Below are positions 1 to 64,000 of a stretch of 64,000 nucleotides of DNA, in pieces. Under the pieces are notes generated by a model that had not been told where the DNA came from, ran no database searches, and saw nothing but the letters and a program-made list of their open reading frames with translations. The position numbers and the translations under genes were made by a program. Origin of the DNA: Xanthomonas sp. 3793 (GTDB lineage: Bacteria; Pseudomonadota; Gammaproteobacteria; Xanthomonadales; Xanthomonadaceae); the NCBI RefSeq assembly GCF_024806835.1, contig NZ_JANTYU010000004.1, forward strand, positions 496,001 to 560,000, in the 5' to 3' direction. Every line of letters begins with the position of its first letter. Positions within the stretch are counted from its first letter, which is position 1.

Positions 1-465
1 GAGGTCTCAAGCGCACCCTCATCCGGCGCTGCGCGCCACCTTCTCCCGCCTGGCGGGAGAAGGACAAGCAGTCGAGCTGGCGCTTGAAGCCCCGCTCCGG
101 TCGGGGCGAGGAGGTACGGTTTGGGCGGCGCTGGCGCGCGTGCCTGGAGCGTCCGCGTCGCCAACGCGGACGTGGACGCGCGCGGGCTTTAGGTGAGGGT
201 ACGGGCGACGCTTTCGTGTCGTTCAAACTACACGAGGCCTCAAGCGCACCCTCATCCGGCGCTGCGCGCCACCTTCTCCCGCCTGGCGGGAGAAGGACAA
301 GCAGTCGAGCTGGCGCTTGAAGCCCCGCTCCCGGCGGGGCGAGGAGGCACGGTTTGCGCGCCAGTGGCGCGCGTGCCCTGGAGCGCCCGCGTCGCCAACG
401 CGGGCTGGGCGCGCAGCGGGGGTCGGGGTGCAGGTACGGGCAAAGCGCGCGTGTCGTTCAAACTG
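1..465. repeat. Tandem pair of a 233-bp intergenic repeat unit
   Basis: Two copies lie head to tail. One starts at or before base 1 with GAGGTCTCAAGCGCACCCTC, and the next starts at 234 with GAGGCCTCAAGCGCACCCTC. Each contains a short hairpin (CTTCTCCCGCC / GGCGGGAGAAG), a GCGCGCCAC stretch, and a tail ending in TCGTGTCGTTCAAACT. The first 100 bases of the copies are nearly identical; they diverge more afterwards. The second copy runs up to the alr stop codon. No coding potential is convincing: all six frames give short Arg/Ala/Pro-rich translations. Confidence 0.85.
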
Positions 466-1558
466 CCGATCTTTCAACTGCTGCAGCCTCGCCCACATAC
501 ACGCGAGGCACGCGCTTGAGTCCGCACAGCAGCTGATACGCGCTGACATTGCACTGCGTCGCCAGCGGGCTGACGCGCGGCGCATCGCCCCATAGCTGTA
601 CGCTAGCACCGATGTCGGCCTGCGGGTGGTCGGTAAGATCCACGGTGAGCATGTCCATCGACACGCGGCCGATCAGCGGGCAGACCTGGCCGTTCACCAG
701 CACCGGCGTGCCGTTGGGCGCGAACTGGGGGTACCCGTCGGCATAGCCCATCGCCACCACGCCCACACGCGTCGGGCGCTCGGCCACGAAGCGTGCGCCG
801 TAGCCCACCGGCTCGCCGGCCGGCAGGTCGCGCACGCTGATGATGCGCGAGCGCAGCGTCATCACCGGGCGCAGCTGCGTGGTGAGCTCGGTGTCCTGCG
901 GGAACGGGTTTGCGCCGTACAGCATCAGGCCCGGACGCGACCAATCGTTGCGCAGCGCCGGCCAGCCCAGCAGGCCAGGAGAATTACGGATGCTGGTTTC
1001 CGCACGCATGCCGCCAGCGGTCAGCGCAAACGCCACTGCCTGTTCGTCGGTGCGGCTGCATTCCAGCTCGTCGGCGCGCGCCAGATGTGTCATCAACACC
1101 ACCGAGGCGATCTGCGGCAATCCGCGCAGGCGCAGCCAGGCGGCGCGGAAGTCTTCCGGCGACAGCCCCAGCCGGTGCATGCCGCTGTCCAGCTTCAACC
1201 AGATGCGCAGCGGCCGCGGGCTTTGGAACTCGGCCAGCGCGCGTACCTGTTGCGGCGTGGCCACCACCGTCCACAACGCGTGCTCTGCGATCAGGCGCAG
1301 CTCGTCCTGTTCGAAGAAGCCTTCCAGCAACAGGATCGGCGCGCGGATGCCGGCCTGGCGCAGTTCCAGCGCTTCTTCGATGCACGCCACCGCAAAGCCG
1401 TCGGCTTCCGGCTCCAACGCCTGCGCGCAACGCACCGCGCCGTGCCCGTAGGCATCGGCCTTGACCACCGCCAGCGCCTTGCCGCTGCCCAGCTGCCTGG
1501 CCAGGCGGTAGTTGTGACGCAACGCATCCAGATCGATCGACGCTTGCGCAGGACGCAC
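458..1558 (-). CDS. alr: Alanine racemase (catabolic, DadX type)
   Basis: PLP-dependent racemase interconverting L- and D-alanine in the cytoplasm; D-alanine feeds peptidoglycan or is oxidised by the neighbouring DadA. The 366-residue length fits the family. The PLP lysine is K33 in the motif [10 protein letters not shown], and the second catalytic residue is the Tyr in PVGYGARF, followed by the MGYADGYP segment. The GTG start overlaps the dadA stop by one base (TAGTG), so the two are translationally coupled with dadA first. Linkage to dadA and an Lrp-family regulator suggests the catabolic isozyme, although it may be the only racemase in the cell; that cannot be judged here. Confidence 0.95.
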
Positions 1559-2847
1559 TACGCGGCCTCCCGCTGCGGGCGCTGGCTGCGCGTGGACAGG
1601 TAACGGAAGACGTCCAGACCCTCGGTATCGATCTCGGGCGTGCGGCCCTGCATCAGGTCGGCCAGGTAGCGCCCGGAGCCGCAGGCCATGGTCCAGCCCA
1701 GCGTGCCGTGGCCGGTATTGAGGAACAGGTTGGCGTACGGGGTGGCGCCCACCACCGGGGTTCCGTCCGGGGTGGCCGGGCGCAGGCCGGTCCAGAACTC
1801 GGCCCGGGCCAGGTCGCCGCCGCCTGGATACAGGTCGTTGACCACCATTTCCAGCGTGGCACGCCGGCGCGGGTTCAACGACAGGTCAAAGCCCGCCACC
1901 TCGGCCATGCCGCCCACGCGGATACGGTCGTCGAAGCGGGTCAGCGCGATCTTGTAGCTCTCGTCCAGCACGGTGGAGGTCGGTGCGCGCGCGGCATCGA
2001 CGATCGGGATCGTCAGCGAGTAGCCCTTGAGCGGGTAGACCGGCAGATGCAGGCCGAGCGACAGCAGCAGGTCGGCCGAATAGCTGCCCAACGCCAGCAC
2101 GTAGCGGTCGGCGGTTTCCATGCGGCCATCGATCTGCACGCCGGTGACGCGGCCACCGCTGTGTTCCAGGCGCTCGATCTGCTGTCCGTAGCGGAACGTG
2201 ACCCCCGCCTGCGCGGCCAGGTCGGCCAGGCGCTGGGTGAACAGGCGGCAGTCGCCGGTCTGGTCTTCGGGCAGCCGCAGCGCGCCGGCCATCTGCGCGC
2301 CGCCGCCGGCCAGGCCAGGCTCGAACTGTGCAATCTGTGCCGGGCTCAGCAGCTCGTACGGCACCCCGTACTGCGCCAGCACCTGGATGTCCTGCGCGGC
2401 GGCATCCAGTTGCTGCTGGGTGCGGAACAACTGCGTGGTGCCAAGCTGGCGGCCTTCGAATTCGATACCGGTGCTGGCGCGCAGCGCGTTCAGGCAGTCG
2501 CGACTGTAGTCGGACATGCGCACCATGCGCGCCTTGTTCACCGCGTAGCGCTCGGCGGTGCAGTTGCGCAGCATCTGGCTGAGCCATGCCAGCTGGCGCA
2601 GGTCGCGCGTGGGGCGGATCGACAGCGGTGCGTGCTGCTCGAACAGCCACTTCACCGCCTTGCCGGGCACCCCTGGCGCGGCCCACGGCGAGGTGTAGCC
2701 GAACGAGAGCTGGCCGGCATTGGCATAGCTGGTTTCCAGCGCAGCCGCCGGCTGGCGGTCGACCACGGTGACCTCGCAGCCCGCCTGGGCCAGATACCAC
2801 GCGCTGGTGGTGCCGATGACGCCGCTACCGAGAATGAGCACCCGCAT
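1558..2847 (-). CDS. dadA: D-amino acid dehydrogenase, small subunit
   Basis: FAD-dependent membrane-associated dehydrogenase that deaminates D-alanine and other D-amino acids to 2-oxo acids, passing electrons to the respiratory chain. At 429 residues it matches E. coli DadA (about 432). The N-terminus carries the FAD-binding glycine motif ([14 protein letters not shown]), and a second FAD contact lies near the C-terminus ([16 protein letters not shown]). AGGAG sits 7 bases upstream of the ATG. It is the first gene of a two-gene operon with alr and is divergent from the Lrp-type regulator, the usual arrangement for L-alanine catabolism. Confidence 0.95.
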
Positions 2848-2994
2848 GTCGCTCTCCTGAAAGGGTATTCCCCCACAACCACGCGCTAGGGGAGACAGTT
2901 AGACGCAGTATATTGCGATCCAGGCAGTGTCATTTCTGGAATAGACACAGCTTCGCAGTGAAACTTCCTGTCAAATCTTGTGGAGACAAACCCC
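2848..2994. promoter_or_regulatory. Divergent promoter region between dadA and the Lrp-type regulator
   Basis: A 147-base intergenic region that is richer in A+T than its surroundings, with stretches such as AGTATATTGCG and TTTCTGGAATAG. By analogy with dadAX systems it is the expected place for Lrp binding and amino-acid-responsive control of dadA-alr. No operator is assigned with confidence. Confidence 0.5.
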
Positions 2995-3474
2995 ATGCCC
3001 ACCCGCGCCCGCGAGCTGGACAAGATCGACCGCAAGATCCTGCGCATCCTGCAGCAGGAGGGGCGGATCTCGTTTACCGAACTGGGCGAACGGGTGGGCC
3101 TGTCGACCACGCCATGCACCGAGCGCGTGCGCCGGCTGGAGCGCGATGGCGCCATCACCGGCTACTACGCGCGGCTGGACCCGCACTATCTCAAGGCCAG
3201 CCTGCTGGTCTTCGTGGAGATCAGCCTGGCCTACAAATCCGGCGACATCTTCGAGGAGTTCCGCCGCGCCGCCCTCAAGCTGCCCAATGTGCTGGAGTGC
3301 CACCTGGTCTCCGGCGATTTCGACTACCTGCTCAAGGCCCGCATCAGCGAGATGGCGTCCTATCGCAAGTTGCTTGGCAGCACCTTGCTCACCTTGCCGC
3401 ATGTGCGCGAATCCAAGAGCTATATCGTGATGGAAGAGGTCAAGGAGACCTTGGCGTTGCCGATTGAGGGCTGA
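2995..3474 (+). CDS. Lrp/AsnC family transcriptional regulator
   Basis: A 159-residue DNA-binding regulator. The N-terminal winged helix-turn-helix (about residues 6-55, IDRKILRILQQEG followed by a recognition helix with VGLSTTPCTERV) and the C-terminal RAM ligand-binding fold (about 65-150) are both complete. The ATG at 2995 was chosen because GGAGA lies 8 bases upstream; an in-frame GTG at 2980 would add five residues but has no better site. It is divergent from dadA-alr, so it probably senses alanine or another amino acid and controls that operon, as Lrp, BkdR and DadR relatives do. Target and ligand are inferred from position. Confidence 0.93.
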   Translation: MPTRARELDKIDRKILRILQQEGRISFTELGERVGLSTTPCTERVRRLERDGAITGYYARLDPHYLKASLLVFVEISLAYKSGDIFEEFRRAALKLPNVLECHLVSGDFDYLLKARISEMASYRKLLGSTLLTLPHVRESKSYIVMEEVKETLALPIEG

Positions 3475-3494
3475 GATTCGGGATTCGGGATTGG
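3475..3494. repeat. Short GATTCGG-type tandem repeat at a gene 3' end
   Basis: GATTCGGGATTCGGGATT immediately follows the stop codon of the Lrp-type gene. The reverse complement of the same short iteration occurs at 19059-19085, beside the 3' end of the antiporter gene. It is a small intergenic iteration of unknown role. Confidence 0.6.
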
Positions 3495-3506
3495 TAACAG
3501 CGTGGG

Positions 3507-3938
3507 TCAGCGCACCACGCGCATGCCGTCGCCGGCCGGGACCGCGTCGTAATAGCGCCCGGTCTTGGTATCCAGCACCCGGTTGGCACCGGCCGGCTGC
3601 ATGCCCTGCAGCAAGCGGCCATTACGGTCGTAGACCATCGGCGCACTGGCCGGCGCAACCTGGCTGCCGGCCGGTGCCACCGGCGTCTGTGCCGGGCCAC
3701 GGGTCGGAATGGTGGGCGCGGACGGGCGCTGCCCGAGCTGCGAGGGCACCGGAGCCGTGGCCGGCGCAGGCTGCACGGCGCGTGGCGCCGTCAGCGTGGG
3801 CTGCGCCGGAGCCGGTGTCGTGACCGGCTGCAGGGTACTGGAAGAGCGTGTGGTGGTAGCCGATTGCGCTGCTACCGCGCCGGTGGCAACCAACAGGCCA
3901 CACAGCAGCAGGCCGCGCGTTGAAGAAGGGATCGCCAT
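3507..3938 (-). CDS. Secreted Pro/Ala/Thr-rich protein, function unknown
   Basis: A 143-residue product beginning with a Sec-type signal peptide (MAIPSSTRGLLLCGLLVATG, cleavage probably after AVA or VAA). A low-complexity Ala/Pro/Thr/Gln-rich region of about 80 residues follows, then a compact C-terminal segment of about 40 residues (MVYDRNGRLLQ to DGMRVVR) that may be the only folded part. The Pro-rich stretch could span the periplasm or cell wall. No family is recognised. The ATG at 3938 was chosen because it gives a clean signal peptide; upstream sequence in this frame is intergenic repeat. Confidence 0.7.
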   Translation of the reverse strand: MAIPSSTRGLLLCGLLVATGAVAAQSATTTRSSSTLQPVTTPAPAQPTLTAPRAVQPAPATAPVPSQLGQRPSAPTIPTRGPAQTPVAPAGSQVAPASAPMVYDRNGRLLQGMQPAGANRVLDTKTGRYYDAVPAGDGMRVVR

Positions 3939-4358
3939 GACGGACACCGTGCTTGATCGAGGAGTATTCACTGGATGGGGGCACCGGCGTGCTGCGGCAA
4001 TGCATCGGGTCGGCGGTGGCCTGAACGCGTTCGCGAGATGAGTGCGGCGCGAAAAGCACGTCCTTCTCCCATGGGGAGAAGGTGGCGCGCAGCGCCGGAT
4101 GAGGGTGCGTGCGAGGCCTGGCAACCAGTGCTGCGTCATGGCTTCGCTGCCGTACCCCACCCCAACCCCCGCTCCGCGCCCCGGCCTGCGCCACCGGCGC
4201 AGGCGCGCCAAGGCACGCGCGCCAGTGGCGCGCAAGCTGTGCCGTGGCGCCCCGGCGGGAAAGGGGCTTGGTCTCCCCGCACGCTTGAACCACGCGGACT
4301 ACGCCCACATCACAGGTGCAGGCGCGGCACCCTGCCAGCGCGCGCATGCGAGAACCCC
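3939..4358. repeat. Intergenic region with an inverted copy of the 233-bp repeat family
   Basis: About 420 bases without a convincing gene. From about 4059 to 4290 it matches the reverse complement of the repeat at 1-465: first CCTTCTCC..GGAGAAGGTGGCGCGCAGC and GGATGAGGGTGCG, then CCACCCCAACCCCCGCTCC, GCACGCGCGCCAGTGGCGCG and CCCCGGCGGG. The order is that expected if the unit is circularly permuted relative to the tandem pair. The promoter for msrB is presumably in or near it; none was pinpointed. Confidence 0.75.
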
Positions 4359-4823
4359 ATGAGCCAGTTCGACCTGACCCCTCCCTCCCCTGCCCAGCGC
4401 GATGCCCTGATCGCCGGGCTCAGCGACGAGGAACAGCGCGTGCTGCTGCACCATGGCACCGAGGCGCCGTTCTGCGGGGTGTTCCTGGACAACAAGCTGG
4501 ACGGGGTCTACACCTGCCGGCTGTGCGGGTTGCCGCTGTTCCGTTCCAGCGCCAAGTTCGAATCCGGCACCGGCTGGCCGAGCTTCTTCGCCCCTTACGA
4601 TGCCGCGCATGTGCGCGAAATCCGCGATATCAGCTACGGCATGATCCGCACTGAAATCGTCTGCGCACGCTGCGATAGCCACCTGGGCCACGTGTTCCCC
4701 GACGGCCCGCCGCCGACCGGTGAGCGCCATTGCCTCAACTCGGTGTCGCTGGGCTTTACCGAAAACGGCCAGGCGTTGCCCAACCCGCTGCAGCGCGGCG
4801 GTGCCGAAGCGCAGCCGGCCTGA
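4359..4823 (+). CDS. msrB: Peptide-methionine (R)-S-oxide reductase MsrB
   Basis: Reduces the R epimer of methionine sulfoxide in proteins, repairing oxidative damage in the cytoplasm. The 154-residue SelR domain is complete. Four zinc-binding cysteines form two CxxC pairs (C53/C56 and C102/C105), GTGWPSF is the substrate-binding motif, and the catalytic cysteine is C125 in RHCLNS. The ATG at 4359 matches the normal start of the family; the frame is open further upstream, but that is repeat DNA. Its stop overlaps the ATG of the decayed gene that follows (TGATG). Confidence 0.96.
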   Translation: MSQFDLTPPSPAQRDALIAGLSDEEQRVLLHHGTEAPFCGVFLDNKLDGVYTCRLCGLPLFRSSAKFESGTGWPSFFAPYDAAHVREIRDISYGMIRTEIVCARCDSHLGHVFPDGPPPTGERHCLNSVSLGFTENGQALPNPLQRGGAEAQPA

Positions 4824-5103
4824 TGAAACGCAGCGGTCCGGCAAGCTCGCTGAGCAGCTGAGCCAGGCAGGCAGCCCGTTGGACGCGGTGGCCTGGCGTT
4901 GCGGCACGCGTACGATCGTCATCCGCGTCGATCCGGCCACCGATGTGGTGCAGCTAAGCGTCGATGGCCGCACGTTGACCCTGCTCAACGCCCGGGCCGC
5001 CTCCGGGGCGCGGTTTGCCGACGCGCAGGGCGAGCAGTTCCGGGAGCCTGCCGGCGAGGCGACGCCGTCGCTGGCAGGCGGCGAAGCGGTGGTGCGTGCA
5101 TGA
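4823..5103 (+). pseudogene. Decayed MliC-like (lysozyme inhibitor) gene
   Basis: An ATG overlapping the msrB stop opens a 12-codon frame (MKRSGPASSLSS, then stop). In the +2 frame, from about 4840, the sequence reads like an MliC-type lysozyme inhibitor domain: AWRCGT, then a beta-strand-like VVQLSVDGRTLTL, SGARF and QGEQF, ending at 5103. MliC proteins normally follow this with Trp and a Lys-Gly pair and end in a second cysteine. Here the Trp is Arg, the Lys is Ala and the C-terminal Cys is missing. The lipoprotein signal is also absent. A frameshift or deletion near 4835-4862 plus later drift would explain this; the family assignment is tentative. Confidence 0.5.
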
Positions 5104-5222
5104 GGCCGCCACGACAATCGGCTGAGCATTCAGTTACAGCGCACATCTTCACGCCGCGCGCTTCAAGAATCCGCCGCGCAAGCCGAAACAACTAGCACTC
5201 CCAGATTGCTTCCGGCTTCGCC

Positions 5223-6077
5223 ATGCTCATCATCGTTGGCTTCATTGTCGTCATCGTCAGCGTCCTCGGCGGCTACGTGCTGTCGCACGGCAAGCTGGGC
5301 GCGTTGTGGCAGCCGTACGAGCTGATGATCATCGGTGGCGCGGCATTCGGTGCGTTCCTGGTCAGTACCCCGGGCAAGATCGTCAAAGAGACCTTCAGCA
5401 GCATCATGGGCGTGTTCAAGGGCCCGCAGTACAAGTCCGAGGACTACAAGGACACTCTGAGCCTGGTCTACGAACTGTTGAACAAGGCACGTCGCGACGG
5501 CTTCATGGCGCTGGAAGACCATGTCGAAAAACCCCAGGACAGCACCATTTTCGGCAACTACCCCAAGGTGGTGGCCGACCATCACCTGCTGGACTTCATC
5601 ACCGACTGCCTGCGCCTGATGATCGGCAGCAACATCGAGCCGCACGAACTGGAGCCGCTGCTCGAGCTGGAGCTGGAAAAGCATCACCACGAGGCGATGG
5701 CGCCGGCGCATGCGCTGAGCAAGGTGTCCGACGGCCTGCCCGGCTTCGGCATCGTGGCGGCGGTGCTCGGCATCGTGATCACCATGGGTTCGATCGGCGG
5801 CCCGATCGAAGAGATCGGCCACCATGTCGGCGCCGCACTGGTCGGCACCTTCCTGGGCATCCTGCTGGCGTATGGCTTCGTGGCGCCGCTGTCGGCGGCG
5901 ATGGAAGCGCGCGCCGACCAGGACGGACGCATCTACGAGGCGGTCAAGACCGCCCTGCTGGCCTGCCTGCGCGGCTACAACCCGAAGATCGCGCTGGAAT
6001 TCGCGCGCAAGACCCTGCCCTCCAACGTGCGTCCGAGCTTCGGCGATTTCGAAACGCACCTGAAGACGATCAAGTAG
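5223..6077 (+). CDS. motA: Flagellar motor stator protein MotA
   Basis: Inner-membrane stator subunit that conducts ions with MotB and turns the flagellar rotor. At 284 residues it is close to E. coli MotA (295). Membrane segments lie at about residues 1-22, 33-52, 170-192 and 200-222. The mechanistically important prolines appear in SDGLPGFG and YGFVAPLS, and the cytoplasmic loop between helices 2 and 3 carries the charged residues that contact FliG. It lies 10 bases upstream of motB and is presumably cotranscribed. No flagellar sigma-28 promoter could be identified by eye upstream. Confidence 0.97.
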   Translation: MLIIVGFIVVIVSVLGGYVLSHGKLGALWQPYELMIIGGAAFGAFLVSTPGKIVKETFSSIMGVFKGPQYKSEDYKDTLSLVYELLNKARRDGFMALEDHVEKPQDSTIFGNYPKVVADHHLLDFITDCLRLMIGSNIEPHELEPLLELELEKHHHEAMAPAHALSKVSDGLPGFGIVAAVLGIVITMGSIGGPIEEIGHHVGAALVGTFLGILLAYGFVAPLSAAMEARADQDGRIYEAVKTALLACLRGYNPKIALEFARKTLPSNVRPSFGDFETHLKTIK

Positions 6078-6087
6078 GGCCACGGTC

Positions 6088-7260
6088 ATGGCCGAGGCCA
6101 AATCCACCGTCGTCATCCGACGGGTCAAGAAGGTCCAGGGCGGCGGCCACCATGGCGGCGCATGGAAAGTGGCGTTTGCCGACTTCGTGACCGCGATGAT
6201 GGCCTTCTTCCTGGTGCTGTGGCTGATGGCTGCCACCACCAAGGAACAGCGCGCGGCGATCTCCGAATACTTCCGCAATCCCAGCCCGTTGTCCGGCAAA
6301 TCGCCGGCGCCTTCGCCCGGCATGAACGGCCCCGGGGGCGCCAGCACCTCGATGATCAAGCTCGGCGGCACCGCCGACATGGCCAAGGGACAGAAGGACG
6401 AGATGGGCCGCAAGCGCGACAACGCGGCCGATACCGACGTGGACAGCCGCGCCAAGGACAAGAAGCGCCTGGAGGCGCTGATGCAGGACCTGAAGGAAGC
6501 CATCGACAAGAGCCAGGCGCTGGAGCCGTTCAAGGACCAGCTGCTGCTCGACCTCACGCCCGATGGCCTGCGCATCCAGATCGTGGACAAGCAGAACCGC
6601 CCGATGTTCGATATCGGCCGCGATCAGCTCAAGCCGTACACGGTGGACATCCTGCGCGAGCTGTCCAGCTTCATCAATCAGGTGCCCAACCACATCAGCA
6701 TCACCGGCCACACCGACACCACCGCCTACAGCAGCGATGCTGGCTATACCAACTGGGAACTCAGCGCCGACCGCGCCAATGCCGCACGGCGTGCGCTGGT
6801 GGGGGGCGGCATGTCCGACGCCAAGGTGACGCGTGTTGTGGGCCTGTCGTCGTCGGTGCTGTTCGACAAGACCGACCCGCAGAACCCGATCAACCGCCGC
6901 ATCAGCATCGTGGTGATGACCCAGGATGCCGAACAGGCCGCGCTGGCCGGCGCCGGCCAGGGCGTGGCGCTGGGCAAGTCGGTGCACGACGCCGACACCC
7001 AGGTGCCGGACCTCAGCGCCGCTGCCACCGGCACGGCCACCGTGGGCGCGCCAGTGGCTGGCGCTGCGCCGACTGCGACGGCGACACCGGCTGCCGGGAA
7101 GGCCGCTGCGGGGACCACACCGGTACCGACCGGCACGGCCGCGGCACGCCCCGCCGCACCGCGGGTGTCCTCCAGCGCACAGGTGGCCTCGGCCACCGCA
7201 CTTGCCAAGGCGGCCGAAGCGGCCGTGGCCGCGCCGCGGGTGGCGGTAGAGGGGCAGTAA
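6088..7260 (+). CDS. motB: Flagellar motor stator protein MotB
   Basis: Partner of MotA that anchors the stator to peptidoglycan. The single membrane helix at about residues 27-48 contains the ion-binding aspartate at D32 (AFADFVTAMMAF), the same position as in E. coli. The OmpA-like peptidoglycan-binding domain spans about residues 180-285, with SITGHTDTTAY, NWELSADRAN and NRRISIVVM. Beyond it lies an unusual Ala/Thr/Pro-rich tail of about 95 residues, making the protein 390 residues against about 308 in E. coli. The tail is low complexity and probably disordered. Confidence 0.97.
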   Translation: MAEAKSTVVIRRVKKVQGGGHHGGAWKVAFADFVTAMMAFFLVLWLMAATTKEQRAAISEYFRNPSPLSGKSPAPSPGMNGPGGASTSMIKLGGTADMAKGQKDEMGRKRDNAADTDVDSRAKDKKRLEALMQDLKEAIDKSQALEPFKDQLLLDLTPDGLRIQIVDKQNRPMFDIGRDQLKPYTVDILRELSSFINQVPNHISITGHTDTTAYSSDAGYTNWELSADRANAARRALVGGGMSDAKVTRVVGLSSSVLFDKTDPQNPINRRISIVVMTQDAEQAALAGAGQGVALGKSVHDADTQVPDLSAAATGTATVGAPVAGAAPTATATPAAGKAAAGTTPVPTGTAAARPAAPRVSSSAQVASATALAKAAEAAVAAPRVAVEGQ

Positions 7261-7439
7261 TCGGCCCTGCGGGAGCGGGGATTGGCCAGGTAACCGGCGG
7301 CGTTGAGGTCCGGATCGGCCAGCTGATCGCGCCTGCGGTGCCGGTTCCGCCTGGCTCCGGGACCCGCGATTCCCGCTGCTCATCGCATCGTGAGGCGCAC
7401 GCTCTAGAATGGGCGGCCATTCCCAGCGTCGAGAACACC

Positions 7440-8024
7440 GTGTCCCGCAATTCCAAGGCCAAGCGCGACAAGCGCAAGAAGCAGCAGCCCAAGCGCCCCA
7501 TCGTCCGTCTGGGCCAGGCGCCCCAGGTCACCAACCATGCCGTGCTGCAGGACGCCGACGGTCGCGTCGTGGCCGCGATCGGTCTGCAGGGTGGCAGCGA
7601 GTGGATGCTGTCGATCGGCGGCCAGACCATGGGCAGCGCCGACAACCCGGTGCCGATGCTGGCCATGCTCAAGCACCTGGCCAACCTGCAGGAAGCCGAA
7701 GGCAAGACCATCTCGCTGGAATATTCGACCCAGCTGCAGCAGATGATCGACGACCTGGCCGCCGAAGAAGGCCAGACCGCCGAGGAATATCTGACCAAGC
7801 TGGTGTCCGAGTTCCAGAACGCCGATGCCGATGAAGACGGCGATGCCGACGCCGAAGACGCAGTGGCCGATGCCGGTACCGATGCCGATGCGGAAGATGC
7901 GGCTGGCGACGACGCTGCCGGCGACGACGACAGCGCGGCAGACGCAGACGCCAGCGATGCCACACCCGATGACGCCGACGGCGAGACGGCCGGCAAGAAG
8001 CGCAAGACCTCCAAGAAGGCCTGA
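7440..8024 (+). CDS. Conserved hypothetical protein with basic head and Asp-rich tail
   Basis: A 194-residue protein from a GTG start. The first 22 residues are strongly basic (SKAKRDKRKKQQPKRP), the middle (about 30-125) looks folded (LQGGSEWMLSIGG and a helix-rich region with EEGQTAEEYL), and the last 70 residues are almost entirely Asp/Ala/Glu, ending in a basic KKRKTSKKA. Such charge segregation is seen in nucleic-acid- or ribosome-associated proteins, but no function is assigned. The start was chosen because the basic block begins there and no ATG precedes it. It lies 8 bases upstream of the DUF4031 gene and is probably cotranscribed. Confidence 0.75.
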   Translation: MSRNSKAKRDKRKKQQPKRPIVRLGQAPQVTNHAVLQDADGRVVAAIGLQGGSEWMLSIGGQTMGSADNPVPMLAMLKHLANLQEAEGKTISLEYSTQLQQMIDDLAAEEGQTAEEYLTKLVSEFQNADADEDGDADAEDAVADAGTDADAEDAAGDDAAGDDDSAADADASDATPDDADGETAGKKRKTSKKA

Positions 8025-8032
8025 CCCGGCCG

Positions 8033-8317
8033 ATGGCTGTCTACATCGACGATGCGGTGCATCTGTGGCGCGAGCAGCGCTGGGCGCACCTGCTCGGCGA
8101 TACGCTGGACGAGCTGCATGCCATGGCGGCGCGGCTGGGCATTCCCCGCCGCGCCTTCCAGAACAAGCTCAGCGGCGCGCACTACGACGTGCCCGCACCG
8201 CTACGCGCCGAGGCCATCGCCCTGGGCACCATCCCCATCTCCCGCCATACCGATCGCGCACTGCTCAAGGCGTTGATCGCCAATGCGCGTGCGCAGGCGC
8301 GCGGCCAGGTGCCGTAA
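8033..8317 (+). CDS. DUF4031 domain-containing protein
   Basis: A small cytoplasmic protein of 94 residues that is nearly all one DUF4031 domain, recognisable from the start MAVYIDDAVHLWR, the WAHLLGD..ELHAMAARLGI segment and the ALGTIPISRH motif. The family has no established function. It follows the acidic-tail gene at 8 bases, suggesting an operon. Confidence 0.85.
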   Translation: MAVYIDDAVHLWREQRWAHLLGDTLDELHAMAARLGIPRRAFQNKLSGAHYDVPAPLRAEAIALGTIPISRHTDRALLKALIANARAQARGQVP

Positions 8318-8719
8318 CGCCGGTCCAGCGACACGCCAATCGCGCGCAGCACATCACTGCGGAAAGCGCATCCGCGCAGTCATCGCCAGCACGCAACGCG
8401 TTGGGTCGGCTGGCCGCAGTACGCACTATCGGCACGTGTTGCGGCGCCACATCGAACCGCAGCACCCGCCGCAGATCCGCACGATGACGCAACCCATACC
8501 GGTCGTGCGCCAGCGAGAAACCCATGGCGCTGCAACGACGCCTCAGGCGCGCGCATACGACGCATGCAGGCTTGCAACCGGATGCGGTCTGCGACGCACT
8601 CACCGGTGCGACCGGCGACGCTGCTTCCGCGCCCAAGCACAAGCCTGTCACTATCCAAGCGCCCATCCTCCGGAGCCGTTGCATTGCCTGTTCGCGCCCC
8701 AGCCTCCGACCCACCCTCC
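8318..8719. other. Intergenic region, no feature seen
   Basis: About 400 bases between the DUF4031 gene and the response regulator. Open frames on both strands here give Arg/Ala/Cys-rich translations without domain features. The regulator promoter is presumably inside. Confidence 0.6.
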
Positions 8720-9409
8720 ATGTTGCGCGTCGCCGTTCTCGAAGACGACGACGTGCTGCGCGAGCAGATCCTGATTCCCGGCCTGCAGGAGTTCGGATTC
8801 GCGGTCAGTGGCGCCGGCACCGCGGGGGCGCTGTACCGGCTGATGCTCGAGCAGACCTTCGACATGGTGGTGCTGGACCTTGGGCTTCCGGACGAAAGCG
8901 GCCTGAGCGTGGTTGCGCATCTGCGTTCGCTGTTCACTGGCCTGGGCATCGTGGTGCTCACCGGCAACCGCGGCCGCTCGGACCATGTGCACGCGCTGAG
9001 CAGCGGCGCCGACGCCTTCCTGCGCAAGCCCGCCGACCCTGAAATCCTGGCGCTGACGCTGCGCAACCTGTCGCGGCGATTGCGCCCGGCCGATGCCAGT
9101 GCCGTTGCAAAGCCGGCATGGCGCCTGGAATCGGATGGGTGGTGCCTGGTCGCACCGGATGCGCGCATCGTGGTGCTGACCTCGCTCGAGCGCTGCCTGA
9201 TGGGCTGCCTGGATGCACAACGCGGCCAGGCGGTGGAACGCGATGCGCTGGTGTCGGCGCTGGAAGACTGCGTCGGCGATTTCGACCTGCATCGGTTGGA
9301 GATGCTGATCCATCGCCTGCGACGCAAGGCCGCACGCATCACCGCAGCCGATGCGCCGGCGTTTCCGCTGCTGTCTTCGCGTGGAATGGGTTACCTGCTG
9401 GCCAGCTGA
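8720..9409 (+). CDS. Response regulator with winged-helix output domain
   Basis: A 229-residue two-component regulator. The receiver domain covers residues 1-118, with acidic pocket residues D9-D11, the phospho-accepting aspartate D53 in VLDLGLPD, and the conserved lysine in LRKPADP. The C-terminal half (about 130-229) resembles an OmpR-type winged helix (VVLTSLERCLMGCL, then LIHRLRRKA, ending in SSRGMGYLLA), though it is divergent. The ATG at 8720 starts directly at the receiver fold. The 3' end overlaps the convergent histidine kinase gene by 19 bases, so the pair is probably cognate despite opposite transcription. Confidence 0.9.
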   Translation: MLRVAVLEDDDVLREQILIPGLQEFGFAVSGAGTAGALYRLMLEQTFDMVVLDLGLPDESGLSVVAHLRSLFTGLGIVVLTGNRGRSDHVHALSSGADAFLRKPADPEILALTLRNLSRRLRPADASAVAKPAWRLESDGWCLVAPDARIVVLTSLERCLMGCLDAQRGQAVERDALVSALEDCVGDFDLHRLEMLIHRLRRKAARITAADAPAFPLLSSRGMGYLLAS

Positions 9410-10794
9410 TCGGCGCGTATCGATCGCGCCGGCGGCGCGGCGAGCGGCAACAGCAGGCGGATGCAGGCGCCGTCGCCCGTATTGCCGACCTCCACACGCC
9501 CGCCGGCGGCGATGACGATTTCGTTCACCACCGACAAGCCCAGACCGGTGCCCTTGCCGGCCGGCTTGGTGGTGTAGAACGGCTCCAGGATGCGCGCCAG
9601 CAACTGCTCGGGAATCCCCGGGCCGGTGTCTGCGAACTGCAGCACGACCATGCCGGCCTGCTGCTCGCCGTCGATGCGGAACAGCCCCTGCCCGTCCATC
9701 GCATCGCGCGCATTGGCGGCGATGTTGAGCAATGCCAGCTCCAGTTCGTCCAGGTCCATCGCGATCCACAGCGGCGGTCCTGGCGCGATGCCTTGCAGGC
9801 GGATCTCGTGTCCGAACAGTTGCCTGAGCGTGGGTTCGATCTCCAGCAACGCGTGGCGCGCATCGAACAGGCGCGCGATGCCGGGTTCGGCACGACCGAA
9901 GTTGAGAATCCTGCGACTGACGGTCAGCGCGCGGCGCGAGGCGGCTTCGATGTTTTCCAGGGTCTTGAGCAACGGTGCCTCGCCACGGCCTTCCAGCGCG
10001 TCGCGACGCTGCGCAAAGCCGATGATGACGTTGATCAGGTTATCGAAATCGTGCGCAACACCGGAAGCCAGACGTCCCAGCGCTTCCATCTTCTGCGTGT
10101 GCAGCAGCTGCTCCTGGACCCGCTCGCGCTCGGCCATTTCGCGCACCAGCTTGCGGTTCACCGCTTCGAGTTCGCGTCGGCGGCGTTCCGATTCCACCAG
10201 GCTGTCGCGCAGCGCGGCGATGGTGCGGTCGAGCATCAGGGTGATCAGCAGATACACCCCCACCGTCATCAGCCCCAGGCCGACATTGCCCCAGGTCGAA
10301 CGCGATGGCGCAAACCACAGCAATTGCGCGATCAAGGCCATCGCGCACACCGCCGCCAGCAGCGCAAACACGCGCCACAGATTGCGCCGACCGAGCGCCA
10401 TGCCGGCGAGCACCAGGGCAATCACCGGCATCGGATTGGTCATCAAATCGAAGATGTCAACCCGCACGTAAGTGACGAAGGTGCCGAGCAGCGCGGCGGC
10501 AATGAAGACCTTGACGCCTGCCGCGCTGCGGCCGCGACGGATCATCGGCACGCCAGCCAGCGCGCCGAACGCGGTGAGCACGGTGCCGGCCAATGCGCAG
10601 GCCAGATCGGGCCTGGCCTGCAAGCGGCCCAACCCGGCGACATACAGAAAAAATCCGACATCGCCCAGGTTGTACAGCGCGATGGCGACCAGCAGCAGCT
10701 GCAGGAAGGCCACCTGCCGTCGATCGATCGGATCCTCGCGCCAGCGCGTGGCCAACCAGCGCGGCAGGAGCCTGGATTTTGCGGCAGACAGCAT
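9391..10794 (-). CDS. Membrane-bound sensor histidine kinase
   Basis: A 467-residue inner-membrane kinase. About six hydrophobic helices occupy residues 28-188, followed by a coiled linker (about 195-235), a dimerisation domain with the phospho-accepting H248 (VAHDFDNLI; the usual second Asn is Asp here), and an ATPase domain with the N box (NIAANARDAM), the G1 box (FADTGPGIP) and GKGTGLGLS. It has no receiver domain. The N-terminal helices form an uncharacterised sensor, so no ligand can be named. The gene is tail-to-tail with the response regulator at 8720-9409, overlapping by 19 bases. Confidence 0.92.
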   Translation of the reverse strand: MLSAAKSRLLPRWLATRWREDPIDRRQVAFLQLLLVAIALYNLGDVGFFLYVAGLGRLQARPDLACALAGTVLTAFGALAGVPMIRRGRSAAGVKVFIAAALLGTFVTYVRVDIFDLMTNPMPVIALVLAGMALGRRNLWRVFALLAAVCAMALIAQLLWFAPSRSTWGNVGLGLMTVGVYLLITLMLDRTIAALRDSLVESERRRRELEAVNRKLVREMAERERVQEQLLHTQKMEALGRLASGVAHDFDNLINVIIGFAQRRDALEGRGEAPLLKTLENIEAASRRALTVSRRILNFGRAEPGIARLFDARHALLEIEPTLRQLFGHEIRLQGIAPGPPLWIAMDLDELELALLNIAANARDAMDGQGLFRIDGEQQAGMVVLQFADTGPGIPEQLLARILEPFYTTKPAGKGTGLGLSVVNEIVIAAGGRVEVGNTGDGACIRLLLPLAAPPARSIRADQLASR

Positions 10795-10997
10795 CGCGAC
10801 GGGACGTCTGTGAGTGTCTTTGCATCCTCACATTCGTGGTGAGTGGATGCAATCGTGGCTTGGTGACACGTGGCGCCGCGCCTGACTATGTTGGGTTGTC
10901 CCGCAACATGAAAATTACCGGACTCCAGGACATGTGGGGGTGTCTGAGAGCCGGAGTGCCGCGGTCGACCACTCCATCCATGCGCCAGGGAATCTCC

Positions 10998-13433
10998 ATG
11001 AGCCAGATTGATCGTCTCTCGAACCGGGCCTGCGCCCGGCACGCGACCACCACCGCGCCGCACCCCCATGCCGGCACACGTCCGCAGCGCGTGCTGCTGC
11101 ATGCCGCAGTGCTGACCGCACTGCTGCTCGGCAGCGGCACGGCGATCGCGCAGGTCGCCACCACCCAGCGCGGCGCAGGCACAGCCCATGGCCAGGACGC
11201 GACCGATGCAGCCGCCCTTGCGGTCGATCAGGACAGCGCCTCGCAAGCCGATGCCGATGCCGACCAGGACGATGCTGCCGACACCGGCAAGCATTTCCAT
11301 ATCGTCGGCGGCGCCGACGCCAGCACCGATGTGGGCGCGTTTGCCGGCGAGCCGTACGCGGTGGCGATCGGCGAAGCCAGCAATGCGCTCGGTGAGGGCG
11401 GCATCGCCCTGGGCGCCGGGGCCACGGTTACCGAGAAGTTCGCCATCGCCGCCGGCTACGCGGCGGCAGCCACCGGCGAATCGGCGGTCGCGGTCGGCGG
11501 TACCACCGATGTTTTTGACTACGACGATAGCGGCAACATTCTCGCTGTGCATGCCGAATCCACCGAAGCCACCGGCTTCGCTTCCACTGCGCTCGGCGGT
11601 GGGGCCAAGGCGCTGGATGCGCTGACCACCGCGGTGGGCAGCGGTGCAGAAGCCAGTGTCTTCGAAGCCACTGCGCTAGGACATCGTGCGCGCGCGCTGG
11701 AGCAAGGCGCCACGTCCGTGGGCAGCCGCTCGCAGGCACTCGGCTTCGGAAGCAGTTCACTCGGCAACGGCGCGCGTGCACTCGCCGACAGCACCGTGGC
11801 TGTAGGGCTCAACGCGTTCGCCAGCGGGACCGACAGCGTAGTCGTCGGTGGCATCAGCACCGCTGCGCAAAGCGCCGGTAACAGCGTCGGCATTGCTGCA
11901 GCCACCGGCACCGGCGCGATTGCCGTAGGTGCCGGTGCGCAGACGCTGTCCGACTACGCCATCGCCATCGGCTACAACGCCAACGTATTTCCCAACCTGC
12001 CGGGCAACACCGACGCGGTGGCGATCGGCCATAGCGCGGCATCGTTCGGCGCCCACTCGGTGGCGGTGGGCGGATTCGCGCTGACCCAGGACGTCGACTC
12101 GGTGGCGATCGGGCAGCGCGCGGTGACCTACACCGCCAACAGCGTGGCCATCGGTGCCAATGCCGAGACGTCCTGGTTCAACCCCAACAGCACCGCGATC
12201 GGCGCCGACACCGAGGTCAATGGCGTCGATGCCACCGCCATCGGCTATGGCGCCAAGGTCGGCGATTGGGTCGACGATGGCTGGAACCGCTCGGCCAGCA
12301 GTGCGGTGGCGTTGGGCGCGTATTCGCATGCCACGCGCAGCAATAGCGTGGCGGTCGGCGATGTCGCGTCCGGCTTGACCCGGCAGATCACCAGCGTGGC
12401 GGCCGGCAGCGAGGACACCGACGCGGTCAACCTTGCCCAGCTGCGCAGCGTGGCCACCGCCCTGGGCGCCGGCAGCGCCTTCGATCCCGGCGGCAACCTG
12501 ATCAGCGGCAGCTATCTGGTGCAGGGCAGCAGCTACGGCAACTTCGGCGAGGCGATGGGCGCCATCGATGCGGCCTTGACCGGCTTCGATGGGCGCATCG
12601 GTGCCTTGCAGAACGTCACCGCGGGCAATGTGGCGGTCGGCGGCGGCAGCCTGGCGCCGGTGGTCGGCAGCGGCACCAATGCCGTGGCGATCGGGTCGTC
12701 GGCCACCGCCAATGGCGAGAACGGCCTGGCGGTCGGCGCCGACGCGCTGGCCTACGGCCCGCAGGACACCGCGCTCGGCGCCAATGCCAGGGTCAACGCC
12801 GACGGCAGCACCGCGGTCGGTGCCAATACGACCATCGCCACCGCCGCCACCAACGCGGTGGCGGTGGGCGAAAGCGCCAGCGTTGCTGCGGCCTCGGGCA
12901 CCGCGCTTGGCCAGGGTGCGCGCGTGGACGCCGACAACGCGGTGGCACTGGGACGCGGTGCGGTGGCTGATCGCGCCAACAGCGTCTCGGTCGGCAGTGC
13001 CGGCAACGCGCGCCAGATCACCAACGTCGCCGCCGGCTCAAGCGACACCGACGCCGCCAACGTGGCCCAGCTCAATGCCGGCGACAGCCGCACGCTGAGT
13101 TCGGCCAACAGCTACACCGACAGCCGGGTGTCGGCGCTGAGCGACAGCTTCACCCAACTGCGCGATGGCAGCGAGCGGCGCTTCCAGAGCATGGATCGCC
13201 GCATCGACCGCATCGGCGCGATGAGCGCGGCGATGCTCAACATGGGCATCAATGCCGCCGGCACCCAGAGCGCGCGCGGCCGCGTGGCGGTCGGTGCCGG
13301 GTTCCAGAGCGGCGAACGCGCGCTCTCGATCGGCTACGCCAAGAAAGTGGGCGAGCGTGCCTCCTTCAGCCTGGGCGGCGCCTTCAGCGGCAGCGAGTCC
13401 TCCGCAGGACTGGGCTTCGGCCTGGACCTGTAG
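10998..13433 (+). CDS. Trimeric autotransporter adhesin (YadA/Hia type)
   Basis: An 811-residue surface adhesin, type V secretion class c. An extended signal peptide of about 51 residues has a hydrophobic core and ends in TAIAQ. The passenger is dominated by 14-16-residue YadA head repeats of the AIGxxAxAxGxxSVAVG kind (about residues 110-470 and 560-680). Neck-like motifs (TDAVNLAQL, TDAANVAQL) precede a coiled stalk near residues 690-730. The C-terminal 60-70 residues form the four-stranded membrane anchor, ending in FGLDL. The ATG at 10998 follows CAGGGA. Such proteins mediate attachment to host surfaces and biofilm formation. A subtilase gene starts 63 bases downstream. Confidence 0.93.
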   Translation: MSQIDRLSNRACARHATTTAPHPHAGTRPQRVLLHAAVLTALLLGSGTAIAQVATTQRGAGTAHGQDATDAAALAVDQDSASQADADADQDDAADTGKHFHIVGGADASTDVGAFAGEPYAVAIGEASNALGEGGIALGAGATVTEKFAIAAGYAAAATGESAVAVGGTTDVFDYDDSGNILAVHAESTEATGFASTALGGGAKALDALTTAVGSGAEASVFEATALGHRARALEQGATSVGSRSQALGFGSSSLGNGARALADSTVAVGLNAFASGTDSVVVGGISTAAQSAGNSVGIAAATGTGAIAVGAGAQTLSDYAIAIGYNANVFPNLPGNTDAVAIGHSAASFGAHSVAVGGFALTQDVDSVAIGQRAVTYTANSVAIGANAETSWFNPNSTAIGADTEVNGVDATAIGYGAKVGDWVDDGWNRSASSAVALGAYSHATRSNSVAVGDVASGLTRQITSVAAGSEDTDAVNLAQLRSVATALGAGSAFDPGGNLISGSYLVQGSSYGNFGEAMGAIDAALTGFDGRIGALQNVTAGNVAVGGGSLAPVVGSGTNAVAIGSSATANGENGLAVGADALAYGPQDTALGANARVNADGSTAVGANTTIATAATNAVAVGESASVAAASGTALGQGARVDADNAVALGRGAVADRANSVSVGSAGNARQITNVAAGSSDTDAANVAQLNAGDSRTLSSANSYTDSRVSALSDSFTQLRDGSERRFQSMDRRIDRIGAMSAAMLNMGINAAGTQSARGRVAVGAGFQSGERALSIGYAKKVGERASFSLGGAFSGSESSAGLGFGLDL

Positions 13434-13496
13434 CGCCTGCGCCGCGCCGTGCACGTCTTCCCCCTCACTCCATCGATCCTTGCGAGAGCCATTCCC

Positions 13497-15401
13497 ATGA
13501 ACAACGCTTCGCTGCCGCTCAAGTCCCTGCTATTGAGCGCAATCCTGGCCACGGCCACGTTTCAGGCCCATGCGGCCACCGATCAACTCAGCCTGCGCGG
13601 CCTGCCGGCCGCTGGCACCCCGACCACGCTCCCCACACGCCTGATCGTCAAGTACCACAGCAGCGTGCCCTCCGACGGCTCGCGCCTGTCGATCCTGTCT
13701 GCGGCCGCCAACCGCGCCGGGGTGCTGCGCGCCGCCAGCGGTGCCGCGCGCGCGACGCCGCTGAACGCACGCGTGCTGCGCCGCACCGGCACCGGCGCCA
13801 GCCTGCTGGACGTGGCGCGCACGCTGAGCAGCGGCGACCGCGACAAGCTGCTGGCCGAGCTGCGTGCCGACCCGCAGGTGCAATACGCCGAGTTCGACCG
13901 CATGCTGCGTCCGGTCGACGACTTCGCCGGACCTGCGCTCAAGGCCGGCGCCAGCGCAGTGACGCCACAGGCCACGGCCACGGCGGTCACCCCCAACGAC
14001 CGGCTGTATGCGGGATTCCAGTGGCATCTGCAGGACAGCACCGGCGGCATCCGCGTACCGGAGGCCTGGGAAACCTCCACCGGCGCCGGCGTGGTGGTGG
14101 CCGTGCTCGACACCGGCATCCTGCCCGATCATCCGGACCTGAAGCGTAACGACCACATCCTGCCGGGCTACGATTTCATCAGCAACGCCACGATCTCCCG
14201 GCGCGACAGCGACGCCCGCGTGCCGGGCGCGCTGGACTACGGCGACTGGACCGAAGAGGGCAATTTCTGCGGTCTGCCGGCAAGCCCCAGCAGCTGGCAC
14301 GGCACCCACACTGCCGGCACCGTCGGCGAACTCACCAACAATACGATCGGCGGCGCCGGCGTGGCCCACGACGCGCAGATCCTGCCGGTGCGCGTGCTCG
14401 GCCAGTGCGGCGGTACCGGTGCGGATATCGCCGATGCCATCGTGTGGGCCTCCGGCGGCCATGTCGATGGCGTGCCGGACAACACCCATCCGGCCGAAGT
14501 GATCAGCCTGAGCCTGGGCGGCTCTGGCAGCTGCGACAGCAACACCCAGAGCGCCATCGACACCGCGGTGGCCAACGGTGCGGTGGTGGTGGTGGCGGCA
14601 GGCAACGAAGCCAGCAATGCCTCGCAGTTCAGCCCGTCGAGCTGCGGTAACGTGATCACGGTCGGCGCTACCCGTATCACGGGCGGTATCGCGTTCTATT
14701 CGAACTTCGGCAGCAGCGTGGATCTGTCCGGGCCTGGCGGTGGCGCCAGCGACGACACCGGTAACAATAGCTGGGACGGGGTGGTGCTGTCGACCGGCTA
14801 CAGCGGCACGACCACACCGACGTCCGGCGAGTACGAATATGCCGGCATGGCCGGCACCTCGATGGCTACCCCCCATGTGGCGGCAGTCGCGGCCCTGGTG
14901 CAGAGCGCGCTGGCTGCATCTGGCAAGACGCCGTTGGTCCCTGCGCAGATGGAGGCCATGCTGCGCCAGACCGCGCGTGCGTTCCCGGTCCGGCCACCGG
15001 CGGGCCGATCGATCGGCACCGGCATCGTCGATGCCACTGCGGCGTTGGACTATGTGCGCAACAGCTGCAGCGGCAGCACCTGCACGCCAGTCACCGTCAG
15101 CCTGACCAACCGGGTCGCATTGACCGGCCAGAGCGGCGCGCAAAGCGACGAGAAAACCTATCGCTTCGCCGCCACCGCCGGCAGCGCCCTGAATGTGCTC
15201 AGCTACGGTGGCGGCGGCAACGTCGCGCTGTACATCGGCTTCGAGGCCGAGCCGACCACCAGCAACTACCTGCTGAAATCGGCACGCACCGGCAGCGCGC
15301 AGACGCTGCGGCTGACGGCGCCGCAGACCGGCACCTACTACATCAAACTGGTCGGCGGCGCAGGTGGCTTCAACAACGTGTCGCTGATGGCGCGGCAGTA
15401 A
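13497..15401 (+). CDS. Secreted subtilisin-like serine protease (S8) with C-terminal PPC domain
   Basis: A 634-residue extracellular endopeptidase. The signal peptide covers residues 1-26 (ending AHA), a propeptide follows to about 165, and the S8 catalytic domain spans about 190-530 with the triad D205 (AVLDTGI), H268 (WHGTHTAG) and S455 (GTSMATPH), plus oxyanion-hole N370 (AAGNEAS). A pre-peptidase C-terminal (PPC) beta domain occupies about 545-634, ending in GGFNNVSLMARQ. GAGAG lies upstream of the chosen ATG. Export is probably by Sec and then type II secretion, the normal route for such proteases in xanthomonads. Position directly behind the adhesin gene suggests coexpression. Confidence 0.95.
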   Translation: MNNASLPLKSLLLSAILATATFQAHAATDQLSLRGLPAAGTPTTLPTRLIVKYHSSVPSDGSRLSILSAAANRAGVLRAASGAARATPLNARVLRRTGTGASLLDVARTLSSGDRDKLLAELRADPQVQYAEFDRMLRPVDDFAGPALKAGASAVTPQATATAVTPNDRLYAGFQWHLQDSTGGIRVPEAWETSTGAGVVVAVLDTGILPDHPDLKRNDHILPGYDFISNATISRRDSDARVPGALDYGDWTEEGNFCGLPASPSSWHGTHTAGTVGELTNNTIGGAGVAHDAQILPVRVLGQCGGTGADIADAIVWASGGHVDGVPDNTHPAEVISLSLGGSGSCDSNTQSAIDTAVANGAVVVVAAGNEASNASQFSPSSCGNVITVGATRITGGIAFYSNFGSSVDLSGPGGGASDDTGNNSWDGVVLSTGYSGTTTPTSGEYEYAGMAGTSMATPHVAAVAALVQSALAASGKTPLVPAQMEAMLRQTARAFPVRPPAGRSIGTGIVDATAALDYVRNSCSGSTCTPVTVSLTNRVALTGQSGAQSDEKTYRFAATAGSALNVLSYGGGGNVALYIGFEAEPTTSNYLLKSARTGSAQTLRLTAPQTGTYYIKLVGGAGGFNNVSLMARQ

Positions 15402-15458
15402 GCGGCAAGCGCGCCGGGGGCGGTGTCTGCCGCCTCCGTCACCAGGCGTGCGGCTGGC

Positions 15459-16013
15459 TCAGAACGCCTCGTTCCCCAGCCGCACTTCCACGCCCAACAG
15501 CGAGGTCAACGCCAGCATCGCGTCGTCGTCGCGGCTGAGCGCGATCCAGCCGGCATAGGCATCGCCACCGGTGTTCCAGTTCCACAGCGAATACCCATGC
15601 TCGCGCAGGCGATCGAACGCCACCGCCATCAGGTCGGGCACGTCAAGATCGCGCGCGAAGTCTTCATCGTCCAGGTCGCCGCCCCAATCGATGCGCAGGT
15701 TCCAGCGCGCACTGAGTTCGTCGATGGCGGCGATGAACGAGTCGGTGTCCTTCCAGTCGACGTAGAAGCCCGAGCGCCAGTCGATCGTGTCCTTCAACGT
15801 CCACAGCCAGGCGTCGTCTTCATCGTCCGCGTCCGCCTCGGCCTGCGCCTCGCGCCAGCTGTCGAACTGGCTCAGTGCGGTGTCTTCGTCGCCAGGATTG
15901 ATCAGGACCAGCAGGTTCCAGACCCGCGCAGGATGATCGTCGACGTCGTCGCCTTCCTCCAGATCGGAAGGCAGGCCGTCATCGTCTTCGTAATCGGCAC
16001 TGTTGTCGGGCAT
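15459..16013 (-). CDS. Acidic hypothetical protein (possibly DUF6630)
   Basis: A 184-residue, strongly acidic cytoplasmic protein. The first 30 residues are mostly Asp/Glu; the rest looks like one alpha/beta domain (VWNLLVLINPGDEDTA, DWRSGFYVDWKDTDSF, WNWNTGGDAYAGWIAL). It resembles proteins annotated DUF6630, but that name is from memory and uncertain. No catalytic motif is visible. It stands alone, convergent with the subtilase gene. Confidence 0.75.
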   Translation of the reverse strand: MPDNSADYEDDDGLPSDLEEGDDVDDHPARVWNLLVLINPGDEDTALSQFDSWREAQAEADADDEDDAWLWTLKDTIDWRSGFYVDWKDTDSFIAAIDELSARWNLRIDWGGDLDDEDFARDLDVPDLMAVAFDRLREHGYSLWNWNTGGDAYAGWIALSRDDDAMLALTSLLGVEVRLGNEAF

Positions 16014-16177
16014 GGCGGAGTCTCGCAGAAAGATTCAGCGTGAAGTGTGCCGCCTGGCGCGCGCCAAGCAAACCGTCTCCGCCCATGCGGCCGCCTGCCA
16101 GGGGCTGGTCATCGCGGCGCAGGCCCGTATCCTGTGCGGCCGAAGACGGCCATCCGGCCCGTCATGACGCCTTTCCC

Positions 16178-16444
16178 ATGAGCGATACCCCTCCCGATCA
16201 TCTGGCCATCGACCCACGCAGCCCGTTCCACGATGCCGACGCCCTCAACCGCGGCATCGGCGTGCGCTTCAACGGTGTCGAACGCGACAACGTGGAGGAA
16301 TACTCGGTGAGCGAAGGCTGGATCAAGGTGCAGGTCGGCAAGGCGCGCGACCGTCGCGGCAACCCGATGACGATGAAGGTCAAGGGCGAGGTGGTGGCCT
16401 ACTTCCTGGACACCAAGCACGACGCCAAGCCTGCTGCCGAGTAA
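16178..16444 (+). CDS. DUF3297 family protein
   Basis: An 88-residue protein matching the small DUF3297 family: MSDTPPDHLAIDPRSPF, GIGVRFNGVERDNVEEY, EGWIKVQVGKARDRRGNPM and a C-terminal lysine-rich tail. The family is widespread in proteobacteria; its function is not established. It is probably monocistronic. The start is the ATG that gives the standard family N-terminus. Confidence 0.88.
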   Translation: MSDTPPDHLAIDPRSPFHDADALNRGIGVRFNGVERDNVEEYSVSEGWIKVQVGKARDRRGNPMTMKVKGEVVAYFLDTKHDAKPAAE

Positions 16445-16952
16445 CAGCGGCTGACCAAACTACTTCACGCTGTTCAATCGCAGAGCTGCTGAGCGGCGAC
16501 TTGGCTGCAGGGTCCTTGCCCGCCCGCCATCGCGGGACACGCCGCAAGTCCGTTCGTGTAGCAGCGATGACTGCCGTATTAGCAGCTGATCTGCGACTTG
16601 GCTGCAGGGCCCTTGCCCGCCCACCATCGCAGGACACGCCGCAAGTATGTTCATGTAGGCGCTTACGCGGCACCCCTGCCGCGTAAGGTCCCGCTACGGT
16701 GGGCGGGCAAGGACCAGTCACGATGGTCGGTGTTCATGGCTTTCAAGCAAGCAGCAGACTTTCTGGTGCGGTGTCCTCACCGATTGCGGGACCGTGTGGC
16801 GGCATGGATGCCGCCACCGAGCCTATAGGGACGTACTTGCGGCGTGTCCCGCGAGCGGTGAGGGCACCGCGCCCTCGACCTACTCAGCGTTTGACCTGGA
16901 CTTGCGACAGCATTCAGCAAGACGCGGCCGACAACACCACTGCATTCACCAC
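16445..16952. repeat. Intergenic repeat cluster, 97-bp spaced direct repeats plus inverted pieces
   Basis: No gene is seen in about 500 bases. Two direct copies of a 66-base unit start at 16496 and 16593 (each GCGACTTGGCTGCAGGG, then CCTTGCCCGCC and GGACACGCCGCAAGT). The CCTTGCCCGCC piece recurs inverted at about 16700-16712, and the CACGCCGCAAGT piece recurs inverted at about 16848-16861. A perfect 11-bp hairpin (CTTACGCGGCA / TGCCGCGTAAG, 4-base loop) lies at 16662-16687. This resembles nested copies of dispersed palindromic intergenic elements. Confidence 0.8.
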
Positions 16953-17710
16953 TCACGCCTTGAGCCGATAGCCGCTGCGGAAGATCGCCGCCACCACGCC
17001 CAGGCACACGATCAGGAACAGGAAGGTCATGCCGGTGCTCACTGCGATGTGCACGTCGGCCTTGCCGTAGAAACTCCAGCGGAACCCGCTGATCAGATAC
17101 ACCACCGGGTTGAACAAGGTGACCTTCTGCCAGACCGGCGGCAGCATGTTGATCGAGTAGAAACTGCCGCCCAGGAAGGTCAGCGGCGTCACCACCATCA
17201 GCGGGATCACCTGCAGCTTTTCGAAGCCGTTGGCCCAGATGCCGATGATGAAACCGAACAGGCTGAAGGTCAGCGCTGTGAGCACCAGAAAACCCAGCAT
17301 CCACACCGGGTGGGCGATCTCGTAGGGCACGAACAGCCGCGCGGTGAGCAGGATCAGCAAGCCCAGCATCACCGACTTGCTGGCGGCCGCGCCCACGTAG
17401 CCGATCACGATCTCCCACCATGCCACCGGCGCCGAGAGCACCTCGTAGATGGTGCCTGCCCAGCGCGGCATGTAGATGCCGAACGAGGCATTGGAGATGC
17501 TCTCGTTGAGCAATGACAACATCACCAGGCCGGGAATGATGAAGGCACCGTAGCTGATGCCGTCGATATCGCCCATGCGCGAGCCGATCGCTGCACCGAA
17601 CACCACGAAATACAGCGAGGTCGACAACACCGGCGAGGCGATCGACTGGGTCAGCGTGCGGAACGCGCGCGCCATTTCGAAACGATAGATCGCCGCAATC
17701 GCATGCAGGT

Positions 17711-17714
<4 letters not shown>
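16953..17714 (-). CDS. ABC-2 type transporter permease (YadH-like)
   Basis: A 253-residue inner-membrane protein with about six helices and the ABC-2 permease fold: cytoplasmic N-terminus, [15 protein letters not shown] coupling region, then [13 protein letters not shown] and the [15 protein letters not shown] segment typical of YadH/NodJ relatives. It pairs with the ATPase gene directly upstream, overlapping it by four bases (ATGA), so the two form one exporter. The substrate is unknown; relatives move drugs, polysaccharides or lipids. Confidence 0.93.
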
Positions 17715-18655
<941 letters not shown>

Positions 18656-19099
18656 GGGCTGTGCACGGCAACGATAAGCGCCACAGGGTAGGCCGCGTGC
18701 CGTGACGATGGGAGGGGGTCTGGTGGGATGGTGTCTCCCGACCCTTGATGTACCTGGTGCCTGGTGCACACGGACAGGACCGGCAGGTTGCGCGTTGCGT
18801 CGGCTCAAGAGCTGCAATGCTTACATCCTTGTGACGCGCGCGGTGTCGTAGGAGCGCACCTGGGCGCGACGGGGACTGTCCAGAAAACGCCTCTCGCGCC
18901 CGGGTGCGCTCCTGGCGCAGCCGTCGTCATCGCCCTGGCCGCTGCGATTTCCGATTCCCGAGCCAGCACGCCGGGACGTGTATCGGGACAGCCCGGTCGC
19001 GCCCGGGTGCGCTCCTACGGCGGCCGCTTTCATTGCCCGGGCTTTTGCTTTTTACAAATCCCGATTCCCGAATCCCGAATCCCGCGCGCGTCAGCGCGC
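18656..19099. repeat. Intergenic region with three arms of an inverted repeat and a GATTCCCG iteration
   Basis: No gene is seen. GTAGGAGCGCACCTGGGCGC at 18848 is matched, inverted, by CGCGCCCGGGTGCGCTCCT at about 18896-18914, and again by CGCGCCCGGGTGCGCTCCTA near 19000-19018. Near 19059-19085 the short iteration GATTCCCGAATCCCGAATCCC abuts the antiporter 3' end. The arms could form large cruciform or hairpin structures and look like a dispersed REP-type element. Confidence 0.75.
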
Positions 19100-20737
19100 T
19101 CAAGCCCGCTTGCGCGACTCGATCAGATCCAGATTGCGCACCAGCCGGCGCGACAGGTCGTCGGAAATCTCGCGACGGCGCGCCAGCTTGAACAGCTCGT
19201 TGCGCTCGGCCACCAGGGCGGCGTGACGGAACTGGCGCAAGGCCTGCTCGTAGGCGCCGGCTTCTTCCGGGTCGGTCTCGGCCATGTCCACCGCGCCCAG
19301 CTTGCGCTGGTAGCGTTGGCTGACCTGGTTGGCGGCGGCGTTGTAGCGCTCGGCATGCGCGCTGTCTTCCACCAGCCGCTGGCGCAACTTCTCCACTGCC
19401 TCCAGCGCTGCCTGCGAGGCCGCCTTCACCGCCAGGTCTTCCTTTTGCTGCTCGTCTTCCTCTTCCGGCAATTCCAGCCCGCGCAGAAGCCGCGGCAATG
19501 CCACGCTGGCCACCAGCAACGACACCAGGATCACCGAGGCAGCCAAAAAGATCGCCAGCTGGCGGGCCGGAAACGGCGAGCCGTCATCCAGCATCAAGGG
19601 CAAGGTGAGCACACCGGCCAGGGTGATCGCACCGCGCACGCCGGCCAGCGACACCGCCACCACGATCCGCCACGGCGGGCTCACGTGCGCCTCGCCGCGT
19701 CGCTGCGCCTTGAAGATGTTCCAGCGCAGCGACAGGAACACCCACACAAAGCGCAGCGCCATCAGGCTGGCGCTGATGGTGGCCACGTACACCGCCAGCC
19801 ACCACGGATTGAGGTGCCCGGCCTCCTGCACGCTGCGCACCGCGCCATCGAGGATGCCCGGCAACTGCTCGCCCAGCAGCACGAAGATGATGCCGTTGAA
19901 GGTGAACTGCACCGTGTCCCACACCGCCGAGCGCTGCAGGCGCATATTGCCCGGCGCATTGCCGGCCATTTCCACGTAGCTCATGGTGATGCCGGCCGCG
20001 ACTGCGGCCAGGATGCCGGAGGCATGGAAGGCTTCGGCCAGCAGATAGGCGGCGAACGGCGTGAGCAGGTTGACCAGGATCGCCGAGCCGGGCTCTTCGC
20101 CGAAATGGCGCCAGATCCAGGCCTGGATGCGGCTCAGTCCGAAGGTGGTGGCCACGCCCAGCGCTAGCCCGGCCAGCGCCACCCACAGGAAGGTGAGCGA
20201 GGCGGTCGCCACCGAAAAGGTACCGGTGAGCACGGCAGCCACCGCAAACTGGAAACACACCAGGCCGGAGGCGTCGTTGAGCAGCGACTCGCCCTCGAGG
20301 ATGTGCATCAGGCGCTTGGGGATCGGCACCTTGGAGGCGATCGACGACACCGCCACCGGGTCGGTCGGCGAGATGATCGCCGCCAGCGCAAACGCCACGG
20401 CCAACGGCATCGCCGGGATCAACCAGTGGATCAGCAACCCGGCCCCGATCACCGTGAACACCACCAGGCCCAGCGCCAGTTCCAGGATCGCCGCCTTGTC
20501 GCGGAACAGGCCTTGTTTGGGAATGCGCCAGCCATCCAGGAACAGCAGCGGCGGCAGGAACAACAGGAAGAACAGTTCCGGTTCCAGTTCGTGCCCCGCA
20601 TCGAACACGCCGGAGACCACCGCGCCCAGCGCGATCTGGACCAACGGCAACGGCAGCGAGAACGGCAGGATGCGGATCAGATAACCGCTGGCCGCGACCG
20701 CCAGCAACATGGCGAGGACGACATCGATCGAATGCAT
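19100..20737 (-). CDS. CPA1 family Na+/H+ antiporter
   Basis: A 545-residue inner-membrane cation/proton antiporter for pH and sodium homeostasis. About 12 hydrophobic helices fill residues 1-430. The ion-binding motif is SPTDPVAVSSI, followed by the family segments GESLLNDASGLV and VSLAGVRGAITLAG. A long hydrophilic, charged, probably coiled-coil C-terminal domain of about 120 residues (LELPEEEDEQQKEDL onward) faces the cytoplasm. The ATG at 20737 was chosen because the upstream open frame lacks membrane character. It stands alone between repeat-rich intergenic regions. Confidence 0.93.
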   Translation of the reverse strand: MHSIDVVLAMLLAVAASGYLIRILPFSLPLPLVQIALGAVVSGVFDAGHELEPELFFLLFLPPLLFLDGWRIPKQGLFRDKAAILELALGLVVFTVIGAGLLIHWLIPAMPLAVAFALAAIISPTDPVAVSSIASKVPIPKRLMHILEGESLLNDASGLVCFQFAVAAVLTGTFSVATASLTFLWVALAGLALGVATTFGLSRIQAWIWRHFGEEPGSAILVNLLTPFAAYLLAEAFHASGILAAVAAGITMSYVEMAGNAPGNMRLQRSAVWDTVQFTFNGIIFVLLGEQLPGILDGAVRSVQEAGHLNPWWLAVYVATISASLMALRFVWVFLSLRWNIFKAQRRGEAHVSPPWRIVVAVSLAGVRGAITLAGVLTLPLMLDDGSPFPARQLAIFLAASVILVSLLVASVALPRLLRGLELPEEEDEQQKEDLAVKAASQAALEAVEKLRQRLVEDSAHAERYNAAANQVSQRYQRKLGAVDMAETDPEEAGAYEQALRQFRHAALVAERNELFKLARRREISDDLSRRLVRNLDLIESRKRA

Positions 20738-21203
20738 AAAAACCCGGGAGAAGAGACGGCCACACGTGCGGCATCGTCTTGAGACGCACAACAACGCACC
20801 TACGGGAACATACCGGTTTGCAACCGGTGATGAAACCACCGCGCCACCTGGGTCTGGGCGCGGCCCTGTGCGCTGGCAGGCCACAAGGGTGTGATGCGCC
20901 AGCGCCGTGGCGGGTGTCTGTCGATCAGATACCGTGGCTGCCGGATGGACAGGCCTAAACGCGGAGGCGATGGTGCTCCGTCAAGAAAGAGGGCCTGCAG
21001 CACGATCAACTGCAGCACCATCGTGGCAATGCAACAGGCCCGCAATGCGCATACGGACGGCGGGCAGGTGATGGATCCATCGCCAAGGCCAGCAGTCACT
21101 CGATCGCGCGGACCTCAAGCGCCGTCGAGAGCAGCCGGCGATGTGATCGCTCGCGATGGCGGGCATGCCGGTGGCATGCCCGCGCAGACCGGCAGAACGC
21201 AGA
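20738..21203. other. Intergenic region with a hairpin near its right end
   Basis: About 465 bases with no gene supported on either strand. A perfect 11-bp inverted repeat (GCGGGCATGCC / GGCATGCCCGC, 3-base loop) at 21159-21183 lies 20 bases past the stop of the leftward secreted-protein gene. It could act as that gene's terminator, but no U-tract follows. Confidence 0.5.
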
Positions 21204-21845
21204 TCAGCTGTGGCGGACGTGCTTGTTCGGATGCGGCTTCGATTGCCGGGCGCCCTCGACCGGCACCAGGAAGCTCGCTTCATGCAGTTTCAGCCTGGAA
21301 TCGTAGTGACTGACCCTCACCTTGACCGCCTTGACCTTCTTCTTGAAGGCGTACGGCCACTGCGCGCCCACCATCTCCTGCCCGAGCTTCTGACCGTCGG
21401 CGTCTTCGACGAGCTTGATGCGCACCGGGTAATTGCCTGCGCCGCCGTTGTCCGCATCGTTGGCGTCGAACACGTCGATATGCGCTTTGGAAAACGCCAG
21501 TGTCGACGGGCCGCCGCCCTTGTCATTGGCGCTGTCGTCGAACCCGATGTTCTTGTAGCTGTAGCTCAGCAGGATCACTTGCGTGGGAACCCAGGAGCCG
21601 CCGCCATGGTTGGGAATTTTCACCCTGGCCACGCGCGCGGAATCAACGGTGAATTCCCACTCCCCCGGGACAATCCACTTCTGCCCTGGTCGATAGATGT
21701 CACGCGCAGGGACAGCAGCGGCCGCCGATGACGCATGTGTTGGCGTGACGGCCGATGCCTGTGCAGTAGCGAACGACGCCAGCGCGCCTGCCACCAGCAC
21801 TGTCGACAGTAGCACTCGATTGAACTCACTCTTTTTGGACTTCAT
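21204..21845 (-). CDS. Secreted protein of unknown function
   Basis: A 213-residue exported protein. The signal peptide has a basic start (MKSKKSEFNR), a hydrophobic core and likely cleavage after AQA near residue 30. The mature part looks beta-rich (WEFTVDSARVARV, TQVILLSYSYKNIGF, AHIDVFDANDADN, YPVRIKLVEDADGQ) and faintly resembles immunoglobulin-like DUF4352 domains, a weak impression only. The C-terminus is basic and His-rich. It is divergent from the fasciclin gene across a 383-base region. Confidence 0.78.
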   Translation of the reverse strand: MKSKKSEFNRVLLSTVLVAGALASFATAQASAVTPTHASSAAAAVPARDIYRPGQKWIVPGEWEFTVDSARVARVKIPNHGGGSWVPTQVILLSYSYKNIGFDDSANDKGGGPSTLAFSKAHIDVFDANDADNGGAGNYPVRIKLVEDADGQKLGQEMVGAQWPYAFKKKVKAVKVRVSHYDSRLKLHEASFLVPVEGARQSKPHPNKHVRHS

Positions 21846-22228
21846 GTTTTACAGCCTTGAGAACTGGTTATCACGCAAGGCCATAGACAATAACGGCACT
21901 GGCCAACGTCGCTTCTGCCGATGGCGAACATTCGTGCCGCTTTGGGCGGTTGTGACAATGGCGGCGACACGGTCTGATCGCGCATCGCCTGCAGTGCAGT
22001 TGCCTCGTCGCGTCTTCCACACGATCGCTCGGCCTGCACCGCTATCGCCGATCGAACAGACTCAACCATGGGCGAGGCGATCACGGCTAGCGACGACGGA
22101 GCTGCGGAGCCGCTGCAACGCAGCATCTTCTTGTAAAGACTGCGTGATGCATCCGCGCCGCAGTGGGCCGCGTATCCAGATCCACGATTGCCATCCAGGT
22201 AATCGCTCACCCAAAGGATCGATGCCTC
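21846..22228. promoter_or_regulatory. Divergent intergenic region, no specific element found
   Basis: This stretch separates the leftward secreted-protein gene from the rightward fasciclin gene and must hold promoters for both. No clear -35/-10 pair, operator or repeat could be assigned. Confidence 0.4.
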
Positions 22229-22786
22229 ATGAAGACCTCATTCCAGTCGCTTGCCCTCGCCACCGCCATTGCCCTGACCAGCGCAGTGGCTCCCGCTTAC
22301 GCTGCGTCCAATCCGATGGTGGGTGGCGCGCCGATGCTGGCCACCAAGGACATCGTCGACAACGCGGTCAACTCCAAGGATCACACCACGCTGGTGGCAG
22401 CCGTCAAAGCCGCTGGCCTGGTGGACACCCTGAAGGGCCCGGGCCCGTTCACCGTCTTCGCCCCGACCAACGCTGCGTTTGCCGCGTTGCCGGCCGGCAC
22501 GGTGGACACGCTGTTGAAGCCCGAATCCAAGCCGACGCTGACCAAGGTCCTGACCTACCACGTGGTGCCGGGCAAGGTGGACGCCGCCTCGTTGATCGCC
22601 AAGATCAAGGCCGGTGGCGGTAGCGCCACGCTGACCACCGTGCAGGGCGAGCCGCTGACCGCCAAGCTCAATGGCAAGAAGGTCACCCTCACCGACGTCA
22701 AGGGCAACACCGCCACCGTCACCATCGCCGACGTCAATCAGAGCAACGGCGTGATCCATGTGATCGACAAGGTGCTGATGCCGTAA
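22229..22786 (+). CDS. Secreted fasciclin (FAS1) domain protein
   Basis: A 185-residue exported protein made of a signal peptide (residues 1-26, ending AYA) and one FAS1 domain. Family landmarks are VDNAVNSKDHTTLVAAVKA, the H1 motif GPFTVFAPTNAAFAAL, LTYHVVPGKV and the C-terminal NGVIHVIDKVLMP. FAS1 domains mediate adhesion or surface binding; bacterial single-domain members are secreted and often abundant, with poorly defined roles. AAGGA lies upstream of the chosen ATG. Confidence 0.93.
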   Translation: MKTSFQSLALATAIALTSAVAPAYAASNPMVGGAPMLATKDIVDNAVNSKDHTTLVAAVKAAGLVDTLKGPGPFTVFAPTNAAFAALPAGTVDTLLKPESKPTLTKVLTYHVVPGKVDAASLIAKIKAGGGSATLTTVQGEPLTAKLNGKKVTLTDVKGNTATVTIADVNQSNGVIHVIDKVLMP

Positions 22787-23006
22787 CTGCAGATACATCG
22801 CTGGCGCCTGATCGTCCCACCGATGCAAGCCGGTCGAATCTGCGTCGGCAGGTAGCGCACGACACATGCGCTGGCGCCTGATCGCATGGCGCATTGGTGG
22901 GCAATCGTTGCGACCGCAATCTGGTCGTGTCCACTGGCGCATCAACGCACCGATTCATGCGCGTCCATTTGCAGGATGCGCCAACCAACCGCAAAGCGGC
23001 GGTAAC

Positions 23007-23032
23007 GAGGTCGCCGGCATGCCGGCGACCTC
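23007..23032. repeat. Perfect 26-bp palindrome
   Basis: The arm GAGGTCGCCGGCA is immediately followed by its exact reverse complement, giving a dyad with no spacer. It lies between the fasciclin gene and the UdgX-fusion gene, 29 bases before a strong terminator hairpin. It could be a protein-binding site or part of the termination structure. Confidence 0.75.
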
Positions 23033-23060
23033 ACTTGGTGTCTTGTTTCTCCGACACCAT

Positions 23061-23087
23061 GCGCGTGCATTTGCACGCGCTTTTTTT
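23061..23087 (+). terminator. Intrinsic terminator, rightward
   Basis: An 8-bp GC-rich stem (GCGCGTGC / GCACGCGC, loop ATTT) followed by seven T residues at 23081-23087. It is oriented to stop rightward transcription, presumably from the fasciclin gene 275 bases upstream. Its T-run touches the stop codon of the leftward UdgX-fusion gene. Confidence 0.8.
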
Positions 23088-24528
23088 ATGCGTCGGCCGG
23101 ACTGCCCGCCTTCCCCGGCGGCGCCAACAACTGCCGCAGGTCCTCAACAAAGCCGCGATAGCCTTCCTCGCGCGCCACGTCGGTGCCTTGCCGCAGCACC
23201 CAGGACGGATGCACGGTCGCCAGTACCGGCGTGCCGTCGTCCAGCCGTTGCCATTGCCCACGCTGCTGCATCAAGCGAAAACCCGCCCCCAGCACCGCCT
23301 GCGCTGCGGTCGCTCCAAGACAGACGATCTGCGCGGGGCGCAGCTGCGCACGCTCGGCATGCAGCCAACCATTGCAGGCCTGCACATGCGCACGCTCGGG
23401 ATTGCGATGCAGGCGGCGCTTGCCGCGCTGTTCGAAGCGAAAATGCTTGACCGCATTGGTCACGTAGAGCGCCTTGCGGTCCACGCCCAGCTCGCCGAGC
23501 GCCATGGTAAACAGACGCCCGGCCGGGCCCACGAACGGACGCCCGCTCAGATCCTCTTCGTCGCCGGGTTGTTCGCCGATGACCATCACCGACGCGTCGT
23601 CCGGCCCTTCGCCGAACACCGTCTGCGTGGCCGGCTGCCACAGCTCGCAGCGACGACAGTCGCGCGCCGCCGTGCGCAACTGCGCCAGGCTTTGCGTTGC
23701 AACGTCCAGCACAGGCGCGGGCGCCACCGGCAGGCGCCGCCGTACCGGCTCGGGCGCACGCTCGGCCATCTCGCGCACCCGCACACCGGCCTCGCGGATC
23801 AACTCCGGAAGCAGCGCCGCTTCGGGCAGGTTTTTCCAGTATTTTTGCGGCATTTCCTGCCGCATCATGGTGGGGTTGAGCCGCGCGGGATTGAAGATAT
23901 GCGCGTAGTACGTGCGCCATAAGGTTTCCTGCGCGTCGTCGGCAGGCACCTGCGAACGCACCGCACCATCGCCGAACGACAACGCTTCACCATCCCAACG
24001 CACGCTGCGGTAAGGCGTGAGGATCGCCCACTGCATGCCGGCAAAGCGTCGCGCGAAGAACGGCGCCACCCGATCCACGATGCAGTACTCGGGCTCGAAC
24101 CAGGCGACGAACGCCTCTTCTTCCCCGGGCAGGCGGCGGAAGCGCACAAACGCCTTCATCTTGTGCGTGTCGCGCTGCACGGCCTTTTGCCACTGTGCAA
24201 GCCGGTGCACATCCGCATCGGTGGCGCGCTCCAGCAGCGCCTTCTCACCCGAAGCGATTCGCCACAACAACCGGTACAGCACCGCATGCCGCTGCGGATC
24301 GCGATGGCACAGCACCGACGCAGCCAGCTGCATGAAGTCCGCCGACACCCGTGGTGGTGGCACGCTCACCGGCAAATCCAGCAGCCCCTGCCCCATCAAT
24401 AGCCCGCCCTGCGCACCACCGTTCCATGCCACATCGTCCGGCTCTACCTGCGCGCACCATCCCGCCCGCGCCAGCGTGCGCCATGCTTCGAAACTCCACG
24501 GTGGTTCGACCTCAGCGCTGAACATCAT
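23086..24528 (-). CDS. DUF4130-UdgX fusion, predicted uracil-DNA-binding repair protein
   Basis: A 480-residue two-domain protein. The N-terminal half (about 1-265) is DUF4130 (HRDPQRHAVLYRLLWRI, then MKAFVRFRR and FEPEYCIVDRVAPFFARRF). The C-terminal half (about 285-475) is a family 4/5-type uracil-DNA glycosylase fold with DCRRCEL, GEQPGDEED, the UdgX insertion KRRLHRNP (residues 370-377) and HPSW (440-443). In characterised UdgX proteins the histidine of this insertion bonds covalently to the abasic site after uracil excision; here it would be H374. Fusions like this are typically encoded beside a radical SAM protein, as here (24954-26198). The role in repair is predicted from family and context. 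Two adjacent ATGs mark the start. Confidence 0.92.
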   Translation of the reverse strand: MMFSAEVEPPWSFEAWRTLARAGWCAQVEPDDVAWNGGAQGGLLMGQGLLDLPVSVPPPRVSADFMQLAASVLCHRDPQRHAVLYRLLWRIASGEKALLERATDADVHRLAQWQKAVQRDTHKMKAFVRFRRLPGEEEAFVAWFEPEYCIVDRVAPFFARRFAGMQWAILTPYRSVRWDGEALSFGDGAVRSQVPADDAQETLWRTYYAHIFNPARLNPTMMRQEMPQKYWKNLPEAALLPELIREAGVRVREMAERAPEPVRRRLPVAPAPVLDVATQSLAQLRTAARDCRRCELWQPATQTVFGEGPDDASVMVIGEQPGDEEDLSGRPFVGPAGRLFTMALGELGVDRKALYVTNAVKHFRFEQRGKRRLHRNPERAHVQACNGWLHAERAQLRPAQIVCLGATAAQAVLGAGFRLMQQRGQWQRLDDGTPVLATVHPSWVLRQGTDVAREEGYRGFVEDLRQLLAPPGKAGSPADA

Positions 24529-24953
24529 CACACCTGACCTGAAGAGTTCCGATCCAGCCGTCGCTTCGCCGCCGGCCCTTCGCTTGCGTTTTGCTTCGTT
24601 GTTGCTGTCTTTGCAGTTGGCACTGCTGTTATCGCGTTGCCGCTTTCCAGCCATTGATTTTGCTCCAACACCTCGCCTTGGAGCGAACCGACCACCGCAA
24701 CGGTGCGTGACCGCACAGATGCCCTGTCTGGATGCAGCGAACCTGGGTGCCTTGCCGCGTATGGCGAGAAACATGGGGCACCGGTGCGGCGTCATTGCAC
24801 CGGATCGCGTCAGGCGACGGCGGTCCTGGCGCAGGGGTTCGGCGGCCTGGATCGTGGAGTGATGGAAGCAGCCAGGCACGTCCGGGTCAGGCGCGCGGCC
24901 GTCCCCTCATCCGCGCTTCGGGCACCTTCTCCCGATGGGAGAAGGCATAGACA
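24529..24953. repeat. Spacer with a dispersed-repeat fragment between the two repair genes
   Basis: About 425 bases without a gene separate the radical SAM gene from the UdgX-fusion gene. At 24902-24947 lies a degenerate copy of the repeat family seen at the left edge (CCCCTCATCCGCGCTTCGGG, then CACCTTCTCCCGATGGGAGAAGG). The stretch 24540-24660 is lower in GC than its neighbours. Confidence 0.65.
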
Positions 24954-26198
24954 TCAATCGAACAAGCTTGCCTGCCGCGGCGCAGGCGCCAACTGCGCCC
25001 TCAGTCGAACCGGATCGTCCAAGCGCTGACGTGGATGGTGGTCCAGCACACTCACAAACGGCAGCAGCTTCTTCATCGGTACCCGCAGCCGCGCCAGGTC
25101 GCCCACCCGCAACCGCGCATGCCGGCGCGACAACAGCAGCCGCTCCACATTACGGGTGCCCAGACCAGGCACCCGTAACAGCATTTCGCGCGGCGCCACA
25201 TTCAGATCCACCGGAAACCGCTGCGGATTGCGTAGCGCCCAGGCCAGCTTGGGGTCCACATCCAGATCCAGCATGCCGCTGGACTGGGCAGGCGCGATTT
25301 CTTCGACCGAAAACTCGTAGAACCGCAGCAACCAATCGGCCTGATACAAGCGGTGCTCGCGTTGCAGCGGCGGCGCCTGCAACGGCAACTTGGACGAGGC
25401 ATCCGGGATCGGGCTGAAGGCCGAGTAATACACCCGGCGCATGCGGTAGTTGCCATACAGGTTGTGGCTGGTGTCCAGGATGCTGCGGTCGTTGGCATCG
25501 TCGGCGCCAACGATCATCTGCGTACTTTGCCCGGCCGGCGCAAAGCGGGGCGGCTTGGCCCGGCGCACCTTTTCTGCCTTGCGCTCCAGCTGGTTTTCTT
25601 CGATGCGCCAACGCAGCTCGCCCATCGCCGATCGAATACCGCCGACGCTTTTTTCCGGCGCCAGCAAGGTCAGACCCTGCTCGGTCGGCAACTCCACATT
25701 GATGCTCAGCCGGTCGGCATAGCGGCCGGCCGCAGCCAGCAGCTCGGGCGCAGCGTCGGGAATGGTCTTGAGATGGATGTAGCCGGCAAAGCGGTGCACC
25801 TCGCGCAGCTGCCGCGCCACTTCCACCAGCTGCTCCATGGTGTAGTCGGAGTTGCGGATGATGCCGCTGGACAGGAACAGGCCTTCGATGTAATTGCGCT
25901 TGTAGAAATCCAGCGTCAGCGTGACCACTTCTTCCGGCGTGAAGCGCGCGCGGCGCACATTGCTGGACACGCGATTGACGCAGTAGGCGCAGTCGAAGAT
26001 GCAGAAGTTGGTCAACAGGATCTTCAGCAGCGACACGCAGCGGCCATCGGGCGTGTACGAGTGGCAGATGCCCATGCCTTCGGTACTGCCGATCCCGCCC
26101 GTCCCCAGCGAATTGCGCTTGTTGGCACCGCTGGAGGCGCAGGAGGCATCGTATTTGGCGGCGTCGGCAAGGACGGCGAGCTTGTCGAGGATTTTCAC
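24954..26198 (-). CDS. Putative DNA modification/repair radical SAM protein
   Basis: A 414-residue radical S-adenosylmethionine enzyme of the family that co-occurs with DUF4130-UdgX proteins. The cluster-binding cysteines are in CIFDCAYC (CxxxCxxC), preceded by KILLTNF. Other family landmarks are GTGGIGSTEGMGICHSYTPDG near the N-terminus, YIHLKTIPDAAPE in the barrel, and a helix-hairpin-helix-like DNA-binding segment near the C-terminus (VPGLGTRNVERLLLSRRH, about residues 338-356). The start codon is GTG. It is upstream of the UdgX fusion on the same strand, although the 425-base gap is large for an operon. The substrate has not been established for the family to my knowledge. Confidence 0.93.
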   Translation of the reverse strand: MKILDKLAVLADAAKYDASCASSGANKRNSLGTGGIGSTEGMGICHSYTPDGRCVSLLKILLTNFCIFDCAYCVNRVSSNVRRARFTPEEVVTLTLDFYKRNYIEGLFLSSGIIRNSDYTMEQLVEVARQLREVHRFAGYIHLKTIPDAAPELLAAAGRYADRLSINVELPTEQGLTLLAPEKSVGGIRSAMGELRWRIEENQLERKAEKVRRAKPPRFAPAGQSTQMIVGADDANDRSILDTSHNLYGNYRMRRVYYSAFSPIPDASSKLPLQAPPLQREHRLYQADWLLRFYEFSVEEIAPAQSSGMLDLDVDPKLAWALRNPQRFPVDLNVAPREMLLRVPGLGTRNVERLLLSRRHARLRVGDLARLRVPMKKLLPFVSVLDHHPRQRLDDPVRLRAQLAPAPRQASLFD

Positions 26199-26365
26199 GC
26201 GAGCAGCATGCAGCCAAGGCGTCTCAGCCTATGAGACTGCACCGCAGCCTATCGTGAATGCTTCAGAGCGCTGCGGTGTAGCGATGACGCCGTTAGCGTG
26301 GTGCCAAAGCGGTGCCTTCATCGCCGCAGGGCCGCCACGATGACGGCACCGCCCTGACGACCGGA

Positions 26366-27172
26366 TCAGGCCGCAATCGCCGCATCGCCGTCGAAGCGAT
26401 ACAGATCCATCGCCAGGAAGCCTCCGTCGATGCCGGCGTCGATCCGCTGCGCTCCGAGGTGGACGCTGCCTGCCGCGCCCATCGCGACATACAGCGGCAA
26501 CAGGTGCTCGTCGCTGGGATGCGCGCGCTCGGCATACGGCGCCTTGCGGCGATAGTCGAGCAACGCGCCGATGTCGTTTTCCAGCAGTTTGCGTTCGGTC
26601 CATTCGATGAAGGGCCGTACATACGGCGCCTCGCGCTCGGCACCATACCCATGGCGGGCATCGTGCAGGTTGTGGGTAATGCTGCCCGAGCCGATCACCA
26701 GCACGCCCTCGTCGCGCAGCGGCGCCAATGCGCGCCCAACTGCAAACTGGTGCGCAGGGCCAAGCTCGGGCTGGATCGACACCGACACCACCGGGATGTC
26801 GGCCGCCGGGTACAGCAAGCGCAGCGGCACCCACACCCCGTGGTCGAAGCCGCGTTGCGGGTCCAGCTGCGGATGCAGGCCGGCCTGTTCCAGCCGCCGG
26901 GTGATCTGCTGCGCCAGCGCAGGCTCGCCGGGGGCGGGATACTCCAGCTCGTACAACGGCGCAGGAAAACCGCCGAAGTCGTGGATGGTGGGAGGCAGCG
27001 CCGCACCGCTGACCAGCGGGCGACGGCCCAGCCAGTGTGCCGTGGCGACGACGATCGCGCGCGGCCGCGGCAAGAGCTGACGCAGTTGTTCCAGACGCAA
27101 TCCGACCTGGCCGGGCTGCAACGCCGTCATCGGCGATCCGTGCGAGATGTACAGCGATGGCAGGCGGCTCAT
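26366..27172 (-). CDS. Extradiol ring-cleavage dioxygenase, 4,5-DOPA dioxygenase (YgiD) type
   Basis: A 268-residue class III extradiol dioxygenase. The start MSRLPSLYISHGSPM contains the first metal-binding histidine, and further His residues occur in IHDFGGFP, DHGVWVPL and ITHNLHDARHGYG. Relatives (E. coli YgiD, plant DODA) use zinc or iron to open catechol-type rings such as DOPA; the physiological substrate here is unknown. AAGGAG lies 7 bases before the ATG. It follows the DoxX gene by 25 bases in one operon. Confidence 0.92.
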   Translation of the reverse strand: MSRLPSLYISHGSPMTALQPGQVGLRLEQLRQLLPRPRAIVVATAHWLGRRPLVSGAALPPTIHDFGGFPAPLYELEYPAPGEPALAQQITRRLEQAGLHPQLDPQRGFDHGVWVPLRLLYPAADIPVVSVSIQPELGPAHQFAVGRALAPLRDEGVLVIGSGSITHNLHDARHGYGAEREAPYVRPFIEWTERKLLENDIGALLDYRRKAPYAERAHPSDEHLLPLYVAMGAAGSVHLGAQRIDAGIDGGFLAMDLYRFDGDAAIAA

Positions 27173-27197
27173 GCGTGGCTCCTTGAAATGACCGACA

Positions 27198-27608
27198 TCA
27201 GCGCGCCGGCTTCAGCGCGAATGCGCCATCGCCCAATAGCGACTGCACGACCAGCAACACCGCCCACAGCGCCGGGTACTCCCAGCCGCCACCGGGGTTG
27301 GAAAAACCGAATCCGTTGGCGCCATGCACGCTGACGATGGTGCCCAGCAGCAGCGGTACGCCCAGCAGCGCCGTCCAGCGCGCGTAGACGCCCAGCAGCA
27401 GCGAAAGGCCCAGGCCCAGTTCCAGCACCATGCTGAGGTAGGCCAACGCCCCGGGCAGACCCAGCGACTGGAAGTAAGTCACGGTGCCGGCCGGGGTGAA
27501 CACCAGCAGCTTGGTCAGGCCATGCACCAGGAACAGCACGCCCAGGCTGATGCGCAACAGCGCCGCGCCATAGGCGGCCGTGCGCGGGATTGCGGGGTAA
27601 TCGGACAT
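27198..27608 (-). CDS. DoxX family membrane protein
   Basis: A 136-residue inner-membrane protein with four predicted helices and the DoxX pattern (LRISLGVLFLVHGLTKLLVF near the N-terminus, then MVLELGLGLSLLLGVYARW). DoxX-like proteins are often coupled to redox enzymes and thiol or quinone metabolism, but roles vary. It is the first gene of the operon with the extradiol dioxygenase and is divergent from a LysR-type regulator 105 bases away. Confidence 0.92.
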   Translation of the reverse strand: MSDYPAIPRTAAYGAALLRISLGVLFLVHGLTKLLVFTPAGTVTYFQSLGLPGALAYLSMVLELGLGLSLLLGVYARWTALLGVPLLLGTIVSVHGANGFGFSNPGGGWEYPALWAVLLVVQSLLGDGAFALKPAR

Positions 27609-27713
27609 GACGGGACTCCATAGACGACTAGCACAGCCTATTCCCTACAGAAATCTGATAAATACGTCGGAATCGGATAATTTATTGCGCTGAAAGAAAC
27701 AATCGGAGCGCCG
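27609..27713. promoter_or_regulatory. Divergent promoter region between DoxX and the LysR-type regulator
   Basis: A 105-base spacer that is strikingly A+T rich for this genome (AATCTGATAAATACG, ATCGGATAATTTATTG). LysR regulators usually bind such divergent regions at T-N11-A sites; the repeated TCxGATAA-like words are candidates. It is assigned from position and composition only. Confidence 0.55.
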
Positions 27714-28610
27714 ATGGATACCCTCGATGCGATGCGCGTGTTCACGGCGGTGGCCGAACGCAGCGGCTTCAGTGCCGCAGCCGATGCGCTGGGCCGCTCC
27801 ACCGCCAACGTCACCCGCCAGGTGGCCGCGCTCGAACAACGCCTGGGCACGCGCCTGCTCAACCGCACCACGCGGCGGGTCAGCCTGACCAGCGCCGGCA
27901 CCGCGTATTACCAGAGGTGCCTGCAGCTGCTGGCCGATCTGGACGACCTGGAAGCCACCATCGGGGCGCAGGCGCTGGAGCCGTCCGGGCTGCTGCGGGT
28001 CAATGCACCGGTGAGCTACGGGATCGAGCGGCTTGGGGCGCTGCTGCCCGGCTTTCGCGCACGCTACCCGCAGGTGGACCTGGACCTGTCGTTATCCGAT
28101 CGCCTGGTCGACATGGTCGAAGAGGGCTTCGATGTCGCCATCCGCATCACCCGCCAGCCGGCGCCGATGCTGATCGCGCGGCAACTGGGCAAGGTACGGC
28201 TGCTGACCTGCGCATCGCCCGCCTATCTGGCGCGCGCCGGCACGCCGAAGCACCCGTCCGATCTGGCCGGTCACGAATGCCTGCTCTACCACTATTCGCC
28301 CAGCGGCGACGAGGTGCGCTTCCACGGGCCGGACGGCGAGGTCGAGGTACGCATCCACGGCGGGCTGCGCGCCAACAACGGGCATGTGCTCAATGCGGCG
28401 GCGTTGGCCGGCCAGGGCATCGTGATACAACCGGACTTCCTGGCCGATGCGCATATCGCCGGCGGCCGCCTGCTGCGCATCCTGCCCGAGTACGAACTCG
28501 GCGAGATCGGCATCTTTGCGGTATACGCCAGCCGCAGCCATCTGGCGCCGAAGGTGCGCAGCTTCATCGACTACCTGCTCGAATGTCTGGCCGGGCCGGC
28601 GGCCGGCTAA
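27714..28610 (+). CDS. LysR family transcriptional regulator
   Basis: A 298-residue regulator. The N-terminal helix-turn-helix (about 1-60) has MRVFTAVAERSGFSAAAD and RQVAALEQRLGTRLLNRTTR; the effector-binding periplasmic-binding-protein fold follows (about 90-295, with DVAIRITRQP). CGGAG precedes the ATG. Divergent orientation suggests that it controls the DoxX-dioxygenase operon, probably in response to an aromatic or oxidant signal; the ligand is not known. Confidence 0.94.
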   Translation: MDTLDAMRVFTAVAERSGFSAAADALGRSTANVTRQVAALEQRLGTRLLNRTTRRVSLTSAGTAYYQRCLQLLADLDDLEATIGAQALEPSGLLRVNAPVSYGIERLGALLPGFRARYPQVDLDLSLSDRLVDMVEEGFDVAIRITRQPAPMLIARQLGKVRLLTCASPAYLARAGTPKHPSDLAGHECLLYHYSPSGDEVRFHGPDGEVEVRIHGGLRANNGHVLNAAALAGQGIVIQPDFLADAHIAGGRLLRILPEYELGEIGIFAVYASRSHLAPKVRSFIDYLLECLAGPAAG

Positions 28611-28843
28611 ACGCTTGGCAATATGCGGCAGCAGCCGTCAGTTGGGGGGCAGGGCGCGCTCGGCAGCGGAATGTGCGGGCGATCCCTGGTGCACCAACTG
28701 CACAGCCGCGCCCGTCTGGTGGCTATGCGGTCGGTGCATTGGCCACCCCAAGCGGCCCCGGCAACAGTTCGTCTCGCACGTGGTCATTCATCTGTCGCGG
28801 CCGGTGTGCGCACAATCGGGCTCCCCCTTCAGCAGGAGCGTCC

Positions 28844-29413
28844 ATGAGCAAGATCGCCATCGTGTATTTCAGCGGCTACGGCCACACCGTCAAGCAGGCC
28901 GAAGCCGTGCATGCAGGGGCCGCCAGTGTCGGCGAGGCCACGCTGTACCGCATCGACCAGGACGGCAACCTGCCCGACGACGCCTGGGAGGCGATCGGCG
29001 CCGCCGACGCGATCATCTACGGCAGCCCCACCTACATGGGCGGGCCGGCCTGGCAGTTCAAGAAGTTTGCCGATGCCAGCTCCAAGCCGTGGTTTGCGCA
29101 GGCATGGAAGGACAAGGTCGCCGCCGGCTTTACCAATTCCGCGTCGGTGAATGGCGACAAGTACGCCACCATCCAGTATTTCTGGACCTTGTCGCAGCAG
29201 CACGGGCAGGTCTGGATCGGCACCGGTCTGCCGCCGTCCAACACCAAGGCGCACGGGCCGCAGGACGTCAACTGGACCGCCGGCTGGGGCGGCGCGCTGG
29301 CGATCTCGCCGTCGGACGCATCGCCGGAGGAAGCCCCGCGCAGTGGCGATCTTGAAACCGCCAGGCTGCTCGGCAAGCGCGTGGCCGAGTTCGCCAGCAA
29401 GCTCAAGGCCTGA
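28844..29413 (+). CDS. Flavodoxin-like NAD(P)H-dependent oxidoreductase (WrbA-like)
   Basis: A 189-residue flavoprotein with the flavodoxin fold: an FMN phosphate loop near the start ([17 protein letters not shown]), [16 protein letters not shown] for the isoalloxazine ring, and a [17 protein letters not shown] segment. Such quinone reductases carry out two-electron reduction that avoids semiquinone radicals, fitting its place beside aromatic- and redox-related genes. AGGAG lies 5 bases before the ATG. Confidence 0.9.
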
Positions 29414-29430
29414 TCGAAGCGCACCCCAAC

Positions 29431-29469
29431 CCGCGCAGATCGGCAGCCTTGGCCTGCCGATCTGCGCGG
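29431..29469. terminator. Perfect 16-bp hairpin after the flavoprotein gene
   Basis: CCGCGCAGATCGGCAG at 29431-29446 pairs exactly with CTGCCGATCTGCGCGG at 29454-29469 around a 7-base loop. It starts 18 bases past the stop codon. There is no T-tract, so it may be a factor-assisted terminator or an mRNA-stabilising hairpin. Confidence 0.6.
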
Positions 29470-29553
29470 GTGGTGCGTGATGGCATGGGCCACATCGCGC
29501 TAACGCGCGCCACGCCATTCTCCCCGCCTACTTCGCTGCACGGAGCCCCCACC

Positions 29554-30549
<996 letters not shown>

Positions 30550-30557
30550 GCGGTGAC

Positions 30558-30589
30558 CGCGTAGCCGCAGCGAACGCTGCGGCTACGCG
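30558..30589. terminator. Hairpin after the aldo/keto reductase gene
   Basis: CGCGTAGCCGCAGCG pairs exactly with CGCTGCGGCTACGCG around two bases, 9 bases after the stop codon. The stem is strong but not followed by a T-run, so termination is likely but not certain. Confidence 0.6.
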
Positions 30590-30783
30590 CTGGCTAGCAC
30601 AAGCATGCTTGCATAGTGATGCCCCCGAAGATTTGGAGCGGCAGACATGCGTGCATCGCCCCGACAGGCGCCTCCGGCCGAGCACGGCGTGAGCGTGCCG
30701 GCTGCATGCACTCACGCCCCCGCATCGCGGCTGCTTGCACACTCGGCGCACCATCGCTCATCCCGTGCCCACACCACGCTCCC

Positions 30784-31479
30784 ATGCTGTCTTTCGTGAT
30801 TCCCGCCCATGACGAGGCTGCGCTGATCGGCCAAACGCTGCAGTGCCTGCACGCCTGTGCGCAGGCACTGCAGCTGGACTACGAAGCGATTGTGGTGGCC
30901 GATGCCTGCGAGGACGCCACCGCACTCATTGCGCGCGACAACGGCGCACAGGTACTGGAAGTACAGCTGCGGCATATCGCCGCCACCCGCAACGCCGGCG
31001 CGCAAGCCGCACGCGGCGAGCGCCTGCTGTTTCTGGATGCCGACACCCTGATCAACCCGCAGGTCGTCGGCGCCGCACTGGCCGCGCTGGATGCGGGCGC
31101 GGTGGGAGGTGGTGCGCAAGTACATCTGCAGGGCGACCGGGTGTGGTTCGAACGTGCAGCGCAGGCCGCATTCGGCTGGTTTTTCCGCGTCGCCGGCATC
31201 GCGCCAGGGTGCTTTCTGTTCTGCACGCGCGTGGCCTTCGTCAGTGCAGGCGGCTTCGATACGCAGTACTACGCTGGCGAAGACGTCGCCTTGAGCCGCG
31301 CGCTGGCACGCTGCGGGCGCTTCGTGATCCTGCGCCAGACCGTCCACACCTCCGACCGCAAGCTGCGCAGTTTTTCCAAGCGCGAGCACCTGGGCCTGCT
31401 GTTGCGATTTGTGTGGCGCGGGCGCCGCATGCTGCAGACCCGCGATGCGCTGGGCTTCTGGTATCAGCGACGGCGCTGA
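30784..31479 (+). CDS. Glycosyltransferase family 2 protein
   Basis: A 231-residue GT-A fold enzyme using a nucleotide-sugar donor. The N-terminal nucleotide-binding strand is MLSFVIPAHDEAALIG, the metal-binding DxD is LLFLDADTLI, and a later acidic AGEDVALSRAL corresponds to the catalytic ED motif. There is no membrane anchor, so it is cytoplasmic or peripheral. The acceptor is unknown; no polysaccharide cluster is adjacent. Confidence 0.9.
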   Translation: MLSFVIPAHDEAALIGQTLQCLHACAQALQLDYEAIVVADACEDATALIARDNGAQVLEVQLRHIAATRNAGAQAARGERLLFLDADTLINPQVVGAALAALDAGAVGGGAQVHLQGDRVWFERAAQAAFGWFFRVAGIAPGCFLFCTRVAFVSAGGFDTQYYAGEDVALSRALARCGRFVILRQTVHTSDRKLRSFSKREHLGLLLRFVWRGRRMLQTRDALGFWYQRRR

Positions 31480-31593
31480 ACCGAGCGTGTCCGCAGCGCG
31501 CCAGGATGCGGCGACACCTGCCCTCAAACCGGGACGTGGCTGCACATGCCACTTACACTGCGGTCCTTGTTCCTGGTTTCCGAGTTGCGCCGC

Positions 31594-33699
31594 ATGGCTT
31601 CCTTGCACCGCCCTGTCCTGATCGCTGCCATGGCTGCCGCGGCATTGACCACCGCAGCCTGTCACCGCGATGGCGTGGCGCCGGCGGCCGACACCCGCAC
31701 CCCCCCCGCCCCCAGCACGCCCAAGCTGGGTGATTTCGGCTTCGATATGGCGGGCATGGATCGCAGCGTGGCGCCGGGCGAGGACTTCTTCAGTTATGCC
31801 AGCGGCAACTGGGTCAAGACCACGCAGATTCCCGACGACCGCTCCAGCTTCAACAGCTTCGTCAGCATCGCCATCGACACCGAGCGCCACAGCCGCGACA
31901 TCATCGAAGGCGCTGCGGCCAACGACCGCGTCACCGGCGAAGACAAGCAGATCGGCGACTATTACGCCGCCTACATGGACGAAGCCAGTATCGAGACCAA
32001 GGGCGTGCGGCCGGTGCAGCCGGAGCTCGACGCCATTGCGCAGCTGGAAGACAAGCAGGCGCTGGCACGCACCCTGGGCGGGCAGCTACGCGCCGATGTG
32101 GACTTGCTCAACTCGACGAATTTCTACACCGACCGTCTGTTCGGCCTGTGGGTGTCGCAGGATCTGCACAACCCCGACCGCTACGCGCCGTACCTGGTGC
32201 AAGGCGGCCTGGGCATGCCCGAGCGCAGCTTCTACCTGGACGGCGGGCGCATGGCGCAGCTGCGCGAGGCCTACCGCGCCCACATCGTCAAGGTGCTGGA
32301 CCTGGCCGGCATCGACGATGCCCAGGCCAAGGCCGAGCGCATCCTTGCCCTGGAAGTGGCCATCGCGCGCGTACACGCCACGCCCGAGCAGACCAACAAT
32401 GTGCAGGCGGGCGCAAATGCCTGGAAACAGGCCGATTTCGCACGTCATGCGCCGGGCCTGGAGTGGGCGCTGTTCTTCGACGCCGCCGGCCTGAGGGCGC
32501 AGCAGGACTTCATCGTCTGGCAGCCGCAGGCCGTACGCGGGCTGTCGGCGCTGGTGAAATCCGAACCGCTTCAGACCTGGAAGGACTATCTGCGCTTCCG
32601 CGCGCTGGATCGTGCATCGCCGTATCTGTCCAAGGCGTTTGCCGATGAGCGGTTTGCGTTCTACGGCACTACGCTGGAAGGCACACCGCAGCAACGCCAG
32701 CGCTGGAAGCGCGGAATCGACGCGACCAACGCCGCCTTGGGCGAAGCGGTGGGCAAGCGCTATGTGCAGAAATATGTCAGCGCACAGACCAAGGCCCGCG
32801 CCGAAGAGATGGTCAAGAATCTGATCACCGCATTCGGCAAGCGCATCGACGCGCTGGAGTGGATGACTCCGGAGACCAAACGGCATGCCAAGGCCAAGAT
32901 CGCCGGATTGACGGTGGCGGTGGGCTACCCGGACAGCTGGCGCGACTACAGCGCGCTCGACGTGCGTCGCGACGATCCGCTGGGCAACGTGGAACGCGCC
33001 GGCCTGTTCGAGTATCGCCGCAACATCGCCAAGCTGGGCAAGCCGGTCGATCATCGCGAGTGGTACATGTTGCCGCAGGAGGTCAATGCGCTGAATGTGC
33101 CGTTGGAAAATCGCCTGATCTTTCCCGCCGCGATCCTGCAACCGCCGTTCTTCGACCCGGCTGCCGACGATGCGGTGAACTACGGCGCGATCGGCGCGGT
33201 GATGGGGCACGAAATCAGCCACAGCTTCGACAACATGGGCGCGCTGTTCGACGAACACGGCGAGCTGCACAATTGGTGGACGCCACAGGACCTGAAGAAA
33301 TTCGAGGCCGCCGGCAATGCGCTCGCAGCGCAGTTCAGTGCGTACAAGCCGTTCGACGATCTGAGCGTCAACGGCAAGCTGACGCTGGGCGAGAACATCG
33401 CCGACGTTGCCGGCCTGGCCACCGCGTACGACGCCTACCAGCTGTCGCTGCAGGGCAAGCAACCGCAGACCATCGATGGTTTCAGCCCGGACCAGCGCTT
33501 CTTCCTGGGGTTTGCGCAGGCCTGGCGCGGCAAGTACCGCGACGTCGCGCTACGCAACGCCGTGCTCACCGACGTGCACGCACCCGGACGCTTCCGCGCA
33601 CAGACCGTGCGCAATCTCGATGCCTGGTATCCGGCGTTCAATGTGCAGCAGGGCGAGCAGTTGTATCTGCCGCCGGAGCAGCGGGTGCGGATCTGGTAG
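31594..33699 (+). CDS. M13 family (neprilysin-like) zinc metallopeptidase lipoprotein
   Basis: A 701-residue exported endopeptidase. It begins with a lipoprotein signal ending in LTTAAC (lipidation at C23), giving a membrane-anchored periplasmic or outer-membrane enzyme. The M13 N-terminal domain spans about 55-440. The catalytic domain contains HEISH (H539, E540, H543) and ENIAD, whose E600 is the third zinc ligand and D604 the supporting acid. A C-terminal NLDAWYPAFNV segment with the final RVRIW is family-typical. The ATG at 31594 was chosen because the lipoprotein signal starts there; the frame is open for 16 codons upstream. Confidence 0.95.
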   Translation: MASLHRPVLIAAMAAAALTTAACHRDGVAPAADTRTPPAPSTPKLGDFGFDMAGMDRSVAPGEDFFSYASGNWVKTTQIPDDRSSFNSFVSIAIDTERHSRDIIEGAAANDRVTGEDKQIGDYYAAYMDEASIETKGVRPVQPELDAIAQLEDKQALARTLGGQLRADVDLLNSTNFYTDRLFGLWVSQDLHNPDRYAPYLVQGGLGMPERSFYLDGGRMAQLREAYRAHIVKVLDLAGIDDAQAKAERILALEVAIARVHATPEQTNNVQAGANAWKQADFARHAPGLEWALFFDAAGLRAQQDFIVWQPQAVRGLSALVKSEPLQTWKDYLRFRALDRASPYLSKAFADERFAFYGTTLEGTPQQRQRWKRGIDATNAALGEAVGKRYVQKYVSAQTKARAEEMVKNLITAFGKRIDALEWMTPETKRHAKAKIAGLTVAVGYPDSWRDYSALDVRRDDPLGNVERAGLFEYRRNIAKLGKPVDHREWYMLPQEVNALNVPLENRLIFPAAILQPPFFDPAADDAVNYGAIGAVMGHEISHSFDNMGALFDEHGELHNWWTPQDLKKFEAAGNALAAQFSAYKPFDDLSVNGKLTLGENIADVAGLATAYDAYQLSLQGKQPQTIDGFSPDQRFFLGFAQAWRGKYRDVALRNAVLTDVHAPGRFRAQTVRNLDAWYPAFNVQQGEQLYLPPEQRVRIW

Positions 33700-33768
33700 C
33701 TGGTGCCTGGCAGTGATGGCTGGCGCGTGTGACGCACAGCGGGATCCATGGGCTGGAGTACTTCTCTA

Positions 33769-33893
33769 CCGTACCCTCACCCCGACCTCTCGCGCCGGGA
33801 GAGGGGCTTGAGAGCAGGATTTGGCGAGGGTCTCGACGCACGCAGCGGGCGGGCCCCTCTCCAGCCGTGAGAGGGCTTGGGGTGAGGGTACGG
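33769..33893. repeat. MITE-like 125-bp element with 15-bp terminal inverted repeats
   Basis: CCGTACCCTCACCCC at 33769-33783 is matched exactly by GGGGTGAGGGTACGG at 33879-33893. Between them are two small hairpins (CCTCTC / GAGAGG near 33786, and CCCTCTC / GAGAGGG near 33854). It shares the GGTGAGGGTACGG word with the repeat family at the left edge (about 191-206). No transposase and no clear target duplication are visible. Confidence 0.7.
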
Positions 33894-33955
33894 CCACATG
33901 GCGCACTATCCCCCGCGCTACATCACCGCCCTGCACACCAGGCAGGCACCCGCAC

Positions 33956-34882
33956 TCATCGCTCCCCAGGCCACTGCAGCAACATCGCCGGTGGCAACTG
34001 CATGCGCCTGCAGGCACGGGCCGATAGCCCATCGCGCAATGCGGTGCGGAACAACGGCGACAAGCTGCGCAGCAGCCGGGCCGATGCCCGTGCCTGCACG
34101 CGCTGGGTGGTGCTGCGACCCAGCATGTCGCTGGCCCAGCCCGGCAGCAACGCAGTGCCGGCGCCGAGGAAGACGCCGCGCGACAGCCCTGCCGCAGGCA
34201 CAGGCAGCTCGATGCCGGTGAGAACATCGAGCACTTCGCGCGAGCGTGCGTCCATGCGCAACTCGCCACGCAGCGACGCAAAATACGCGTCCACCGCGGC
34301 TTCGCTGGCGGGCACGTCGGCGGCGCCCAGCGCTTCGGCCACGCGTCGCGCTTCGTCGTAATAGCGGTCGGCGATCGCGCCAGGCACATCGCGGCAATAG
34401 CGCCGGCAGCCCTGCAGAAAACCGTAGGCTTCGGTCACATGTACCCAGGTCAGCAGCGCCGGATCGTTGGCTTCGTAAGGCACGCCGTCGGCGGTGTGAC
34501 CACGGATATGCGCGTGAATGCGCCGCACGCGCGCGATCAGCTGCTCGGCTTCGGCCTGCGGCGCGTAGGTCGTGCCCGCCACGAAGTTGGTGGTGCGCCG
34601 CAGCCGGCCGACCAGGTCGGCGCGGAAGTTGGAATGGTCGTAGACCCCGGCCAGCGCGCGCGGGTGCAGCAGTTGCAGCATCAAGGCGCACAAACCGCCG
34701 GACAGCATGCCGGGAAATTCGGAGTGCACGCGCCAGGTGACGCTGTCGGGCCCGAAGATCCCGGGGTCGCCCAGCGGCCGATCGTATTCGATGGTGCTCT
34801 GGCCACGCGGAAACGCGCCCAGCACCCAGCGGCGGATCTGTTCGGCGGCGGGGGCAGTGAGGGTACGCAGGACGGCAGACAT
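33956..34882 (-). CDS. Oxygenase MpaB family protein (DUF2236)
   Basis: A 308-residue protein of the MpaB/latex-clearing-protein family (DUF2236). Landmarks are DSVTWRVHSEFPGMLSGG, the LLHPRALAGVYDHSNF segment (first heme-region His), IHAHIRGHTADGVPYEANDP, and LLTWVHVTEAYGFL with another conserved His. Members are heme-binding oxygenases, but the substrate here is unknown. The ATG at 34882 was chosen over one 11 codons upstream because the family normally starts near it. It is convergent with the metallopeptidase gene across the MITE-like element. Confidence 0.88.
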   Translation of the reverse strand: MSAVLRTLTAPAAEQIRRWVLGAFPRGQSTIEYDRPLGDPGIFGPDSVTWRVHSEFPGMLSGGLCALMLQLLHPRALAGVYDHSNFRADLVGRLRRTTNFVAGTTYAPQAEAEQLIARVRRIHAHIRGHTADGVPYEANDPALLTWVHVTEAYGFLQGCRRYCRDVPGAIADRYYDEARRVAEALGAADVPASEAAVDAYFASLRGELRMDARSREVLDVLTGIELPVPAAGLSRGVFLGAGTALLPGWASDMLGRSTTQRVQARASARLLRSLSPLFRTALRDGLSARACRRMQLPPAMLLQWPGER

Positions 34883-35464
34883 GCGGCGATGATACGGGTG
34901 CGCCTGTACGACCATGTCAGCGCAGCTACGGTTGGCGCAGGCGCTTCATCCGCCGATCCGCGCAGGCAGGCCACCGCGTTTCTCGCAGTCGGGCCGGCCG
35001 GCGCGTCTATGCGATCGAAGCGCCAGCAGGGCGCTGAACAATCGCCAGCGCGGAGGAGCTGAAGCGAAAGGATGCCGACACACGAATGGCACGGCGGTGG
35101 CGCCGGCGCTTCGCTGGCCGATCTCATCCGCACGGACGCCAGGGTCCAACCCATCGCCACCCAAGTCGGTCGTGCACGTGACCACCGCACTCCCAGGTGT
35201 GCAGTGCAGCAAGACTGGCCACCCGACGCACGCGCAATCTGGCGCCATCGCGCCCAAACCAGCTGAATTCAGCGTTTTGTGCACGGTTGCGCAACTTTGC
35301 GCGGCGACAGGTTCGCATCAGGCATTGCCATGCACGGCGAAAGTGCTAGAACTAGAGCCGTCCGATATCGGCCATGCATTGCACGGCACGTCGGTCGCTC
35401 CAAGGGCCCCGGCCACCGCCGGTGCAGCAAGTCGTTCGTACCAGCCATCCGTCAGGAGCTTGTC
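34883..35464. other. Long intergenic region, no gene seen
   Basis: About 580 bases between divergent genes. Open frames are short, Arg/Ala-rich and lack domain features. The stretch around 35260-35290 (GAATTCAGCGTTTTGTGCAC) is lower in GC and is a plausible promoter area for the following membrane protein gene. Confidence 0.5.
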
Positions 35465-36064
35465 ATGATCGCTTTGTTCCAGGGTTTAGGCCTGCTATTG
35501 CAGGACAACGCACTCCATCGGCGCTCCTTCGACGAACAGGTCGTCTACTGGCGCGACAAGACCGACACCCAGCTCGACGAAGAACTCGACCTGCTCAAGG
35601 TGGCCAAGAAACAGTGGGTGATCGCCTCGATCATCGGCTGGCAGGCCATTTCCCTGGTACTGCTGGGCGTGATCACCCACCAGCTGTGGCAAAACGACTA
35701 TCACCTGACTTTCAGCCGGGTGGTGATCATCTTCACCTCCTGGGCGTCGATCCTGTTCGTCATGTGGTACATCGCCGACCTGTTCGACCACAGCGCCGGT
35801 TTCGAGCGGTGGTTGCGCGCCTTCAACAGCCGCGCGCGGGTGACCCCGGATGCCGACTCGGTCGAGTGCGTTGCCGACGCGCTGGACATGACGCGCCGCT
35901 ACCCGGAAGTACTGCGCTACAAGCAGGAAGTGACCTCCAGGCGCGAGCTGCGCCACGAGGACATCGTCAACATGCGTGAGATGGGCCGCTTGCGCCGCTA
36001 CACCGAACTGCTGCGCGATCTGGACCGCTTCGATGGCGCGCCACGGCTGGTGGCCAATTCCTGA
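35465..36064 (+). CDS. Two-helix membrane protein of unknown function
   Basis: A 199-residue inner-membrane protein. A soluble N-terminal segment (residues 1-48, VYWRDKTDTQLDEELDLL) is followed by membrane helices at about 50-71 and 85-106, then a charged cytoplasmic helical domain of about 90 residues rich in Arg/Glu (HEDIVNMREMGRLRRYTELL). No family is recognised. AGGAGC lies before the ATG. A strong terminator follows at 36110. Confidence 0.8.
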   Translation: MIALFQGLGLLLQDNALHRRSFDEQVVYWRDKTDTQLDEELDLLKVAKKQWVIASIIGWQAISLVLLGVITHQLWQNDYHLTFSRVVIIFTSWASILFVMWYIADLFDHSAGFERWLRAFNSRARVTPDADSVECVADALDMTRRYPEVLRYKQEVTSRRELRHEDIVNMREMGRLRRYTELLRDLDRFDGAPRLVANS

Positions 36065-36109
36065 AGCCGTGGACACGGATCACCCACCCGGATGCCCGCT
36101 TCGAATGCA

Positions 36110-36137
36110 AACGGCCGATGGAGTTCCATCGGCCGTT
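36110..36137 (+). terminator. Intrinsic-type terminator
   Basis: A perfect 12-bp stem, AACGGCCGATGG / CCATCGGCCGTT, with loop AGTT, 46 bases downstream of the two-helix membrane protein gene. CTGCATTTC follows, so the T-tract is weak. Confidence 0.75.
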
Positions 36138-36268
36138 CTGCATTTCAACACCGACACCTCACCCTGATCCGGACGCACGCTGGGTCCGTCGCGTCGCTGT
36201 GTCATCGCCTTGCGTGAGCCGTTTAGGCAGGAATCGAATGACGCGGCGGCGCCAGCGTGTTCGAACGA

Positions 36269-36559
36269 CTAGAACGCAATCACACGAACGGGGCCGGCAA
36301 AGTCATCGGACAGTTGCTCCGCCAGGAACACCGCATCCTCCAGAGACTCGTCGGGACCATGCGCCGCTGTAAGCATGAAGTACGGTGCCGAGCCATCTCC
36401 TACGCACAGGTCATCGATCAGGTCCTCGATGCGCTCGGCATCGACGCCGACCACACCGACGTAGGTGACCCCTTCAGCGATCCAGTCGGCGACCAGGGCG
36501 GCCAGCCCCGGCCGTTCGCCGTGCAGTGAATGCAGGACGATCTTGCGCGGATTCGGCAT
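36269..36559 (-). CDS. Small hypothetical protein
   Basis: A 96-residue protein with an alternating strand/helix pattern (KIVLHSLHGERPGLAALVADWI, TYVGVVGVDAERIEDLIDDL, PYFMLTAAHGPDESLEDAVFLAEQL). It looks like a small Rossmann-like alpha/beta domain. Length, composition and an intact ATG start support a real gene. It lies downstream of the amino-acid permease on the same strand (30-base gap) and may be cotranscribed. No function is assigned. Confidence 0.75.
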   Translation of the reverse strand: MPNPRKIVLHSLHGERPGLAALVADWIAEGVTYVGVVGVDAERIEDLIDDLCVGDGSAPYFMLTAAHGPDESLEDAVFLAEQLSDDFAGPVRVIAF

Positions 36560-36588
36560 TGCGGTTTAAGCCAGCTGCGCAGCCCCAC

Positions 36589-38184
36589 TCAGGCCCGCGC
36601 AACCGCCTGTTCCACCGACGGGGTACGCCAGCCGCTGCGCACGCCCCAGATGTAGAACACCGCGCCGACTGCAGCGACCACCGCCAGGTCGGTGCCATAG
36701 CTCAGGTAGCCATGGCCGCCGAAATCGCTGCTGCCGGCCCAGGACAGCAGCGCGATCACCGGCAGGTAGCAGATCATCCAGGCCGCGCCCTTCAAGTTGC
36801 GGCGCAGGTCCGGCCAGCCCTGCTTAGCCTGGTAGTAGCAGTACACCGGCAGCGCCACGACCATCAGCAGGATGATCTCGCCGGTCAGCGGCCAGCGCGC
36901 CCAGTACAGCAGCTCGGTGGCCATCACGAAGGCCACCCCGGCCAGCACCGGCAGCGCGGCGATGCGCAGCGGGCGATGCAGCTCCGGTGCGTGGCGACGC
37001 AGCGCCATCGCGCTGATCGGGCCGGTGAGGTAGGAAATGATGGTCGCCACCGAGATCACCGCCGCCAGCGTGCCCCAGCCGCGGAAGAAGAACAGGAACA
37101 CGAACGACACCGCCAGGTTGAAGAACATCGCCATGCGCGGCACGCCCCAGACCGGGTGCAGCTTGCCCAGCACGGCCGGCATGGTGCCGTTCTTTTCCAT
37201 GCCGTAGACCATGCGCGCGGTGGTCGCGGTATAGGTGATGCCGGTGCCGCTGGGGCTGACGAAGGCATCGATGTACAGCAGCATCGCCAGCCAGTGCAGG
37301 TTGACGATGATGGCCAGCTCGGCGAACGGCGAACGGAAATCGATGCCGTGCCAGCCGGCCTTGGCCAGCAGATCCGGCGGCACCGCGCCGATGTAGGCCA
37401 CCTGCAGGATCACGTAGACCACCGTGGCCAGCGCGATCGAACCCAACACCGCGAACGGAATGCTGCGGCCCGGGTTGCGCGCCTCGCCGGCCAGGTTCAC
37501 CGGGCTCTGGAAGCCGTTGAAGCTGAAGACGATGCCGGCAGTGGCCACCGCGGTGAGCACCGCGGCCAGGTCGATCACGTGCGCATCGCCATGGATGCCG
37601 ACGCTGAAGTTCTCGCTGTGGAAGCCGCTGGCGATCAAGGCCACGCCGGTCGCCGCCGGCACCACCAGCTTGAACACGGTGATCAGCGTATTGGAGCGCG
37701 CGAACAGCTTGACGCTCCAGAAGTTGAGGAAGAAATACACCAGCACCAGCACCGCCGAGATCAGCAGGCCGGGCACCGACAGTTCCCCCGCCCCCCCGGG
37801 TGCCTGCACATACAGGCCCTGCGCCCAGGCCCATGGCCAGGACGCCATGTACTGCACCGAGGCCTCGGCTTCGACGGGAATGACCGAGACGATCGCGATC
37901 CAGTTCGCCCAGCCGGCGATGAAGCCCACCAGCGAGCCGTGCGAGTAATGGCTGTAGCGCACCATGCCGCCGGATTCGGGAAACATGGCGCCCAGCTCGG
38001 CATAGGACAGCGCGATGGTGGTGATGATCGCCGCGCCCAGGATCCAGGCCCAGATCGCACCCGGACCTGCCAGGCCGGCCGCGCGCCAGGCGCCGAACAG
38101 CCAGCCGGAGCCAATGATCGAGCCCAGCCCGGTGAGCATGAGCGCAAAGGGGCCGACGTCGCGGCGCAACGAATGTTCGGACAT
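36589..38184 (-). CDS. APC family amino-acid permease
   Basis: A 531-residue inner-membrane transporter with about 12-14 helices. The unwound first helix of the APC fold is GLGSIIGSGWLFG; SFNGFQSPVNLAGEARNPGRSIP is the conserved helix-6 region and cytoplasmic loop. It is likely a cation-coupled amino-acid or polyamine importer; the substrate cannot be read from sequence. A homopolymer run of C near 37787-37798 (PGGAGE region) is worth noting as a possible slippage site, but the frame is intact. Confidence 0.93.
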   Translation of the reverse strand: MSEHSLRRDVGPFALMLTGLGSIIGSGWLFGAWRAAGLAGPGAIWAWILGAAIITTIALSYAELGAMFPESGGMVRYSHYSHGSLVGFIAGWANWIAIVSVIPVEAEASVQYMASWPWAWAQGLYVQAPGGAGELSVPGLLISAVLVLVYFFLNFWSVKLFARSNTLITVFKLVVPAATGVALIASGFHSENFSVGIHGDAHVIDLAAVLTAVATAGIVFSFNGFQSPVNLAGEARNPGRSIPFAVLGSIALATVVYVILQVAYIGAVPPDLLAKAGWHGIDFRSPFAELAIIVNLHWLAMLLYIDAFVSPSGTGITYTATTARMVYGMEKNGTMPAVLGKLHPVWGVPRMAMFFNLAVSFVFLFFFRGWGTLAAVISVATIISYLTGPISAMALRRHAPELHRPLRIAALPVLAGVAFVMATELLYWARWPLTGEIILLMVVALPVYCYYQAKQGWPDLRRNLKGAAWMICYLPVIALLSWAGSSDFGGHGYLSYGTDLAVVAAVGAVFYIWGVRSGWRTPSVEQAVARA

Positions 38185-38364
38185 GAGAGCCTGGCAGTGA
38201 GGGCGCCGTGAACCGGCAACAAGCCGGCAATGATCGCAGAAGCGACCGCTTGCCGTCAGTGCGTATTCAGTCTCAGCGCGACGCTACCGGGCGGCGACGC
38301 GCCTCTCGGTGCGGCTGCCGCAGATCTTCCGGCCGCCGCGATCCGCGACGACAGCGGCCATGGA

Positions 38365-38736
38365 CTAACCCTGGCACCGGGCAGTGGGCGCATCGCGGCC
38401 CACGCAGGTGTGCGCCGCCGCCGGAAGGCCGTGCAGCGCACGGACCTGGCCGGGCAGCAGCGCGAAGCTGTCCAAGGTCTTGCGCGCACACACCGGCGCC
38501 GGCGTGCCGCCGCTGGCGCTGGCAGCCGGGCAGCGTTCTTCATAGATCAGGTAATGGCACTGGCCGCTGCTGCTGGCCAGGCAATGCACATTGGTCTCGG
38601 CATCGGTGACCTGGGTCTTGCTGAAGAGCAGGTCGCGGCCATCGCTGGTGGCGCGGGTGATCGAGGTGGTGCCGTTGCGTTCGTGGCAGCCGGCCAGGGC
38701 GAGCAGGCAGTAGACCAGGGAGGCGATCAGGCGCAT
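38365..38736 (-). CDS. Small Cys-rich lipoprotein
   Basis: A 123-residue exported lipoprotein: the signal peptide has the lipobox LALAGC with C17 as the lipidated residue. The mature part contains six further cysteines (VHCLAS, GQCHYL, ERCPAA, PVCARK, HTCVGR, ARCQG), an even number compatible with three disulfide bonds in the periplasm. No family is recognised. It lies between the permease and a LytTR-type regulator, all leftward. Confidence 0.75.
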   Translation of the reverse strand: MRLIASLVYCLLALAGCHERNGTTSITRATSDGRDLLFSKTQVTDAETNVHCLASSSGQCHYLIYEERCPAASASGGTPAPVCARKTLDSFALLPGQVRALHGLPAAAHTCVGRDAPTARCQG

Positions 38737-38783
38737 GGAGGCAGTCCTTTCGTGTCGATGCGGGATGGGGGAGATCAGGGGGA

Positions 38784-39560
38784 TTACATGCCGCGGAACA
38801 AGGTCATGAACGGCTGGCTGACGGTGAGCGTTTCGCTGCGCCCGCGCAGTGCCAGCCGGCCCTTGCCGGTGTCCTCGCGCACCACCGAGGCGACCGCCTT
38901 CATGTTGACGATGGTGGAGCGATGGATCTGCTTGAACACCTGCGGGTCCAGCACGTCGAGCAACTCGCGCAGCGGCGTGCGCAGGATCGCCTCGCCGGCG
39001 GCCGTCATCACCGTGGTGTATTTCTGATCGGCCTGGAAATACGCCACCTCATCCACTGCGATCAGGCGCGTCTCGCGGCCGCTGCTGGCGGTGAGCCAGG
39101 CCAGTGGCGGCGCGGCACCGGGCGCTGCCGGGCGTGCGGACAGGCGCTGCAGGAGCGTTTCCAGCAGGCCGCTGTCCGGCTGACCGGCGGCGGCGCGTTG
39201 CTGCACGCGTTGCCAGGTGGCCTGCAGGCGGTCGCGGTTGATGGGCTTGAGCAGGTAATCCACCGCACCGTGTTCGAACGCATCGATGGCGTACTGATCG
39301 TAGGCGGTGACGAAGACCACCTGCGTGCGCGGGCTGACCTCGCGCATCGCACGTGCCACCTCGATACCGGTGAGGCCAGGCATGCGGATATCCAGAAACA
39401 CCACATCCGGTTGCTGGGTGGCGATGGTGTCCAGCGCGCTGGCCCCGTCTTCGCATTCGCCCACCACTTGCAGCTGCGGACACACCTCGGCCAGCAGCGC
39501 GAGCAAGGACTGCCGCAGCAACGCTTCGTCCTCGGCAATCACCGCACGCAGCGCGCTCAT
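38784..39560 (-). CDS. LytTR family response regulator
   Basis: A 258-residue regulator with a CheY-like receiver (residues 1-120; acidic pocket E10/D11, phosphorylation site D57 in VVFLDIRMPG, lysine in LLKPINRD) and a C-terminal LytTR DNA-binding domain (about 155-255: RLIAVDEVAYFQADQKYT, VFKQIHRSTIVNM, LTVSQPFM). It is related to AlgR/LytR/YehT regulators of envelope and virulence functions. The ATG overlaps the stop of the upstream kinase gene by four bases, so they are translationally coupled. Confidence 0.94.
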   Translation of the reverse strand: MSALRAVIAEDEALLRQSLLALLAEVCPQLQVVGECEDGASALDTIATQQPDVVFLDIRMPGLTGIEVARAMREVSPRTQVVFVTAYDQYAIDAFEHGAVDYLLKPINRDRLQATWQRVQQRAAAGQPDSGLLETLLQRLSARPAAPGAAPPLAWLTASSGRETRLIAVDEVAYFQADQKYTTVMTAAGEAILRTPLRELLDVLDPQVFKQIHRSTIVNMKAVASVVREDTGKGRLALRGRSETLTVSQPFMTLFRGM

Positions 39561-40903
39561 GCCTGCACCTGCACGGCCGTGGCGGCGGCGGGCAGCGGCG
39601 GCGGGCGCGGCCCGTCCGGTTGCGCCGGCAAGGGCAGCGTGATCGTGGCAGCCACGCCGCTGGGGAAATTGGACACGATGGCAAAGCTGGCGGCGCCGGC
39701 GTAGATCAACTGCAGCCGCTCGCGCAGGTTCTTCAGGCCGATGCCGGTGCCATGGCTGTGGGTGTTGAAGCCCTGGCCGTCGTCGGCCACGGTCAGCGTG
39801 GCCTGGCGCTCGTCCAGGCGGCGCGCCAGGATCCACACCGTGCCACCACCGGGCTTGGGTTCGAGCCCATGTTTGATGGCGTTTTCCACCAGCGTCTGCA
39901 ACATCATCGACGGCAGCTGCAGGCTGCGCAGTTCGTAGGGCACTTCGACCTGCAATGCCAACCGCGCGCCCATGCGGATGCGCAGGATTTCCAGATAGGC
40001 CTGGGTACGTTCGAGTTCTTCGCCCAAGGTGGAGGTGGCATCGTCCGCACTGGGCAGCGAGCGGCGCAGGTACTGGATCAAGTGCCCGATCATGATGTCG
40101 GCGCGCGGCGGGTCGGTGCGCGCCAGTACCTGGGCGCTGGCCAGCGTGTTGTAGAGAAAGTGCGGTTCGACCTGCGCATGCAGCAGGTTCAAGCGCGCCA
40201 CGGCCAGCTCCTTCTCCATCACCGATTGCTCGGCGGCGGCCTGCTCGTCGCGACGTTGCTCGCCGACCCGGCGCACCACCGCGCGATTGATCGCCTCGGC
40301 GTTTTCGAAGTTGCTGCCTTCGTCCACCGCAAACAGGTCCACCCAGGCGCCGGCATCGGGCTCGCACAACACGGTGACGCTGCTGGTGCCCTGCCCCGGC
40401 GCAATCGTCACCAGCACCTGGTTGTGGGTGATGGCAAAGCGCGCAAACAGATTCCAGCGCGAGGGCTTGCGGCCTGCATACGGATCGATGCGGCGGATCT
40501 TGGCGCGGATCAGCAGGCTGCCGGGCGCACTTTCGATGTCCTGTACGCGCGGCAATGCGCGCACCGCCTCTTCCACCACCGCAAAGCTGGCCTGCACCTC
40601 CAGCGGCACCTCGATCTGCCGACGCTGGCGGGTGGACAAGGTGGCGTGATCCAGCCGCCCGGCGATCAACCGAACCCGCCGTACATGCGTGATTGCACTC
40701 ATCAAGGCCAGCGCCAGCAGCACGATGCTGATCAGGCTGAAGAACGCACCGACCGAGTCGAACAGCTGCGCCCACATGATGCTGGCCACCACCAACGCGG
40801 CGGCCCAGGCGAACACGATACGCACGATCAGAAAGACGCTGGCAGACACAGGCGGCAACTCGTCGGAGATGGGACGGGAGCGAGCATAGCCGCCGCACGC
40901 CAC
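39557..40903 (-). CDS. LytS/AlgZ-type sensor histidine kinase
   Basis: A 448-residue membrane kinase of the His_kinase (PF06580) type. Two hydrophobic helices at about residues 22-44 and 55-75 are followed by a region of about 140 residues with no known domain, then the phospho-accepting H248 in HAQVEPHFLYNTL and an ATPase domain with LVENAIKHGLEPKPGGG and VADDGQGF. The start is uncertain: the longest frame begins at a GTG at 40903, and another GTG at 40849 would shorten it by 18 residues. It forms a coupled pair with the LytTR regulator gene. Confidence 0.93.
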   Translation of the reverse strand: MACGGYARSRPISDELPPVSASVFLIVRIVFAWAAALVVASIMWAQLFDSVGAFFSLISIVLLALALMSAITHVRRVRLIAGRLDHATLSTRQRRQIEVPLEVQASFAVVEEAVRALPRVQDIESAPGSLLIRAKIRRIDPYAGRKPSRWNLFARFAITHNQVLVTIAPGQGTSSVTVLCEPDAGAWVDLFAVDEGSNFENAEAINRAVVRRVGEQRRDEQAAAEQSVMEKELAVARLNLLHAQVEPHFLYNTLASAQVLARTDPPRADIMIGHLIQYLRRSLPSADDATSTLGEELERTQAYLEILRIRMGARLALQVEVPYELRSLQLPSMMLQTLVENAIKHGLEPKPGGGTVWILARRLDERQATLTVADDGQGFNTHSHGTGIGLKNLRERLQLIYAGAASFAIVSNFPSGVAATITLPLPAQPDGPRPPPLPAAATAVQVQA

Positions 40904-41188
40904 TGCGAAAGCCCCTGGCGACGAATGGCCCCCAGCGCCACCTCAAATGCCGGGATCGCAGGACGAAACCCGACCTGGACGGTCGGCAGGGCGGGACCTG
41001 CGCGGTATGCTCGCCAGAGCCAGGCAACCGGACGCCTGCCTGGTGGCCGTGCGCCATGCGGCCGAGCACGCTGTGCTGCCAGCGGCGATGCGTTAGCCTC
41101 GGCCGGCACCGCCGTGTTGCCGCGGGACGCCGGCGCCGCTCCCATCGCAACGGGTCGCCCCACCTCCACATCACCTCGCAGGAGTCGC
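40904..41188. promoter_or_regulatory. Divergent intergenic region
   Basis: A 285-base spacer between the leftward kinase/regulator operon and the rightward amino-acid oxidase gene. It should hold both promoters. No repeat or operator was recognised. Confidence 0.4.
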
Positions 41189-42397
41189 ATGCACCGCCGT
41201 CATTTTCTGCACAGCGCAGGCCTTGCGCTTGCGGCTGCTTCGACCGGCAGTTGGGCTGCCACCGGCAAGGCTGCCATCGCGCCGTCCACAGCGTTGCCGG
41301 CATCCGACGCGCTGCCGCTGCCGTTCGCTACCGCGCCTGCACTGGCGCCGATCCGCGCAGCGGTCGATCGCATCATCGCCATCGATGGCTGCACCCGGCC
41401 GTTCCGTGCGCAAGGCCCGCGCATCGAGGCAGAACGCATCGGGCGCAAGACGGTGGTGCACAACTACGGGCACGGCGGCAGCGGCTGGTCGTTGTCGTGG
41501 GGCGCAGCCGAACACGCATTGCGACTGGTGCGCGCGGCCGATGCCACCGTGCGCGAGCTGGCGGTGATCGGCTGTGGCGCAATCGGGCTGACCACGGCGG
41601 TGGCTGCCCAGCGTGCCGGCCTGCGCGTACGCATCTATGCGCGCGAGCGGCTGCCGGACGTGCGCTCGTTCTATGCCACCGGCGTGTGGTCGCCGGACTC
41701 GCGCGTCTGCACCAGCGATCACGCCAGCGCCGACTTCAAGACGCGCTGGGAAGAAATGGCGCGGATCTCCTTTCGCCGGTATCAGACCCTGCTTGGCTTG
41801 CCCGGCGAGCCGATCGAGTGGCGCGATGGCTACGCGCTGTCGGATGTGCCGTTCGATCAAGCGGTCGCCTCGGCAGAAGCGCACGAGCCGGACTACCCGC
41901 CACTGGAGCGCACGCTGCTGCGTGACCTTGGCCCGCGCTCGCAAGCACTGGCCGCCGGCAGCCATCCATTCCCGGTGCCGTTCGTGCGTCGCTACGGCCA
42001 ACTGACTTTCAACATCAGCGCGTATTCGCGGCTCTTGCTGCAGGATTTTCTGCAGGCCGGCGGCGAACTCCACACACGCAGCTTCGACCACCCACGTCAG
42101 TTCGCCGACCTGCGCGAGAAAATCGTGGTCAATGCCACCGGCTACGGTGCGCGTGCGCTCCTGGGCGACGACAGCGTGATTCCGGTGCGCGGCCAGACCG
42201 CACGTCTGATCCCGCAGCCGGAGGTGACCTACGGGCTGGTCTGGCGCGGCCACAATCTCAATGTGGTGCCGCGTCGCGATGGCTTGCTGGTGCAGGCGCA
42301 GGGCAGCAACGACTTCAACAACGCCGATGCCGCGCCCGATCGTGCGGCATCGGAAGCGGCAGTGCGCACGCTGGCGCAGTTGTTTCCGACCACCTGA
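41189..42397 (+). CDS. Tat-exported FAD-dependent D-amino-acid oxidase family protein
   Basis: A 402-residue flavoprotein of the DAO family. It starts with a twin-arginine-like signal (MHRRHFLHSAGLALAAAS), then the FAD-binding motif VIGCGAIGLTTAVAAQRAG at about residue 130, IVVNATGYGAR, PVRGQTARLIP and a C-terminal NVVPRRDGLLVQAQG. The N-terminal insertion of about 100 residues before the Rossmann fold is unusual and includes YGHGGSGWSLSWG, which in ordinary DAO proteins lies at the C-terminal end. That suggests a rearranged order of the cofactor-binding elements. AGGAG precedes the ATG. Substrate unknown. Confidence 0.87.
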   Translation: MHRRHFLHSAGLALAAASTGSWAATGKAAIAPSTALPASDALPLPFATAPALAPIRAAVDRIIAIDGCTRPFRAQGPRIEAERIGRKTVVHNYGHGGSGWSLSWGAAEHALRLVRAADATVRELAVIGCGAIGLTTAVAAQRAGLRVRIYARERLPDVRSFYATGVWSPDSRVCTSDHASADFKTRWEEMARISFRRYQTLLGLPGEPIEWRDGYALSDVPFDQAVASAEAHEPDYPPLERTLLRDLGPRSQALAAGSHPFPVPFVRRYGQLTFNISAYSRLLLQDFLQAGGELHTRSFDHPRQFADLREKIVVNATGYGARALLGDDSVIPVRGQTARLIPQPEVTYGLVWRGHNLNVVPRRDGLLVQAQGSNDFNNADAAPDRAASEAAVRTLAQLFPTT

Positions 42398-42442
42398 GCA
42401 AGGCGGGTTGTCGCAGCGCCATGCGTTGCGCCCCCCAAACGC

Positions 42443-42638
42443 TCACCCATCGCCGAGTGAGGCGTTCAAGGCAACGGCCAATGCGGCATCGCCATTGACC
42501 AGCGCGTCCCACCGCAGGCTCACGCCCTTGCGCTTGCCTTTCTCCACCAGCTTCAGGGCCGTCGGGGTCGATGATCAACGTATAGGCCTGATCGCCGATC
42601 TGCAGTTCGCGACGTAACGGTTTATCCAGCGGCGTCAT
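42443..42638 (-). pseudogene. Small conserved protein gene broken by a one-base frameshift
   Basis: From an ATG at 42638 the frame reads MTPLDKPLRRELQIGDQAY, TLIIDPDG, then runs out of frame. Removing one base in the run at about 42556-42560 (GACGGCCCTGAAG to GACGGCCTGAAG) gives a coherent ending, LKLVEKGKRKGVSLRWDAL then VNGDAALAVALNASLGDG, with a stop at 42443. The repaired product would be 64 residues, basic in the middle and helical at the end. It is either a real pseudogene or a sequencing error; as written the shifted frame runs on into the 3' end of the oxidase gene. Confidence 0.7.
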
Positions 42639-43142
42639 ATGACCTCTCATGCGGGCGTACGAACTGCGTTGTAGCGCATCGGTCTGCACCGCATGCACAC
42701 GCCGTGCCCACATGCCTGCCACCGCGGTGTGCTGCCCGCGCGCGGCCATCGGCATCTCGGCAAGACCGGATCCCTGGTGACGCCCCTGCGTATCCGCGCG
42801 ACCCGGCGCAGGCGAACGCGGCGCCCTCCCACGCAGCAACCACTGCCAGCCGGCGCGGTGCGCGCGGACTGGCGCTCGCGTGAGCGATGCGTGTACGCAG
42901 GGCCTTATGGCACAGGTCGTTCTCGCACCGGGATCACCCTACCCACCGATAGCGCTAACACTCGCAGGACTAGCTTGGCGATCACGCGGTAACGGCCTGA
43001 CGCCAGCTCGCCATCCCACCCGGAGCTCGCGCGCCAGGAAGCAATCGTGCTCGCGTTGTATCGAACGCGAACAACCAGAACGCGTCGCCGCCCAGCGGTG
43101 ATCGCCACGTTTCAAACCTCTGACCAACACCAGGAACCACCC
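42639..43142. other. Intergenic region, no gene seen
   Basis: About 500 bases upstream of the DUF892 gene. Short frames on both strands have no supporting features. The promoter for the stress genes that follow is expected here; none is clear. Confidence 0.5.
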
Positions 43143-43649
43143 ATGCCGATCAAGACTGTCGAAGAACTCTTCATCCACGAGCTGTCGGATATCTACAGCG
43201 CCGAAAAGCAGCTGACCAAGTCGCTGCCGCGCCTGGCACGTGCGGCGACCGAACCGAAATTGAAAAGCGCCTTCGAAACCCATCTGGAAGAAACCCTGGG
43301 CCAGATCGAACGCATCGACCAAGTGGTCGATGTGCTGGGCATCAAGCTCAAGCGCATCAAGTGCGCGGCAATGGAAGGCCTGGTCGAGGAAAGCCGCGAG
43401 GTCATCGAAGAAATCGAAGCAGGCCCGGTCCGCGATGCCGCGCTGATCGGCGGGGCGCAGAAGGTGGAGCATTACGAAATCGCCTCCTACGGCACCATCG
43501 CGGCGATGGCCAGGCAACTCGGATATGCCGATGCACTGCCGCTGCTGCTGGCAACGCTTGAAGAAGAAAAAGCCACCGATGAAAAACTGACCCTGCTGGC
43601 AGAGCAAGGCGGCAACCAGAAGGCAGCCAAGGCCAGCAAGGCCGCCTGA
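43143..43649 (+). CDS. DUF892 (YciE/YciF) ferritin-like stress protein
   Basis: A 168-residue four-helix ferritin-like protein. The start MPIKTVEELFIHELSDIYSA and the helices with EKQLTKSLPRLARAA, VEHYEIASYGTIAAMARQLGY and LLATLEEEKATDEKLT match the DUF892 family, which carries a di-metal site of Glu and His residues. E. coli YciE/YciF are induced by osmotic and general stress, and relatives are encoded with manganese catalase, as here. The tail is Ala/Lys-rich. A strong terminator follows. Confidence 0.94.
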   Translation: MPIKTVEELFIHELSDIYSAEKQLTKSLPRLARAATEPKLKSAFETHLEETLGQIERIDQVVDVLGIKLKRIKCAAMEGLVEESREVIEEIEAGPVRDAALIGGAQKVEHYEIASYGTIAAMARQLGYADALPLLLATLEEEKATDEKLTLLAEQGGNQKAAKASKAA

Positions 43650-43679
43650 TCCACTGCGCAGGATGTACCGCCCAGCCCA

Positions 43680-43705
43680 GGCCCGCAGCCATGCGGGCCT
43701 TTTTT
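43680..43705 (+). terminator. Intrinsic terminator
   Basis: An 8-bp GC-rich stem (GGCCCGCA / TGCGGGCC, loop GCCA) followed by six T residues, 31 bases after the DUF892 stop codon. It separates that gene from the manganese catalase gene. Confidence 0.92.
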
Positions 43706-43778
43706 AAAGCCAACGCCTTACGTGTCTGCACGCCCGCAAAGGCGGCGTAGTCGCAGGGTGCCAGCCAAGGAATACTTC

Positions 43779-44678
43779 ATGTTCATGCATAACAAGCGTT
43801 TGATGTACACCGTCCGCGTCGCCGCGCCCAATCCGGAGCTGGCCACGCTGATGCTCGAGCAGTTCGGCGGCCCGCAAGGCGAGCTTGCCGCCGCGATGCG
43901 CTACTTCACCCAGGCATTGGGCGAAAGCGATCCTGGCCGCAAGGACTTGTTGTTCGATATCGCCACCGAAGAACTCAGCCATCTGGAGATCATCGGTTCG
44001 ATCATCGCCATGCTCAATCAGGGACCGAAAGCGGTGCTGTCCGAGGGCATGGAAGAGGCCATGGACATGCGCAGCATGACCCAGAACAGTACCAGCCATA
44101 CCCAGCAGATCCTGTATGGCGGCGGGCCGGCGCTGGTGAACTCGGCCGGCACGCCGTGGACGGCTGCGTATGTGGATTCGATCGGCTGTCCGACCGCCGA
44201 CATGCGCTCCAACATCGCCGCCGAGGCGCGTGCCAAGCTGGTCTACGAGCGCTTGATCACCGTCACCAGCGACCCCGGCATTGTCGATGCCTTGCGCTTT
44301 CTGATGACACGCGAAGTGGCGCATCAGAAGTCGTTTGAAAAGGCGCTGTATGCGATCGAGCCGAACTTCCCGCCGGGCAAGCTGCCGGGCGATCCGCGTT
44401 TCACCGATATCTACTACAACATGTCCCAAGGCGAAGGCGACATGGTCGGCCCATGGAATTCCGGCGAGCAGTGGGAGATGGTGGCCGACCGCGACGAACA
44501 GGCTTGCGTGGATGGCGGCGACGGCACCGCCTCGGTGGAGCTGGATGCAACCCAGGCCAGGGCGGTGGCGGCCATGTCGCAACGGCTGATGTCCAATCCA
44601 GAGTTGGACCGCGTCACCGGTGCGGATCTGGGCGCGGGCCCGGGTGCCGGTTCGACGACCGGCGACATCCAGCGCTGA
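43779..44678 (+). CDS. Manganese catalase
   Basis: A 299-residue non-heme catalase that disproportionates hydrogen peroxide with a dimanganese centre in a four-helix bundle. Metal-ligand segments are visible: QGELAAAMRYFTQ (first Glu), ATEELSHLEIIGS (Glu and His) and TREVAHQKSFEKAL (Glu and His). The C-terminal 60 residues, rich in Gly/Ala/Asp, are probably flexible. It is similar to E. coli-type KatN and Bacillus YjqC relatives. AAGGA lies 7 bases before the ATG. Confidence 0.95.
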   Translation: MFMHNKRLMYTVRVAAPNPELATLMLEQFGGPQGELAAAMRYFTQALGESDPGRKDLLFDIATEELSHLEIIGSIIAMLNQGPKAVLSEGMEEAMDMRSMTQNSTSHTQQILYGGGPALVNSAGTPWTAAYVDSIGCPTADMRSNIAAEARAKLVYERLITVTSDPGIVDALRFLMTREVAHQKSFEKALYAIEPNFPPGKLPGDPRFTDIYYNMSQGEGDMVGPWNSGEQWEMVADRDEQACVDGGDGTASVELDATQARAVAAMSQRLMSNPELDRVTGADLGAGPGAGSTTGDIQR

Positions 44679-44778
44679 ATCGGGTGGGCGCCACGGCGCC
44701 CATCTTCGGTTGGCCACCGGCGCGACAACGGAGGCTGTCCGCTGCACCGACAACGGGATCCGGTTCCGGCATCCGGCG

Positions 44779-45024
44779 TTATCGATCCATGGCGTCCTGC
44801 GGCGGCGCATCGTCCGGGGCCTGACGTGCCTGCTCCTGCGCACGCTCCTGCTCGCCCAACTGATTGAGCAGGGCGGTCGCCGACTGATGCGCCGTGCGCA
44901 GCGTCTCCATCGGCTTGGAGGTATCGCCACGCAAGGCATACAGCGCAAAGCCCATCACGTTGAGACGGTTGCGCAGCTGATGCAGCAGCTCGCGCTGCCG
45001 CCCCTGCGATGCAGCATCGTTCAC
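44779..45024 (-). CDS. Mini H-box protein coupled to the sigma-54 regulator
   Basis: An 81-residue protein whose first half looks like the dimerisation/phosphotransfer helix of a histidine kinase: QRELLHQLRNRLNVMGFAL, with H15 in the position of the phospho-accepting His and the Arg-Asn pair typical of an H box. A second helix follows (TLRTAHQSATALLNQL) and then a charged tail. There is no ATPase domain. The GTG start overlaps the stop of the sigma-54 response regulator by one base (TAGTG). It may be a phosphotransfer protein, a dimerisation partner or an antagonist for that regulator; this is inference from sequence and coupling. Confidence 0.75.
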   Translation of the reverse strand: MNDAASQGRQRELLHQLRNRLNVMGFALYALRGDTSKPMETLRTAHQSATALLNQLGEQERAQEQARQAPDDAPPQDAMDR

Positions 45025-46304
45025 TACGCGTCCTTGTCGCTCAGTCGGTTGTGCAGTGTGCGCACGCTGATCCCCAACTCGCGTGCCGCCGCCTTCTTGT
45101 TGAAGCGCGTCCGGGCCAGGGCCGATTCGATCATGGCGTCCTCGGCCTGCCGCATGGTCCAGCCGGCCGGGATCAGCAAGCCGTCTTCAGCGGCCTGCGG
45201 CACGGTCTGCTCCACATCCGGCGCGGTCAGCAAGTCGCCGTCCGAGCGCAGATACAGGTAGTGGATGAACGAGCGCAGCTCGCGCACATTCCCGGGCCAG
45301 GTGTGATACGCCAGATAGCGCAGCAGCGACTTGGTCGGCAGCTTGCGCTTTCCGTACTTGACGTTGAGCTCGTCGATCACGCGCAGCCCCAGCACCCGCG
45401 CATCGCCGCGGCGTTCGCGCAGCGCCGGTACCTGGATCGGATACTCGTTGAGGCGGTAGAACAAATCCTCGCGCAGCACGGCATGCTCGCGCTGCACGTG
45501 CTGATGCGTGGCGGCGACGACGCGCGCATCCAGCGGAATCTCTTCGTTGCCGCCGACGCGCATGAAACTGCGCGACTCGATCGCCCGCAGCAGATAGACC
45601 TGCAGCCGCTTGGGCATCTCGCCGATCTCATCCAGAAACAGCGTGCCGTCGGCGGCCTGTTCCAGAAACCCGGCGTGCCGACGATCGGCGCCGGTGAAGC
45701 TGCCGCGTTCGTGGCCGAACAGCTGGCTGGCCAGCAACTCTTCCGGGATTGCGCCGCAGTTGACCGACACGAAGCGACCGCGACGGCCGGATACCCGGTG
45801 GATGGCGCGTGCGACCAGATCCTTGCCGGTGCCGGTTTCGCCGGTCACCAGGACATTCAGATCGGTCGGCGCCACGCGCACGATGTCCTTGCGCAGCATC
45901 ACGATGCTGTCGCTGTTGCCGATGATGCCCAGGTTGCCCTGCTGCGCTTCGCGCAGGCCGCCGAGCACACGCTCCAGCCGCTCCGGCGCAAATGGCTTGG
46001 TCAGGAACTCGCTGACGCCGAACTGCTGCGCACGGCCCTGGGTTTCATGGGCATAGTCGCCCGACACCACCACGATCTGCGGGGTGTGATCCGGGTCCAA
46101 GCGTTCGATCAGATCGAAACCGCTGCCGTCGGGCAGCCCGACATCCACGACCAGCAGGTCCGGGAAGTTGCTGTCCAGCCAACGGCTGGCTTCGCCAAGG
46201 GTGTGGATGCCCTTGGCACGGAAGCCGCTATCGGTGGCCAGTTCAACCACCTGATCGCAGAACTCCACGTCGTCGTCGATGATGGCGCAGGAAAGACGGT
46301 CCAT
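45024..46304 (-). CDS. Sigma-54-dependent response regulator
   Basis: A 426-residue NtrC-type activator. The receiver domain covers 1-118 with acidic pocket D10-D12, phosphorylation site D54 (LVVDVGLPDG) and a Lys in LTKPF. The AAA+ domain (about 125-350) has Walker A GETGTGKD (155-162), the sigma-54 contact loop as GSFTGA (201-206) instead of GAFTGA, and Walker B TLFLDEIGEM. A Fis-type helix-turn-helix closes the protein (KKAAARELGISVRTLHNRL). The ATG at 46304 is preferred over a TTG at 46322. No kinase is adjacent; only the mini H-box gene is coupled to it. Confidence 0.94.
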   Translation of the reverse strand: MDRLSCAIIDDDVEFCDQVVELATDSGFRAKGIHTLGEASRWLDSNFPDLLVVDVGLPDGSGFDLIERLDPDHTPQIVVVSGDYAHETQGRAQQFGVSEFLTKPFAPERLERVLGGLREAQQGNLGIIGNSDSIVMLRKDIVRVAPTDLNVLVTGETGTGKDLVARAIHRVSGRRGRFVSVNCGAIPEELLASQLFGHERGSFTGADRRHAGFLEQAADGTLFLDEIGEMPKRLQVYLLRAIESRSFMRVGGNEEIPLDARVVAATHQHVQREHAVLREDLFYRLNEYPIQVPALRERRGDARVLGLRVIDELNVKYGKRKLPTKSLLRYLAYHTWPGNVRELRSFIHYLYLRSDGDLLTAPDVEQTVPQAAEDGLLIPAGWTMRQAEDAMIESALARTRFNKKAAARELGISVRTLHNRLSDKDA

Positions 46305-46839
46305 GAGCGCTTCTGTCCGCAATGACTAGTACATGTTCAGTTGATAATTGTGACGACGGCGCGAAAACGCGCCTGCGCATCACCACGAGATTGCACGCTG
46401 CAGTCACGACCATCGTGAGCCAACGGCGCCCTTCCCCCAAGTCGAGCTCGCCGTGTCATGCGTGCAGTACGCACGGCTGGCCCGGAATTTGCCAGTGCCA
46501 AGCGTCATGGTCGGGGTCGGTCGCCGTGCCGGGCATGCCGAAACGCCAAACAGTGCAAGGTTTGTAGACACTGTTGCCGCGCATTCTTGATGCGCGTCGT
46601 CGGGCCCCACGCAATGGATCAGTTCGCTTGTGCTGTTGCGTCGCAGCCGGAGTGTCCTGCACCGGCGCGAGCCGATGCCGAGTGATGCATCAGACCACTC
46701 GACAAGTGACTGGAGCGGCCTGAGGCATTATCCATGACCCGAGGCCTGCCGTGTGGAGAAGGCGTGCAGGTCATCCTCACAGCAACCTACTTTCGACGCG
46801 CAAACATTGCTCTCCCGACTTAGCCGCGCGAGGTGTCTC
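46305..46839. other. Intergenic region, no gene seen
   Basis: About 535 bases between divergent genes. Its GC content is somewhat lower than average, for example ACTAGTACATGTTCAGTTG at 46325. Promoters for the sigma-54 regulator (leftward) and the small gene at 46840 should lie here; no -24/-12 box was identified with confidence. Confidence 0.5.
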
Positions 46840-47121
46840 ATGCATGCAGTTTCGGTACATCGCAGCGCCGATGTGCAAGGTGAGTTGACGTATTGGCGGG
46901 ACCAGCACCGGCGTGGCCAGCTCGGCTATCACCCCTTCGATGGTATCCCCGAAGGCACGGTGCGCGCGGTCTGCGAGGCCTACAACGCGCAACCGGATCT
47001 GACCGAACCACAAGCGATCAAGGCAGTGCGCGAGGCGCTGTGCCTGACGCCGGGTTCGACCAATGCGGCCCTTGCCGACTGGCTGGCGCCACGTTGCCTG
47101 CGACACCTGCGTAGCGCGTAG
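46840..47121 (+). CDS. Small hypothetical protein
   Basis: A 93-residue protein with HRSADVQGELTYWRDQHRRG and a PEGTVRAVCEAY / EPQAIKAVREAL helical region. GAGG precedes the ATG. It has plausible protein-like composition on an otherwise empty strand and is set between stress genes, but no family is recognised. Confidence 0.65.
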   Translation: MHAVSVHRSADVQGELTYWRDQHRRGQLGYHPFDGIPEGTVRAVCEAYNAQPDLTEPQAIKAVREALCLTPGSTNAALADWLAPRCLRHLRSA

Positions 47122-47407
47122 CCAGCGCGCCAAGACGGGTGTCCTGGCGCAGGCACGGATGCCGGACGCAACAACGCAACGCTTCCGCGGCGGCGCAGCG
47201 ACCCGTCGAGTTGAGTCCTGCTGCCGCATGCGCCCACGCTTGCGGCTGACATCATCGTGAAGCGTTAAGCGAAAACCTGAGGTGTCTCGCCTCCCCGTAC
47301 TCGCACATTCGCCTCGATCCTAAGATCACCGCACGATCGTCATTCCCATCGCCAGGCCAGTGTCGCCGTAGACGCATCCTCGCGCGTTCGGCACCAGGGA
47401 GATTGCT

Positions 47408-48817
47408 GTGGAAGCGCTGCTGCTGTCCCGCATCCAGTTCGCCTTCGTCATTTCGTTTCATGTGCTGTTCCCCGCCTTCACCATTGGCCTGGCGAATCTG
47501 CTGGGCTTTCTGGAATGGCGTTGGCTGCGTACGCACGATGAGGGATGGAAGCAGCTGTATTTTTTCTGGTTGCGCATCTTTGCCGTGTCCTTCGGCATGG
47601 GGGTGGTCAGCGGCATCGTGATGGCCTTCCAGTTCGGCGCCAACTGGCCGGAGCTCAGCCGCATCGCCGGCGGGGTGATCGGGCCGCTGCTGAGTTACGA
47701 AGTGCTCACCGCATTCTTTCTGGAGGCGAGCTTCCTTGGCGTGATGCTGTTCGGCTGGGGCCGCGTATCGGAGAGGCTGCACTTCTTTGCGACCTGCATG
47801 GTGGCCATCGGTACGCTGGTGTCCACGTTCTGGATCCTGTCGTCCAACAGTTGGCTGCATACGCCGCAGGGCTATGCGATGGTCAACGGCATCGTGCATC
47901 CGGTGAGCTGGACGCAGATCATCCTCAATCCGTCGTTCCCCTATCGTCTGGCACACATGGCGCTGGGCTCGTTCATCACCACCTGCTTCGTGGTGGGCGG
48001 CGTGGCGGCGTACTACCTGCGCAAGGGCGTGCATCTTCCCGACGCTGCGCGCATGTTGCGGCTGTCGGTGGCCTTTGCGGCCATCGTGCTGCCCATCCAG
48101 GTCCTGGTTGGCGATCAGCATGGCCTCAACACGCTTGAACATCAGCCGCTCAAGGTGGCGGCGATGGAAGCGCACTGGCGCAGCGAGCACGCCGGTACCG
48201 GCGTGCCGCTGGTGGTGTTTGCGCTGCCCAACGCCGAGGCCGAGCGCAATGACTATGAAGTGGCGATCCCGCGGCTGGGCAGCCTGATCCTGACCCACAG
48301 CACCGACGGCGAGATCACTCCGCTGACCTCGGTGCCGCGCGATCAGCGTCCGCCGGTGGCCCCGGTGTTCTTTGCGTTCCGCATCATGGTCGGCCTGGGC
48401 ATGGCGATGCTGGCGCTGTCGTGGATATCCGCCATTGCATGGTGGCGTGGCCGGCTGCATTCGAAAGCGCTGATCCTGGCCTGGAACCTGATGCTGCCGG
48501 CCGGGTTCATCGCCTTGGTCGCCGGGTGGTTCGTCACCGAGATCGGGCGACAGCCGTGGGTGGTGTATGGGCTGCTGCGCACCGCCGATGCGATGGGCCC
48601 GCAGTCGGCCGTGACCGTGGCAGTGTCGTTGCTGGTGTACGTGCTGGGCTACGCGTTCGTATTTGGCTTCGGCATTTTCTACCTCACCAAACTGGTCCGC
48701 GCCGGCCCGCACACCAGCCGCGACGGCCCGGATGTGGCCGGCGGCGAACACACCCCTGCACGCCCGTTGTCGGCCGCAGACACCGCACTGGAACAGGAGA
48801 ACACACCATGGAACTGA
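47408..48817 (+). CDS. cioA: Cytochrome bd-type ubiquinol oxidase subunit I (cyanide-insensitive oxidase type)
   Basis: A 469-residue inner-membrane subunit holding the three hemes. The N-terminal helix contains the high-spin heme ligand His in FVISFHVLFPAF, another His lies in RLAHMALGSF, and TEIGRQPWVVYG is the conserved GRQPW motif. The Q loop is short, as in the cyanide-insensitive (CIO) subgroup rather than the long-loop E. coli CydA. The start is GTG with CAGGGA upstream. It overlaps subunit II by 10 bases. The enzyme reduces oxygen with quinol without proton pumping, useful at low oxygen or during respiratory inhibition. Confidence 0.95.
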   Translation: MEALLLSRIQFAFVISFHVLFPAFTIGLANLLGFLEWRWLRTHDEGWKQLYFFWLRIFAVSFGMGVVSGIVMAFQFGANWPELSRIAGGVIGPLLSYEVLTAFFLEASFLGVMLFGWGRVSERLHFFATCMVAIGTLVSTFWILSSNSWLHTPQGYAMVNGIVHPVSWTQIILNPSFPYRLAHMALGSFITTCFVVGGVAAYYLRKGVHLPDAARMLRLSVAFAAIVLPIQVLVGDQHGLNTLEHQPLKVAAMEAHWRSEHAGTGVPLVVFALPNAEAERNDYEVAIPRLGSLILTHSTDGEITPLTSVPRDQRPPVAPVFFAFRIMVGLGMAMLALSWISAIAWWRGRLHSKALILAWNLMLPAGFIALVAGWFVTEIGRQPWVVYGLLRTADAMGPQSAVTVAVSLLVYVLGYAFVFGFGIFYLTKLVRAGPHTSRDGPDVAGGEHTPARPLSAADTALEQENTPWN

Positions 48818-49830
48818 GCCACTGGCTGCCGGTGGTGTGGTTTGGCGTCATCGGCTTTGGCGTGCTGATGTACGTGGTGCTGGATGGCTTTGTCCTGGGA
48901 CTGGGCATGCTCGCGCCGTTCGCACGCGACGAACAGGAAGTGGACCTGATGATGAACACCGCTGCGCCGATCTGGGACGGCAACGAAACCTGGCTGGTAC
49001 TCGGTGGCGCAGGGCTGTTTGCGGCGTTTCCGACTGCGTACGCGGTGATCCTGTCGGGGCTGTATCTGCCGGTACTGCTGATGGTGATGGCCTTGGTCTT
49101 CCGCGGCGTGGCCTTCGAGTTCCGCTTCAAGGCGCAACGCTCGCGGCGGCTGTGGACGCTGTCGTTCATCGCAGGCTCGATCCTCACCGCATTCGCGCAG
49201 GGCACCATCCTGGGCGCGCTGGTGGAAGGCATGGCACTGGAGAATGGGCGCTACGTGGGCGGGGTGTTCGGCTGGTTCAGCCCGTTTACCATGCTCACCG
49301 GTGCAGCCCTGGTGTTCGGCTATGCACTGCTCGGCAGCACCTGGTTGATCCTCAAGACCGAGGGGCGCACGCACACCCTGGCGCGTCAGCTGACCAGGCC
49401 GCTGGTGGGTGTGGTGGTGACCTTCCTGGTGCTGGTCAGCGCGTGGCTGCCGTTCCTGAGTTCGCACGTGATGGCGCGCTGGTTCGCCGATGGCAACTTC
49501 TGGTGGTTGTCGCCCATTCCGGTAGTGACCGCGGCAGTGGCACTGGCGTTGTGGCGCAGCAGCGACAGTTCACGCAGCGATGCCTCGCCATTTCTGTTGA
49601 CGCTGGCGATCTTCGTGTTGGGTTTTGCCGGATTGGTGCTGGGCATGTGGCCCTACCTGGTACCGCCGAGCTACACCATCTGGCAAGCGGCCGCGCCGCC
49701 TTCGTCGCAGATCTTCCCGCTGGTCGGCCTGGTCGTGCTGTTGCCGCTGGTGCTGGGGTATACGGTGTGGTCGTATCGCGTGTTCCGCGGCAAGATCGCC
49801 GCGGATGTGGGCTACCACCATCACCATTGA
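48808..49830 (+). CDS. cioB: Cytochrome bd-type ubiquinol oxidase subunit II
   Basis: A 340-residue inner-membrane subunit with about eight to nine helices. Family landmarks are YVVLDGFVLGLGML near the start, the IWDGNETWLVLGGAGLFAAF segment, and FAQGTILGALVEG. CAGGAGA lies 9 bases upstream of the ATG. The protein ends naturally in four histidines (GYHHHH). It forms the oxidase heterodimer with the overlapping upstream gene product. Confidence 0.95.
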   Translation: MELSHWLPVVWFGVIGFGVLMYVVLDGFVLGLGMLAPFARDEQEVDLMMNTAAPIWDGNETWLVLGGAGLFAAFPTAYAVILSGLYLPVLLMVMALVFRGVAFEFRFKAQRSRRLWTLSFIAGSILTAFAQGTILGALVEGMALENGRYVGGVFGWFSPFTMLTGAALVFGYALLGSTWLILKTEGRTHTLARQLTRPLVGVVVTFLVLVSAWLPFLSSHVMARWFADGNFWWLSPIPVVTAAVALALWRSSDSSRSDASPFLLTLAIFVLGFAGLVLGMWPYLVPPSYTIWQAAAPPSSQIFPLVGLVVLLPLVLGYTVWSYRVFRGKIAADVGYHHHH

Positions 49831-49942
49831 GCCTAACCCAACACTGCGCCGCATCGTGTGCCGGCACGGGCTCGCAACGCGGCAGAGCACAACGCATGAC
49901 GCGCGCAGCTACGGGCGTTGCCATATCGATAACTTGTGGATC

Positions 49943-50128
49943 TCAGCGCTTTTCCGACCCATCCGGACGTTCGTAATCGCGTTCCGGGTCGGCCTGGTTG
50001 ACGTCGCGGTCCTCGTCGGGCATGTCGTGCGCCTTCCCGTGCGCATCCTCGTTGCGTCTTTCCTGCGGTGTAAACGGCTTGCTCTGATCGGAATCGGGTC
50101 CCCACGGTTTTTTCGCTTCGCTACCCAT
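49943..50128 (-). CDS. Very small charged hypothetical protein
   Basis: A 61-residue hydrophilic protein, one third charged (GSEAKKPWGPDSDQSKPF, PDEDRDVNQADPERDYERPD), with no hydrophobic core, so probably disordered. A strong AGGAG lies 6 bases before the ATG at 50128, supporting translation. It resembles other tiny stress-region proteins in this window (54204-54362, 55096-55311) in style, not in clear homology. Confidence 0.7.
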   Translation of the reverse strand: MGSEAKKPWGPDSDQSKPFTPQERRNEDAHGKAHDMPDEDRDVNQADPERDYERPDGSEKR

Positions 50129-50666
50129 GTGCATCTCCTGCGTCGAAGGATGAGGTCACGCTAGGCAAGTGCGTATTGCAGCGGGGTGAAGGAAGCCGCG
50201 TGATTGCGTGAAGTGTCAGCATCGCGCGCCACGCCTGCCACCAGCCCTCATCCACCGGTCGCCGGCTGTGCAGCTAGCTAGCCAGCTGCAGCGTCGGCGG
50301 TCCCTGCTCGCGCAGCTGCGCGTTGTGCGCGTGGAGCCCGGCATGGATCTGACGGCCGATACAGAACAAGGTCAGCGCAAGTAGTCACAACGACCGCCGG
50401 TGACGATGCAGGAACATGCAAGGCATCGCGACGCTACGCTCGGTGTCGAATCGATCGCGTAGAAGTACATGAAGTTCGCAATGACGCGCGTGCCGATCAA
50501 TGCAACACGCTCACCGAGCAGGCGGCTGAGCCAGCGATGGGTCGGCTGCCGGAACACGCGCTGCCGACATCGCCTAGCCTGGATGTTTACGCACGCGCGC
50601 CCACACTGGGTTTCAGCGCGGCACTCGCGCTTTGTACGTCCGCCAATCCAACGTCAGGAGACGACC
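50129..50666. other. Intergenic region, no gene seen
   Basis: About 540 bases. The only notable features are a short inverted pair around 50269-50290 (AGCTAGCTAGCCAGCT) and the likely promoter area for the dehydrogenase gene. Confidence 0.5.
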
Positions 50667-51533
50667 ATGCCCGTACCCAATTACCCGCGCCCGCCCTTCA
50701 AGCCGCAGCAGCAGGGCTTCCCTGGTCGCACCGAAAAGATGGACCCGCGCCCGGACCACGGCGAAGACAGCTATGTCGGCCACGGGCAATTGAAAGGCAA
50801 GCGTGCACTGATCACTGGTGGCGACAGCGGCATCGGCGCGGCCGTTGCGATCGCCTATGCACGCGAAGGTGCCGATGTGGCGATCGCCTTCCTGCCGGAT
50901 GAGCAGGAAGACGCGGCCAAGATCGGTGCGCTGATCGAAAAAGCCGGGGTCAAGGCGCTGCTGGTCGGATGCGACATCAGCGACCCAAGCCAGGCCGCAG
51001 CGTTGATCGAAACGGTCAACAGTACGTTCGGCGGCCTGGATATCCTGGTCAACAACGCCGGCTATCAGAAGTATTTCGAACGCTTCGAAGACATCACGCT
51101 GGACGAGTGGCGCAAGACGTTCGACACCAACGTACATGCCGTCTTCAATCTGGTGCGACTGTCTGCACCGCTGATGACCGACGGTGGCTCCATCATCAAC
51201 ACCGCATCGGTGCAATCGAAGAAGCCGACGCCCAATATCCTGCCTTATGCAGCCACCAAGGGTGCCCTGGCCAATCTCACCATCGGGTTGGCCGGCGTAC
51301 TGGCCGAGAAGAACATTCGCGTCAACGCGGTGCTCCCCGGCCCGATCTGGACGCCCTTCATTCCCTCGGGCATGGACGAAGAATCGGTGGAGAACTTCGG
51401 AGCGCAAACACCGATGGGGCGCCCTGGCCAACCGGTGGAATTGGCCTCTGCCTACGTCATGCTGGCGGCCGACACCGCCAGCTACACCTCGGGCACGCTG
51501 CTGACGATCTCCGGCGGCGCTGTCACGCTGTAG
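50667..51533 (+). CDS. SDR family oxidoreductase (YghA type)
   Basis: A 288-residue NAD(P)-dependent short-chain dehydrogenase with the N-terminal extension of about 40 residues characteristic of YghA/YdaD general-stress dehydrogenases (MPVPNYPRPPFKPQQQGFPG). The cofactor loop is TGGDSGIG (50-57), NNAG lies at 129-132, and the active site has S181 or S184 with Y194 and K198 (PYAATKG). AGGAG precedes the ATG. The substrate is unknown; relatives reduce small aldehydes or sugars and are induced by stress. Confidence 0.94.
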   Translation: MPVPNYPRPPFKPQQQGFPGRTEKMDPRPDHGEDSYVGHGQLKGKRALITGGDSGIGAAVAIAYAREGADVAIAFLPDEQEDAAKIGALIEKAGVKALLVGCDISDPSQAAALIETVNSTFGGLDILVNNAGYQKYFERFEDITLDEWRKTFDTNVHAVFNLVRLSAPLMTDGGSIINTASVQSKKPTPNILPYAATKGALANLTIGLAGVLAEKNIRVNAVLPGPIWTPFIPSGMDEESVENFGAQTPMGRPGQPVELASAYVMLAADTASYTSGTLLTISGGAVTL

Positions 51534-52057
51534 CACGTGTGTGATGTCCGCGCCATCCGCACGATGACGCGGACTTCTCCCTGGCCGGTGATGGCTGCCG
51601 CTTGCTTCGAACCATCCCGGCACATGCAGGTGGTAGACGAGGCTAGCGGTTTCGCTTCGCAGTGCAATCCCCCATACGACTGCACTGTGGCGGTCGGGCA
51701 GATCGCTGCAGTGCACAGTTGCGCGCCCCGCTGCAACCAATGCCATATCTCAAGCAAAAAGACAGGTAGCTTTCGCTACCTGTCCTGTCTGTGCTGCACG
51801 ATAATGGTTCGACCGCAGTTGTCGTACCCAGCAAACCTGTTTCCCGTCGCTCCAACCGCCATCCTCAAGCGTCGCCTGCTATCACGACAATGCCGGCTCG
51901 GGAGCGGCCGAGGCATCGTCGCCAGCATCTGTCAGACAAGCGTGGAAGGCACGTCCGGGATCGGCACGCCGGAATCAGCGTGCACGACATGGCAGATACA
52001 GCCTTGAGCAATAATCACACCCATCCTGGCAACCGCACGTCCTTTTGTGCGCCGACC
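51534..52057. other. Intergenic region with one terminator
   Basis: About 520 bases between convergent genes. No gene is seen. Apart from the hairpin at 51755-51784 nothing is recognised. Confidence 0.5.
51755..51784 (-). terminator. Intrinsic terminator, leftward
   Basis: A perfect 10-bp stem (GACAGGTAGC / GCTACCTGTC, loop TTTC) preceded on the + strand by AAAAA, so on the - strand the hairpin is followed by a U-run. It would end leftward transcripts, probably those of the DUF4142-like gene whose stop is 274 bases upstream in that direction. Confidence 0.78.
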
Positions 52058-52690
52058 TTAGTGCGGCTGGGTCTGCTTCGCGCTGAGCGCCTTGGCGTGG
52101 TCCAGATGCTCGGCAATCGTGTCGCGCGTGCGCTGCAGCTCCTTGCCCAGGTCGCTGGATCCCGGCTCGCTACGCAATTGCGTGTCCAACAGCGCCAGGG
52201 CCTGCTCATGGCTACGCACGGCGGTTTGCAGGTACTGCTTTTCGAATGCCTGCCCATGCAATGCTTCCAGCTGGTCGCGCGCGCTCTTCGAACGCGCAAA
52301 TGCGGCCTGCCCCAGCGGTCCGCTGCGGTCCGGCGCGAACCGGCTGAGGTCGGTCAATGCCGCGCTATGCGCCTCGTCCATCTTGCGGGCAAAAGCCATC
52401 AGCTCGCCGTCGACGCCTTTGACCACGGCCAGTTGCGCCAGCGTGCGTTCCTGCTCGTTGAAAATGGCCAGGGCTCCAAGCGACTGCTTGCGATCGCGCG
52501 TACCACCACTGCTATCGCGTAGTGGGTCGCCATGCGGTGGTGTGCTACCGATGGCGGCCTCCGCGCTCTGGCGGTCCTGCAGCGCGCCCCGAACGGGCTG
52601 CGTCTCGCCTGCCGAGCCTTGACTGCGCTGCCAGGCCTTGTACGCCACATAACCCACCGCGCCTGCGGTCACCATCTTGAAAAGTCCCAT
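52058..52690 (-). CDS. DUF4142-like protein with N-terminal hydrophobic segment
   Basis: A 210-residue protein. The short start MGLFKMVTAGAVGYVAYKAW looks like a membrane anchor or uncleaved signal. After a disordered stretch of about 50 residues comes a helical domain (ALAIFNEQERTLAQLAVVKG, GELMAFARKMDEAHSAAL, QLEALHGQAFEKQYLQTAVRSHEQAL) typical of DUF4142 four-helix, ferritin-like bundles. AGGAG lies 6 bases before the ATG. DUF4142 proteins are often found with stress genes, consistent with the neighbourhood. Confidence 0.85.
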   Translation of the reverse strand: MGLFKMVTAGAVGYVAYKAWQRSQGSAGETQPVRGALQDRQSAEAAIGSTPPHGDPLRDSSGGTRDRKQSLGALAIFNEQERTLAQLAVVKGVDGELMAFARKMDEAHSAALTDLSRFAPDRSGPLGQAAFARSKSARDQLEALHGQAFEKQYLQTAVRSHEQALALLDTQLRSEPGSSDLGKELQRTRDTIAEHLDHAKALSAKQTQPH

Positions 52691-52952
52691 GCCTGTCTCC
52701 TGCGTGATCGCACATGGCGATCGTCGATTGTCGATTGTCGAGGTTGCATCACCGCATCTGACCGCATGCAAGGCGCTGCGCGTGGAGTGAGCCTGCGAGC
52801 GCAGGGGTTATCCACACGTGACATGCGCATCAACGCGGTGTCGTGGGCCGAGCGCGTGCACGCCGCACGCACGCACCGTGCTGACTGGCTTAACGCGCCG
52901 ATGCAAACACTGCGCTGCGTTGCCGCAGACCGCCGGCTTTCAGGAGATCGAC

Positions 52953-54116
52953 ATGCTTGCCCTCAACTACCACGGCTCACGCGATGTGCGGGTCGAAACT
53001 GTGCCGGACCCGCTTCTGGTCGAACGCGACGACCTGATCCTGCGCGTTACCGCCACCGCCATCTGTGGTTCGGATCTACATCTGTATCGCGGCAAGATTC
53101 CGGATCTGCGTCAGGGCGATATTCTCGGCCATGAGTTCATGGGCATCGTCGAAGAGGTTGGCCCGGACGTGACGGCGGTCAAGCCGGGCGACCGCGTGGT
53201 GATTCCGTTCGTGGTGGCATGCGGGCGTTGCTTCCATTGCATGCTCCAGGAATTTTCTGCATGCGAGACCACCAATACCGGCAAGGGCGCTGCGCTGAAC
53301 CACAAGGACATGCGTCCTCCGGCGGCCCTGTTTGGTTTCAGCCATCTCTATGGCGGCCTGTCCGGCGGACAGGCCGAATTTGTTCGCGTGCCCAAGGCCA
53401 ACGTCGGGCCGCTGGTGGTGCCGGACGCGCTGCATGACGAACAGGTGCTGTTCCTGTCCGACATCCTGCCTACCGGGTACCAGGCGGTGATCGATGCCGG
53501 CGTCAAGCAGGGCTCCACCGTGGCGATCTTCGGCGCCGGCCCGGTGGGTCTGATGGCCGCGGCATGCTGCCGCATGCTGGGCGCAGAACGCATCTTCATG
53601 GTCGATCGGCATGCGTACCGTCTCGACTTCGCATCCAGGACCTATGGCGTGATTCCGATCAATTTCGATGAGATCGACGACCCGGCCGATGTAATCGTCT
53701 CGCAGACCGACGGCCGCGGCGTGGATGCCAGCATCGAGGCGGTGGGCTTCGAAGCCGAAGGCAGCGCGATTGAAACCGCACTCACCAACCTCAAGCTGGA
53801 AGGCAGCAGCGGTGTGGCCATTCGCCAGTGCATCGCCGCCACGCGGCGCTGCGGTGTGGTCAGCGTGCCGGGCGTGTATGCCGGCTTTATTCATGCGTTT
53901 ATGCTGGGCGATGCCTTCGACAAGGGGCTGAGCTTCAAGATGGGTCAGACGCATGTGCAAAAACACATGCCGTATCTGCTGGAGCGCATCGGCAACGGCG
54001 AACTCAAGCCCAATGCCATCATTTCGCACCGAATGCCGCTGGCCGATGCAGCCCAGGGCTACGCATTGTTCGACAAGAAGCAGGACGACTGCCGCAAGGT
54101 CGTATTGACGCCGTAA
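52953..54116 (+). CDS. Zinc-dependent alcohol dehydrogenase (MDR family)
   Basis: A 387-residue medium-chain dehydrogenase. Catalytic zinc ligands are in [10 protein letters not shown] and [12 protein letters not shown]; the structural zinc is bound by four cysteines in [17 protein letters not shown]. The NAD-binding fold has [13 protein letters not shown]. At 387 residues and with the FDK substrate-side tail, it resembles the formaldehyde-dehydrogenase-like or threonine-dehydrogenase-like group. Substrate unknown. AGGAG precedes the ATG and a hairpin terminator follows. Confidence 0.94.
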
Positions 54117-54143
54117 CCGTCGCATCCCACGAGGGTGATCGAC

Positions 54144-54168
54144 AAGGCCCGGCTGTCGACCGGGCCTT
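54144..54168 (+). terminator. Intrinsic terminator
   Basis: A 9-bp stem (AAGGCCCGG / CCGGGCCTT, 7-base loop) followed by GTTGCTTT, 27 bases after the alcohol dehydrogenase stop codon. Confidence 0.82.
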
Positions 54169-54203
54169 GTTGCTTTATCGCGGCCAAGCGTTCATCGCCA
54201 CAC

Positions 54204-55086
<883 letters not shown>

Positions 55087-55095
55087 GGATTCGCG

Positions 55096-55311
55096 ATGAA
55101 TAACTCCCGCCGCCAGTCGATGACCGTCAGCAATCAACCAGGCAAGCCGCGCTTGTCCGAACAGCGCCTGGCCGCCGACCTGGAAGCGTTTCAGCAATCC
55201 GGTGGCGCGATCGAACGCCTGGGCGATACACCGCTGCGTCGCGACAAGAAACGCGGTGCGCCCGACACTGCCGTGGTGACGCCCGCCAAGGCGCCCGACG
55301 TCGGGGAGTAA
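55096..55311 (+). CDS. Small hypothetical protein
   Basis: A 71-residue hydrophilic, basic protein with one likely helix (PRLSEQRLAADLEAFQQSGG) followed by IERLGDTPLRRDKKRG. GAGGA precedes the ATG. It follows the YkgJ-type gene by 9 bases and is probably cotranscribed. No function is assigned. Confidence 0.7.
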   Translation: MNNSRRQSMTVSNQPGKPRLSEQRLAADLEAFQQSGGAIERLGDTPLRRDKKRGAPDTAVVTPAKAPDVGE

Positions 55312-55553
55312 ACCGCTGCCGGCACGCGCGCCGGGCTTTCAGCCTGCGCTCGCGTTTGCCCTGAATGCGGCAGCCGCGTTGCGAGCGGCATCAGGCCACT
55401 TCTGACCTCATGCATCGACCGCCTCCTGCGTAGTTCGCTTTGCCCGCTGCGCGCAATCGATCGATGGCCATCCGCTGTGCCGTGCCACGCGCCAGCAGTT
55501 GGTCGCATGGGTCCACTGACGCAGGACATCGCGATTCGACCGCATGTACCGCG

Positions 55554-55871
55554 TCAGGCAAGCGCCGCTTGCGCGCAGCCGTCGTGCACATCACCGCCCT
55601 CGCCGGTTGCCGCTTGCTGCCGACGTGTCGCCAGATAGGCACGCCATTGCGCACCCAGCGCGGCACACAGCGCATCGGCCGCCAGCGACCCATACACGCA
55701 CGCCAGGTTGAGCTCACGGTGCCAGTGAATGCCGGATTGGCCGCCCGGCCAGGGCGTCATGCGATACCCCGCCGGCAGCATCACGCCAGGCAATGACGTG
55801 CCACACAGCATCTGCCCATCGTGCGGGCCACCGATCAGATGCACACGCACGCCTTCGACTGTTTCGCTCAC
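55554..55871 (-). CDS. Small hypothetical protein
   Basis: A 105-residue protein from a GTG start with GAGGAG about 8 bases upstream. It begins with a beta-like VRVHLIGGPHDGQML, a phrase common in small phage- and plasmid-type hypothetical proteins, and continues with GGQSGIHWHRELNLA. The C-terminal 30 residues are Ala-rich. No neighbours on the same strand suggest a role. Confidence 0.65.
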   Translation of the reverse strand: MSETVEGVRVHLIGGPHDGQMLCGTSLPGVMLPAGYRMTPWPGGQSGIHWHRELNLACVYGSLAADALCAALGAQWRAYLATRRQQAATGEGGDVHDGCAQAALA

Positions 55872-56185
55872 AGACCTAGCTCCTCAACGAGGTGCCGGAT
55901 CAACGCATCCGGCACGGGGTTGGGGGCGCCGCTGCAATGGCGGGCAACGCAGGTGCGTCGCATCTCCAATGCCCAGCGCATTGCGATAGCGCCCCGACCG
56001 ACACTGCCTGATCGGCGAAGATCACGCCGTGCCATCGATGCGCCAACCGTAAAGTGCGCGCAGCAGATGTGCGTGAAAACACCAGAAAGATTGGGTGAGC
56101 GCGCAGTCCTCGCGCATGCGACGGAGACGTGGAACGCAGCGCGCGGTAGCAGCAGCCGCATGCCAGCACAGACTGCGCAAGGCGG
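55872..56185. other. Intergenic region, no gene seen
   Basis: About 310 bases between two leftward small genes. No coding signal, hairpin or repeat was recognised. Confidence 0.45.
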
Positions 56186-56398
56186 TTACAGCAGCTGCGC
56201 GCGATCGATTGCGCCCAATCCCTGTGCCAGCGAGGCCATTTCGTTGGCCAGATTGATCAGGTTGCCGCCGGCGTGAGCCGCCACGCCCATGATGCGCTGG
56301 TAGGCGTCCCAGAAGTCCGGTCCACTGCCGTAGGCATCGTGGAACCCTTGCAGCTCCAAGACCAGCAGATCGGACACTTGCATGTCGGAGTGGTCCAT
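56186..56398 (-). CDS. Small hypothetical protein
   Basis: A 70-residue protein, acidic at the start (MDHSDMQVSDLLVLELQGFH) and helical throughout (GSGPDFWDAYQRIMGVAA, NLINLANEMASLAQGL). GAGGA lies before the ATG at 56398. It could be a small regulatory or toxin-antitoxin-like helix-bundle protein, but there is no partner gene. Function unknown. Confidence 0.65.
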   Translation of the reverse strand: MDHSDMQVSDLLVLELQGFHDAYGSGPDFWDAYQRIMGVAAHAGGNLINLANEMASLAQGLGAIDRAQLL

Positions 56399-56876
56399 CG
56401 CGTTCCTCGTTGGGGATTTTCCCGGCGGGCAGCTTATACCCGTTCACCTTACAGAACAGCGGCGATTCGGCGACAGCGGCCGGTCACCTGAACTGGTTAG
56501 AGAGCTGCCCGCACAAGCAGTTGGATCGGTGCGCCCAACGCATCCGGGCCATTCGACTACCGCTGTCTTGTGCTGCAGATATCGCTGCACCGCGCCCTCT
56601 TCTGGTCGCGCTCGGCAGCGCGCGACCATCGGCGTGCTGTCAGAGGCGCGTATGCCATCCGATCTGGCGTTGGCCGGACTGCATGGGTGTCGATACGGAA
56701 ACTGCCGATCGATGTCAGCTGCGCCCACGGCGCACGCACACCCTCTGCCGCATGGACGCATTGGCTGCAGCCTGATCCATCGCCAGCATCGTCAGCCCGG
56801 CATGCGACCCGCTTGCCGACGTCGCTGGCCCCGCTGGACGCAATGGCCCGGGCCGCACCGCCGGCGTTTCCGGCGC
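56399..56876. other. Intergenic region, no gene seen
   Basis: About 480 bases downstream of the molybdopterin oxidoreductase gene. No convincing gene, terminator or repeat was found. Confidence 0.45.
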
Positions 56877-59090
56877 CTACACCGCCCTGCGTGGCAGCCG
56901 CGCCAGCAGCTTGTCCAGGGTGATCGGATAGTCGCGCACGCGGATGCCGGTGGCGTTGTAGACCGCATTGGCCAGCGCCGGCGCCACGCCGGTCAACCCC
57001 AGCTCGCCCACGCCCTTGGCCTTCAGCGGCGACATGGTGGGGTCCACCTCGTCGATGAAATGCGCTTCCAGGTGCGGGATATCCGCATGCACCGGCACCT
57101 CGTACCCGGCCAGGTCGTGATTGACGAACAGGCCCAGCCGCGTGTCCACCGCCATCTCTTCCATCAACGCCGCACCCACGCCCATCACCATGCCGCCGAT
57201 CACCTGACTGCGCGCGGTCTTGGGGTTGAGGATGCGCCCGGCCGCGCAGACCGCCAGCAACCGGCGCACGCGAATTTCTCCGGTATCGGCGTCTATCGCC
57301 ACCTGCGCAAAGTGCGCGCCGAAGGTCTGCTGCGCGTAGCGCTGCTTGAGCGTGCCGTACTCCATGGCGTCCTCGGCCACCAGCTCGCCGTGCTCGGCCG
57401 CCTGCGCCAGCGGAATGGCGCGCGCGCCCACCTGCACCATCCCATCGGCAAAGCGGGCCTGGTCGGCGGCAATACCCAGGCGCTGCGCAACCGTCTCGCG
57501 CAGCTGCATGCAGGCGGCATACACGCCGGCGGTCACCGAGGCGGCGCCCTGCTGCCCGCCCGAGCCGGGCGTCTGCGGAAAGCTGGAATCGCCCAGCCGC
57601 ACCACCACCTGCTGCAGCGGCACACCGAGCAGTTCGGCCGCGGTCTGCGCCACGATGGTGTAGCTGCCGGTACCGATATCGGTCATGTCGGTTTCGATCG
57701 TCAGCGTGCCGCTGCGGTCCAGCCGCGCACGCGCACCGGCCTTGGCAATCGGCGCGCCGCGAATGGCGCTGGCCATGCCCATGCCGATCAGCCAACGCCC
57801 GTCGCGCACGCTGGCCGGGGTGGGATTGCGTTGCGACCAACCGAAGCGTTGCGCGCCGCTGCGCAGGCAGGCCACGAACGGCCGCGTGGAGAACCGGCGC
57901 TGCGGTTGCTCCGGGTCCACCTGGGTGTCGTTGACGATGCGCAGCTGCACCGGGTCCATGCCCAGGCGTTCGGCCAGTTCGTCCATGGCCACTTCCAGCG
58001 CCATCATCCCCGGCGCTTCGCCGGGCGCGCGCATGGCGTTGCCTTCGGCCAGATCCAGCACTGCCAACCGCACGCAGGTCATCCGGTTGGCACCGGCATA
58101 CAGCGCGCGGGTGGACAAGGTGGTCGGCTCGCTGCGACCGCCACGCAGATTGCCCGACCAGCTCTCATGGGCGATCGCGGTCAGCCGCCCGTCGGCCGTG
58201 GCACCCAGGCGCAGGCGCTGGATGGTGGCGGGCCGATGGATGGTGCTGTTGAACATCAACGGGCGCTGCAGGGCCAGCTTGACCGGTCGCGCGGTGATGC
58301 GTGCGGCCAGCGCGGCCAGCACCAGGTCCGCCTGCGCGGTGCCCTTGCCGCCGAAGCCGCCGCCAATGAACGGCGACAGCAGCCGGATACGCTCCTTCGG
58401 CACGCCGAGCGCCTTGCCCAGGTCGCGTGTGCCCCAGTTCATCTGCTGGATGGCGGTGTGGCAGATCAGCTGATCGCCTTCCCAGCGCGCGATGGTGGCG
58501 TGCGGCTCCAGCATCGCGTGCGCCTGGTCGGGGGTGCGGTAAGTGGCATCCACGGTGAACGGTGCGGCGGCATAGGCGGCGGCGAAATCGCCTTGCGCAG
58601 TCTGTGGCGGTCCACCGAACGGGGCCTGCGGCGCCACCGGAGCGCTGGCCTGCTGGGCGGCCAGGTCGTACTGCCCACGCTCGCGCGCATAGCGCACCCG
58701 CACCAGCGCCGCGCCGGCACGGGCCTGCTCGAAGGTCTCCGCCACCACCACTGCCACCGCCTGGTGGTAGTGGTCCACCTGCGGCGCGGCCAGAAACCGC
58801 TGCACATAGAACTCGCCGGTGCCCAGCGTGGGCACGTTCTGGTAGGTGAGCACGGCGATCACCCCGGCTGCCGCCAGTGCGGCGGCGGTATCCAGCGCAG
58901 TGATGCGGCCCTTGCCGATCGCCGCGCCGACCAGATAGCCATACGCCATCTGCCCGGGCTGGTCGTGCCATTCGTATGCGTAGCGCGCCTGCCCGGTCAC
59001 CTTGAGCGGCCCGTCCACGCGGTCGACCGGCTGGCCAAGCACCTTGAGTCGGTCGCTGGGGTTGCTGCCTGCGGGGGTGTCGAACTTCAT
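56877..59090 (-). CDS. Molybdopterin-binding aldehyde/xanthine dehydrogenase large subunit (PaoC/YagR type)
   Basis: A 737-residue subunit of a xanthine-oxidase-family molybdoenzyme; E. coli PaoC (YagR) is 732. The N-terminal a/b hammerhead domain (about 10-125) has VDRVDGPLKVTGQARYAYEW. Molybdopterin-binding segments follow (SPFIGGGFGGKGT, RAPGEAPGM, DIGTGSYTI, GGQQGAASVTAG). The catalytic glutamate is in KGVGELGLTG near the C-terminus. Such subunits normally work with 2Fe-2S (PaoA) and FAD (PaoB) partners. Neither is adjacent, which is unusual. It probably oxidises aromatic aldehydes. The ATG at 59090 gives the family N-terminus; the frame is open 115 codons further. Confidence 0.93.
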   Translation of the reverse strand: MKFDTPAGSNPSDRLKVLGQPVDRVDGPLKVTGQARYAYEWHDQPGQMAYGYLVGAAIGKGRITALDTAAALAAAGVIAVLTYQNVPTLGTGEFYVQRFLAAPQVDHYHQAVAVVVAETFEQARAGAALVRVRYARERGQYDLAAQQASAPVAPQAPFGGPPQTAQGDFAAAYAAAPFTVDATYRTPDQAHAMLEPHATIARWEGDQLICHTAIQQMNWGTRDLGKALGVPKERIRLLSPFIGGGFGGKGTAQADLVLAALAARITARPVKLALQRPLMFNSTIHRPATIQRLRLGATADGRLTAIAHESWSGNLRGGRSEPTTLSTRALYAGANRMTCVRLAVLDLAEGNAMRAPGEAPGMMALEVAMDELAERLGMDPVQLRIVNDTQVDPEQPQRRFSTRPFVACLRSGAQRFGWSQRNPTPASVRDGRWLIGMGMASAIRGAPIAKAGARARLDRSGTLTIETDMTDIGTGSYTIVAQTAAELLGVPLQQVVVRLGDSSFPQTPGSGGQQGAASVTAGVYAACMQLRETVAQRLGIAADQARFADGMVQVGARAIPLAQAAEHGELVAEDAMEYGTLKQRYAQQTFGAHFAQVAIDADTGEIRVRRLLAVCAAGRILNPKTARSQVIGGMVMGVGAALMEEMAVDTRLGLFVNHDLAGYEVPVHADIPHLEAHFIDEVDPTMSPLKAKGVGELGLTGVAPALANAVYNATGIRVRDYPITLDKLLARLPRRAV

Positions 59091-59509
59091 GCGGATGCCT
59101 CCTCGAAGAATGCGGGCGGACGGCGCGTGTCGGGGCATCTCGGCCGTGACGCCAGACCCCGGCCCCGGCGATCGCCCATGCCGGCGGTGCGTATCGGTTG
59201 TAGCAAACCCCGGCGCCGTGCGATGCCACGCAGGCGGCATGCGCTCATGAAACCTGCTCACGAATCGGCGCAAGCGCAGGCACCGCGGGCGATTCACCTT
59301 GCCGCACCTGCTTGCCGCACCTGCGCGACCTTGGCGCGGGCCGCCTCGCTGCCGACGCTCCGGCTCGCCAACCGTCCCGCCCCCTACTGCCCCAGGCTCC
59401 ACCAGTCCCGCCCCACCATGAACGTCACCAGCCACCGCAGCGCCCGCCCCGCCACACCGGCAGACCCGCTGTCATTCCCGTGTAAAATGCGCGGTCTTTG
59501 ACCGGAACA
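59091..59509. promoter_or_regulatory. Divergent intergenic region with a probable promoter for the motor-like operon
   Basis: About 420 bases. Near the right end, TGTAAAATG at 59481-59489 resembles an extended -10 box, placed about 21 bases before the ATG of the DUF3348 gene; a -35 was not defined. No 2Fe-2S or FAD subunit gene for the molybdoenzyme lies here. Confidence 0.45.
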
Positions 59510-60247
59510 ATGGCGAAGTCTGCTCCACGGGCGCCCCTCTCGGGCCCGGCGTTCATTCGCCTGCTCGCACGCCTCAGCGATGTCCGCGTCGCCCAGTCCA
59601 ACCATGCGCTGGCCGACCGGCTGAGCCAGTGGATCGACTGGACACGCGCGGTGGCCGTGTCCAAGGCGCTGGATGGCAAGTTGCCCGACATCGACGACCT
59701 TCCAGAACCGCGTCCGCTCGATGCCGAAGCCTGCGCCCGCGTGCGCGCCGGCCTGGCGACCAGCAGCGTGGCCGATCTGGATGCGCTGGTCGCGCGGCTG
59801 CGCAGCCAGGCAGGTGACGCCACCGACACGGATGCAGCGCCGCCGGCGCCCGACTACGCACCGTTCCGGCAGCATTACCTGGCGATGCAGCGTGCCATGC
59901 GCACTGCCACCGGCGATCTGCGCGGGCGGCTGCGCGACCTGCTGACGCTGGCGTCCGGCGACATGGCACGGCTGGCCGAAGTGGATGCAGTGATGGAGCT
60001 GACCCTGAGCCCACGCGAGCAAAGCTTGTTGAACACCGTGCCAGGCCTGCTGGGCACGCATTTCGAACGCCTGCGCGAGGCCGCGTACGCGCACGGCGCG
60101 CCAACCGAGCAGGAGATCGCGCCGCGCGCGGTGTCCGATGGTTGGCTGGATGTATTTCGCAAAGACATGCAGAGCGTGTTGCTCGCCGAACTGGATGTTC
60201 GTTTTCACCCGATCGAAGGCCTGCTTGCAGCGCTTCGTACCCGCTAA
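59510..60247 (+). CDS. DUF3348 family protein
   Basis: A 245-residue cytoplasmic, mostly helical protein. It begins MAKSAPRAPLSGPAFIRLLARL, and its middle contains a DYAPFRQHYLAMQRAM helix pair; the C-terminal domain (LDVFRKDMQSVLLAELDVRFHPIEGLLAAL) is family-typical. The DUF has no characterised role. It is the first gene of the four-gene operon DUF3348-DUF802-OmpA-DUF2894, ending 10 bases before the next. Position suggests a cytoplasmic accessory of the motor-like complex. The ATG at 59510 was chosen over a GTG/ATG four codons upstream. Confidence 0.88.
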   Translation: MAKSAPRAPLSGPAFIRLLARLSDVRVAQSNHALADRLSQWIDWTRAVAVSKALDGKLPDIDDLPEPRPLDAEACARVRAGLATSSVADLDALVARLRSQAGDATDTDAAPPAPDYAPFRQHYLAMQRAMRTATGDLRGRLRDLLTLASGDMARLAEVDAVMELTLSPREQSLLNTVPGLLGTHFERLREAAYAHGAPTEQEIAPRAVSDGWLDVFRKDMQSVLLAELDVRFHPIEGLLAALRTR

Positions 60248-60257
60248 CTGGGACGTC

Positions 60258-62915
60258 ATGTTCAAAACTCTTGTACACGTGTGTGTGTTTCTCGTCGGCC
60301 TGTTGGCGGTTTGCTGGGTCGGGTTCGGCTATCTGGGCAACAACCCGCTGGGCGCGTGCGTCGCAGCGGTGATCGGCGCGTGTTACCTCGCCGGTGCGCT
60401 GGAGCTGTATCGCTACCGCCAGGCCAGCGCCACCCTGGACAGCGCAGTGACCGGGCTCACCGCTGCGCCATCGGCGCTGGACGCGTGGCTGGAGCAGTTG
60501 CACCCGAGCCTGCGCAATGCGGTGCGTCTGCGCATCCAGGGTGCGCGTGTGGCGTTGCCGGCCCCTGTGCTGACGCCGTATCTGGTCGGTCTGCTGGTGC
60601 TGCTGGGCATGCTCGGCACCCTGCTCGGCATGATGGCCACGCTCAAGGGCACCGGGTTTGCGCTGCAAAGCGCCACCGACCTGCAGGCCATTCGCGGTTC
60701 GCTGGCCGCACCGGTGGAAGGGTTGGCATTCGCCTTCGGCACCTCCATCGCCGGCGTCGCCACCTCGGCCATGCTGGGCCTGTTGTCGGCGCTGTGCCGC
60801 CGCGAGCGGCTGCAGGCCACGCAGCGGCTGGATCTGAAGATCGCATCCGAGTTGCACACGCACTCGGATGCGCACCAACGCAGCGAGGCGTTCAAGCTGC
60901 AGCAGCAACAAAGCACATTGATGCCGGCGCTGATCGATCGCCTGCAGGCCTTGATGGGCAGCATCGAGCAGCAGAGCATCGCCGCCGACGCACGTCTGGC
61001 CACGCAGCAGGCCGAGTTCCACGCCAGGACCGAAGCGGCGTATGCGCGGCTGGCCACCTCGATGGAGCAATCGCTGCAGGCCGGCGTCGCAGAGAGTGCG
61101 CGCGCGGTTGGCGCGGCGTTGCAGCCGGCGATGGAGGCCACCATGGCCAGCATCGCGCGCGACACCGCCGCGCTGCACGCACAGCTCACCCAGGCCCTGC
61201 AGCAGCAGCTGGACGGCATCAGCAGCGGGTTCGATCGCAGTGCCAGCAGCGCCGCGCAACAATGGACCACCGCGCTCACCGCGCAGGAACACGCACAGCA
61301 GGCGCTCAGCACGCAGCTGCAAACCACGCTGGAGCAGATCGCCCAGCACACCGCTGGATTGCAGGAGCGCGTGAGCACCGCGGTGCAGCAGCAACTGCAT
61401 GGGCTCGACGCCGGCTTCAAGGACAGCGCACGCCTTGCGGCCGAGCACTGGCAGGCGGCGCTGGCCGCACAGGAGCGCGCGCAGCAGGCGCTCAGCGAGC
61501 AGATACAGGCCATGCTGGCGCAGGTCGAGCAACGCAGCAGCGCCCTGCAGGACAGCGTCGGCACCGCCGTGCAGCAGCAATTGCATGCACTGGATGAGGG
61601 CTTTGCGCGCAGCACCGCCGCCAACGCCGAGACCTGGGCATCGGTGCTTGCCGAACAACAACGCGCCACCCACTCGCTCGGCACGCAGTTGCAGGCCACG
61701 CTGGAACAGCTGGCCCAGCAGACCACCGCCTTGCAGCACGGCGTGCAAGAGGCGGTGCAACAGCAGCTGGACGGGGTGACCAGCGGATTGGAGGCCAGCA
61801 CCGCCGCCACCGCCGCCAGCTGGACCGCTGCGGTGGCCGAACAGCAACGCGCCAACCACACCCTCACCCACGACCTGCAGAACGCACTGACACAGTTCGC
61901 CAGCACCTTCGATGCGCGCTCCAACGCGCTGGTGGATGCGGTGTCCAGGCGCATGGAGCAATCCAGCAGCGAAACCGCCACTGCCTGGAGCGACGCGCTC
62001 GCACAGCAGCAACACGCCAGCGCCGCGTTGGCCACCCAGCACCAGGATGCGCTGGCCGCGGCAACCGCCAGCTTCGACACGCATGCCGCAGGCCTGGTCG
62101 ACACCCTGCAGCAATCGCATGCCGAGCTGCAGGCCGCACTGGAAGCGCGCGATGCACAGCGTCTTGCCCTGTGGAGCGAGCGCTTTGCCGCGATGAGCGC
62201 CACCTTGGCCGCGCAATGGGAACAGACCGGCGAACGCGTCACCCGGCAACAACAGGCCATCTGCGACACCCTGGCCACGACGGCCGGCGAACTGTCCACC
62301 CAGGCGCAGGCGCAGACCAGCGCCACGATTGCCGAGATCTCGCGCCTGATGCAGATCGCCTCCGAAGCTCCCAAGGCCGCGGCCGATGTGGTGGCCGAGC
62401 TGCGCCAGAACCTTTCCGAAAGCATGGTGCGCGACACCGCCATGCTGGAAGAACGCAGCCGCCTGCTGGCCACGCTGGATACCTTGCTCAACGCGGTCAA
62501 TCACGCCTCCACCGAACAACGCCAAGCCGTCGACGCACTGGTCACCACCTCGGCGGACCTGCTGCAACGTGTGGGCAGCCAGCTCACCGAACAGATCGGC
62601 AGCGAAACCGGCAAGCTCGGCGCGGTGGCCGCGCACGTCAGCGGCAGCGCGGTGGAAGTGGCCAGCCTGGGCGAAGCCTTCGGCATGGCGGTGCAGATGT
62701 TCAGCACCTCCACCGGCGAGCTCAACGAACGCCTGCAACACGTGGCCACCGCGCTGGATGCGTCGCTGGCACGCAGCGACGACCAGCTGGCGTATTACGT
62801 GGCGCAGGCGCGTGAGGTGGTCGACCTCAGCATGCTGTCGCAGAAGCAGATCATCGAAGAACTGCGTCAGCTCGATGGCCAGCGTCGCGATGCTGGCGCA
62901 GCGGAGCCGGCATGA
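60258..62915 (+). CDS. DUF802 protein, MotA/ExbB/ZorA-like motor subunit with a giant coiled-coil tail
   Basis: An 885-residue protein. Four membrane helices lie at about 5-24, 31-50, 103-128 and 152-179. The last two have the MotA/TolQ/ExbB pattern: GMLGTLLGMMATLKGTG, then APVEGLAFAFGTSIAGVATS. From 185 to the end is a Gln/Ala-rich, helical, probably coiled-coil tail of about 700 residues, including four exact 62-residue repeats at 317-564. The stop overlaps the next gene by ATGA. The family is uncharacterised; the architecture is that of the ion-driven motor ring of Zorya (ZorA) and flagellar stators, with the tail projecting into the cytoplasm. A motor role is inference. Confidence 0.88.
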   Translation: MFKTLVHVCVFLVGLLAVCWVGFGYLGNNPLGACVAAVIGACYLAGALELYRYRQASATLDSAVTGLTAAPSALDAWLEQLHPSLRNAVRLRIQGARVALPAPVLTPYLVGLLVLLGMLGTLLGMMATLKGTGFALQSATDLQAIRGSLAAPVEGLAFAFGTSIAGVATSAMLGLLSALCRRERLQATQRLDLKIASELHTHSDAHQRSEAFKLQQQQSTLMPALIDRLQALMGSIEQQSIAADARLATQQAEFHARTEAAYARLATSMEQSLQAGVAESARAVGAALQPAMEATMASIARDTAALHAQLTQALQQQLDGISSGFDRSASSAAQQWTTALTAQEHAQQALSTQLQTTLEQIAQHTAGLQERVSTAVQQQLHGLDAGFKDSARLAAEHWQAALAAQERAQQALSEQIQAMLAQVEQRSSALQDSVGTAVQQQLHALDEGFARSTAANAETWASVLAEQQRATHSLGTQLQATLEQLAQQTTALQHGVQEAVQQQLDGVTSGLEASTAATAASWTAAVAEQQRANHTLTHDLQNALTQFASTFDARSNALVDAVSRRMEQSSSETATAWSDALAQQQHASAALATQHQDALAAATASFDTHAAGLVDTLQQSHAELQAALEARDAQRLALWSERFAAMSATLAAQWEQTGERVTRQQQAICDTLATTAGELSTQAQAQTSATIAEISRLMQIASEAPKAAADVVAELRQNLSESMVRDTAMLEERSRLLATLDTLLNAVNHASTEQRQAVDALVTTSADLLQRVGSQLTEQIGSETGKLGAVAAHVSGSAVEVASLGEAFGMAVQMFSTSTGELNERLQHVATALDASLARSDDQLAYYVAQAREVVDLSMLSQKQIIEELRQLDGQRRDAGAAEPA
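61206..61949 (+). repeat. Four in-frame 186-bp tandem repeats within the DUF802 gene
   Basis: Units start at 61206, 61392, 61578 and 61764, each exactly 186 bp (62 codons). Each begins with Gln-Leu (QLDGI, QLHGL, QLHAL, QLDGV), has W at unit position 20, an AQE/AEQ-x-RA stretch at 26-30, a QLQxTLEQ-like helix at 37-44, and closes with TAVQQ or EAVQQ. The fourth is the most diverged and loses the motif at its end. Weaker, shorter relatives continue into 61950-62250. Confidence 0.9.
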
Positions 62916-63577
62916 GCGACGAGATCGAAAGCGACGGCGAATCGGGCACGCCGATCTGGGCCGCATTCGGCGACCTGATGTCAGTGCTGCTGGGCGCATT
63001 CGTGCTGATCCTGGTCGGGGTGATCGGCGTGCAGCTGCAGCTGTCCAGCCGTCTGGATCAGGAGGTCAAACAACGCCAAGCAGAGGCGCAGCGCCGCAAG
63101 ACGCTGGAACAGGCGCTGGCCGCACCGCTGGCCGCCGGCCGCGTGACGTTGGTCGATGGCCGCATCGGCATTCGCGGCAACGTGCTGTTTGCATTCAATT
63201 CCGATGAGCTGCAGCCGGAAGGACGCGAGGTGTTGAAGTCGCTCGCTGCGCCTTTGGCGCAGTACCTGAGCGCACGCGAGGAACTGCTGATGGTCAGCGG
63301 GTTTACCGACGACCGCCCGGTGCTGGGCGGCAACCGCCGTTATGCCGACAACTGGGAGCTGTCCGCGCAGCGCGCGCTCACCGTGACCCGCGCGCTGATC
63401 GCCGAGGGCGTGCCGGCCGCATCGGTGTTCGCTGCGGCGTTCGGCTCGCAGCAACCGGTGGATTCCAACGCTGACGAGGCGCGCCGCGCCAAGAATCGCC
63501 GGGTGGAAATCGCACCGATCGCACGCCCGTCCGGCGCGCAGCGCACGGCCCCCGCGCAGGCCGCCGCCACACGATGA
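62912..63577 (+). CDS. OmpA/MotB/ZorB-like partner subunit
   Basis: A 221-residue protein with one membrane helix at about 19-42 that begins with an aspartate, D21, in AAFGDLMSVLLGAF. This is equivalent in placement to the ion-binding Asp32 of MotB (AFADFVTAMMAF). The OmpA-like peptidoglycan-binding domain spans about 85-205: FAFNSDELQPEG, SGFTDDRP, NWELSAQRALTV and KNRRVEI. An Ala/Pro-rich tail follows. ATGA overlaps join it to both neighbouring genes. It probably anchors the DUF802 ring to the cell wall and carries the ion path; this is inferred from architecture. Confidence 0.92.
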   Translation: MSDEIESDGESGTPIWAAFGDLMSVLLGAFVLILVGVIGVQLQLSSRLDQEVKQRQAEAQRRKTLEQALAAPLAAGRVTLVDGRIGIRGNVLFAFNSDELQPEGREVLKSLAAPLAQYLSAREELLMVSGFTDDRPVLGGNRRYADNWELSAQRALTVTRALIAEGVPAASVFAAAFGSQQPVDSNADEARRAKNRRVEIAPIARPSGAQRTAPAQAAATR

Positions 63578-64000
63578 GCACCCCGGCTTCCGCACGCGCG
63601 CGCCTGGAACGTTGGCGCAGCCAGGGCGCCGACCGGCTGGACCCGGTGCGCTTCCATCTGATGCAGACGCTGGCGACGCGTGCCGAAACGCAGGCCGACG
63701 CGGTACGTGCGGTGCTGGAAGAAAAGCTTGCCGGCCTGGTCGATGCGTATGCGGCCACCATCAAGGAAACTGCGCGTGGTACGCGTGCCGGCGTCGCATC
63801 GCCCGCAGTGCAGCGCAGCCCGCTCGGCGCCCTGACCGATCAGCTGGCAGGCCACGCCGCGCTGATGGAAGTGGACAGCAGAAAGACCGCGGCCGCCGAT
63901 ACGCAGCTGTTTCCGGAGCTGCCGGCGCTTGACGATTTTCGTCGTACCTGGACCACCGTACGCACCGCCAGCCAGGTGCGTCAGTCGCTGCAGGACGCGC
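63574..64000 (+). CDS. DUF2894 family protein (partial, runs off the window)
   Basis: 142 complete codons are visible from the ATG at 63574 and the frame stays open to the last base. It begins MSTPASARARLERWRSQGAD, continues RLDPVRFHLMQTLATRA, and has a helical LEEKLAGLVDAYAATIK segment and LPALDDFRRTWTTVR, features of the DUF2894 family. No membrane helix. The start overlaps the OmpA-like gene by four bases, so it is translationally coupled and likely belongs to the same complex as a cytoplasmic component. Confidence 0.85.
   Translation, partial: MSTPASARARLERWRSQGADRLDPVRFHLMQTLATRAETQADAVRAVLEEKLAGLVDAYAATIKETARGTRAGVASPAVQRSPLGALTDQLAGHAALMEVDSRKTAAADTQLFPELPALDDFRRTWTTVRTASQVRQSLQDA

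Follow-up and report, generated by a model that had tools for sequence, protein, structure and literature searches.

A Zorya type III operon in Xanthomonas: core-like inheritance and a ZorA rod of variable length with an apparently kept helical phase

The window analysed here is a stretch of 64,000 nucleotides from Xanthomonas sp. 3793 (contig NZ_JANTYU010000004.1), and at its right end we could confirm a four-gene operon, placed as first described, with the order DUF3348, zorA, zorB and DUF2894 and all genes on the + strand (Table 1). The tight spacing noticed before is borne out by the coordinates: with its ATG at 60258 zorA follows the DUF3348 gene after a gap of 10 bases (alternative in-frame starts lie at 60255 and 60225), and zorA/zorB as well as zorB/DUF2894 overlap by an ATGA, at 62912-62915 and 63574-63577, respectively. 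The end of the DUF2894 gene is given in window numbering but was taken from the host contig, where reading on past base 64000, as the earlier note had proposed, completed this gene and gave the further downstream genes described below. An identical order of all four genes was found in 61/61 loci of a first locus set (the own locus included), and the complete gene set is present at 76 of the best 80 of at least 528 ZorB matches, the available sequence of the remaining four starting inside ZorA. As the order is repeated in the first set and the gene set in the second, the grouping exceeds what chance would give.

Table 1: Features of the operon in window numbering.
Feature	Position	Strand	Size	Evidence or description
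DUF3348 gene	59510-60247	+	245 aa	Pfam PF11828 1.9e-84; PADLOC ZorG3 293 bits
zorA type III (DUF802 tail)	60258-62915	+	885 aa from ATG 60258	PADLOC ZorA3 1178 bits; Pfam DUF802 5.4e-43, five stretches
ZorA membrane segments 3 and 4	60546-60797	+		Hydrophobicity scan
ZorA motif GMLGT	60606-60620	+		
ZorA motif FGTSIAG	60735-60755	+		
ZorA tail repeats	61263-62018	+		Trp-led units spaced by 62 residues over three steps and by 55 in the last
ZorA C-terminal part, LEER to SDDQLAYY	62445-62798	+		
zorB type III	62912-63577	+	221 aa	One membrane helix and OmpA/MotB-type domain; PADLOC ZorB3 380 bits
ZorB Asp21 codon	62972-62974	+		By homology to D24 of ZorB-I and D21 of ZorB-II, the residue that carries the ion
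DUF2894 gene	63574-64000 in window, continues to 64230	+	218 aa	Pfam PF11445 4.9e-61 (full gene); PADLOC ZorF3 128 bits (in-window part only)

All four genes are matched by the PADLOC models for Zorya type III (Table 1), with 1178 bits for ZorA against 33 bits for the best type I/II model and 380 against 71 bits for ZorB. The DUF3348 and DUF2894 genes flank the zor pair, just as the definition of Zorya III requires (Pfam, PADLOC), and we regard it as virtually certain that the locus is a Zorya type III operon. The kinship with ZorA5-ZorB2 that the earlier note had seen in the MotA/MotB-like pair and the long tail is therefore right, as the ZorA3 and ZorB3 matches show. Its term "undescribed" has to be given up because of the type III matches and because the system has been in print since 2021, when the PADLOC paper named Zorya III with the components ZorA, ZorB, ZorF and ZorG (PMC8565338). 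The system is thus already known, and the observation was correct but wrongly called new. The same paper gives a count of 6,401 gene pairs with DUF3348 and DUF2894 genes on their flanks (the sentence prints zorBC) and describes reduced phage plaquing in E. coli BL21-AI carrying the type III operon of Stenotrophomonas nitritireducens, the only operon for which we found published anti-phage activity of this type. Compared with the description there (PMC8565338) the locus has the same four genes, and no difference in gene content was found. The labels ZorF and ZorG are swapped between sources, DUF3348 being ZorF in PMC8565338 and ZorG in PADLOC-DB 2.0.0 and DUF2894 the reverse. A paper from 2025 names Xanthomonas as one of the genera with a higher frequency of type III (PMC11890865).

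A hydrophobicity scan identified one membrane segment in ZorB and four in ZorA, the fourth being merged from two overlapping matches, and about 700 residues of ZorA lie C-terminal to the last of them. Together with the motif positions this agrees with the anatomy of four membrane helices, a motif pair and a tail of about 700 residues that had been claimed for ZorA. The membrane aspartate proposed for the OmpA-like partner is found as well: Asp21 of ZorB is aligned in 18/18 and present in 141/141 rows, which come from the 61 loci and the best 80 of at least 528 matches; the genome of the window is among them, and some genomes are represented in both locus sets. Of these rows 137 were recognised by pattern and four, in which the Asp is kept after a one-residue deletion, by eye. 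The claimed cell-wall-binding domain is present as a domain of the OmpA/MotB type (Pfam OmpA 5.7e-20; match to 8vvn_B), which is sequence-level evidence for putative wall binding, and a MotB_plug match to ZorB reached 12.7 bits and stays below the 24-bit cut-off (Pfam). The ZorB profile matches 8vvn_B, the solved ZorB of Zorya I, over positions 8-208 (36.8 bits) and 8qyd_F, which we take to be Zorya I too, over positions 8-200; several MotB, PomB and OmpA domains outscore the Zorya I ZorB on this profile (best 72.6 vs 36.8 bits for 8vvn_B). As phmmer gave no match to ZorA in the PDB at E 0.01, the 5:2 stoichiometry can only be inferred. By homology to the solved type I and II complexes, ZorA5B2 very probably forms an ion-driven motor of the MotAB kind in the inner membrane.

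Zorya III probably resembles the flagellar stator MotAB/PomAB in being driven by ions and in having its B subunit anchored to the wall; it differs by its rod-like long tail and by having two partner genes. A separate motA/motB pair is located in the window at 5223-6077 and 6088-7260; it was recognised by eye from the translations and is the true motAB that had been placed far to the left of the operon. With Zorya I and II (ZorA5B2 complexes 8VVN and 8VVI; PMC11890865) the locus shares the MotAB-like membrane part, the ZorB aspartate, the OmpA-type domain and the long cytoplasmic tail, and the aspartate, the wall-binding domain and the tail are reported to be all needed for defence in these two types (PMC11890865). 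The type III tail differs in its DUF802 repeats and its widely variable length, whereas component size is described as well conserved within types I and II (PMC11890865). A further difference is that the type III locus has no ZorC/ZorD or ZorE neighbour, and neither partner gene is matched by the models for ZorC, ZorD or ZorE (Pfam, PADLOC). Searching with PF15611, presumably the ZorC domain, gave no match in the 35 Xanthomonas genomes (0/35), but the control genomes were also without a match.

In a comparison of ZorA with itself, peaks appear at lags of 62, 124 and 186 residues. We measured the tail from GMLGT to SDDQLAYY, both used as patterns with allowed variants, in 133 rows, as four of the 141 rows are truncated at the sequence end and another four of the remaining 137 have no second anchor. 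Its length ranges from 401 to 884 residues with 27 distinct values among the 61 loci and the best 80 of at least 528 matches; the spacing between LEER and SDDQLAYY is 110 residues in 94/94 rows in which both anchors were found. The 27 lengths share one helical phase and agree best at 3.635 residues (R = 0.79). Widening the range to 2.2-12 residues leaves this the best period, and 0/5000 random length sets were equally good over the scan from 3.4 to 3.8. A second anchor pair gave p = 5e-4 (122 rows) and a third only p = 0.057 (100 rows), and no phase signal was detected for the lengths of DUF3348 and DUF2894 (p 0.59-0.97), controls in which some genes have a wrong start and one is cut. The 27 lengths are not independent, many of them differing by 62 or 29 residues, and repeat duplication therefore explains part of the phase pattern; coiled-coil stability alone may also explain it. 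The ZorA rod varies in length, yet apparently with its helical phase kept. In the literature searched, which lies mostly outside subscription journals, we found no report of a conserved tail phase or of a core status of Zorya III.

To describe the distribution of the operon we used DUF3348, which is present as a single copy in 35/35 Xanthomonas genomes (the own included) and in 20/20 genomes of one related genus, and which was found in 58/61 Stenotrophomonas genomes, four of these showing the match in two adjoining pieces. It was detected in 45/149 genomes of a family-wide and 8/369 of a class-wide sample. To be found in nearly every Xanthomonas is not typical of an accessory defence system. 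However, HSDR_N of type I restriction, taken as a control, occurs in 32/35 Xanthomonas genomes as well (0-3 copies whose scores and positions differ widely), and a high presence rate alone is therefore no proof of core status. For Xylella only ZorA and ZorD homologues have been described, and the system was judged non-functional (PMC9148166). A tblastn search with the DUF3348 protein of the window found 27 of 72,556 plasmid records (10 from Caballeronia, 8 Paraburkholderia, 4 Burkholderia, 2 Cupriavidus and 1 each from Variovorax, Azoarcus and Aquabacterium), with 20 of the 27 predicted as non-mobilizable and 7 as mobilizable; the 20 plasmids for which a size is listed have 0.59-3.2 Mb. The same search, which could miss distant relatives, gave 0 matches in 50,697 phage records. 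With these plasmid sizes and the phage result a phage-borne or small-plasmid element was judged unlikely.

On the host contig the operon is followed by two DUF3526 genes (one also an ABC-2 permease), an ABC ATPase, an M14 peptidase, a LysR regulator and an L-PSP gene, and a molybdopterin-binding dehydrogenase subunit is encoded upstream on the opposite strand. The ABC block is common to 20/23 Xanthomonas loci, two more have the LysR and L-PSP genes, and one has neither within reach. The earlier note had set a mobile or defence island against a fixed core location, and within Xanthomonas the operon is not patchy and comes out as core-like in its presence (35/35) and its downstream flank (22/23), but not on the upstream side, which varies and where the dehydrogenase is found in only 4/23 loci; across the family its occurrence is patchy. 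Other sampled genera have mostly different neighbours. A flank survey of 121 unverified ORFs, from 34 of 45 planned loci and nearly all outside Xanthomonas, gave 93 Pfam families (25 of them listed, so that integrases may be among the others) and, with PADLOC at 1e-10, 11 families that were each matched in one member and some of which are presumably helicase models.

A quick tree was reconstructed from DUF3348, ZorB and the N-terminal 300 residues of ZorA, with DUF2894 left out, for 83 rows (the best 80 of at least 528 ZorB matches minus five incomplete loci, to which the window and seven further loci were added); at least two of the ZorA sequences in it have a wrong start, and the program issued a long-branch warning. 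The window and 12 named Xanthomonas rows form one clade, and 21 Burkholderiaceae rows form another that is nested inside Dyella and Rhodanobacter rows; we interpret this nesting as a single old transfer with vertical descent thereafter. Among the matches listed, ZorB from Burkholderiaceae (75-80%) and ZorB from Stenotrophomonas are about equally close to that of the window. Stenotrophomonas is split over more than one clade, as are some other genera, and the agreement of tree and taxonomy is therefore broad and not exact. Among Xanthomonas the operon is under purifying selection, the median dN/dS against the genes of the window being 0.07 for ZorB, 0.19 for ZorA, 0.23 for DUF3348 and 0.24 for DUF2894 (21/22 comparisons each). 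Median synonymous distances are 0.45-0.60 for the operon genes and 0.54-0.72 for five flanking genes, which were found in 3 to 19 of 22 loci. For Xanthomonas and two related genera, inheritance of the operon closely resembles that of a core gene.

The earlier note regarded the locus as a third type of stator-like motor outside Zorya, and the Pfam result on ZorA, with DUF802 as the only family above cut-off and no MotA-type match, would fit such a view; we nevertheless rejected it and consider it scarcely credible, as the type III models match all four genes and Zorya III has been classified in print since 2021 (PMC8565338). The position of the two flanking genes as cytoplasmic partners had been assigned correctly, and the hydrophobicity scan gave no membrane segment in either protein. 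One of them could be the killing effector, a nuclease like ZorE of type II that is recruited by the rod, and the model for types I and II indeed proposes recruitment of a nuclease (PMC11890865). We think this unlikely, because neither protein has a nuclease domain (Pfam) or a solved relative by sequence (best E 0.66 for DUF3348 and 0.079 for DUF2894), both are predicted to be helical without strands, and the all-helical AF2 model of DUF3348 (mean pLDDT 82) has no fold match in the PDB at E 0.001. The helical model of DUF2894 is poor (pLDDT 65, pTM 0.36) and may therefore conceal an enzyme fold; it is that of the X. pisi protein, as the proteins from X. pisi and X. floridensis were used for the PDB sequence search and the model work because the gene of the window is cut at 64000. 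We would tentatively see DUF3348 and DUF2894 as possible adaptors or regulators that bind the tip of the rod, and not as nucleases.

It is also conceivable that in Xanthomonas, Stenotrophomonas and relatives the operon serves chiefly as a core machine of the cell envelope that senses wall tension or damage, its anti-phage effect being a by-product that shows on plasmid expression in E. coli. The presence of DUF3348 almost throughout three genera, the tree that broadly tracks taxonomy, the common downstream neighbourhood, the purifying selection, the housekeeping-type flanks of the window and the empty search of phage records are all in line with this idea, and the conserved location in Xanthomonas weakens a purely accessory-defence reading. 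It does not cancel the published phage result, however, as a type III operon does protect E. coli (PMC8565338), and the distribution of the three Zorya types has been called typical of anti-phage systems (PMC11890865). Moreover, 104/149 genomes of the family have no match, hence the operon is dispensable in many relatives, 7/27 plasmid records are predicted to be mobilizable, and with HSDR_N nearly as common in Xanthomonas presence alone proves little. A mainly envelope-related function thus appears doubtful to us.

We are confident in the overall explanation of a Zorya III system with a wall-anchored motor, a rod, helical partners and core-like inheritance. ZorB would hold the peptidoglycan and thereby anchor the ZorA5B2 ion motor to the wall, and phage damage or wall pressure might open an ion path at Asp21, as suggested by types I and II. 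ZorA could then rotate or twist relative to the wall, and this motion would pass down the helical rod with its variable length and apparently kept phase, the link to signalling being one that we infer. Finally, the conserved end of the rod would act on DUF3348 and DUF2894, which are likeliest to be adaptors or tip-binding regulators. By homology to types I and II it is likely that a wall-anchored ZorA5B2 motor signals via the rod to two helical partners.

In summary, the finding as first stated is ordinary because Zorya III was already known, and core-like inheritance and a phase-kept rod are the additions to the known system that are worth following. The first of them means that a defence system can resemble the core genome across whole genera. 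Both might be joined in a core envelope motor of Xanthomonas, Stenotrophomonas and relatives that is passed on vertically, with selection on the angle of the rod tip to the wall-anchored motor and with a tail length that may change by whole helical turns only, a rather improbable reading at present; if it were true, the rod would be the carrier of a phase-dependent rotary or twisting signal and not a mere tether. The apparently kept helical phase of the ZorA rod also gives an easy way to test for signalling by rotation or twist in Zorya.
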